DNA of 64,000 nucleotides from Membranipora membranacea (Eukaryota > Bryozoa > Gymnolaemata > Cheilostomatida > Membraniporidae). The stretch lies in contig OU612070.1 of the NCBI GenBank assembly GCA_914767715.1, forward strand, positions 8,883,501-8,947,500, written 5' to 3'. Position 1 is the first letter of the stretch, and the number at the start of each line of letters is the position of its first letter. Shown one piece after another: positions 1 to 64,000 of this stretch. The translations under genes were made by a program, and so were the position numbers. The notes under the pieces are model-generated. The model searched no databases. It worked only from the letters and a program-made list of their open reading frames with translations, and was not told the origin of the DNA.

Positions 1-21
1 TTCCTGACTTTGGGCTTTGCA

Positions 22-172
22 GACGACGATGCATGTGGACAATGCAAGAGAGATGTAACCTATGACAATCAGGGAGTGTGCTGTGATAGATGCAACTGCT
101 GGTTCCATGCCGGATGTGAGCAGATCAATTCAGTAGAATACAACAGACTCCAGAACAGTAATACCAACTGAA
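22..172 (+). pseudogene. PHD-type zinc finger remnant of the LINE
   Basis: An open frame from the window edge to a TGA at 170-172 carries the spacing C-x2-C, then C-x2-C, then H-x2-C (ACGQC, CCDRC, WFHAGC), the cysteine/histidine pattern of a PHD finger. Such fingers occur in the ORF1 or the N-terminal part of some non-LTR retrotransposon proteins. It lies upstream of the endonuclease and is followed by a 60-bp repeat, so it most likely belongs to the same element. It could instead be a captured host exon. Confidence 0.55.
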
Positions 173-186
173 CTGGTACTGTCGGA

Positions 187-306
187 GATGCAGCAGGAAC
201 ACCAGCCCTAAAAAACTGGTAGACCAGGGATGCAAAAATACTGATGGATGCAGCAGGACTACCAGCCCTAAAAACCTGACAGACCTGGGATGCAGGGGAA
301 TCACCA
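187..306 (+). repeat. Two tandem copies of a 60-bp unit
   Basis: Two head-to-tail copies (187-246 and 247-306) share the core GATGCAGCAGGA..CACCAGCCC and differ at several positions. They lie between the PHD remnant and the endonuclease and may be the 5' untranslated or linker region of the retrotransposon. Confidence 0.6.
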
Positions 307-317
307 TCGGAAACAAT

Positions 318-2017
318 ATGAGGAGGATGATAAATCATCTACATATTGGAACACTAAACTGCAGAGGAATGAAGGGTAGAGGTGGAGAGACCAAGCGGCA
401 CCACATAGAAGATGATATGACCACATACCAACTGGATGTACTCGCCCTACAGGAGACACATATTGGAGGAGACGGACCGGAAGAGAAAACAACGATGGAT
501 GGAAAAATCAAATATATGATATGCCACTCATCAGCAGGCATAAATGGAAACCACGCAGGCACAGCCATAGTGGTGAGAAAGGGCACAAATGTGATCTTCA
601 GACCGATCAATGACAGAATTTGCCTTAGAAGGTGAAAACCAGCCACAACTATGCCATCACAGTGATCAACGCCTACGCACCAACACTGCCAGTTACAGAC
701 TTGCCAACCTAATTTTTCCAAAATGAGTACAAAAATTTGCAAAATGCTTAAAAATGCTTACAAAACTCCAGGGTGCCTCAAATGACCAGAAAACGCCCCA
801 AAAATGCTATTATTACAGTAAGTAGTCCTTAGAAGCGTAGGAGTGCAGATCACTCAACATTAGTCTTTTTCCCTTTGCGTTGTAAGGTGCAATCTGCTAA
901 TAATAAATGAGAAGTTGTTTGTAACCTAGCCTGTCTGGACAAGACAGGCTATTTGAAACCCTCTTTGCCCATCCTCCCTGGTTTGCCCTTGAAACACTGG
1001 GGCAGGAGATCTGAGTTATCTCACCCCAACAAGGAGGTAGACAACTTTGTTACTCTGATTAAAGAAAAGTTGAAGTTGGCAGAACCACCATAATATATAT
1101 TCTACAATGGATTACTAGTTATGTTGTGTCTGATTGAAGAAAAGTTGCAATTTGGCTCATGCAAAACTTGGACAGGTAAAAAGTCAACTGTAAATCAACA
1201 TCATGGTTTTCTGCAGCCAATACCAGATTTTTAGACTATTATTTAACCATGACAACCAAGTAAACACTAAAGATAAAAGATGTGTTTTTGATTGCCTAAT
1301 TAGATGAACAGGCGTTTGGAAAACCATAAATGAGTACAACTAGCGTTTTGCGTTTAAAACTCAATTAGTGTCAAATAAGCGTTTACAAACGCTTTATGCG
1401 TACAGGTTGGCAAGTATGCAGTTAGTGAAAAGTGTCCAAGTGTAAGAACAGAATTCTATGATGAGCTAGAGACTATAACAAGGTCAGTAAGCAGAAGAGA
1501 CACCTTAGTGATTGCTGGGGACGTTAATGCTAAGACCGGAAGAACACGGATGGAGTACCCTGGAACTATCGGTAGATACGGAAAAGGAGAAGCCAATAGT
1601 AATGGAGTGGAACTGCTTGAGTTTTGCGACCGGCAGAACCTCATTCTTACTAACACACTGTTCAGACACAAGATGGCCCACAGAACAACATGGGAAAGTC
1701 CAGCAAGCTACTCTGATAAAGAAAGGAGAAACCCATACAGAAACATGATCGACTACATCATTATCCGGAGAACAGATCGAAGATTAGTCGAAAATGCAAG
1801 ATCTCACAATGGATTGAAGACCTACACAGACCATAGACTGGTTAGAGCAAGGTTCGATCTTGAGAGACTGCACATAACTAGAAATAAGATAGCACAGAAG
1901 ATCAACTTGGCTTATCTAAATGACCCAACAATAAGAAGCAAGTACCAAACAAATATAGAGATGAGAATAATGGACTCAGAAGATAACTGGAACGAATGCA
2001 CAGGAGAGATGGAACAT
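318..2017 (+). pseudogene. AP-endonuclease domain of the LINE, broken
   Basis: The endonuclease nicks target DNA so that reverse transcription can start. Visible motifs are the N-terminal GTLNCRG and LALQETHI (catalytic Glu), then INAYAP, then IAGDVNAKTG (Asp/Asn motif) and a C-terminal YTDHRLV segment (SDH-type His motif). The first part runs in one frame to a TGA near 633. The continuation VINAYAPT is in another frame, so a frameshift lies at about 625-645. Sequence 696-1418 is a foreign insertion; without it and its 6-bp duplication the frame continues uninterrupted into the second half. A further frame change near 2005-2022 leads into the reverse transcriptase. Confidence 0.8.
696..1418. 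mobile_element. Nonautonomous TIR element nested in the LINE
   Basis: This 723-bp insertion begins CAGACTTGCCAACCT (696-710). It ends with the inverted version of CATACTTGCCAACCT (1404-1418), giving 15-bp terminal inverted repeats with one mismatch. CAGTTA flanks it on both sides (690-695 and 1419-1424), a 6-bp target duplication. Removing the element and one CAGTTA restores continuous endonuclease coding sequence, which fixes the ends. No transposase reading frame is present, so it would depend on another element. I did not recognise the family from the TIR. Confidence 0.8.
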
Positions 2018-2021
2018 CATA

Positions 2022-3995
2022 GTGAATGCCAGCCACAAAGCAGCGGAGCAAGAACTAGGCCAGACAACAGTACATAAAGATCACAACCCAGTAGTACAAG
2101 AACTCTCAGACAAGCAGAAAGAGGTAGGTATGGAGGTAAACATATCTAAGGACGAAGAGAAAAGGAGAACACTCAAACGGAAAAGAAATAGTCTGATGAC
2201 GGAACTACATGAAGAGCTAAGTAAAGCTAAACATAGAAAGATAGAGAGGCAGATAAGAGAAATTGAGGAAGCTAAAGATGATTCAAACAGGATGCACAAA
2301 GCAGTTAAAAGTATCCAACGGATGAAAAAGAAAGAGCCGCTAGTTTTGAACTGCGAAGAGGGAATCACCACTGACCCAGAGAAACAGGCAGAAATAGTGA
2401 CAGACTTCTTTAGAGATATGTTCCAATCCATGAATACACAAGAGATTGAGGAAATACCACCGTCGAAAATGAGAGAAGAATTCACAGAGACAGAGGAAAA
2501 GAATGCCATTAAAAGCCTGAAAAATAACCGAAGCCCAGGTATAGATAATATCAAAGCTGAACACCTCAAATGCAGCCCAGACCTGGTGTGTGAATAAATA
2601 GCTGAACTCCTAAATCACATAGCAGATACCGGAGACTTCCCTAAAGAACTGAACTCTTGCATACTTATACCACTACAGAAGCCAGGCAAGAAGAAAGGAC
2701 CGGCCGCCAACTTGAGACCAGTAATACTGCTATCGATGCTAAGAAAAATTCTTGCTGTCTGCTTGATAAGAAGGATAGGAGACCGAATAGATAAGGAGAT
2801 ACCAAAGAGTCAAGCAGCATACAGGACAGGAAGAGGCACAACGGAGCAGCTACTTACAATCAAACTGCTGGTGGAGAAAGCAGCTACGACACCCAATTAC
2901 CAAACTACAATACTCCTAATGGACATGAGCAAGGCATTCGATAGAGTAGAGAGAAACACGATACTTCAAGATCTGAAGAAAATATTGGAGGAAGACGAAC
3001 TACACCTAGTAAAGATACTCATCAAAGATGTCAAACCGGCTGTCAAAATAGACAACCAAATCGGAGATGAGTTCAAAACAAACATAGGAGTACCGCAAGG
3101 TGACTGCCTATCCCCAATACTTTTTACTCTCTACTTAGCTAAAGCCATGGACCAGGAAAGGAATGATGACGACGAACAGGAAAATCACAAAGAACTAGCA
3201 CCCCACATGAGAGATCATTGCTATATCAAACAAGTAAGAACAGGATGGATCATACCACTACATTATGCAGATGATATATGCTGGGTTGGGACAAACTGTG
3301 AACACAGCATCAGCAACGTGAAAACAGAGATCAAACACAGCTTGCTCCAAAGAAACCTTTTAATAAATGAAGAAAAATCAGAAGAATACAATGTCAGAAA
3401 AGATGGAGAACAAGCATGGAGGAAGTGAAAATATCTAGGTACGATGCTTGGTACAAGTGAAGACATTATCAGAAGGAAGATTCTAGCCAACAACACGCAG
3501 AAGAAAATACACCACCTATCAACTGACAGAAGACTAAACACAGACATCAAAACCAGTGCTTTCAATGCATATATATCCAGCGTATTTCTCTATAACAGTG
3601 AAACATGGACGCTGACCAAAGGAATGGCTGATTCAATAGATAGCTACCATCAGAGAGCCATACGAAACGCGCTGAATGTGAGATGGCCTGAGAAGATGAC
3701 TTCAGAGAAGGTGTATGAGATAACTGGAGCAAAGCCGTGGAGTGAAACAATAGCTCAGAGACGTCTGTGATTACTGGGACATGTCATGAGACTGCCAGAA
3801 AATACCCCCATCCGCCAAGCCCTAGATGAGTATGAACGACCCTTAAAAATGTCCAGAGGAGCACGTCAGAGTACATGGGGCAAAAACATAAAAAATGATC
3901 TATGCAAAATTAATGTTGTCAGGGAGGTACTGACTGAGGTTACACAGGACAGGAACAAATGGAGATCTCTTATTGGCTCAATGTATGCTGGCTGA
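2022..3995 (+). pseudogene. Reverse transcriptase of the LINE, three stops
   Basis: One frame runs through the whole region and is interrupted only by TAA at 2595-2597 and TGAs at 3426-3428 and 3768-3770. Landmarks in order are a lysine/glutamate-rich linker, NNRSPGIDNIKAEHLK (fingers), LNSCILIPLQKPGKKKG, RPVILLSMLRK, a palm segment with MDMSKAFDRV, GVPQGDCLSP, and the catalytic HYADDICWVG. A tail follows with ETWTL and RRL-stop-LLGHVMRLPE, typical of LINE C-termini. The catalytic YADD is intact. So few lesions suggest fairly recent inactivation, although some could be sequencing errors. Confidence 0.9.
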
Positions 3996-4025
3996 AAGAC
4001 GGAAGTCTACCAGATGAATTTTGTC

Positions 4026-4110
4026 CATAGGACTGCCGCATTTCCTGACTTCGGGTTTGGTGTGGGTAGGCCACACCAAGCCCAAAGTCAGGAAATGCGG
4101 CTGTCCTATG
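4026..4110. repeat. Stem-loop with 40-bp arms
   Basis: Arms 4026-4065 and 4071-4110 are inverted copies with three mismatches and a 5-nt loop. The arm contains TTCCTGACTTNGGG, also found at the first bases of the window on the other side of the LINE. It is probably a fold-back repeat into which the LINE inserted. Confidence 0.8.
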
Positions 4111-4161
4111 ATATTGTCCTACATCTTTATCACCATGCTCTCTAGCTGGCCCATAACATAG

Positions 4162-4362
4162 CATGGGCCCCTGGAACTTACATGTCTTTACTTTGCCAAT
4201 GTCCACTATCACTATGGGTGGTTGATAGTGGACATTGGCAAAGTAAAGACATGTAACTTCCAGGGGCCCATGTAACATAGGTACCTGGAGTTACAAGCAT
4301 GTATTCTTTGCCAATGTCCATGATCATGCACATTGGCAAAACATACATGCTTGCAACTTCAG
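4162..4362. repeat. Two consecutive related stem-loops
   Basis: The first stem has 50-bp arms (4162-4211 and 4223-4272) with one mismatch. The second has 38-bp arms (4285-4322 and 4325-4362) with about five mismatches. Both arms contain the core TTTGCCAATGTCCA, so the two are diverged copies of one unit. A single arm of the same family lies near 46889-46945. Confidence 0.8.
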
Positions 4363-5092
4363 ATGCTTATTGCTAGGCTAGGTATAGTGACCTTAGCTTA
4401 GTAGATATCCTTCACTTCAGGCTTCTCTAATCTCTTGTTATGTTCCTGTTATGGACTTGCATGCCCTTATTTTGGCAACATATTTTCAGTATCATTACCA
4501 GTATAGTCGGTTGGTTGGTTAATACTGGTCTGGCAAGATAAAGGAATGTAAGTCCAAGGGGCCCTTGGCATATATATATATATATATATTTGATTTATAT
4601 GGGACAGGACAGGAGAAATAGTTAGGTTTCCATTACTTACTACAGTCATTGTTGTGATTATTATTATCGCTGTAGGCCTACTGTATTAATATGTAGGCCT
4701 ATATCTGATGATCATGATGTAAAAATTTAACATTTTACACACACGCATTTTGACCAAGGGCCAAGTCATTACATAATTATCGTCTGGTGTGTCAAAATAA
4801 TAGCCTACATGCTGCGATTGCCTGTCGTGTAAGAGTCGTGCTGTTGTGCAAAGAAAAAAATGATAACCTCACAGTATTCCACAATGACATACGTTGCAGG
4901 AGTTCTTGAAAAAAATGTTGACTGAATGTAAGTGTAAAATCATCTCTACTCAATCAGTAGGCCCCTGATGTTAGATTATTCCTCAGTCAGTTGGTTGTAT
5001 GGTGATCGGTGACCAATTCTAACATCTGAACCCATAGCTTCCGAAATAACAACCTTCCGCTGACTGGATTAATAGGGGTGATTTAATTCAAC
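4363..5092. other. Intergenic stretch upstream of NVL
   Basis: No coding sequence was recognised. It contains a short (TA)n tract at about 4570-4589 preceded by GGGGCCCTTGG, which may be a scrap of the neighbouring stem-loop family. The NVL promoter and 5' untranslated region must lie in its distal part, but I see no motif strong enough to name. Confidence 0.5.
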
Positions 5093-19036
<13,944 letters not shown>

Positions 19037-19514
19037 TTCGGGATAAATCGAGGTAAATCTACAATTGGACAAAATCCTGATATGAACGATACTAGTAGAA
19101 GTTGCTCTCGTGTCCAGGTTGGGTGGCAAGAATACCCCCATCTAGTTAGCATGCATTTCAAGTCGTCACCTGTCATGTCTATTTTATTATTTTTTTTATA
19201 TGGTGTATATATAGCAGCAAACTTTTAAATATAATTGATTATAATATTATAATGGGCATCATAATAAATTAAAAATGACATAGAAAAATTTAACTTGATG
19301 CTCATGGTGTGTCATGGTGTACAGAATTGGCAATCTACGTAAGACAATGTAAACTGTGTAAAAGGAACCAACCATCAGCTCAGTACACAACTAAAAGGTA
19401 CACGGGTACACGGGTACACAGGTGTAGCTATGCGTAACTATAAGTAGCCGGTTGTGCATTAGCCTCTCTTTGGACATCCTCAGGTTGGTGTGAGGTTGAT
19501 TGCTGATCTAGTGT
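19037..19514. other. Gap between convergent NVL and GST genes
   Basis: No coding sequence was seen. A plus-strand AATAAA at 19263-19268 could end NVL, and a TTTATT at 19183-19188 could be the minus-strand polyadenylation signal of the GST gene. If both are used, the two 3' untranslated regions overlap. A short GGTACACG(G) tandem lies near 19396-19424. Confidence 0.5.
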
Positions 19515-21217
19515 TTATAGATTATAATCCTTGGGCCTGTTAGCAAGATATTCTGCTATCTTTGGAAGTGCCTCAAACTCGGTCTTCCATTTCTGCAGTC
19601 TCGGTGACATTCTGCTCCACAGATCTGGCACAAGAGAATCCTCGATGCCCTCCATAGTACCATACAACCAAAAGTCAACAACGCACAGCTGTAAAATAGA
19701 ACATTGGTAATGATTTGTGTTTGTTTGGACGGGAAGATCCATGAATGCAAGTTCTGTTAATTGAAAAATATACAATGAGTTTGAAACACAGACGCTCTAT
19801 TACTAACCACCCCACCCCCACATAAAACACACAATAGCTTGTTCTCCATTCCTTCGACACATAAAGGACAATTTAACAGAGTTTTGTGATCTTGGTTTAG
19901 CAGTGATCTTAAACTAATCAAATAGAAAAACCTATAAATTCATGATTTGTTAGAAAGACATTAGATCAAGTTTGATCCATTTGCCTGCGTTCGGAGATGC
20001 CCCCTCTCCTGGTCACTGATCTAGGAAGACATAGGTCAGTTATATTATATCTAAAACTTTTTCTCTTCTCTGTTGGGACTTACATGTGAAAGCATCCACT
20101 GGTCTCCTGTAGCTTTCTTCTCTAGTACATCACATAAAGCTTTCAGTCCCCCGTCGATAAACTCCTGAGATTTCTGTGTGATTTCTTCTTCTGAGTACTT
20201 GCCGGTCCTCTTGTTGAATCGATGTGGGAATAGAGCGGTACGAGCGTCCTCTATACAGTTGATCAGCTCCTCGCGGGCTTCTTCCTCCCCTGGAGCTCCC
20301 CGGAGACCTGTATAATTTATGATTGTTGGTTAATAGACAATAGGATACGGTGACTGATTTTTTTGAGGTTGATCATGAACTATCGTACTGCATCAACCAG
20401 AATTTCCTAATCTAGATTAAGTGTGTGTGAAATGAGAATATCTCTAAGCAGGCATCAAAATCTATGATATCTCCCCCTCTCCAACTCATGCACACTAAAT
20501 CCAAAGTTATAAGAGATAATCAGACCTCAATTTTAAGAATGAGCGGCGAAGTAAACAGTCATGTTTCACCGACCACCAACCGGACAGCTGCATAATAAGG
20601 CTAACTTGGCTCTACTTTGCAGACGGAGTACTGTCACTACTAACCTGCTTCCATACTTATATAGGTAAGAATAGCTAAGCTTGTGTGTATCTCTTCTTCT
20701 CCCACCTTCAGTATGGGTAGATATCCCATTGCAGTAGCTGCAATCATAGAGGGAAGTAATTGAGGCACATATACATAAAAATAAAGAATAAAAAGACACA
20801 ACTTTGTGCCATAAGATAACAATACACACGTATGTTAATATAGGACAGCTTGGAATTTTCAAACTCTGGGATTTAAAGTTTTGGTGAAAAAAAGAATGGT
20901 CATAAATACCAGGTATCCCATCATCTTGCGTGTAAGTGTGGGTGTAATTATGACTATGACTGGGTTACAATGCACAGAGTCTGAGTCATCAGGCAGTTTT
21001 ACATTTAATAAAAATAATAATCAAATTTGCTGTGTTAAATCAGAATGAAAAAGGTTCTAACTGTTCACATACTTGGCTTAATAGCTGGCCATTTATCAAA
21101 GGTTACGGTCTCATCTTCAGCGTTGATTCCACCAACAGCAAACATCATTCTGTACGGCTCTACCCTACCTCTCACTTTATCGAAATACATCAACTTCATT
21201 GTGGGCTTTCCATCTTT
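19515..21217 (-). other. GST unit 3 of the fusion
   Basis: Four exons of 145, 93, 224 and 174 nt (the last includes the stop), same phases. It is the most canonical unit: Tyr453, Arg and Glu are present in YFDKVRGRVEP, with one extra residue between Tyr and the Arg-Gly-Arg, and the Ser is kept in HTSLAILTYIS. The C-terminus ends PKIAEYLANRPKDYNL, a normal GST tail that the internal units lack. This is the unit most likely to be catalytically active. Confidence 0.75.
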
Positions 21218-24200
21218 CTAGAAAGGCAGGAATGAAAAATGGAAAATGGAAAAGAAACTTCTGAGGTAAACACAAATATAATAAGTGATTTGATCTTCCG
21301 ATTCACTCCCTTCTTGGCAGAACGTGAAACAACAGGGACAGCAATTCTAAAATGTTGAGCTATATTTGAGGTATTGCTAGGTTTCACCATGGAATCGGTG
21401 CACTCCGACTGAAACCGACATGACAACAGAAAATCCATTGCCACAAAAAGCTGGTTTTCCCAATCAACTAGTTCTTGGACACTGCCAGATAATAGACAAA
21501 TTATATTATTGTATTACATAGTTGTATAATATAATAATATATTATATATTATAATTATAACATAACACGTTTCATCATATTATATCATATCCTGTGATTA
21601 CCTCTAGGTGCTCTTTGACTCCCTTTATTCCTTCAAATCGTTTCCTCCAGGCCTGAAGTTTACTGCCACATTTGGTCCAACCATCAGGCAATACTGCGTC
21701 GACTACCATTTGCATTGTGCCGTAAAACCAGAAATCTGCCATGGTTAGCTGTATAAACATGTCAAAAAAACATTCTTGAATATTGATTTTGAAGGAATAC
21801 TGTCCTGAGAGATATTAATTAAATATTAATTAAACAGGTGCAAAAATTGATAGTTGTTTATAACGTCATAAACAGTTATAAGCGCGAGTGTGAAGTTAAA
21901 ATTAGCTCCCACGGCATCCCACATGACATTTCCGCCTACCTTCCTCTCAAAATATTGTCTCCCCCCGCAAGACATACCATGTTAGCCGGAAAATTCCATT
22001 ATTTGGTAACACAGTATTAATTATTGATACAGGAATAGTCATATCATAATAAATCTCACTAAAATTACCTTTGAGAATAGAAACTCGTCTGTGATCATTT
22101 TTTCGAGTTGATCGACCAGTTTTGAGAAATGATTCGTGTAAAATTCATCACACTGTGTTTTCCTCTCATCTCCTTCTGGCAGTTGACCGGTGACGATTTT
22201 GATCCTAATTGGGAACAGAGCCGTCCTCATATCCTCTATGACGTTACATAAAGCAATAACTGCAGCGTCCTCCTCGTTTGTGCTTCCTCTCAGTGCTGTA
22301 TAAAAAAGTTAAGTGTTATTTACTGGAGAAAAACAACCTATAATAGTTATGCTAAAATTGCAAGTACTGAGCTCAATGATTACTAGAAAGTTAATGAAAA
22401 CTAAAATTTCACCTGATTTGACGGATTACAATGAGCTACTTATCCTATCCGTCCTACATGTGAACACCCACCTCTTACAGTTAAAACACGGGTTGGCTTA
22501 CGCCCCAGCCTACCTGATTTTTTTCATCAAACTGTTCTGCCATATCTGTCTTGAGTTACGAACAGACTGTGGCACTATGCGTTAGTTTTATTTATATAAA
22601 GGGCGCAGCATTATGGTTAGTCAAAATTTTGTGTATGAGAGCAGCCTTTAAATTTTGCGTTGCCACATCAATGGATAATGGTTATTTCGACAGCGTGTTG
22701 GGGTTACGTGTTAGGGTTACGTAAACACATCTGTCTTTGATGGTTTGCGGTGGTGAAAGTTGTTGTGTATATCAATTAAAGAGTTCTTATTAAGAAACTT
22801 TTAGAAGATTATCCTCCAGCACCTACTCTCGTTCTGAATCATGCTCAAAATTTCACACTATTTCCTCAAATGATATAAACCATCACTTAGACCCATAGCC
22901 TGTTATTCTAAAACAAAGCCTTTAACATGAACCCAATCTCTGAGAATACGCTTCATCACACCTTTAATTAAATTTCTTGCAATCAATTTACCTTAGCCAA
23001 CCACACTGAAAAAAACAGCCTTTTTTGACTCATTTTCTCTAAGAAATGACGCAAAATCTTTGAATCATAGTCTATAAGCTGGCAGCATTACAACAGTAAA
23101 AATAAATATTTTCCGTTTCAGGCGCCCCCCCCCCCCTCTCCTCTATCTAAACCTGGTTTTAAGGCCAATGATAGAGCTGTGAATAGTAACTGATTTTTTT
23201 TTTGTATTTTGTATTCTACACAAGGACTTATTTGACCGCCCTATTTAACGGGACCCCTTAAGCGCATGTGGCTTTTGTGGGGTAGTGACCCTATACCCTT
23301 GCCCGCCATTGCCGGCTACTCTTTTTTGAAGAGGCAGAGGGGATCTTTATAGTGCGTGCAAGCACACGGTAGACCTCCTGTATTTATGGTCCTGATCCTA
23401 ATAAAATCATTGTATTACAAAGTAGAGATCATACCCATTTCACTTCCGAGATAATGTAGCATTGAGACAGTGGTCAGTATCTGTTCATCACCAACACTTA
23501 ACACAGGTAGGTACCCCATAGGAGTCACTGCAAGAGAAATAAATATACAATGTCATTTATGTTTGTATATTTACCTATATATCTTACATATATGTTTACA
23601 TATATTACTGTATATTTAAGTATGTTCTACTTTCTCCACCTCCTTAAATTCTAGAACAGAAAGCGCTAGAATGAATTCCACTAAGATAATGGTCACAGCA
23701 GAGAACGACTAATAAAAATTGCTGTATTTATAGAACTGTGTACTTAGGAATGTATTGTTTAAGGTCTTGGTTCTGGTTATGATATACACATGAGCCATGT
23801 TGGTAGTCATACTACCCACACTGTCAAAACCCAAACAACCCCACGGGCGGTAACTGGCACTATCACGTAATAAAAACTGGTCAGAAACCACAAAAGCTTC
23901 CATCGGTAGCAAGCAGAATGAGCCAGAACCATCTGTAACATCTCGCATTCATCAAACCTCACCTCAAATTAGAACCCCGCGGGCCACCTCAAACATCACA
24001 CCTCAAACCAAAAGCCTCCAAGCCAACCCACTCAAGGAGGTGAGCACCATATGGTTGTAACAAGATTGAGCAGGCAAAAGGTTTGGAAAGGGAAAATACC
24101 TATTGGCTCTGATTTTGCGAGTGGGCCAAGTCGGTGCACATCTGAGGACAAATGCTATGTTGACTACAGAGGGAATCAATTCAAACCCATGAAGGATGCA

Positions 24201-27200
24201 TGTTCAAATAGTAACAAAGCTGCGGCCATCAAAAACTTAACAATGACCAGAAGTACCAGATAGCAGCAATCACAAACTGTGAAATTGATTACTGCAGTCA
24301 TAAAAGTCAACACCGTAGAGCTAATTCCATCACTAAAGAGACTTGATTTCATCCTTTTCTCATCCCTAATAATTGCATTGTGGGATAACAAAACATGAGA
24401 TCCCACAACTTTATCCGTGCAATTAATACACACGACTTATCACAAGACAAAAAAACCTCACAGCACATAAATATTGAACCCAAAATTATTGTGGAATATT
24501 ATATGACAAACATACATGGTTTCATTTTAGCCCAGTTGGCGATGAGGACATAATCCCTTCGACACTTCCTGTTGCCATACGCCATGATCAGGTCCAATGG
24601 TGCTATTCTACCTTTACCCTTAAAGTACTTCATAGTCAAGTCTGGTTTCTATAAAATACATGTATATAAACTTTCATTATTACTGAAGTGGAAAACCATT
24701 TTACAATGAAGAGTAGTTGTTCTCTCTCTTGTTCTGAGGACATAACCCTTGACACTTTCAAACATATATGAGTTTGCCCATTTACTTATAAAACACGGTG
24801 ATAGGTGAACATGCACAGGCATCACCAACCTGCAAAAATCGTTATTGATAAAATTCAAGATAAGGCATGGCATATGGCCCCATAAATTATGTTTTCTGTA
24901 CTTTCAAGTAATCGGATCGGAGTGATCAGGGTTTGTCAGCTTAGCAATGGTGTATTGAACATAAGGTTACCTTCAATGAGTCTAACACGCCAAAAATGGG
25001 CCTTGGTACCCTGACTATTACTTACACGAAGATGTTCTACAATTTCAGGTAAACTCTCGAATTCGATCTTCCAACATCTGACTTTTTTGCCCATTTTTGA
25101 CCAGACATCCTTACATATTGTGTCGGAGATGGCTTTCATTGTACCATACAACCAAAAGTCTGCTACAGTCAGCTAAAGACAAAGACAAAACACAAATGTT
25201 ATACAATGCAAAGAGACATTGTCAAATCAAGTTAAGATAACCCATAACTTTAGATTTCCTGTTTGACATATGAGGTCCTCGGATCTACTTGCGTATTTGT
25301 ACTTCATTATAACATTTGCTTCTTGTCAAGTAGATCCTTCCCAAGTGGGATATTTATGGCTGACATACGGAATATTTTACTCTGTTTGTCTTGTGAGGTC
25401 TACCACTTCTCATATAAGAATTTTAGAGTAACTGTATTTATCTATGAGATTTCACTCCCGAAACATTATAGAGCCATTATAGGTGCTTTAGATGCTACAT
25501 AATCGGATGAGGATATCAGCCACTTTTTGTCCCTCAGCCATATGAAGGACATGATGGTCAGTCTATATCCTCAGGTCATAGGGATAAGGAGAGCTCCATT
25601 AAATGCCCTATATCTACATGTTTGCTTTAGGTTTTGATTAATCACTGCAGAATTGCATACAACTTTAATCTGTTTGCTTGTGAGCACACACACAATATTT
25701 GACTTAGCCTAAACGTTTACTATAACATCATCGCTAGGTAACATGAAAACAAACTTGAATAGCTTATGACACTGGAGACAAGATAGACTGAGTGTAAATG
25801 TGACCCAAATTTATCTGACTCTGTTAACATATTTTTGCGTAATGTTAGCTGCCATCAATGTTCACTAGCTAAGGTGGGGAGTGTATATAAAGTAATGAGG
25901 TTGAGTTAAGGTCAGCTAGCCATAAAATTCATTGTTTAAAGCCAGCAGGACATAACAATCTCTTGCCAATGTAAAAACTTAAAGTAGTTTTGCTTCATCT
26001 TTGATGCTAGTAACAAATATAGATTATGTTATCTTTGTCCTCTAGGGTATATACATTCGCATCACTTATACATGCTGATAAAGAACCTGTCGCCTGGGCG
26101 TGATTTTCGTGTCATCAAAATCATATGCCCTTATCTAAAGTACACAAATCTGCACGTTGTGGGCAGCTGGGTGGAGTTATCAGTTCTACGGTTTCAGCCA
26201 ATTAACACTTCATACCACAACAACAAGCTAATAATAAGCGTGCCTCATGCCTCTTGTTGGTCTTACAGCAAACACCATAGGAAAATTTGGCAGCATTATT
26301 TTGTTACCTCCTACAGAAGCCACTGACGTTATCAGGACCAATTTACGCGTCTCACCACGACGACAACAAGCTTATTATAAGTGTGCATCATATCATGCTT
26401 TTCTGACATGTCAGGAAACCTTGGGACAAAACTGCAGAATCATTGCGTTACCTTGGACAGCAGCCACTGGTCTCCAGTGATGTTATCTTCCAGGTATTTG
26501 CAGAGCGTAGGCAGATATTTCTCACACAATGTCTGCTCTGCTTCCAGTCTGCCAGCCTCATCGAGCATTCCCAGAAGATAATAACCTCTCTTCTCCAAAA
26601 CATAGCTACGTACATCCTCGATCATATTCACCATAGCTTCAGCAGAGGCCTGTTCCGAGTTATCACAACCCTTCAAACCTGTTGATATATACACAATTTT
26701 ATCACGAGAAAAATATGGTGTTTTGAGGTTGAAACATTTACCTTTCTTATTCCAGCAGTGAATTGGTTAGTTGTGAGAAATTTGGGGATTTTGTCTCCTA
26801 GGGTTGGTGGAGGACACCACCCAACCTCAAACAGCACAGAGGAGTCAGGATCTGGCTTAAAGGGCAACCAGGGTTTCAAACAACTCCTCATTGATTAATA
26901 GCAGATTGCGCCTTCTGCATAGAGTCAAAGACAAAATCTAATTCGGATGATTTTTCAGCCAGAATTCTTGTGAAACATTTATTCCATCAGGTACTCAAAC
27001 TCAGCTAAAATAGAATACCACTGAGCAGTGTCCTGTTCCTGTTATTATTTAGCCTGTGCTCTATCATCATTACAGCAATGTCTTAGAACCTCCCCTAAAC
27101 TGAAGTGTTACCCAGCTTAGAGTCAGCACGTAATGCACAAAGCTGATGCTGCCTGCACATTATTGACTACCCATTAATGCATTGCTGCGAAACCTTGGTT

Positions 27201-28747
27201 ACCCTTTAATTTGAAATGAATGCGTGGTATATGTGTCACCACTCTCTTAGCGTCAGAGCACATGGCCTCCATCTAAATCTGTCTCAAATTACACTGAATA
27301 TATATATATATACAATATATATATATACAATATATATATACAATATATATATATACAATATATATATACAATATATACAAGACATTTCATGAATTACAAA
27401 ATTTTCACGTGGCACATTATAAGGTCTTCTTCTTCCCATGCATGGTCTTTCTACAGAACAAACATTTTGATGACACATTTAATGTACTAAAGATTTTACA
27501 TATATGACAACAGTGCAGTGTCATGAAGTTGACCCAAAATGTTCATACAACCTGACTTAGTTATAAAACATACCTGCTTCTCCACCTAGATATGTCAGCA
27601 TGGCTAAACTTGTGATGATCTGTTCTGATCCGACAGTCATTAGAGGAAGGGTGCCCATAGGAGTCTCTAAAATACAAACAACCGATCACAAACATATTTA
27701 CCGTACATCAGCCACACTTACAATAATACAGTTCATGAAATGAGAGAGGTTACAGTTCACATGCATTTGCTTTCCATATCAAGCTTGTGAGAACCCAGTA
27801 TCCCAGATCGTGGCTGTCAATAAGATATAACATATATGTCTCTTCCAAACATATATATTATATATGTTTGGAGGAGACATATATTATGTTCACGGAACAT
27901 AGCAGGCTATCTCAATGGATTATTTAGCTCCTTACTTGGTTTGAGGTCAGCCCAGTCTTCAAACTTGATGATATCATTCTCAAATGGTATCCCAGCATAC
28001 TTCATGATCATGAGAAGAGGTTCACATCGGCCGCCATCGTTAAAGTGAGTGAACCTCACAGCACCTCCTTTCAATGGTCCTACGGAATTCCCCTGCAGAA
28101 GAGATTTAAAACAATGAGTGCCCTGTCAATAGCTAATCAAGGTGTGGCTGGGAGTGTGGTGCTTGCCATATACTCTACATTTCACAATGTTTCTGACAGT
28201 ATTGCTGTCACTGCAGTTCGACACAATCCCAGGAAATGGTGATCCAGACGTTATTTTTATAGCTATCGGTACTTATTAGTAGGGGCCGAAGATCACCAGC
28301 ACAATAACTGCTATAAGAGTAATCTAGCAGTTTATAAAGATAACATTACTTTTGCATTCATAATCTTGTACATTAGGGGTCATCCAAAAGCAGGATTGTG
28401 ATGTGCATAAAATAGCGGTGTGCAGAGGATGAAATTCTAAATGGTGTATCCATAGACAAAACACACTGTGTTTTGTCTATGGGTGTAACCATGACAGTTA
28501 TAAAAAAAACATTGAAATGGGACCAGTAGTTTTCAAGTAAGTATCCTAGGCAAGGCATGACAATGGGTATACCAAACCCCTTGGGTCAAAGTCGAAATAA
28601 CAGTTATAAACAACATTACATATATTGATATATATGTATATATACCTTGGCAGGTGTAGATCTAGCTGCAGCTCTATTGCCCTGTTGTGTGGGAGCGCTG
28701 CCTTTTCCTGGAGGACCTCCTGCTGCTTTGCTCTGGTCACAACCCAT
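19515..28747 (-). CDS. Triple tandem GST fusion with MGC acylation motif
   Basis: Exons in coding order: 28747-28646, 28092-27936, 27666-27574, 26678-26452, 25172-25026, 24648-24516, 23527-23435, 22295-22069, 21748-21602, 21217-21073, 20737-20645, 20307-20084, 19688-19515. All borders are GT..AG, phases match and the total is 1962 nt (653 residues). The first exon encodes 34 residues starting MGCDQSK: Gly2 and Cys3 with Ser6-Lys7 fit N-myristoylation plus palmitoylation as in Src kinases, so a membrane location is inferred. Three GST units follow, at residues about 35-242, 243-442 and 443-653. Each has a thioredoxin-fold half (cis-Pro motif MGYLP/MGTLP) and a helical half (ADFW/VDFWLYGTM). 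They resemble sigma-class enzymes, which use glutathione for conjugation or prostaglandin isomerisation. Internal units have no start codon, terminator or promoter gap of their own. Separate genes are unlikely but need transcript proof. Confidence 0.85.
21602..24648 (-). other. GST unit 2 of the fusion
   Basis: Four exons of 133, 93, 227 and 147 nt with the same phases as unit 1. The catalytic Tyr is kept (Tyr250 in MKYFKGKGR), but the Glu after the Gly-Arg is replaced by Ala. The glutathione-site Ser becomes Thr (LTTVSMLHYLG). The unit starts KPDLTMKYF with no usable initiator in frame before the tyrosine strand, so it depends on translation from unit 1. It ends GVKEHLE. Confidence 0.75.
26790..27295. 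repeat. Dispersed repeat copy in GST intron
   Basis: Blocks such as GGACACCACCCAACCTCAAA near 26812 and CATGGCCTCCATCTAAATC near 27262 recur near 49872-50000 in the same order, with internal material deleted there. The similarity continues past the microsatellite to about 27440. No coding potential was recognised. It lies between the fourth and third coding exons. Confidence 0.65.
27298..27378. repeat. AT-rich microsatellite (ATATATAC)n
   Basis: About 80 bp of repeated TATATATACAA-type units in the GST intron. It interrupts the dispersed repeat that surrounds it. Confidence 0.9.
27832..27884. repeat. Hairpin with 25-bp arms
   Basis: Arms 27832-27856 and 27860-27884 match in inverted orientation at 24 of 25 bases with a 3-nt loop. 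It is in the GST intron between exons 2 and 3. Confidence 0.75.
28450..28482. repeat. Perfect 16-bp inverted repeat
   Basis: CCATAGACAAAACACA at 28450-28465 is followed after one base by its reverse complement at 28467-28482. It lies in the first intron of the GST fusion. Confidence 0.8.
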
Positions 28748-30282
28748 ACTGTATAAAAAAGCCATCAAAACGCATCCTTATTAAGCCTTAAGCAACATAG
28801 TGATACGAACGAAGTGACAAAACTATCAACACAATATAACAAAACCACCCCATCCCGAAAGCAACTGGCCAACTTTTGCTAGCATCATAGAACATATTTT
28901 AATACAGGAACCTCTTTTTTCGATAAACTTCAGGGCTAACGAGTCATATCCGTTAAAATAGTCATAAACAGATATTATTTCGCCATTTTGAAATACTCTC
29001 AACCGAGTCAACAGAATGGGTAGTGACCTTAATTCTAAAACAGTGATGGGTAAGCTTGAATCCTGAATCACTCCACCGCACTGTCAGAGAATCACGACAC
29101 AGGAGCACAAGTGACAAGATTCTAAAACAGTGATGGGCAAGTTCGAATCCTGTATTACTCAGCCACACTGTCGAAGAATAGCGACACCGGAGCACAGGTG
29201 ACACCGGAGCACAGGTGACACCGGAGCACAGGTGTCAGCAGGTACCTATCCTGGGGAGAAGATGTACATACCTGTTGATTAGTTGGTGAAGGTGTGATGC
29301 ACTGATGCTGCGGTGATATGGCAAAACTGATCAACAGTCGATCAACACTCAAATCACAGTATGATAGGCACTGATTTACATAGCCTGATAAGCATAATTT
29401 AATCCCCTAAACTAACTCCTCAAACAAATATGACTAGGCAAAACCCACAGCCCCAGTCTTGATAAAATACAAATCTGCACAGTCATTATACTATATTTTG
29501 TTTGCCTTCATAAACAAACACAGTTACCTAGCAAAACGAAAAAAATATTTATTACACTATGAAGATATTCACTGGTTGGATTCGATCAATAAAATCTCGG
29601 CCTATTTTGATTAATCGTTGGGCAAATACCATGGGTAGATAATTAGACCATCATTGCCAATAAGCTATATTTTGCTTCTATGGAGTTAAGTTTTATAGAT
29701 TATTGAAATTTTATTTCTGAAATAACTGCTAAGATTTTCCCTCAGATTCTTATTATATAGCCCAAGTTGTAAGAAAAATAAATCTATCTCTCGCAGTATG
29801 TTGTTACCAGTGAAAGGCATGGAGGAGTTAGAAATTTGCTCTCTGGGCACCAACTGTCAACTAAGCTTTTAATCACATGAATAGTTAAATTAGAGATTTT
29901 GAACAATCGATCGTTTGTATGGGCTGTTCATTTTTTATTTACCTCATTTTTATCAAAACAAGCTACGTATAGGCAAATTGTACATAGAGCCAACAAGAAA
30001 CAAAATTCACTAGCTCGAGACGAAGAAACAAAATATACCATATCTGAGCACAAGTTAGCAACACTTCAGCACCAAAAACTTCCTCAAAATTACGCACACA
30101 AAATGCAATAAATCAACAATCAACTAAAGATTTCAACAATCTTAATTAATACAGGTTCTAGTACGATAAGCCATTATGAAGATATGGATACTGGATGACA
30201 TTGGTTGTATTTTGTAACTGGGCGGACATTGTTGTGAGAGAGATTGGATTTGGACAGACGAGGGAGATAAGTCTTAATCAGA
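28748..30282. other. Region between GST and DNAJA genes
   Basis: No coding exon was recognised. It must contain the GST promoter and 5' untranslated region and the DNAJA 3' untranslated region. The proximal part (29033-29232) is a duplicated repeat ending in a 17-bp tandem. The remainder, to 30282, is AT-rich with no structure I could support. Confidence 0.5.
29033..29232. repeat. Duplicated 87-bp unit plus 17-bp tandem
   Basis: ATTCTAAAACAGTGATGGG starts two related units at 29033 and 29119. The second runs into three copies of ACACCGGAGCACAGGTG at about 29183-29232. Each unit holds CAGTGATGGGCAAG-type sequence, resembling the ends of the hAT element at 32251-36122 and suggesting derivation from hAT termini. 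Confidence 0.65.
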
Positions 30283-33200
30283 TCATTGATTAGCGCACTG
30301 CACTCTTTGCCCCCCTGCCCCACTTGGTCCTCCCACATCATCATCGCTATCATACTCCGCCCCTGGATGGCCCCCTCCGCCGAAGAATGGATGATGTGCC
30401 CCTGGAAACCCCGGATGTCCTTGAGGCGCGTGTTGCTGAAAAAAAACATCATGAGGGTAGCAATAAAAACAAAGTAGTAAATTGTTGCATTTAAAATGAT
30501 CTTTGATAAGGAAAAAAGGAAAATGATTCAGCAATTTGTGAATTAAGTTTCTTCAGAATTGAAAGTTTTTCAACTTTAGAGATGCCTTTGTTGAGCCAGT
30601 CAACAACTGAGCCAATAAAGGGTTTTGTGATCTATGGTAAGCAGATTATGAGTTTTGACATGTTTGCTATATTTTAAAGTATTTTATAAACATGAACGCA
30701 ATCATAGAACACATAAATGGTACACCGCTATATTGACTTCAGAGGTAAGGCAATACACAAAGCACAATCGTGTGCTTTGTGTATGATAGATCGATGGATA
30801 TTAGTATAGTGTTACTTTCCTGTACATACCATGACCCACTTAAAGACTACCCAAAAACCAAAGCATGTTATAGTCAGGCAGTTACTTTTGATAAGGTTAT
30901 ATTACGTTATCATATGTAACTGCCGGACTATAACATGCTTCGGTCTTTGGGTAAACTTTAACTGACAATTAATTTATCTGGTATACTCACATGTTGTCTG
31001 TTACGTGCCGATTGCTGTGATTCGGGAGTATAGTCATGGAGAGTTACCTCCTCCATGTTAGAGGAATGAGTTACTGGAATTCTAGCGGGTAAAATCGATT
31101 CTAGCTTCTGTGGATGAGATAAAATAGAAAATGTAGAAGATGTTCCAAGGGCAGAGTTTGATAGTCTGAGCCCTCTAAGACTTTTGCCCCTCACCCGACG
31201 CCCGGGTGAAAGTTTATATGTTTTTGTGTGTTTTCATACCAGTTTTATGTTTACACCAGTTTATGTGTTCTTACAGTTTCAGTTCCCCACATCAATTTTA
31301 GAAAAAAAAATCAGGATTTCTGGAATAATACCCCTAGTAACGGATTGTCATTACATAAAGTTTCAGGTGGGTTCAGTTTGGTTCTGACATAATAACAATA
31401 TCACAGAGTGAGGATATCCTTACTCTGTGATAATATCTTCTGCTTACAATACATTAAATATCCTAATGTATTGTTTTGTAGTCGTCATTATACCATGTTA
31501 TATCAAGTACCCGTCACATTATACCATGTTATATCAAGTACCCGTCACATTTTACCAGATCAGCATCAGCAATGACATGTATTTTTACGTCTCATGTACA
31601 GTCCTTTCCACATTTCAACCTTCGCCCCTGTCCAGCCAGTTTTTTCTTAATGGTTACAATTAGCACTATATTGTTATTATATTATCATCATAAATATTAT
31701 TATATTATTATGAATACTATTAATATTATTATAAATACTATGAATTTCATTGTATAATTCTTGAATCAAGCTGCCTGATTGGATTAACATGAGGGAAATA
31801 TGAATAATAATCAACTAATATGGTAGTTGTGTTCTCCTTTCGCTTAGAGGATGAGAAAAGAATTAATATTGCGCTGATGAATCACTATCACTGTGATTAT
31901 CTAGTTAGATCTGGGTGTGAATACCATTCTAATCTCTTACCTTGATGGCTTCAGGTGAGAAGAATCCGTTTTCTGGAAATTTGACTGAGAACTTTATTAT
32001 TAGCTGTCCTTTGAGGAACGGATTCTTGAAAGTGGGCATACCTTCTCCCGTTATCGAGCGGATCTCAGCATGCTTGACGATCTCACCTGTAGATAATCAA
32101 TAAGCCGTGATAAAGATCGGACTAGGAGTTGATATATCCCCCCTGCATAGAAGCCCCTATATGATTAGGTCTGGCAGCAGATTATCTCGTTATAGTGTGA
32201 ATGACCAGAGGTTAATATGTCATCATCCTGCCATGCCCAAAGGGTGTGAGTAGTGATGGGCAAATCAGCAGTGATGACGATCGAGTCGAGCTTATACTGA
32301 AATTTTCGAGTCGAGTTCGAGCGCGCCAAGGCCAAACACAAGCTACCTATGTGCCAGCTGACGCTAATTGGACTGTTCATACTTCATTTACACAATATTG
32401 CAAGCTAATTGTTTTTAGAAGTTTATTATTTGAAACAAAATTCGAAATTCGAAAGATGCATTAAACAAAAGACTCATGATTAAATGAATAACTCTGCACA
32501 AGGTGTTTTAGTGACTATAATGACTACTATAACTCCTTGTTCTGCATAACATCAACACTACAAACAGTCAAACAATAGTCAATAAAACTTTAAAACGACT
32601 ATTTTATTACTAATATTTAATTATTTATGCAGTGACCCCCGCAATATAGAAATATAAATGATACTACATAGACAAAGAAGGAAGATAACTCTTATTCACA
32701 ACAGAAAAACCTCGTAAAATAGTTGCAAAATAAGAGTATTAAATGCGGCTAAAGTAGGGCCTAAAACTATGGTAGAAACCCATAAACATCGTTATCCCAT
32801 TCACGTAGAAAAATATCTTATTCTTATTCGAGAACTTGATAGTTTTTATTTAGAAACAAAAGCATGTTCATTATACTGGTTTTATACGGTTCCTTTTTTT
32901 AGTAACTATATCCCCAGCAGTAGAGAACACCCTTTCTGATGAAACTGACGTTCCCTGCACACAGAAATAGGGAACAGCGAATGAATGGAGAAGGGGGTAT
33001 AGATGGCTATGCTGTTTCTACCATAGTAGTGGGTTTGAATCCATAGGGCGAACTTGAGATTTCAGATAAGCCTGCAGTTCGATTCTCGCTGTATCACTGT
33101 TATTAGCAGTATTAGTAGCTGCACAAGAGAAATCTGACAGCATAGTTGAAAGTACATTACTTTCTGAATCGGTAGCGGTTCCTAGTGGTGTGTCCAGTTC

Positions 33201-36200
33201 TACATCAACTAGTCCTGCGGAGACGGAGATTTTGCTCAACACATCTTGTTGGATTCGTTGTTGATCCGTAGTAGACAGGTGCGCTAGACTCTGGACTCTT
33301 GGGTCCACAAAGCTACATACGTCTAGGATTTGACAGTCACTACTTTTATATCTGTAAGGTTAAAATAGAAAAACATTCAATCTAATTATTCATTACCTTA
33401 CTATAAATCAAATAGGATAGAAGCTATTAAACTAACGCTGTGGAATGTGGAACACATTATTCTCTAAATAAATATCAAGCCAAGTAAATGTAACAATAAC
33501 AACATGTTACCTTTTCTCAAGGTCATGATACAAGTTTGATTTGGCTTGATGCATGGGTTGTTCATCATGGAGAGTAGGTTTGTTTGAGACCATCAGCGAG
33601 TGAAGAAGAGGACGTAATAATGACGCAGTAGTGGACGTCTCACTGCTCATAAGCTCAGTAACTTTCGTAAATGGCTTTAGCACACGACAAGCATCCTCCA
33701 AGACTTCCACCTTGATTTTGGTCATGTGGGTCAGAAGAAGATAATTTTGCTAAAAATAATCAAAGTCAAAACTACATAGGCCTAAAATTACATCATGCCC
33801 AAGGCCCCACGCCCCACTATGCACATTAAGTTCAGCATTGTACATGTAGGCTTGTAAAATATAGATTCTATGACAATAATCAATGACTGAGTTTGGATTG
33901 AAAGGTTAATCTTTAATTATGGGCAAGTAACAGAACAGAAGAGCTTACCTTCAGCTCGGCCAGGCTTGAGCAGACTGCCGGGTGAAGTTTTAGATAGCAA
34001 TCTAGCATGTCGAGAGAGCTATTCCACCTGGTGGAAACATCTATCATCAGCTTCAATGATGATCCCCGCCTGCTGATTTTTCTAGAAAAATTTTTTTAGA
34101 AAAAGTTGAAGCTGCAATTTCTAATGCATGAGATGCCAATGTACGAAATTGTTTGCGTAGCATAGTATTTCATTTAGTTCACTTCAAAGAAAATAATTTC
34201 AGCACCAACACTAACAGACATTGTTTAAATATAACAACAACATTACATTTGTGTGAGGTAAGCACAAATTCAACTTACCTTTAACACACTATCAGCCCTC
34301 GGGCTGTTGTGAAAATATTTTACAATAGCGCGTACACGGCTTATTGGATCATTTAGGGCGGCAGTGAACTTTTAAGCATTCAGGTTTAGGCTGCGGGCAA
34401 AACATCTGACATGATGCATTTCAGCGTCCTTTAGAGCTTTGGTAATGTTAGATGCATTGTCCGATGTAACTGCTACTGTGTGTTGTATGGCAACAGGAAT
34501 ATCGGGTATGTTCAGCTCACTATCATCCGTCACACTGTCAGTAGGTATGACCATATCTGAAGCATTAAATTAATCGGTTAGTTTAATAAGATATAATAAA
34601 CATGACTATGTTAATCTTCCTGCGAATTTTGGATATTAAGGGTCTTCAATTATGAATTGAAATGATTTATTGAATCTTTGGTCTTCATCATCCAATACGT
34701 TCATAACACCTTTAGCAGATCAATACTACTCATAGGAATTCGGTCATTGATGCTAAGATAACCTAGTCCGCTTCCTGGCCCACTTATTGTGAGTCACAGT
34801 CAACCACAGACATCAGGTCACTTGGGTGGCGCTCGAACAGCTGGTGCGAGGCATGCCTAGCGCCACCATTCTGAGCACCAACCATGTGACACTGATGTCC
34901 GTGCAGTCAACTACAACTACGGTAGTGATTTAGTAAGTTTAGCTTACCTCCATCCTCTCCATCTTCGCCTTTGGCAGCAGCAGATTCATCAGAAGAAGCA
35001 CTGGCTTCAGCTTGGACTACTTTGTTATCATCAACAACCCCCCACCTCAAAAGTGTTTGTAGGAGGTCTGCTCTGAGATTGTCCGCCGTATGACGGTCAG
35101 AAAGTTCCTTCGTATCAATAACAAAGCTAACCATCTTATAGTCCTTTATAAGATGAAGGGTGTAGGTTATGAAACTGGTATTGGAAGTACTGGTCCAGGC
35201 ATCTGTGGTGACCCCAAAGATACAATTGCACCCATGCAACTCTCTATAAGATTTGATCTCTTGGCATACTATCTTGGAAGCGTTAGTGTATAAGGTTGGC
35301 AGAATATTGTAAGTGAATATCTTTCTGCTAGGAATGATATAGCGTCCATCAGGAGTTTCCGAAATCAGGCCTACAAACAAAACCAATATCTTCTACCACA
35401 CTCAGTGGCTGTAAGTCCAGAAATATTGTCTAAGCTATGTTATAAGTTATTCTTTCATACTAATTCTTGGACTTCTTGTCTAAGGTTCCTTTGGACTTAA
35501 TGAAGGAGTGTAGAGCTGGTTGGGCAGTGTCCTCTTTTACTTTTTTTGATTTGGTGGCAGAAGATGATGACGTTTTTATGTCCAAGTCCATGTCATGAGC
35601 AGTCTTTAGATGTCTGTTTAATGTTGTGGTAGAGCCATCAGATACTTTGAGAATTACCTCAAACTTTCCACATTTTGCCACCACCTTCCCATCAGAGCTC
35701 TTAGACTTCACAAAAATGTCCCAAACTTCACTCGTATTCACTAAATAGTTGTGATCGTGCCTGTCATGATTTGTGATTTTTCAATTTTTATTTCCTTTTG
35801 ATAAAAAAAAAATAGTCTGAGTTATTCCTTGCTCGTCCACATCAATGAGCTCAGACCAATTATAATTTTAATTGGTCTGAGTTGATTAGTTGACGTGCAC
35901 ACATTATGAACAAAATTATTGGACTATTAAATAAAAAATAAAGAGAAGACAACTTTGAATCAAGCAATAACTATCAATTACAAGGCTCCCCAACTCGTTT
36001 TTGCCCAATGGCCTGAACTCGAAATCGAGCCCACACAAACTCGCCCACACAAACTCGCCCACAAAAACTCGCCCACACAAACTCGCCCCAAAGAGTTTTG
36101 AACTCGAACTCGCCCATCACTAGGTGTGAGATTTGTGTGTGGGATGATCTGCAAGTCAGAGAGCTAGCTGAAACTAGTTCTATTACGATAAGCTGGAAAA

Positions 36201-39200
36201 GTGCGGAAGGAAGAAAAACGAGATCCATCCAGTTCACATATTGACTGTGCTAGGAAAGAAAGATGGCAAGGACGTCACCCACTTAGATAAACTAGTTCTG
36301 GTTTGCATGTCAGAGAGCTAGCTGAAACTAGTTCTATTACGATAAGCTGGAAAAGTGCGGAAGAAAGAAAAACGAGATCCATCCAGTTCACATATTAACT
36401 GTGCTAGGAAAGAAAGATGGCAAGGACGTCACCCACTTAGATAAACTAGTTCTGGTTTGCATGTCTTGGTAATCCTCCGGGTTGTTGGGATGAACGTGCA
36501 GGCAACTAAGCATTCTACAGAAACCTGATAAACTAGATCCCTGTGATATAGAAATTTTAGCACTGGCATATTTTATTATATAGAGGGTCATGCCTATAGT
36601 CATTTGCACAGTTTAAATTCCACATGTATGTCATGTCACCATGACTTATCTATGTACAGTCAATGTTTAATTTTCTGGAATTAGAAATTCTATGAATCTT
36701 CCATGGTCTGACACCACCAGAAGAAGCGCGTCACACAATACCTAAGATCAGTTATTGAATGACATAATCTAAATTATCTATCGGTGAAACATTACCAATA
36801 AGACACCTTTTTCTCACAGAAGCAGGATAATAGTCAGTATTGTTTTAGTGAAATACAGACATAGACTTAATATATCAAATTAATTAATATATTTTAATTA
36901 TAAATAATATATTATATCAAGTCTATGGATATGCTATATTTATGAAATAGCCACGAACCAGGTTTCTGTTTGATGAGAAGCGTTCTTTTATCGAGCGTTT
37001 CAATAGATTTTTCAAATCCACAAAGTGACTCGGTAAGTGTGAGTTCCATCTCAATAAACAGATCACTTCCAGCGCGTTTGAATGTCTCATGATCTTTTTC
37101 ATCTAACACAATAACAACGTCTCCCGGCTCTAACCCTGGCTCCTGATCGCCTTCTCCAGCAAACCGGATCTGTTGCTCATCTTTCATTCCTGGGAGAGAA
37201 ACAAGGTAATATTAAAGAACAGGACTGAGAGTGAAGTTACATCAAATGTCAAAAGCATATAGGTGAGCTATAACAAGGAACACCTGGTAATGCTTAAGTT
37301 TTTTCTTTTTTGTTCTGTCACTGCATGAAAAACATTCCTAAAGATGATGTAGAATGACAATAAAAGTATATATATGATGATATACATTAAATTATTAATT
37401 AAAATTATTTATTTAATTTACTTTATTGCAATTGCAGACGTTTTTCTAAGAAAATGTTTTAAAAAGACCAAAAAATATTTATCAGAGTCTCAATATTGTG
37501 GTGAATTTTTCGTTTGAAGTGAAAATAGTCACGGTGAGCTCAAACAGATCAAGGTTATAACTCAAACCAATCACCATTTCCAGTTTAATCTTCTTTTTTT
37601 CTTTCTATTACACAATGATAGTGATGCTTATTGATAGGATTTGGAGTATTTGGTATTTTACCAAAGGAGCAGAGCGGACTCAGGAATTATCTCCTAAATT
37701 TGCTTTATCCTTCTTATAAACATAACAGGGAGATTAGAAGTTTGTTATTGAGGCTAGAAAGGGTACTTTAAACCAGGACTAGCTGGCAGACTAGGGAGTT
37801 GCCAATCTTTCAGTCTGGATTGGGTCGGCTCTCGATCTTCACAATCAAAGGAAATATCAGTAAGCAGCATTTCTGGTAGTCTGAGCCCCCCAGACTTTTA
37901 CCCCTGCCCGACAGCCCCCGGTTATCGAGATTTTCTATATTTCCTGAGAATTCAGATGGACTAATATTCACAACTATAATTATATATATAAAACAGGAAA
38001 AAAATTCAAATCGGAAAACTACCTCCGCAATTACTTGCTTTTCACCAACCTCCATGTCTCCAAAGTTTAATTATTTAGAATTGCATATTTTTGCGAGGCC
38101 TGAGTGGGTGGGAGTCTTGGGTTTTGCCTTTCTTACAAGTTTGGATCGGGTTGGGTAACACTTGACGCAGAGAAAATCTTCATTTCACAATCAAAGATAA
38201 TATCATTGAGCAGTATTTCTGGTTATCAAGATTTTCCATATTTCCTGAGAATCTAGATAGTACCAATATCCCACATGACAAACAGGGAAACAAACCATCA
38301 GACAGGAAAACTACTTAGTCACCTTGTTTGTAGCAACACAAAATATTATTTGCACAGACAGATTGTGAAATGGTGAAATGGATGGCCAGCCATCATCATT
38401 GGATGGTTGTTTTCCATAAGCGGATCAAGATTAAGATTAGGGGGGGGAGGAAACCTGCAGTTCACTGAGTCAAGGGTATTGCTGAGGCCCTATGTGTGCT
38501 CTGACCCGAGACCACAGAGAATCTTGGCACTGAAAATGACAACCACCCCTTAACGCATAATTATTTCCGAGTTTTCAGACTTCCATTTCTAACCGCTATT
38601 AACAAACGAGACGGCCCTTCTTCAATTATGTCAGGTGCATGGCCTTTTACCAGTCAACACTTTTAGCACATTGCTGAGTTTGTTCGGTTACACATATGCA
38701 TGACCTGATAAATACTGCAAATGTAATAACTGCAGTGTGTCACTTCACATCTGTAGAAACACCTCAATATTTACTTAATATAGTCATGCATGTTATAAGC
38801 CATTGTCATCGGTGGTGGAAATTCCTATCATCAGTAACCAGAATAGAATTAATTGTATTGGGTACTTTCCGACTGCATGATTCAATGAGGGCCTAGTTTT
38901 AGAAGGCTCTTAATGTTCGATAGGCATTTTATACAACTTCAGTATTACACACTGGCAATTATTACAGAGCGAATCCTAAAGTGAAACGTTTGCTTTAGAT
39001 GAAAAACCACTGTCTCGCTGGCGAATACGCTAAGTATCTAAATATTCGAATATTTGGACAAAATTGCCCAGCGTCAAATAGTAACAACCTTGTTTTCTTA
39101 GATTTGCTAACGTTTCGCTTTGCCGATTCGTTATAATCGCCAGTGTGTTTCTATCTTAATCATGACAACATCCAGCAAAATAGCCTACCTTTGTCTATGT

Positions 39201-42200
39201 GCACTTCGAGTATCTTCTTGTCGCGTTTCACTTTTTTGCCGTCACATTCTTTACACCTAAATTTTGGGTTGATTCTTTCTCCTGTTCCAGAGCATTCTGA
39301 ACATACTGTCTGAATCTGCTGCATCATACCAGGCCCTAGCTGATGTAAACGCACCTGCATACCTGTACCTTTGCAGATAGTACAGCGTTCTACCGCTCCT
39401 TCCTTAGTACCACCCGTACCTGTATCATAAAATAAATAAGAGCATTTAATAGCTAAGAGCGAGCCAGTACTAGTATGCCTATAGGGTTTCTATCAAACTT
39501 CATTAGTTTCACATTTCCATTCTTTTAAAGTTCATTTATCTCCTGAAAAGATATGTAGTTTGGCGATAGAATTGAACAGTACCAGAAAATGGAATTAATA
39601 TGTGAGCCATATTGAGTTGTCTTTCCCGATTTTTAGTACAAATCATTTCAAGGAGGATTTGACAATCGTCTAATTGTTGAACAGATTTTTATTCCCATTT
39701 TATAAACGAGTATATTGCTGTCCCGAACAAACCAAGTTTAAAGTATAATTGTCCAGGGCAGGTATTTCAATGTTTATGTCGCATCTTGTTTAAATTTCAT
39801 TACATAGATAAATATAGCCTAGGAAATTTTTTGTTATGGCGACAGCTTAATCATCTCAATTTGTGACAGGTGTGTTGACATGTTTTACGGAATATTTTCA
39901 AATATATCATTTTAATACTATTCGCATGTGTTGAGTAACTTCATGGGGAGAAAACTCTCAGTGAGCAGTTTTCTATCTGTCTAGTTCAGGCTTAAAAGTT
40001 TCAGAGAACAGTTTCTTTAACAACTAGAAAACGTTGTCGTTTAGTAAGATTTTATGAAAATTATCTGCCTCATAATTTGTGCCATATCGTCAAATGGTCT
40101 ACAAATGTTATCCAATATGTACTACGTTTTGTGAAACAATCAAAACGGTAGTTGATTATTTGTTTAGTTTCACACTGAGGGTTTCTGACATAATTTAATT
40201 GAAAAAAACATGACCAAAATCATTGGTGGTAGGGTAGGAATTGTGAACCCTATGAAGGTCCCAATCACATCAAGTGCAGGAAAGAGAGAGCTACTAGAGC
40301 ACATGCGCTTGATCTGTAGCGGGAATTAATTGAGCTATCATAACCTTACCAGATGCGCTGTGGGTCAAAAGGGACGCCATATTTAACTGCAAAATCATTT
40401 CTTGGTGGGAAACAAGTTTAATCAACAAAAATGATCTTAGGACGTAGATTGAGGGGAGAAGTCATTATGACCTATTGTTGTGTCTCTCTGGGGTCGACAG
40501 ACCAAAATTATCACTTTACATTGGAGGTGAGGATATCATCTCATGAAATCTATTTAGACTAATATTTTATTTGAAATATGTTATATTTATTAACTGAATT
40601 TGGTATTTAGTAGTAGACGGACAGGATTGTCAACCTGAGCTGCATAAGGTAGATACAATAAGTCCCAAGTTCATCCGGATATGTTTGCAATAGAAAAATA
40701 AATTGTCACAGAGCCATCTGGATGTGACATACACAACCAGATTGGTTTGCTAGGCCGAAATGGGTGCGGAAATCAGGACTGAGTGGGTTTTGCCTATCTC
40801 TCACGCCCAGATGGGGACGGGTTGCTCTTGACGCATTGGGAAAGAGCTTCATTTCACAATCGAAGGAAAAATCAATGAGCAGCATTTCTGGTTATCCAAA
40901 TTTCCATATTTCCTGAAAATCCAGATTGACTCAATATTCACACCAGTCCTACTCCCACAGGCAAACATGGAAACAAAACTTATCTAGACTCGTAGGAAAT
41001 ATAGAAAACCTTGATAACCAAGAACATCGCATATTGACATTTCCTCTGATTGTGAAACTAGATTTTTTTTCTCGGCGTTGAAAGCGACACAAACCGGACT
41101 TGTAAGATAGGCCTAACCAGAACACACCACCCTGTCCTGATTTTTCACACCCATTCCAGCCATAATAACAAACTCATCCTGACAGTGACAGTTTTATTTT
41201 CTATTGCAAACCAATCCGGATGGACTTGTTACTACTTTTTACTACCTTTATTTCATCCAAGGTTAACAACCCTGTCCTTCTAATATACGCCAAATTCAAT
41301 AATATATATATATATATTGCATATTGTATATCTAAATACAATTTTAATCTTAATAGATTCATAAGATCATATCCTCACCTCTAGTGATAATAGTGGTCTG
41401 TTGACCCTAGAGAGACACCACAATAGGTCATGATGACTGCTACTCTCAACCTACTTTCAAAGCCCGTCTCACACTGTAATCAAAACTATGGTGTCGCTGG
41501 TTAGGTTATGAGAGATCTATGAATTCCCATTTTTAGTAGCTTTCTCTTCTGCACTTGATGTGATGGAGACCTTCATAGGATTCCCATATTTCTACCTTAC
41601 CACCGATGACTTTGGTCATGTTTTTTTTTATAAATTAAACAGGCATAAATAACTATTATTGCCAACAATGATGTTTTGTTCTGATGATTTTGAGTCAGGG
41701 ATACCTATGACTTCCCCCGCACATTCTGTAAGTTGGCTTGTTTTATGTAAAATCTTATCATATGAGATCAGTTGGAAAAAAAAGTGTCAATTAATCAAAC
41801 CTGTGAAGACAGGGAGTTTGGTGTAGAGCAACAGCCTAGGAACCCTGAATAAACAAGGTGAACTATGTAGGTTTGCCTATTTGATGTATCGTTTGCCTGT
41901 TTTCTCTGCGCTGAAAGGGACCCAAACCAGACTTGAAAATAGGCAAAACACGAAATCTCAACCAGTCTAGATTTTTCACACCCATTCCGGCCAATCTGGT
42001 TGTGTGTCACATCCTGAGTGGTTTGTGACAGTATCAATTTCTATTGCGAACCCATCCCGATGGACTTGTTACTACCTCTAAGATTAACAACCCTGTCCAT
42101 CTACTATTATATTCCAAATTTGATAATGGCATATTTCATATTAGATATTTAATGACAAATAAAATAGTTGCAATTAGTAAAGAGTCCATTCGAAAATGTT

Positions 42201-44515
42201 TTAAATAGAAAAAATACTGCCACAAACCCATCTGGATGTGACACACACAATTGGGTCGATTTGTTAGACTGGAACAGGTGTGGAAAATCAGGACAGGGTG
42301 GGATCATATGGTTTACCTATCTCTCAAGTCCAGATTGGGACAAGTTGCTTTCGACAAAGAGAAAAGAACTTTGTTTCACAATCGAAGGAAATATCAGGCA
42401 GCTTTTCTGGTTATCAAGATTTTCAATATTTCCCGAATATCCAGATGGGACCAGTAATCACACCTATTCTCTCAGTCAGACAGGGAACAGATACATCAAA
42501 TAGGAAAAAAAACCTCCCCACCTTGTTAAGTCAGGGTTCCCAGGGTCTTGACACCCAACCTCCTCACTCCATAGTTAAATAGTAAAGAGTTGCGTTTTTT
42601 AAGATCCCTTTTTTTCTGCAACTGATCTCTTATGACATGTTTTTTTAGATAATACAAGCTAACTTACAGAATGCATAGGGTAATCATAGGTGTCCCTTAA
42701 CCAAAATCATCAGAACAAAACACGATTGTTGGCCTAAAATAATAGTTTTTATGCCTGTTTATGAAAACATGGTCATCAGTGGTAAAATGATTTCATTGAG
42801 CTCTCATAACCTAACCAGCTACTCCATAGTTTTGACTACAGTATGATACGGGCTTTATCAGCCAAAATGATCTTTTGAAGAGTGTCGAGGGTAGCAGTCA
42901 TCATGACCTATTGTGACCTCTCTAGGGTCAACAGACCACAATTATCACTAGAGGTGAGGACTTGATCTATTTAGATTGAAATTGTATTTAGATATACAAT
43001 ATGTATTTATCAAACTTGGCAGTATTAGTGAAGGACGGGGTTGTCAACCTTAGATGCAATAAAGTGGAAATCTTCCATCAAAGTCAAACACCTCACAACG
43101 CTGAATAACTATGTGGGAGTTGCAATGAATACATTGCTCTAAAAAGCCTACTCTCAAAATTTTGAATCATATTTGTGAATCAGATTTTAAACTTTATTTT
43201 AATCTGGTAACACCAAGCGAGGCAGCAAACACAGGAAATGAAATTAAAGGCACCTACCTTTACATGGATCGCATATAACATTTTTCTGAAGTGCCAGCTT
43301 TTTTGTGGATCCATTGTACGTATCTTCCAAACTAACCTATAATATAGCCAGTAAATGTACCAACTATGTGTCAAATCGACCAAGTTATTTACTCAAAAAG
43401 ATTCGCTACAGTAGGCACATATGTTGTATACGATGTCTATGGTGTATATGGTGTATATAACATATGTGGTGTATATGGCGTATATGTAAATGGCGAATGG
43501 ATCAAGTACTCCAGCAGAAGGGCGTCAGAGGCAACACCAGGGGTGTCATGATGAGCTGGATTGCTTATGTGTCACAATTACCTTAAGCTGATGGATTACA
43601 TCCTTCCCCCTTGCAGGACCTCTATTTCGACCGCGACTCCCACCAAAGAACATATCAAATATATCCATAGGACTGTGGAAGCCTCCACCACCTCCCCCTC
43701 CGGGTCCTTCCTTGATCGCCTGCTCTCCCCCCTCGTCGTATATCTTCCTCTTCTTTTCATCTGACAAGACTTCATAGGCCTGAGATACCGCCTTAAACTT
43801 TAAAACAGAAAATACTGCATTATGAAAACTTTCCACTAAAGAAACATTATTTAATAATACCGAAAGGCTGGTAATATCAGGTATTTTACCAGGCCCTCTT
43901 AACCAGAACAAAATTCTCAACAGCAATGGAAAACATTCTCGCCAAAATGCAAAAGACTTCGTAGGTTGCTTGAAATACCAACATTCCGTTGTTTTAAACT
44001 AGTACTTCAAATAGCTGCCATAACCTTCCAATAATAGCTAGTGAAAATTGATAACTACAACTAGGTTTGATTTACGAACAATATATTAAATGAACAAAGC
44101 AGGCCTGATATGAGAAGGCGTTGACGAGAAAGTTACACGTTTTCTGTTTGTAATTAGTAACTGTCATCATCAGGCAAAGGTGGATAACTGCTGACACAAT
44201 TTGCCTTGCCTGCAGCCTTGATGTTATTTAGTTATGAAACACCATATTATTGGCTATTATTTGTATAATAGTGATTTTGTTTATAGTTTTTAGCCAAAAA
44301 AACAAGATTTGAATACAATGTATCTTATTGATCATTCATAATTCAACCACAATAAAAATGATGTTCCAACAGACCTGTTCAGCTTTTTCTTCATCTCCCG
44401 GGTTTTTATCAGGGTGAAGTTTAAGAGCCATTTTCCTGTAAGCCTTCTTTAGTTGCGAGTCATCGGCATCAGGCTTAACACCCAGTAAGTCATAGTAACC
44501 CGTCTCTTTAACCAT
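30283..44515 (-). CDS. DNAJA: Type-A DnaJ (HSP40) co-chaperone, 8 exons
   Basis: DnaJ proteins deliver substrates to HSP70 and stimulate its ATPase. Exons in coding order: 44515-44375, 43797-43582, 43336-43258, 39419-39189, 37189-36959, 32086-31941, 31107-30991, 30435-30283; total 1314 nt, about 437 residues, in phase. The J domain has HPD at residues 34-36 ([10 protein letters not shown]). A Gly-rich linker with [10 protein letters not shown] follows, then four zinc-binding CxxC motifs ([24 protein letters not shown]). Next come the substrate-binding C-terminal domains ([38 protein letters not shown]). It ends CANQ-stop, a CaaX farnesylation signal like CAHQ of DNAJA2, implying cytosolic and membrane-associated use. 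One donor (exon 5, GTTCGT) is weak but gives the expected family junction. I cannot separate DNAJA1 from DNAJA2. Confidence 0.95.
30840..30961. repeat. Fold-back element, 46-bp arms, in DNAJA intron
   Basis: Arms 30840-30885 and 30916-30961 are inverted copies with a few mismatches around a 30-nt loop. It lies in the last DNAJA intron, next to the exon at 30991, and has no coding content. Confidence 0.75.
31162..31206. repeat. 45-nt TAGTCTGAG unit, copy 1
   Basis: This GC-rich 45-nt block starts TAGTCTGAGCCC, contains GACTTTTGCCCCT and ends CCCGGG. It closely resembles 37877-37921, in an otherwise AT-rich intron. Confidence 0.55.
31486..31547. repeat. Perfect 31-bp tandem duplication
   Basis: CATTATACCATGTTATATCA..GTCA occurs twice head-to-tail (31486-31516 and 31517-31547), with a partial third start after it. 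It is in a DNAJA intron. Confidence 0.9.
32251..36122 (-). mobile_element. hAT-family DNA transposon, 3872 bp
   Basis: Both ends begin TAGTGATGGGC (left at 32251, right inverted at 36122), a hAT-like terminal repeat. The perfect 8-bp target duplication GGTGTGAG lies at 32243-32250 and 36123-36130, the hAT hallmark. The transposase reads on the minus strand. The right end also carries tandem GCCCACACAAACTC units (about 36030-36090), a subterminal-repeat arrangement. The element sits in the DNAJA intron between exons 5 and 6 and would be spliced out of that transcript. Confidence 0.92.
32824..35741 (-). pseudogene. hAT transposase, disabled
   Basis: The protein cuts and pastes the element. Segments in order: BED-type zinc finger (35741-35460; starts [11 protein letters not shown], with CGKFE and a HLKTAH motif), a PSRKIF segment and the RNase-H-like core TTDAWTS (35386-34907), [22 protein letters not shown] (34554-34372), [12 protein letters not shown] (about 34075-33960), then 33725-33507 and 33308-32824 with the C-terminal dimerisation motif [13 protein letters not shown]. 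Some gaps are probably introns. Lesions seen: an in-frame TAG at 33018-33020 inside the dimerisation region, a one-base frame change near 32868-32880 before the last residues, and a frame change near 35384-35408. The protein is therefore unlikely to be functional. Confidence 0.85.
36155..36462. repeat. 154-bp tandem duplication beside the hAT
   Basis: Copies 36155-36308 and 36309-36462 are equal in length and differ at only a few bases. They begin GTCAGAGAGCTAGCTG and start 25 bp beyond the target duplication of the hAT element, within the same DNAJA intron. Confidence 0.9.
37810..38340. repeat. Fragments of the palindromic intron repeat
   Basis: Two diverged copies (about 37815-38050 and 38145-38340) of a block with TTCACAATCAAAG, AGCAGNATTTCTGG and TTTCCTGAGAAT. 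The same block occurs inside the large palindromes at 40195-43075. They lie in the intron between DNAJA exons 4 and 5. Confidence 0.65.
37877..37921. repeat. 45-nt TAGTCTGAG unit, copy 2, inserted in a repeat
   Basis: Related repeats read TTCTGGTTATC without interruption. Here 45 nt beginning TAGTCTGAG and ending CCCCCGG separate TTCTGG from TTATCGAG, so the empty site is visible. The block resembles 31162-31206. Confidence 0.6.
40195..41645. repeat. Large palindromic element, about 1.45 kb
   Basis: The left half (about 40195-40970) is repeated inverted in the right half (about 40980-41645). Paired landmarks: ACATGACCAAAATCATTGG with its complement near 41615; CAATCACATCAAGTGCAG with its complement near 41555; CATTATGACCTATTG with its complement near 41430. 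No open reading frame of note was seen. It lies in the DNAJA intron between exons 3 and 4. Confidence 0.75.
41785..43075. repeat. Second, incomplete palindromic copy
   Basis: A reverse arm at about 41790-42125 and a longer forward arm at about 42180-43075 match the palindrome immediately upstream (for example CATCATGACCTATTGTGACC near 42898 and CTAGGGTCAACAGACCACAA near 42942). Some blocks are missing. Together with 40195-41645 it makes up most of this intron. Confidence 0.7.
43418..43495. repeat. GTGTATATG microsatellite-like tract
   Basis: About ten imperfect copies of a GTGTATATG / GTCTATG unit lie between DNAJA exons 2 and 3. Confidence 0.75.
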
Positions 44516-46879
44516 CTTGCTACTTGTGTTTTATGACTGTAATGTAGGAATGACTTGTCAGGTGCAAACGACAAGCAACAATGATATATTTACATCATTT
44601 ACGGGTCCATATACATCAGAGAGTTATTTTTCACCTAGAATAATGGTACAGGTAACAAAGAGAGTACATTGCTTCAGGTGAGTGCTAGGGCAAGGTGATG
44701 ATTGGGGCATATTGACCGAAATCGTGATTATGCAGTACCCTGTTTCCCTACATTTGCCATCTGATGCCACAACATATTTATCACTGCATATCCAGTTTTC
44801 CTAAATTTTAAGCAACAAAATACCCAATTTTGGGGAGGTTTTAGGGCATTTATAGGTATTCTGTTGCATAAAATCCTGGTAAACTGGATATACAATGCAA
44901 AGTTCTGCTGGTCAACGATGATGACTGCAAGAAAACTTCTTTTGTCAACTCAATGAATGTGACAAATGACCAGAGAACATAAGGATATGTCTGGATAATG
45001 CCTCTTCAAAGTGAGAAGACTGTGTAGTGTATAGTATATGTGATAGTGGCTGGGTTCTTAGATGAATATCACGAGCTGCATTTCCTTTGGCCATATGGTA
45101 AGAAGCTTTGATAGCGCAAATGATCCCATCCTTTCTATCAAGCAAGAGGTCCCGGTTCAATCCCAGCTCTCGTCTCGAGGGATTTACCCTGTCTTCTCCC
45201 TACCCACATACCGCAAAACTCAAAATCAACTACATCCAACAACCCTCACAAATCACACACATCTCAAACTCAGAAAACTCTCATAATCACCAAAATTACT
45301 GATGGAACTACTCATCCTCCTAGCATCAAGGATGTGTTCTATCAGTTATATTTAAAATTGTCCAGGGGTCTTTGAGCACTAGGGGTGTCCATCACCTGTT
45401 CTCTGGAGAGTATGGTATCATACCACTACCCTCCCCCCCCCACACACAAGACAAGGTAACCTGTTCACTGTTGACTAAACAAGCAAGCATATTCAGCGTC
45501 ATCTTAAACTACTGCTGCCACTCAGGCAAATTTGTGCTCATTGAATTCTGCACAGCTCCAAGATAACTTATTGAGGATTTGATCGAAGTATTGTCACCTA
45601 ATGGGCAAATAGTTTGCACCAACTGATCTTCAAAATCAGGGCATGGAATTTACGCACTAGCTCATGACGTCATCAATTTCCACTAGTAAGATGGTGACTA
45701 TCTCACATGATACGGTCGATAATTAATCTCATACCCTTATTTTGACTATCAGTTTGTGCAAATTATTTGCTCATGACAATGCTGCCTCATTTTATTAGTT
45801 TTGAGCTATACAGAATTCATTAAGCACACATTTTGCTGTGTGGCAGCAGTGGTATAATATTGAAGTTAAATAGTCAGAGCATGTGACTTTCTGCATCCAT
45901 TTTTTATGGTAGTCAATCTCAAGTAGTTGCCGAAGAGTGCTGCTGTTGCCAATTCTTATGTGAGCCATGAGATATCATTTCTGTTGCTAGGGTGTGTTCA
46001 GGCAACCGTTGGCTGCTTGAGAATGTGTGGTTAGTTGATAATCGCCTACCTACTGGAGGATGGAATCGTCCTTTGTCTTTGCTCCGAAGTCATGTAGACT
46101 GGAATGCGACAAAAAGGGCAATCCTAACCTCTAGACATCGCTCAGACATTTATAAGCTTCTTTTTAGATGTGAAGCACAAATGGCAGCTTGTATATGACT
46201 TTACAGCTTGCATATGTTTATACAACATTTACTGAATGCACCATTCCGACATAATACTAGTGTTGTATTATACAGATACAGTTCAGTCTCTAAGATTAGC
46301 ATCTGTCCAATAGTCTAGTAATGTTTCAGCCACTGTTACAGCTATGTCAGTTATGATATATGTAGGATAGGTATTGGCAGGCCTACTAAATAATAAACAT
46401 AACAGCCTTCTTTTCCAATGTGTTGGCTCTGATCTGACTTGCTAGGACCCAACACGATGACTGGGACCCTTTCAAGTCTAAAAAATAATATTACAGAAAA
46501 CTTTTAGTTCAGGATGGGCTGTAGCCAGTTTTAAGAAAAATATTATAGTAGGCCTAGAGAGTTTGCTGGTGCCCCCCCCCATGTTGTGTGCTTAGACATA
46601 TTTTAGGTACTTAGTCCAATCCAACATGTTGTGTGACGTGTGGCAGGAGCTGTCTGAGGTGCTGTCTGAGGTGCTGTCTTACATCCCACGCGGCTTTATA
46701 GGCCTTGAGTGCGGTGACATTCTGTACAGCAAGTCTGGCACACACCTTACAACACCAGTCACGGCAATGGTTTTTAGTGCCCATTCAGAACAGCATAAAT
46801 TTTTGTAATGAATGAACACAAAAGAAAAGACAAATTGAAAAACAGCATTCACAGTCAGTCAATGTCATTAGACTTACTA
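44516..46879. other. Intergenic region upstream of DNAJA
   Basis: The DNAJA promoter and 5' untranslated sequence lie just above 44515. No heat-shock element or TATA box stands out clearly. Apart from the SINE-like segment at 45104-45180 no gene or structured repeat was recognised; open frames here are short and unsupported. Confidence 0.5.
45104..45180 (+). repeat. tRNA-derived SINE-like segment
   Basis: A perfect RNA polymerase III B-box, GGTTCAATCCC, is at 45154-45164. A weak A-box-like TAGCGCAAATGAT lies about 42 nt upstream at 45112. A C/A-rich tail follows to about 45300. No cloverleaf can be closed, so this is not a functional tRNA gene. Confidence 0.5.
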
Positions 46880-47190
46880 GAGTAGAGGCATGGGCCCCTG
46901 TGACTTAAATGTCTTTCCTTTGCAAATGTCCAGTATCAACCACCCAAAAACACCAAACAGGGGGGTCTTTCAATTAGAAAGAGTGATCCTTTACTAAAGC
47001 AAGTTATCACTATCACATCACTATCACATCGCTCAAAATTATCACTCACTTGGTGTTTCAATTAGAGAATCACTCACTCAGAATGTATATAGTTCCATCA
47101 AGTGTCTGAGCGATCTGAAAGCGAGACCCCTAGCAGGTATCGTGAGCGATAATATTGCGATTTTGGCTGTTTCTAATTGAAAGACCCCCC
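46880..47190. repeat. MITE beside a single stem-loop-family arm
   Basis: 46889-46945 (CATGGGCCCCTGTGACTTAA..) matches one arm of the stem-loop at 4162-4211. Directly after it, 46960-46980 and 47170-47190 are perfect 21-bp inverted repeats (GGGGGGTCTTTCAATTAGAAA) bounding a 231-bp MITE-like element with internal TATCACTCAC/GAGCGAT repeats. No target duplication was found. Confidence 0.75.
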
Positions 47191-49854
47191 CTCTATTGCT
47201 AAACTTTCATAACTCCTAGCTATATAGATATCCAATCGCATTCATTCATCACAACCAACATGGAGAAAACATGAGAAAGGGACTACTAAGCACTGATGCC
47301 TTGTCCTTGTTTGTGACAATCAATTGAACCCTGCTGACTCGCTGCCATCAATGCTGCCATATATATATTCGCACCTCAATTTGATCCCACCCTCCCTGAT
47401 TTGATCAATATATTTTGCTGGTAATTGACTAACACATCAATTTCACTGCTTTCAATATGCTACAGTTAACCAGTTTCTTTTACGGCTTTCTTTTTCCTCC
47501 TAACTTAAAACTTTAGAAATAAAAATTACTAATTCACAAAGTTAAAAAAAAATTCATTGTGAACAATCTAGAAATGTAGTTTAATTTCCTTATAAATGAC
47601 TCAAATCATTATTGGGGAAGTACAAAGCTTCCCACTAATAGATATAGTTTTCTTGTTGGATCAAGGCCATTATGTTTTCTCCTTAGTTTTCTATCAATTG
47701 ATACGGGAGTTGTGTCCTCATATGCAAGTGGAGACAAAAACACCATCTAAACTAAAATGGGTAATAAAAATTACAAAATATGATATAAATGGAAGCTTGA
47801 TTGTCTAGCTTGGAATACACACACATAGCCTCAAAATCCTTCATATTTTGATGAGAGTTAAACTAATGGTGTTCAGTTTGTAATACTCTCACTCAGGTGG
47901 CTATCAAACTATCAGAATTCGAGTACAGTGTGGTGCCAGATGTTTTAGAGCCAATGCGATTATTTATCTTATTTGTTAACAGTGCTTTTCAGACGTAATT
48001 ACTCTTATTTTATTTTCATACCATAGTATATTTTATTTCAACTGAATTTATTGTAAAGCTTTTTAAAACTTTTCCCAGAGCACCCTACACATACATACAT
48101 AATCTAGTAGCTATTATCAGTAAAGCATGCTTGATAGCATCACTTCCATGTGTTGCGGCCGAGATGTCGAAGAAGTTTTGATTTTACTGACACATTGGTG
48201 TTTATTCCGTTGAGACATAAAACTGCAAGAGCATAATAGACAAGGAAAGAAAAATAGCAATAATGTGCTTAGCATCAAATAACGCATCAGATAACACTAT
48301 GATAATAAAGGAAATATATGGAAAGCAATTTCTATAACTTAAAGATGGAGTGTAATTCAGATCCAGCATTAATTGTAGAAACTTGGTAGTCTATCTACAG
48401 GGATTTACTTGTGTAGGAGTAATAATATGGACCAAAAATGTTTTTATGAGACTTACTTTTACCAATTTGCTATGCTCAAAATTTAATCCTAAAAACTTTT
48501 GACATCATGGTAACTACACGGAGCAGAGCATGTCTTGTCAAGACAGGCCACATTGAGCCACATTGAGCCACATTTAATAGCGTAAATCATGATGATTAAT
48601 GATCTATTGATTTATAATTGACTAGAAAATCAATATTTGCAGTGCACCTGCTGTGGCACACATTGTGACCCTGCCATTTAACTATAAACTGAACTCAACA
48701 TTATTGTATTCCTACACTTTTTCATATCTAATATTCTTTCAAAAAAAGAAGATTAGATTTCAAAAATCCATCAGTGAAGTCAAATATAGTTGAGGAATGC
48801 TTAGCTATAATGAATTTAAAAAATAATAACTATTTACTGAGAAAAATTGCTAAATGTAAATCAGTCATTATTGATTGATAGGGCATTGTTTATGAGTGTC
48901 CTACCATGACATCAAATTCTTCCTTATCAATGTAAACAAATATTTCTGATGTATTTGGCGCCAAAATGGAGCATATGTACAGAATCGGAATTGGTTGATC
49001 TATCAACCTGGATGGGGATGGGGGAAAGTGAATCTGAACTGAACAACCTCTTTAATAGAGCAATGTCACGTAATTAATAATTACCTATTGAGTTCTCGGC
49101 AGCAAATACATTGTGTACGTGTATGAAATGTATCTATAGGTAAGATTTATAAAAAATTGAATCTTTCACAATGAACGATGCATCTATATCTCTGTGACTC
49201 ACTTTTTAGAGTGAAATCCCTATACCATAGAAAATATCATAATGGGCGTAGCTTTGCAGCTAACAGATTAAAAGTAATTCATAGAGCCTACTGCAGCGTG
49301 CAATCCTGTCGTTACACATGAGTATATGAATTAGGATCCTCAACATCAAAGAGACTTTGGTTTCGTTTTAACAAAGCAATGCAATGCAGGAAATAACAAA
49401 ACAAGAGAAAGATTGCAACATTTTATCACTCTTTGTGATGACAACTGTGTCCCAAGCGTCACAAATGCACCGTTTCTTTGAAGAAGAAAAAATGCTGTGT
49501 TCAGGGTGGAAATTATATTGTTTCTTCTAAATATTGATGCTATTCATTGGATATAAATCACACTAATTCCCATATATAGGCCTACATATGCCAGGTTCTA
49601 TCGACCAATGGCTGTGAAAAATGACACACTGGACAAAAATATCACACTCAATGTGAATAAATCCCACATAAAACGTGTAATTGTGCAGTAAACACTAAAA
49701 AACAAGCTTAATGTCATCACAAAACATGGTTGAAAATAGTTTATTTTCTCCCTCAGCTCAACACTCTCAGAAATGGCCTTCCCCATATTAAATTTCAGTG
49801 ATCTTCCTCCCGTTACTAAACTTTACAGCTTTGGGCACATGAAGATAGGGTTTT
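47191..49854. other. Intergenic, no gene recognised
   Basis: AT-rich sequence without a supported exon or RNA gene. Three copies of CACATTGAGC at about 48549-48575 form a minor tandem. The longest open frames show no family motif. Confidence 0.5.
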
Positions 49855-50095
49855 GGTCTGTTTGGGTTAGTGGGGGACACCAACCAACCTCAAACAGCAC
49901 AAAGAGTCAGGATCTCGCTAAGTTGGGAATTATTGTGTAGTATGTGTCATCATCCTCTTAGCACCATAGCTCATGGCCTCGATCTAAATCCGTCTCAAAT
50001 GACCCGATATTCTTGCCATTTCTTTAAATACAAAATTTTCACCTTGGCATAATAAACAGGTTTTCTTCATACCTTTTGAAGAACTCTCCTAAAGT
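49855..50095. repeat. Second copy of the 26790 dispersed repeat
   Basis: GGGGACACCAACCAACCTCA, AGAGTCAGGATCT, CTCATGGCCTCGATCTAAATC and TACAAAATTTTCAC occur in the same order as near 26812-27410. Several hundred bases present in the other copy are missing here. Confidence 0.65.
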
Positions 50096-51646
50096 GCTTA
50101 AATTAAGGCTGGAAAATCCTAATGTGACCCTGAAACACGGAAAAAACCTACTTTTACATAACACAAATTCTGTACAAGCGTATAATATCTACATTTAAAT
50201 ATTACACAACGAGTTTTAAAAAGGATGTAGCGCTGCTCTTCGGTAAAAACATTCAACAGTTATCTCATTATGATGTTGACATAAAAATGCTTTTTTTCTT
50301 CATGGATACACAACCTTGGCTGCTTTTAATTTCCCATCATACATAGCAATATGTTAGTGGAATAAAACGGAAATAATCTATAATATTTGTAATATAATAT
50401 TATATTCTATTTGTAGCTTTTCAACCTGTGATCCCACTGTCAAGCTTTTACCTATACTGTGTTATTTTAGGACAAAGTTTCTATATGCCAACTTCCCACC
50501 CTATTTATATAGTTATTGTATGACACTCCAAAGATTGCTAGTCACAATATTGGTATATGTATACTTTTGTGATTTTTGCTAGGTTGAGATGGGTTTTGAG
50601 ATCTGGTGATGATTTTTTTGGGTATTTTATTCCGGTTTAAGTCGTTGTGAATATTGTGCTATGAAGGTGGAGAGAAGCCAAGGTGACCCCCTCAAGAGGA
50701 AAGAGGGAATTGACCCTGAGAACTATTGCTTGATAGCTATAGGTGCAATAAATGGCGCTATGAAAGCTCCTGATCTGACCCATGCCGTTATAATCCATCG
50801 AGCACACATGAAAATAATGCCAAATATATGGATAGTGACTAACAATAGAAAATATTCCTGCTGATTGGGCTTAACGATTAATGAAACCTTAGCATAGTCT
50901 AAACATTTGCAGTTTCTTAAAGGTGGTGCAATTTATGAATATTTATGGAGCTATCCATAATCCAGGGAGGGTAGTGGACAGTGGTATGTCACTTCAAAGA
51001 ATGCTCGATTGTAAGGGTGACCCCCCAACATGAGAGAGGGAAATGAACCTGAGAACTGTCACATAATATATACATGCACAAAGAAAACGCTGCCGCCCTA
51101 AAGATACAATATGCCCAACTGAGCACAAATTGATAACTTGAAACTTTGACCATATACAGAAAGAAGGCTGAAGTTAGAGCTGTGGATACAAATTATAACT
51201 AGTTAAAATCATGTACGGAACAAAACCTCACGGTATAAAGTTTTAAACGTTACCAATCAATGAACTTCCTTGGTCAAACATACACTAAATGAATGGAATG
51301 GACTTCCGCGACTTAAATTATGATCACTAAACGAAATATACTGATGGAACAATATCTAACCAACAAAAGGAGGACTGAGGATTTTCACTGTGATCGGGAG
51401 GGGAAGACTGAGGACCGAGGATTGCATGCTCAAGTGCGAGGATTTATATTTCAAGTGTGAGGAATGGGAGGATGGAATTAGGCGATACCCCCCCTCCCGA
51501 CGTTATGGGTCATCAAATTCTGTCAAGCATTTATCGAATTATAGATGTCTGAAGAAAGCTTTATGTAGTGCTGTAAACCGTTCACAATAACCACAGCAAA
51601 AGCATGACTAATAGTAGTCTAAGTGCTCAGACTCCAAGGCGCAGGG
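50096..51646. other. Intergenic with weak duplicated block
   Basis: No gene recognised. About 50 bp near 50676 (AAGGTGACCCCCTCAAGAGG) is repeated with divergence near 51015 (AAGGGTGACCCCCCAACATG), both followed by CCTGAGAACT. Confidence 0.45.
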
Positions 51647-51725
51647 AGTTACTTGCGCAAGCTATCAAACTCCTCTCCCCTTCTCCGAGAAGGGGAGAGG
51701 AGTTTGATAGCTTGCGCAAGTAACT
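51647..51725. repeat. Perfect 39-bp palindrome with 1-nt centre
   Basis: 51647-51685 and 51687-51725 are exact reverse complements with a single C (51686) between them. The arm includes ACTTGCGCAAGCTATCAAAC and a C/T-rich inner part. The 79-nt structure could form a cruciform in DNA or a long hairpin in RNA. It shares no sequence with the other fold-back elements here. Confidence 0.95.
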
Positions 51726-51784
51726 AACTAATAGCTATATGTTTTATCGTGGTATAGTCTCTATTTCCGCTATCATCACCTAAA

Positions 51785-52060
51785 ATCCATAGCATAGTGG
51801 TTAAGATCGTGGACTGTAGTGCACTAGGTCTCAGGTTCGAAGTCCAGGTGCACGCAGTATTTTGACCATCACTTTAGTCGTTGAGACCCGTAAGGATGTA
51901 GACCCCCTACATATAAGTGTAGGGGGTTTCGATGCGTAGGGTAGGTGTAGGGGTTTTCGAGGGTAGGGTAGGGGTAGGGCGTATCGTACGACCCACATTG
52001 AAGGCGATCTGATTGCAACATTTGTGCTAGCCAACAATGGAGTAGACCACATGTGATTGG
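51785..52060 (+). repeat. tRNA-derived SINE-like element
   Basis: 51791-51852 resembles a tRNA: TAGTGGTTAAG (A-box-like), a central stem, and GGTTCGAAGTC at 51834-51844 (B-box-like). A non-tRNA body follows with GTAGGGGGTTT / GTAGGGTAGGGGTAGGG repeats to about 51980. The cloverleaf is imperfect, so a SINE is more likely than a tRNA gene. Confidence 0.6.
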
Positions 52061-52972
52061 GAGCACACAGGTTCTGCTTGTTACCTTAGGCACTTTGGTT
52101 TGCAAGTAACATCTTGCCCTTGTTTGCTTCTACAGTGGGTACTGCAGGAAAACATTCTTCCAAATTATAGAAAAATGTTCAGTTCTCCCATACAGCACCG
52201 CATCATTTTTGAGGTGTTTAGAGGTGCTGCATCGTTGGATCAGGGAGTATGCAAGACATATCCCAAATTTCCTGGTGAGATTACTATGACATCATGCTAT
52301 AACTTACAACACCTAAGGCTGTCATACAAATCCGGCAACCAGCAGTGAAATACCAACTTTTTGACAGCAAACACAACTCTAGCAAAAACTCATCCGAATG
52401 CCTCTTTGGGGACCAACATTCGCCATATATCTGTTAATTGCTAAATATATATATTCCATATTTATCCTGGAGCAAATTAAGCCAGAAGGCATGCATCCGG
52501 AGAGATTCTCACCCCTAAAAACAAATCCGGACGGGTTGTTGCCCTGACCATGAGTGCCTTAAACTCATCCGCATTTGTTATAAACCCTTCTGCCCCTATA
52601 TAAATTGATGCTTTTAATGCAATCGGGTGTCATTTTGCCAAAAAGGCATCCAGTTGGGTTCTTATTGCAGCATGCGTCAACTGACCAACTACAGCCGATT
52701 CACTTATCAGTCTAGTGAATGTATAATGACTGGATTCTGGTAGTAAGGTATATTAGTCTCTGTGCAGAGATATTGGCTCGGCTTAGTTTTTCATCAAGGT
52801 TTTAGATTTTTGGAGTAATGTCAACTTCCTACATTATAAACATAACGACATGGCCCCCCTGGTGGCCTGATGTCCCAAACTCCTGGTATTGCAAAAACTT
52901 GGTGTGGGTCTCCTCCCTCGCAATAGACACAACAATGAATCAAGAGCCTGGGGTCAAGCAACGTGAAAAGCA
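52061..52972. other. Intergenic, nothing recognised
   Basis: Short open frames only, with no family motif. No structured repeat until the hairpin at 52973. Confidence 0.45.
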
Positions 52973-53100
52973 TGTTACACGTTTGCTAATAACTGGCCAG
53001 CATTCAAAATTAAGAAGGGTTTGCTCATATGAACCTATATATACATAATATGTATATATATAATTTTGAATGCTGGCCAGTTATTAGCAAACGTGTAACA
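52973..53100. repeat. Fold-back with perfect 40-bp arms
   Basis: 52973-53012 and 53061-53100 are exact reverse complements (arm starts TGTTACACGTTTGCTAATAA). A 48-nt loop containing a smaller TATATACATA inverted repeat separates them. It is MITE-like with no coding capacity. Confidence 0.9.
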
Positions 53101-54471
53101 TATTATGTGTGACGTGTGTGTATACTTCCAAGCAAAGCAGTGGTGATAGAAATAAATCCATCCCCTCCCAGAATGATAAGTAAGCATCCAGCATAAAACC
53201 ACTTATCAAAACCACTTTCAATGACAGAGAATATCGAAACACAACTTACTGCAAAGCAGCTAAATAATAATATAACATGGTAAGAAACTCTGCAAGGACG
53301 CAGTCACAACCACATGTAATAAATATATTTTGTTTATAAGTTTACTCATTGTGTATAAATGTGGTAGGCTTAATCAATTTTTTTTAATATTTCAAGTATT
53401 TACTTATTTGGAACGTTCATTACCTCATGAGTTTATTGGTGACTCATCACTTTCTATGGTAAATCTACAAACCTTACAATCGGTAGTTATATGGTTTTTG
53501 AGTAGGTTAACTCCTATTATTGCACTGAACACCCACACTACAAAAAATATAAAAGTTATCTAATCTTACCATACCTTGCTGTTTTGAGTTTCATTGAAAA
53601 ATTATTCTTTAGTTGTTACTTCGCAAAAGTTAGGTACAATTGATTAGACATCCGTGTCGTCATGTTTGGTAGTAATTCTTGTCTGCTTGGACTGACTCTT
53701 GTTACTGTTAGCTGTCCAGCTCGTTATTCACACTTTGTTTGATAAGGACAGTCTCACCATATACTCACTTTCACTCCTATTTGTATTATTGAGATCATGA
53801 CAGTGATTCTTATTAGTTTTTCATCATTTTATTACTTATCTGATCTCTGATGATGAAACCCGTATAACATACCCTGGACACTTACTCATCTTACCCATGA
53901 GCCTACTTGTGGAAAATTTGGAAGAACTGGTGCCACTGGTACCTCACTACCCAGACATACCTTATAGCAGCATGAGCGTAGTATCTAAATACGGTACCTC
54001 AAAATCTTTTGTAGTAATTGTCCAATCAGAACGCCTTGTTAATGAATATTATAGTGAAAACCATTCAAAAAACAGTTGAAAATCAAGATGCTATATATAC
54101 TCCAATGCATGCAAGCATATAGAATGTTCATAGACTTTATTACTCTTGCTCTGACTATTTCCAGAAACACATGCGCGAAAGTGTCACTTCCACAACTATC
54201 ACACAAATTCTCACACTTCTGGTGTGAAAGTGCCATACATAGTCACTGGCTAGCTATATATATATATATATATATATATGTGAATACATATATCTCAAAA
54301 GTTTCCACTTAAATTATATGAGAGTTCATTAAATACTCACCTCATTTAACCCTATCATCGATCTAAAACCTATAAAGGCTAAGACAGAGAGGGAGAGATT
54401 CACAAATCAACTTGGACAGTGTGCCGTACATTTGGGATAAGAAAGTGTGACAAATTATGCAGTCGACTACA
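53101..54471. other. Region upstream of the bHLH-PAS gene
   Basis: No coding exon was recognised. A (TA)12-type tract lies at 54255-54279. The promoter of the downstream gene is expected here, but I cannot identify its elements. Confidence 0.45.
54255..54279. repeat. (TA)n microsatellite
   Basis: An uninterrupted TA dinucleotide run about 190 bp upstream of the proposed start codon of the bHLH-PAS gene. Confidence 0.9.
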
Positions 54472-57400
54472 ATGAGTCTCTTCAATAACTGCTGTGGTTT
54501 CATTCAAAGGGAGTGCAAAAGGTATGTAATTTCAAATATTGATTTCTGGCATTGATCTGTTACATTGTACTTACCGGTACATGGCATTTGGAGACGTTTT
54601 TGGTCAATCCGTGTTTGCTTGTGTCTAAAATAATAATTAACTGCACCGATATATGTGTCCGTGTGTAGCCTCGATGTAGAATTTCTGAATAGAAAGGCAC
54701 AATGTGATCTCTAGACAAGGTATTCAATGTCCAAAAATCTAATATCATGAAAATATTACATCGCCACAGATTGCGTTAGTGTTTATATCTCGAGGCACTG
54801 AAGGTTTCTTCATTTCCCTTCGGATGGCAATTTCCATCTTAACTTAGCTTAAACTTAACCAGACTCGCCCTCACACAAGGGACAAAATCTTTCCTATTAT
54901 TCTGTCCAAGTGTACAACATCTACATTCCAATTTCAATGACACAGAGTAGAAGGTTATCACACCAATACTTGAGCTGCACTAATTTTCAAATGTTGAGCA
55001 AACAAAATTACCTGATTATCTGATCTGTACTGATCTTGAAGTGTAAGACCTACCGAAACCAAATCCTACATACTCGTTCTGTTAACACGTTTCTGGGCAT
55101 TGTGGCATATGCCTAGTATATAATTTCAAGGAATGCCAATCCCAGTGCAAACTGAGAGATATGAAAGATGTTTGGGGCCCCCTACACCTGGGAGTAATGT
55201 TATAGAAATTTTCAATAATGCATTAAGTGAACACCAACACAACACATTTATAAGTCTTTAAACCATCTGCCATATTTTCTGAAAATATTTCAAGATAAAA
55301 CAAACAATTTTCCCTCTTCATGATAATCAGAATAAAAACATTTGCGATTTCATTTCATTCAGTTAGCAGGGTTGTTGCCTTTATTATTCTATACTCTATA
55401 AATTAAATATTTTGTTGTGACCCCTTTTTTTAGTGTAAGCTAACCGTGTTTGCTTTGCTTTCACCATTATATTAAATACTTTATGTTTTTTTCAGTAAAA
55501 ATTTCACAACAGCACCAGTGACTAAATCATCAAAATATAGACGAGAGCTGATTAATGAAGAAATAGACCACATCAGGACATTACTACCTCTGCAGAACAG
55601 ATCTCTGCAGAGACTCAGCCAGCTGGAGGTTATGAGTATGGCCTGTATCTTCATCAGAAGATGTCACATTCTTGGATCAGGTAAGCCTCATTGCATTCAT
55701 TGATACGAAAATTTTGAGAATATAAGCTAATGGTCATGGTTAACAACTGAAAGGGGTTTCTTGGTATGCCCGTCATATGGTGGTTTTGATTTAGAGGACA
55801 CATGACCCTCATAACCATTTGGCAACTATAAACAGGAATTGATAACCGATTTACCCTTCTTATCATAAATTACAGTTAAGGCCAAGATATAAAGTTGATG
55901 CTATATTATGCCAATGTTATGACATACAAATTTGGAGGTACAATATGGCTTCAATAATCAGGAAGTGACTGTCGATGAGCAGCCTTTTTATCAAATTATA
56001 TAGTCAAAATCTAGGATGGGGGGGGGTGGTTATTAGGTGTGCCGAGTCCTACAACATCACTTTATTTGTCACCGTCACAAGCGTGAATATTGTTTTAAGG
56101 TTTCTGTTACATGTCAACAACTTTAAGAGAAAATATAACTTTAATTACTCTGGAACTGGCGAGGATACATAAAGGTGTAATGCACAAACCCATCCAAAAA
56201 CAATAATAACTAGGCCCGCCTTGCCAGTATAAAACACAAAGCTATAAAACCGATCGCTTCCAACGAAAACTAAAAGAACATCCAACCAAAACTTGTTCCG
56301 CCCAGTTTGAGCCCGCCATGTCGGGTCAAACCAATAATAGTTTTCAATTGTGAATTCATATCAGTGGGTCAAGCATGAACAGTATCAGTCGAGTTCATAA
56401 ATACGTCACAATATTATGACAACAGAAAATGAGTGAATGCATGCAAGGTGAGCAAAGGTGCATGCAACCCGATTTATATTAATATATAAAAGGAACTTTA
56501 TTTTGGATAATACTCATTAATTTAGAATGTTTCACAGAGAAGCCAAAAAAATCAAACAAAGTAATTAAAGTCACAAAGACGTCAATGCATAATTGATGAG
56601 AAATATTTCTCTTAAAAATTTGAAATGGATTGACTTGATAAAATATGAATTGTTTAATATGTAAAAGTGGAAGCTAAAGTGTTGTCAAAAAATAGAGTAT
56701 TGGTAGTGTGTTGTTTTACATGATCACGTAAATTTAAAATATTATCACTTTGTTGCAGTATAAGACAATGTAACACAATGAAATGAAAATGCAAAATAAT
56801 ATGTTCATGGATGTGTGATAGTCACATGGCCTCAACTTTTTTCCATATAACCTGCTTTTTGACTTAACATTTGCTTGCAAATATTCATAAGTCAGTATGA
56901 CTGCTCCTGGTTTTATGTTAAAGTAACATTTCACAATTTTATACATTTCAAAATCACAGCTTAATCAAGTAAACACCTTTGACCAGGACCTTTCACGGCT
57001 TTTTGTTCATATCACATTGCCTTCCATGGCCATTGGCCTCATAATTCTGAGTTTGACGCACCAAAACCTGGTTACAACTGTTAATTGTGTTTTAGTTATA
57101 GCTCATGATGAGACATACAGTGATATTATGAAAGCTGTACCGGGATTTTTCTTGGTCTGTACGGCACAGGGAAAGCTTGTCTATATATCTGACAACATAA
57201 CAGACTTCTTGGGACACTCCATGGTAATTTATCATCATTATTATTTAATCCTCTTCGCATCAAATACAAATATTAAAAGTCTCAAACCCTACTGATGATC
57301 AAATGATCTCAAGGAATTTCAACAGCTATAGAAAACAATTCTTGATGACTCATTTTTTTAAAGAAAGGCTTTACTCAACATACCTTTTCATAGCTCATTT

Positions 57401-60400
57401 GGTCTAAAACTGAATGGGAGTTATCCAGTGCAAACAATAATATGCCTGATCATCGTGGGAATTATGATCTGTTCATTTGATAAACTCACAGCTGATGAGC
57501 ATGAACATCAATTATTTAAAAATCAAAATACTCATAATTGGTTAATTAACTTGAAAAGATGTCTGTTAATTTTAAAACTTGAGGCATTGATGGTGACAAA
57601 AATGGCTATAGTTGATGATCTTAAGGGACCAAAACATTGTCAATTGAATTAAGGTAATAATGTGACCTTACATGTCGAATTGATAAAAGTAGATAAAAAG
57701 ATAAAGACTGGAAGCTTTGGGATTAAGGTGTAATATGTTGCATACTTTTAGACGGTTTATACTCAATTGAATATTGCAAAGTCCTCTTTGGAAAACTGTT
57801 TTTGTCCTATTTATGAAGCATGATAACATAAGACATCCCAAACGAGGGCTGTAGGGTGCTTAGGGCAAACGCTGCCCTCGCCCATACATTACATATAGAT
57901 TATCCCTGAATTGTTGTAGGTGGATATTACCAAGCAAGGTGATAATATTTATGATATAATTGATCAGAAAGATCATACTACTGTGAAATCATCGCTGGAG
58001 TCGACAACAGGAAATGAGGTCAATTTTCAATGCCGGATTTCACTGTCAAGATACACACGCAGGCAGCCCAGTTTCTTTGATGAGAAGGTGAATATTTTGA
58101 CCTATATTAATTGCAGATATGGTGTTAATTTATATTAGGGTGTGTGGCCTGATAGATTATGGTATTAGTTCAATGTCAAGTAATTGTAAGTGATATGACA
58201 TAGCTTCAAGTTCACACAGATATAATCTTGGGTTAAATTTCTTCATGGAAAATAGTAATGAGTGAAAATATAGGTATTATCAATAAGTTATAAATGCGCT
58301 TCTTGTACTGTAGAATTGATTTATTTTGCTAAGTTGAAATAACAAGAAAAATAAAACAATGCTGTCAAACAAGTATATAATATATAATATATTTTGCCTA
58401 CACAGAGTTGTCTTCCGTTTTGCATTGTCTAGTCAGTATTTCTTATTTGTGTAGCCAATCCAGGTGACAGGATACTTTGTGAGTCCAGCGACAACAACAA
58501 ATGGTTCGACAGATGGAGAGCAAGTGATGGTGGCTCTGTGCACTCCAATTCTGTGTCCTGCCCTTAAGGCCTCAGTCATGAATCATGGTGTGACGACTTT
58601 CACCTCAGTTCACAGTATGGACATGAGATTCATCGAGGTCTCTGAATCGTAAGTTAGCATAACTATAAAAAGCTAAAAAATTTTCATCAAATCTAGCTGT
58701 ACTTGTTTGTCTCTTCAACGTCAATTATTTTCCAAATGTGAACTACGAAGCATTATGCTGAAAACTTTTAATCAGAAACTCAATCTAACTTCCGCAATTC
58801 AAATCAGGTCCAGTAATGTCCTCATTTTTCTTCTAATCTTAAAGTTGCCAATATTATCTTGGATATAACGAGGAAGAACTGGTCGGAAGATCGTGGTATG
58901 ACTTTGTGGCACCTGAATATCTAAGCCTCGCAGCTAAGCACCACATGACAGGTAGGTAGTTTTAACAGTAGAATTTCTTATTCCAAAAAATTGTCAAAAC
59001 ACTCTACAACATACCTACAGTATACCCTAGAGAACTAAATATTAGTTAGAGTTTAATATAGCTAGTCTAGAATTCCTGGATTCATGCCAAATAACTCATA
59101 CATGAAACTTTAATCGGACATCTCAAGCTTATTTTGAAAGTTATATCCACAAGAGTTGAAGAGAGCTCATTGATTATTACACATGTACATCATATTCTGT
59201 TACAGCTACAGAAGGTATGATGGATAGTCACACAGTATTCTACGGAAGGTTTATGAACAGGGTAGGAGAAAAGTTTCCGGTTGCAGTATCACTTTATCAG
59301 CACAAAACAGAAGATTTAATCATATTCATCATAAGCATTGTGCAAGTACTCAGGTAAGAAAAGTCGGATGGTACACTGATTAAAAATTTTGGCATTCAAA
59401 GGGAAATTTAGCAAGGGTTGTCCCCTCCCATACCATGAGAATGAAATGAAGATGAAATCTTCCATATTGTAAATTCAATGCACTACAAAACTGATTACTA
59501 GCAGTCTTGGCAAAATTTTCAAAGCAGATTAACCGGTAACCAGGTAGCTGGCTCGTAACACACGTCATCACTTCCTGCGTTAATGGAAAGAAATACGGAT
59601 ATTTTACTTTACAATTAACACCTCTATATATCATTCCAGAGAGTCTAGAGTTTTGGATGGTGAATCACAGGATGTGCAGGCAGCTGATATAGAAGTTTCC
59701 GAACCCCCGCTGCCTACACATGATGAACATCAGCAGTTATCTCCACTTGTTCAGCAATCATACAGTCAGACAGCGGTCCCATCTTATAATGAGAGAATGG
59801 TCTATCAGCATTATCCACCAACAGCATACAGTTATGATTTCACAGCTGCATATCAGCAACATTTAATTAACGGGTAAGAATCTATATTTGCATTCAAAGG
59901 CAATAAGCTAACACTGGAGGATGATGGAAAATCTGCTTATAATATAAGCTTGTCCCTAAATTAGATACTTTGTGGGTTGTGTGTTACCTAGCACCATCAA
60001 GGTGTTAGGAGACTCCTTGGCACCATATACTTAATACTAAACCTAGGCAGGACACTATATGGAGCATTAGCATTGAGGCCGCTTAGGCACTTAATTGTGG
60101 GCGACATTACGGCATTGGAAGGTGTCAAACTGTTAACGACAAGCTGCTAAATCTATTGTAATTTTCAAACTCAAAATCCGATCAAAACGGTTGAGTTATC
60201 AACACAAAACCTGGATTGCGGACAGTAAATCGATGATAATATCATTGCTTCTACACCTTTCAATGTTGTTACATCGCCACCAATTAAGTGCCTTCACTTG
60301 ATCAAACCTGTGCAAAATTTTGTGGTTTTCCTCTTGTAAATGCTGGGAATATACAACTGAACAATTAAAGGACTAACAATAAATTTATCATCACACAGAT

Positions 60401-61086
60401 TTCCTTTGAGACCACATCAACCTTACGAGGAGTCCTTTTACTCAACACAGATGCAACAGTGTACCAGCTCACCCAGTATAGAGAGTCACTCGGCTCATAG
60501 TCACAGCCCAGTACAGTATGCAGAACTGACAAACTGTATCCAGGCTCATAACTATACAAAGCAACACCAAACAGCTACAGACAGGGAAAACAACAACTAC
60601 TATCTGAGACAGTGTCAATCTATGAGAAAAGATCGGGTAAGCTGTCATAGAGATACTTATATTCTTAACCGCATGAGGCAAAGACAGAGCACAATATATA
60701 TATATATATATAAAATGTTTACATTTTCTTACCAACCGGTTATCCAAATTTTGTCCTGTGTTAACACTGCATCCACCAAATTATAAATGTTAACTCAACA
60801 ATTTGCCTGCAAACAGAGGTACCTTTAAAAAGAATTGAATATACAACTTCTCTAAGATGTGAATCATGTAGGTAGTTAAGTTTATTGTGTAATTTCTGGT
60901 TTCATAACCATCGCAGTATTTATTTTCTTCTAGAGCTATGGAGAGAGGAAAGGGAAAATAGATCAATGGAAGTCAACTTCATCATCACAACCTGCCAACT
61001 CTGAATCATTCGACGCGACATATAATCTAACAAACTCAGGTCTTTACAATCTTCCAAACGAAGCCCATAGATGGCAGATTGTTTAA
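54472..61086 (+). CDS. NPAS4: NPAS4/dysfusion-like bHLH-PAS factor, 10 exons
   Basis: bHLH-PAS factors bind DNA as heterodimers with ARNT-type partners in the nucleus. Exons: 54472-54521, 55496-55680, 57096-57223, 57920-58087, 58455-58648, 58845-58951, 59206-59353, 59640-59873, 60399-60636, 60934-61086; 1605 nt, about 534 residues, phases consistent. The basic region and helices are in exon 2 ([20 protein letters not shown], then [19 protein letters not shown]), about residues 26-75. PAS-A holds [26 protein letters not shown] and [17 protein letters not shown] holds [19 protein letters not shown] and APEYL. These match vertebrate NPAS4 and fly dysfusion more closely than other family members. 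A Gln/Ser/Tyr-rich tail (residues about 327-534) is likely a transactivation region. Human NPAS4 is about 800 residues, so the tail is short. Exon 1 is the least certain: it was chosen because its ATG and phase-2 donor fit. NPAS4 is used as the family name, not as proof of orthology. Confidence 0.85.
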
Positions 61087-64000
61087 TGTTCCATCTCGAT
61101 TCTCCGGATAAATCAAAAGGCAAAGGAAACAACAGAATATTAATCTTGGTGGTGCAAAGCATTTTAAGCATACCATGGTCATGGTCTGATTTACATGGAA
61201 CTAGGTAGAATAAGAAATGATTATCTGTGATTTTTTCATATATTTATTCATATATTTATTTAAATATTATATATATTTATATAGCCCTTTTAGATATTAC
61301 TTTATTATTTTGTATTAATCATTCCGCCGAATCTCAATGTTTTCTCAATAAGCTACTGTGTTCTATTGCTGTATTTTGTAATAGCCTTGTTGACTTAATT
61401 TTTACTACATATTCGCAATTTGAAAATCATTCAATATGTTATGTGTAGTTCATTATCATGACAATAATACAACAAACCAGCTTTACCAACTTTCTTTGTT
61501 TTTACTATCTTTGTGATATTTCATTATCAGGCGCAATGACAATCATATTATTATAATGTAATATATTAAACAGCTCGAAAAGAGTATGAATCATCACGAC
61601 ACTTTGCCAGACCTTGTGAGGAAATAACATAAAAAAGATATCAAATTTGGAATTCAGAATTGAGTTTGGTAGTGTTTATCAAGGTCATGCCTCGCCTAGG
61701 ATACTAAATTGAGAACTATTGGTCCAATTCTCTAGATTTTACATTCTAATTGTAGCTATTTCTTGTTTAGAAAATTTCAAACCCTCAATTATCTTTATCA
61801 TACCTGCTTTTAATTTCGATTGCAATTTAAAAAACTTAAGCCACTAGTGCCAATGCAAAAGTATACAAGCTGCCAATAACTGGGAGCATCTGGCTCGGAC
61901 GCATCACAACAATTTATTTGTATCAAGCCAGGATTGGCAGCACAAAGAAGTCCTGAAAAAATTATCTTGATACAATAAATCGTAGATGCGACCATCGACA
62001 TAAATCTTAAGCAAAAGAGGAGGAAAGTACTACAGTAACAGACAGGAATTAACAAGCCAGATTGCGAACAATTGATAAATAAACTAAAATGACTGGATTT
62101 CAGAGACTTATATTAGTACGTCAAATCTTGTGCAGAATTGTTGCAGGCAAAAAGTCATGAATTGTTGGATTTTCCTCTGAATTCATGAGGCATTTATTTG
62201 AATCGAGTAGAGATGTTGATTCAAAACTTGGGAATACACAAAAAGGATATGTTGGTAGGTTATTGTACATTGTAATTGAAATAAGCTGGTTAAAACGAAT
62301 ATTGAGATTACAGCCTGCCTATAGGCCTTCTTTGTATACCCCTTCTCCAACACAAAAGTTTCAATGATTATTGCCCTCACCAGGGCCTTGGAAGTTGCTT
62401 TTATCACAAACAAAAATTTCAGTCTCAGTAAGGTTTGCACATATTGTCACTTCTCGTTTTGTCCTGCTGTGGTGCATTTTTGTCAAAATTCTGACTAGTT
62501 TAGGAGTAAGAACATTCAAAGCCGCACACCATTTCTTTTTCATCAATACTGGTCGCACTGGGCTGGTGAGGGTAATATGGTAATTGCATTAGTCTACATT
62601 TGCCAACAATTGACACGGCGCACTTACTTGATGGCACTGTCAACACTGATCGTTTAGCGATCAGTATGTGAATTTGAATGTCTTTTTTTTTCAAGCCAAA
62701 TTGTAAATTTAACTTTATTGTTGTTATGGCTGCATGATATAAGGGTAGTCTTTATGGAATAACTGCATATTTATTGCTCCAAGAAGTTGCAATGTCTTTT
62801 TGTATGGCCAATGGTATAACAATAGGTTTTACTTGTCTTAGCTCGTTGCTGAAACTAAATGTCGCACTATGACGTAACGTGTTGAATTTTGGGTGCAGAC
62901 TTCAATGATCATGTAGATTAAAAAACCCAAAAAAGAATTTGGCAAGGCATGACCATTATTTTTCCATCGATGGTTGCTGGCCATATGAAATGTAACTCAT
63001 TTGAGTAATATATAAATTTGAGAATTAACTTTTATCTAGTATAGATGGATGGCATGGATGGCACCGTGGCATACATAACATATACGGATGACAATTTGCG
63101 TTCATTGCTTTGACAGGTTGCGGGTGTGAACTGAGAACATCGGATAAATTTGGCTTCGTGATGACACCTAATCATAAATTTCACACCAAAATCTGACACT
63201 TTGGAGAACATGACTCTTTAAGGAATTTTGAAAAGGTCATTGATACCACAGAGTAAGGATGTACATATATATCCTTTGGTTGTGTCAATATTGAGAGCGT
63301 CACAAGCACCTGGTTTATGGAATGAATAACAGGAGTGGGACTGGTCAATTAGAAAACCACCCAACACCCATAAACTTCTGTTTTGCCTACATACAAGAAC
63401 AAACTGGTTTTGACCGGAATGCTTGATTAGCTGGCATTCATCAAACAAAATAGAAAAAAGCACATGAAAACGGCAAATCTTTGCAACAAAAAAAGTTTCA
63501 AATGTCATAAAGGTATAAGGTACTTTAACCAAGTTCAGGGAAGGCGGAAAGGTCTTTATACATGCCTCTAAAGAAGCATTCTTCTATGGTGATGGTGATT
63601 CTGATTTAAAGTAAAAACATTTAAAAGGGCCAACAATAGCACCTTAGAGGCTTGAAAATCCTGGTTTCAAGGTTGAGAATCTAGGTGTTCTGCATATTTC
63701 ATGGGAAACCAGTCTGCAGTCAGCCTTGAAACCCGCTGGCAAGTGAGGGTTGTTCTGAATCACATCTTCTATGTTATTGCGAATGCGATAATCAAAAAAT
63801 CTAAGACCCAGTTATGGTCATAACTAAATGTATGAAAAGCCAATATTACTTTTCCCCCATGGGATACAGAAATCATAGCGATGAAAATACACTATCATTT
63901 ACTTTTCAGACAATAATCCTCTGAGGATTCTAGAAATACCGAAAAAGTCACACTGACTTTAGACCAACCCGAATGAAATTTTGAGAGTGTCTTGTAAGTA
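61087..64000. other. Downstream region, no gene recognised
   Basis: It should begin with the 3' untranslated region of the bHLH-PAS gene. The remainder holds only short open frames without family motifs. No convincing repeat or RNA gene was seen. Confidence 0.5.

Follow-up and report, generated by a model that had tools for sequence, protein, structure and literature searches.

Three GST units are fused in a single polypeptide encoded by one gene of the bryozoan Membranipora membranacea, and this fusion is real and expressed as RNA. The gene lies within the window, the 64,000-nucleotide stretch of M. membranacea DNA that was analyzed, on the minus strand from 28747 to 19515, a genomic span of 9.2 kb. 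A sequence-only reading had joined its 13 exons (Table 1) without a phase error into a protein of 653 residues, and the rebuilt model, with every coordinate unchanged, gives the same product: a coding sequence of 1962 nt (653 codons plus stop), GT-AG borders at all 12 introns, and a reading frame without a stop over 653 codons, compared with 47 and 46 stops per 652 codons in the remaining frames. The N-terminus MGCDQSK is likewise present as described, at the head of the leader in exon 1. The start phases of the exons are 0 / 0,1,1,0 / 0,1,1,0 / 0,1,1,0, and the repetition of the set 0,1,1,0 indicates that each GST unit is one four-exon block. An exon resembling the third exon of unit 2 also occurs in a public ENA contig (P0004), with 55 of 74 residues identical.

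Table 1. Exons and flanking elements of the three-GST gene, in positions of the window.
Feature	Position	Strand	Remarks
In-frame upstream codons MAFLYS	28748..28765	-	contain acceptor-like TTTTTTATACAG at 28760-28749
Exon 1	28646..28747	-	34-residue leader MGCDQSK..., with MGC..SK acylation-type signal; donor GTATAT
Unit 1 exon 1	27936..28092	-	FTHFNDGGRCEP; His at catalytic Tyr position
Unit 1 exon 2	27574..27666	-	93 nt
Unit 1 exon 3	26452..26678	-	227 nt
Unit 1 exon 4	25026..25172	-	phase-0 donor at end, without stop
Unit 2 exon 1	24516..24648	-	LTMKYFKGKGR, Tyr kept; phase-0 acceptor immediately ahead of KPD
Unit 2 exon 2	23435..23527	-	93 nt
Unit 2 exon 3	22069..22295	-	227 nt
Unit 2 exon 4	21602..21748	-	phase-0 donor at end, without stop
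Unit 3 exon 1	21073..21217	-	MKLMYFDKVRGR; Tyr kept
Unit 3 exon 2	20645..20737	-	93 nt
Unit 3 exon 3	20084..20307	-	224 nt
Unit 3 exon 4	19515..19688	-	sole stop codon of the model; C-terminal RP tail as in single-unit GSTs
Polyadenylation-type signal AATAAA	19183..19188	-	single AATAAA/ATTAAA match within 600 nt past the stop

The existence of a single message is established by P0001, a protein of 653 amino acids encoded by a 2175-base public contig. Over the 12 junctions, 652 of its residues are those of the window, the exception being residue 610, where the window has G and P0001 has S. When the whole genome was searched in six frames with P0001, all 13 exons were found at one place (E <= 2.5e-10), and the search returned no second copy of the gene, the best match elsewhere having an E value of 0.002. 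Because the contig is 2175 bases long against a span of 9.2 kb, and no second copy was found in the genome, P0001 reflects a spliced message covering the three units; its derivation from a retrocopy was ruled out by the same search, in which no intronless copy appeared. P0001 thus bears out the earlier proposals that exon 1 is spliced to unit 1 and that no break separates the units, and shorter forms may exist beside it. The proposed covalent trimer holds as a covalent chain of three units, given the transcript-length contig and a two-unit relative, but the word refers to units in series and not to quaternary structure. P0001 is known as a protein, together with the size and source tag of its contig, which might allow for a chimeric transcript assembly or mis-assembly that matches the model by coincidence. 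Such an artifact is exceedingly improbable, considering the concordance of genome and contig over the junctions and the presence in Watersipora, on a different contig of 66 Mb, of the same leader followed by multiple units.

The ends of the units are also informative. In other GST genes of the same genome, the last exon reaches a stop within 7 codons past the matched end in 12 of 12 cases tested (of 13 such exons found), whereas neither unit 1 nor unit 2 has the RP tail and both continue into a donor. Read-through from these two units would run into intron sequence for 30 and 9 codons, respectively, before a stop, and intron retention could possibly give shorter forms. At the start side, an in-frame Met lies near the beginning of units 2 and 3, as it does in 19 of 19 other GST first exons, so that only the stop side discriminates; the argument that other genes have their own ATG and the units do not was dropped for this reason. 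These Met codons, the shorter forms that read-through would permit, and the tandem GST clusters of this genome would all suit three adjacent single-unit genes misjoined by the gene model. Nevertheless, P0001 covers all units with no processed copy in the assembly, the other last exons behave differently from those of units 1 and 2, and a fused relative exists; we consider misjoining scarcely credible, and separate tandem genes were rejected on the basis of P0001, the whole-genome search and the stop-side exon test.

The relative, P0002 of Watersipora subatra, is an uncharacterized protein of 454 amino acids that begins MGCNESK and contains two fused GST units, so a multi-GST protein with an MGC start and MGC..SK does occur in a related genome, where the sequence-only reading had suggested looking for one. 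Like the window protein, it combines in one chain an MGC..SK leader, the unit 1 motif FTHF.DGGRCEP and a Tyr in the last unit; unlike it, it has two units and nothing corresponding to unit 2. The first units are 54% identical, and unit 3 of the window is 57-58% identical to the second Watersipora unit. With the architecture present in two species, as three and as two units, three units are not required everywhere, and the pair offers a direct view of unit gain or loss. The architecture is new on a known fold and is so far found in bryozoans only. Among viral contigs, 37 pattern matches yielded no confirmed relative of the three-GST protein; searching plasmids with the first part of the window gave no match and has no bearing on the gene.

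The leader carries the features of a dual acylation signal. Gly2, Cys3, a small residue at position 6 and Lys7 are present in both MGCDQSK and MGCNESK, and a PROSITE-type myristoylation pattern fits both bryozoan N-termini but not that of lancelet HPGDS, among the three proteins tested. As a sequence feature, then, the signal noted earlier withstands comparison with a second species. Five of the first seven residues are identical between the two leaders (M, G, C, S and K), compared with only 9 of 36 over residues 8-43 of the Watersipora protein, and both leaders are basic, with 5 K/R against 1 acidic residue in the window and 7 against 3 in Watersipora. Dually acylated proteins beginning with MGC include Lck, Lyn, Yes and G-alpha-o. 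Acylation and a membrane location of the three-GST protein are predicted from its N-terminus.

Conceivably, the anchor could go unused, either because translation starts at an upstream ATG or because the N-terminus stays unacylated, and the product would then be a soluble multi-GST protein. An in-frame ATG is found 6 codons upstream of MGC with no intervening stop and, if used, would abolish the myristoylation site. However, the MAFLYS stretch that it opens ends in TTTTTTATACAG, 12 bases identical to the acceptor ahead of exon 8, a junction confirmed by P0001, and probably represents the end of an intron in the 5′UTR. In addition, P0001 and P0002 both begin at the Met of MGC, which in the window has the flank AGTATGG, and MGC..SK is kept in the second species although the rest of the leader diverges. 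A soluble form therefore appears rather unlikely.

That there are three GST units, as originally proposed, is upheld by the Pfam model GST_C_3, which scores above its cut-off in each of them, and by an AlphaFold model in which the GST elements appear three times over (mean pLDDT 65, pTM 0.40). The N-terminal Pfam GST models match more weakly: the best score is 21.5 against a cut-off of 22 bits in unit 1 and 14.5 against 20.9 in unit 3, no N-terminal GST model is among the Pfam matches to unit 2, and all NCBIfam matches to the protein fall below cut-off. The model of the two-unit Watersipora protein has a pTM of 0.47, and neither AlphaFold model places the units confidently relative to one another, so that no interface or unit order was derived from them.

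Several lines of comparison connect the units to one class. In the PDB, the closest sequences are those of a Nilaparvata GST S2, an Ascaris GST, Schistosoma 28-kDa GSTs and hematopoietic prostaglandin D synthases (lowest E 7e-19). They align best over stretches of units 1 and 3, and none of the matches listed has its best stretch in unit 2; Foldseek ranks the same sigma-GST/HPGDS kinds first, followed by alpha-class GSTs. A search with the unit alignment recovered lancelet HPGDS as its single full-length relative. Two sigma-like GSTs were set against the units and are 19-35% identical to them. In all three units, introns follow ..KP (phase 1) and the 93-nt exon (phase 1) and precede the last exon (phase 0), and these positions and phases match those of both single-unit C4 GST genes of the same genome, which have one additional intron. 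Trees were built with FastTree and ultrafast bootstrap. On the sequence and intron comparisons, the units are descendants of a sigma-like GST, the class being assigned from nearest relatives alone and unit 2 being placed via its sister units. Tandem GST clusters are also seen in the M. membranacea genome.

The active sites differ among the units. Across the five bryozoan units of the two species, catalytic Tyr8 is present in three (window units 2 and 3 and Watersipora unit 2), and His replaces it in unit 1 of both species. Of the residues of the glutathione site (Arg14, Trp39, Lys43, cis-Pro, Gln/Glu63, Ser64 and Asp97), the first four are found in 5/5 units, Ser64 in 4/5 (Thr in unit 2) and Asp97 in 4/5 (Glu in Watersipora unit 1). 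Position 63, which is Glu in the lancelet protein and Gln in human HPGDS, is Thr or Ser in every bryozoan unit and Gln or Glu in none, and glutathione binding is possibly weaker as a result. As a distinctive mark, Thr63 is weakened by the finding that TS occurs at this place in some of the genome's other GST exons as well. A conserved Cys follows Arg14 in unit 1; its reading as an omega-like site was discarded, and the residue is treated as an oddity, since in the alignment it lies three residues beyond the omega catalytic Cys.

The His of unit 1, the Thr/Ser at position 63 throughout and the low identity to sigma-like GSTs could also mean that the protein is no enzyme but a covalent scaffold, in which GST dimer faces hold partners at the membrane. 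A structural use of such domains is reported for AIMP2, EPRS, AIMP3 and MRS, whose GST domains form a heterotetramer (PMC6760448). Yet Tyr8, Arg14, Trp39, Lys43 and cis-Pro are intact in window units 2 and 3 as well as the second Watersipora unit, which exceeds what a pure scaffold needs, and we regard this role as possible but not as the one to favor.

The best explanation as a whole, to which we assign about an even chance, is an anchored array of three sigma-derived GST enzyme units. The units would follow one another after a flexible, basic leader with probable N-myristoylation at Gly2 and palmitoylation at Cys3, and the protein would most likely be attached to a cell membrane from the inside. 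The array would have arisen within one gene, as a four-exon GST block with phase-0 ends was duplicated and stop codons and C-terminal tails were lost at the unit joins. Units 2 and 3, which have the Tyr, would bind glutathione and act on lipid-derived electrophiles or peroxides in the manner of sigma GSTs and prostaglandin D synthases, while the membrane-adjacent unit 1, having lost the catalytic Tyr, would be a scaffold or a partner of a non-classical type. Within this proposal, we infer glutathione use, the nature of the substrates, the part played by unit 1 and the pairing of the units. The more specific version, a lipid-anchored covalent GST array of bryozoans at the plasma membrane, in which unit 1, with its conserved His for Tyr and the Cys after Arg14, has become a non-Tyr site that acts beside Tyr-type units on products of membrane lipids, is put forward tentatively. 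The membrane-tethered intramolecular GST assembly and the redox, lipid-mediator or scaffolding work suggested by the sequence-only reading are likewise putative.

Few soluble dimeric enzymes are as well known as the cytosolic GSTs. A naturally occurring three-GST chain, with a Src-type acylation signal conserved in two bryozoan families, would, if true, represent this fold strung together and placed at a membrane. It could serve as a natural system for asking how fused GST units pair, whether adjacent sites cooperate, and whether sigma-type chemistry (prostaglandin-like mediators, lipid peroxides) takes place at membranes in a phylum whose biochemistry is sparsely described. As far as we know, no acylated GST with multiple active sites has been described.

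Among open-licence PMC papers, no match was found for "three GST domains" or for a myristoylated GST (matching text concerned TLR components), and among the matches for GST domains in tandem, in pairs or in threes, the only multi-GST chain was Leishmania TDR1. TDR1 is described as a trimer of subunits with two GST domains each (PMC4138524), whereas another review reports a tetramer whose omega-class GST domains use glutathione (PMC3196053). A covalent multi-GST chain therefore has some precedent (PMC4138524), which qualifies the earlier remark that the architecture was unfamiliar in this family. The TDR1 domains are omega-type and two in number, whereas the window units are sigma-type and three. 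We know of no MGC leader in TDR1. GDAP1 is a membrane-held GST protein whose GST parts are reported to face the cytosol (PMC11273598). A transmembrane segment fixes it in the outer membrane of mitochondria, in contrast to the predicted acyl leader of the window protein. The "two GST domains" of GDAP1 are two halves of a single unit. The GST-like domains of the multi-tRNA-synthetase complex also build a higher-order structural assembly (PMC6760448). They belong to separate chains and, to our knowledge, have no acyl leader and no origin in a single internal duplication. Drosophila GST-2 (PDB 1m0u), a chain of 249 residues, matches unit 3 from residue 50, which implies a leader of comparable length; it is a sigma-class protein with one unit rather than three and is not known to carry the MGC motif. 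Single-unit sigma GSTs and HPGDS share the fold of the window protein, are its closest sequences and have Tyr8, Arg14, Trp39 and Lys43 in common with units 2 and 3; the window protein departs from them in having three units per chain and an acylation-type leader, in the change at position 63 of all units, and in the absence of Tyr8 from unit 1.

The 13-exon gene proposed in the sequence-only reading was recovered exactly when rebuilt from the raw sequence. Its spliced exons total 1962 nt and encode 653 residues plus a stop codon, all 12 introns of the three-unit GST gene are bounded by GT-AG, and frame 0, which lacks stops, is the only open frame (47 and 46 stops in 652 codons of the other two). 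The three GST units, 39-42% identical in pairwise comparisons, share an exon architecture in which start phases 0, 1, 1 and 0 recur. In units 1, 2 and 3, respectively, the first exons measure 157, 133 and 145 nt, the second 93, 93 and 93 nt, the third 227, 227 and 224 nt and the fourth 147, 147 and 174 nt.

A protein search with the full 653-residue query against ~5.8 billion proteins (7997 candidates scored) returned two matches at E ≤ 10. Among them is P0001, a 653-residue protein (longest contig 2175 bases) whose source tag, 'lgn', we take to denote assemblies of public sequencing runs, and which differs from the window protein at a single residue (G610S). When the whole genome was searched in six frames, P0001 matched all 13 exons at the window locus and nowhere else, the second-best place being a different GST (E 0.002; total of 57 matches at E ≤ 10). 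Because the coding sequence extends over 9233 bases of the genome, against a 2175-base contig, and all 13 exons lie at one place only, P0001 is a spliced product. It crosses both unit-unit junctions and the junction between leader and unit 1, the opposite of transcripts confined to separate units or of an unspliced first exon, and so bears out the proposed single chain; shorter forms may exist alongside it.

Features of the window (first five rows, window positions) and of other sequences (C) and loci (L) of the M. membranacea assembly
Position	Strand	Feature	Observation
28747-19515	-	Three-unit GST gene	13 exons
28092-27936	-	Unit 1, both species	Cys right after conserved Arg14 (GGRCEP), beside the His-for-Tyr change
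162-3428	+	Non-LTR retrotransposon-like stretch	Match to reverse transcriptase (PF00078, E 3.9e-24); PF14529 endonuclease match just under cut-off; separate open frames
5991-6368	+	Exon-sized frame	Nucleolin-binding-domain match; probable neighbouring gene
43546-43998	-	Exon-sized frame	DnaJ match; probable neighbouring gene
L005, about 223-381 (C4 15.588 Mb)		Last exon of second neighbouring single-unit GST	In-frame TGA
C6:27415218-27415325 (L045)		Clustered GST first exon	Expected ATG out of frame, unlike near-identical neighbour; only an inner Met in frame
C3 14.22-14.38 Mb (L026-L033, L036, L047, L048)		Tandem array of very similar sigma-like GST genes	Matches to 9 first and 13 last exons across ~155 kb; scores nearly equal bar one first exon
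C9 12.50-12.52, C1 2.06-2.08, C6 27.40-27.43, C11 10.93-10.94 Mb		Divergent sigma-like GST exon clusters	

Similar gene structures occur elsewhere in the genome, in which the window occupies C6:8883501-8947500. Two single-unit GST genes on C4 consist of five exons apiece; their introns coincide with those of the window units at three positions, in phases 1, 1 and 0, their second exon is likewise exactly 93 nt, and they carry one extra intron. The second of these genes ends in a stop and, judged by its inner TGA, is a broken copy or allele. The matched exons indicate that the sigma-like GST family is broadly expanded in M. membranacea. Six other GST regions served as an internal control, further matches, for example on C7, being left out. 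Each of the 19 first exons seen there carries an in-frame Met, either inside the matched start or ahead of it, and since window units 2 and 3 also carry one, the start gives no distinction. Window units 1 and 2 do differ from single GSTs at the stop: of 13 other last exons, the 12 tested (all but that of the second C4 gene) reach their own stop no more than 7 codons from the matched end, whereas those of units 1 and 2 have no RP tail and continue into a splice donor.

The other match of the full-length search is a multi-GST protein starting MGC, as suggested earlier for a check in related genomes: P0002 of the bryozoan Watersipora subatra, a 454-residue 'uncharacterized protein' on a 66-Mb contig, which joins two units behind a leader that reads MGCNESK. 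Identity is 54% between its first unit and window unit 1, and 57-58% between its second and window unit 3; window unit 2, at 39% and 37% identity to these two units, lacks a counterpart in P0002. P0004, a 138-residue ENA entry from a 3631-base contig, agrees with exon 8 of unit 2 at 55 of 74 residues and has no match outside it, as expected of a relative's genomic DNA; at least one more genome therefore contains a unit-2 exon. A profile built from the two full proteins retrieved nothing beyond P0001 and P0002 at E ≤ 0.001 among 7996 scored candidates, and a five-unit profile (3120 candidates) retrieved only lancelet hematopoietic prostaglandin D synthase (HPGDS) and P0004 as relatives. Absence from other organisms is weak evidence, since the search relies on shared 5-residue words.

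In FastTree and IQ-TREE phylogenies, the five bryozoan units group apart from two single-unit sigma-like GSTs used as outgroups (1.00 local support; 100/100), and the first units of both species pair (0.95; 93.8/92). In the rooted trees the Watersipora second unit branches first, apart from window unit 3 (0.84; 76.8/75), which argues against the simple pairing suggested by identity; with the two distant outgroups removed, the pair is regained (0.958; 95.1/95). The two are taken as putative orthologs, subject to the doubt raised by the rooted trees.

Site residues (Tyr8, Arg14, Trp39, Lys43, cis-Pro, position 63) were read against lancelet HPGDS, and their roles are taken to be those known for HPGDS. 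Arg14, Trp39, Lys43 and cis-Pro are present in all five bryozoan units; position 63 is Thr or Ser in all five, Glu in the lancelet enzyme and Gln in human HPGDS. Three units retain Tyr8 (units 2 and 3 of the window, unit 2 of Watersipora), and both species have His there in unit 1; the same position in the 19 other GST first exons, as read here, is Tyr in 18, Phe in one and His in none. Unit 1 is not simply decaying, because its site surroundings are conserved in both species (FTHF.DGGRCEPL).

The leaders of both species are basic and have M, G, C, S and K in common among their first seven residues; only 9 of 36 positions agree across Watersipora residues 8-43. The proposed acylation signal is supported as sequence, both leaders matching a PROSITE-type myristoylation pattern; MGC..SK is the form found in Lyn and Yes. 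Against an anchor counts an in-frame ATG six codons upstream of MGC (MAFLYS-MGC). We think that this ATG is intronic, because the MAFLYS stretch ends in the acceptor-like TTTTTTATACAG, the same as the exon 8 acceptor, and P0001 begins at MGC. In AlphaFold2 models, pLDDT is below 50 in both leaders (residues 1-44 window, 1-40 Watersipora), and the window protein, modelled with a 3-row alignment, repeats the GST strand/helix order three times (mean pLDDT 65.4, pTM 0.40), with 4 and 5 residues between the last helix and the next unit's first strand (6 in the Watersipora model). Foldseek against the PDB placed Ascaris and Schistosoma GSTs and Nilaparvata prostaglandin D synthase on top, followed by alpha-class GSTs (best 50 of 964 at E ≤ 10).

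The best reading of these sequence features is a sigma-type GST of several units, putatively tethered to a membrane, in which two units are of the Tyr type and the first is altered; the main rival is a scaffold role for the three-unit GST. No printed description of three GST domains fused together, or of a GST that is myristoylated, turned up among open-licence PMC papers, which are only part of the literature. The nearest printed precedent found for GST domains fused in one chain is Leishmania TDR1, a trimer in which each subunit has two GST domains (PMC4138524). The fusion principle is therefore already known, and the three-unit architecture appears to be new.
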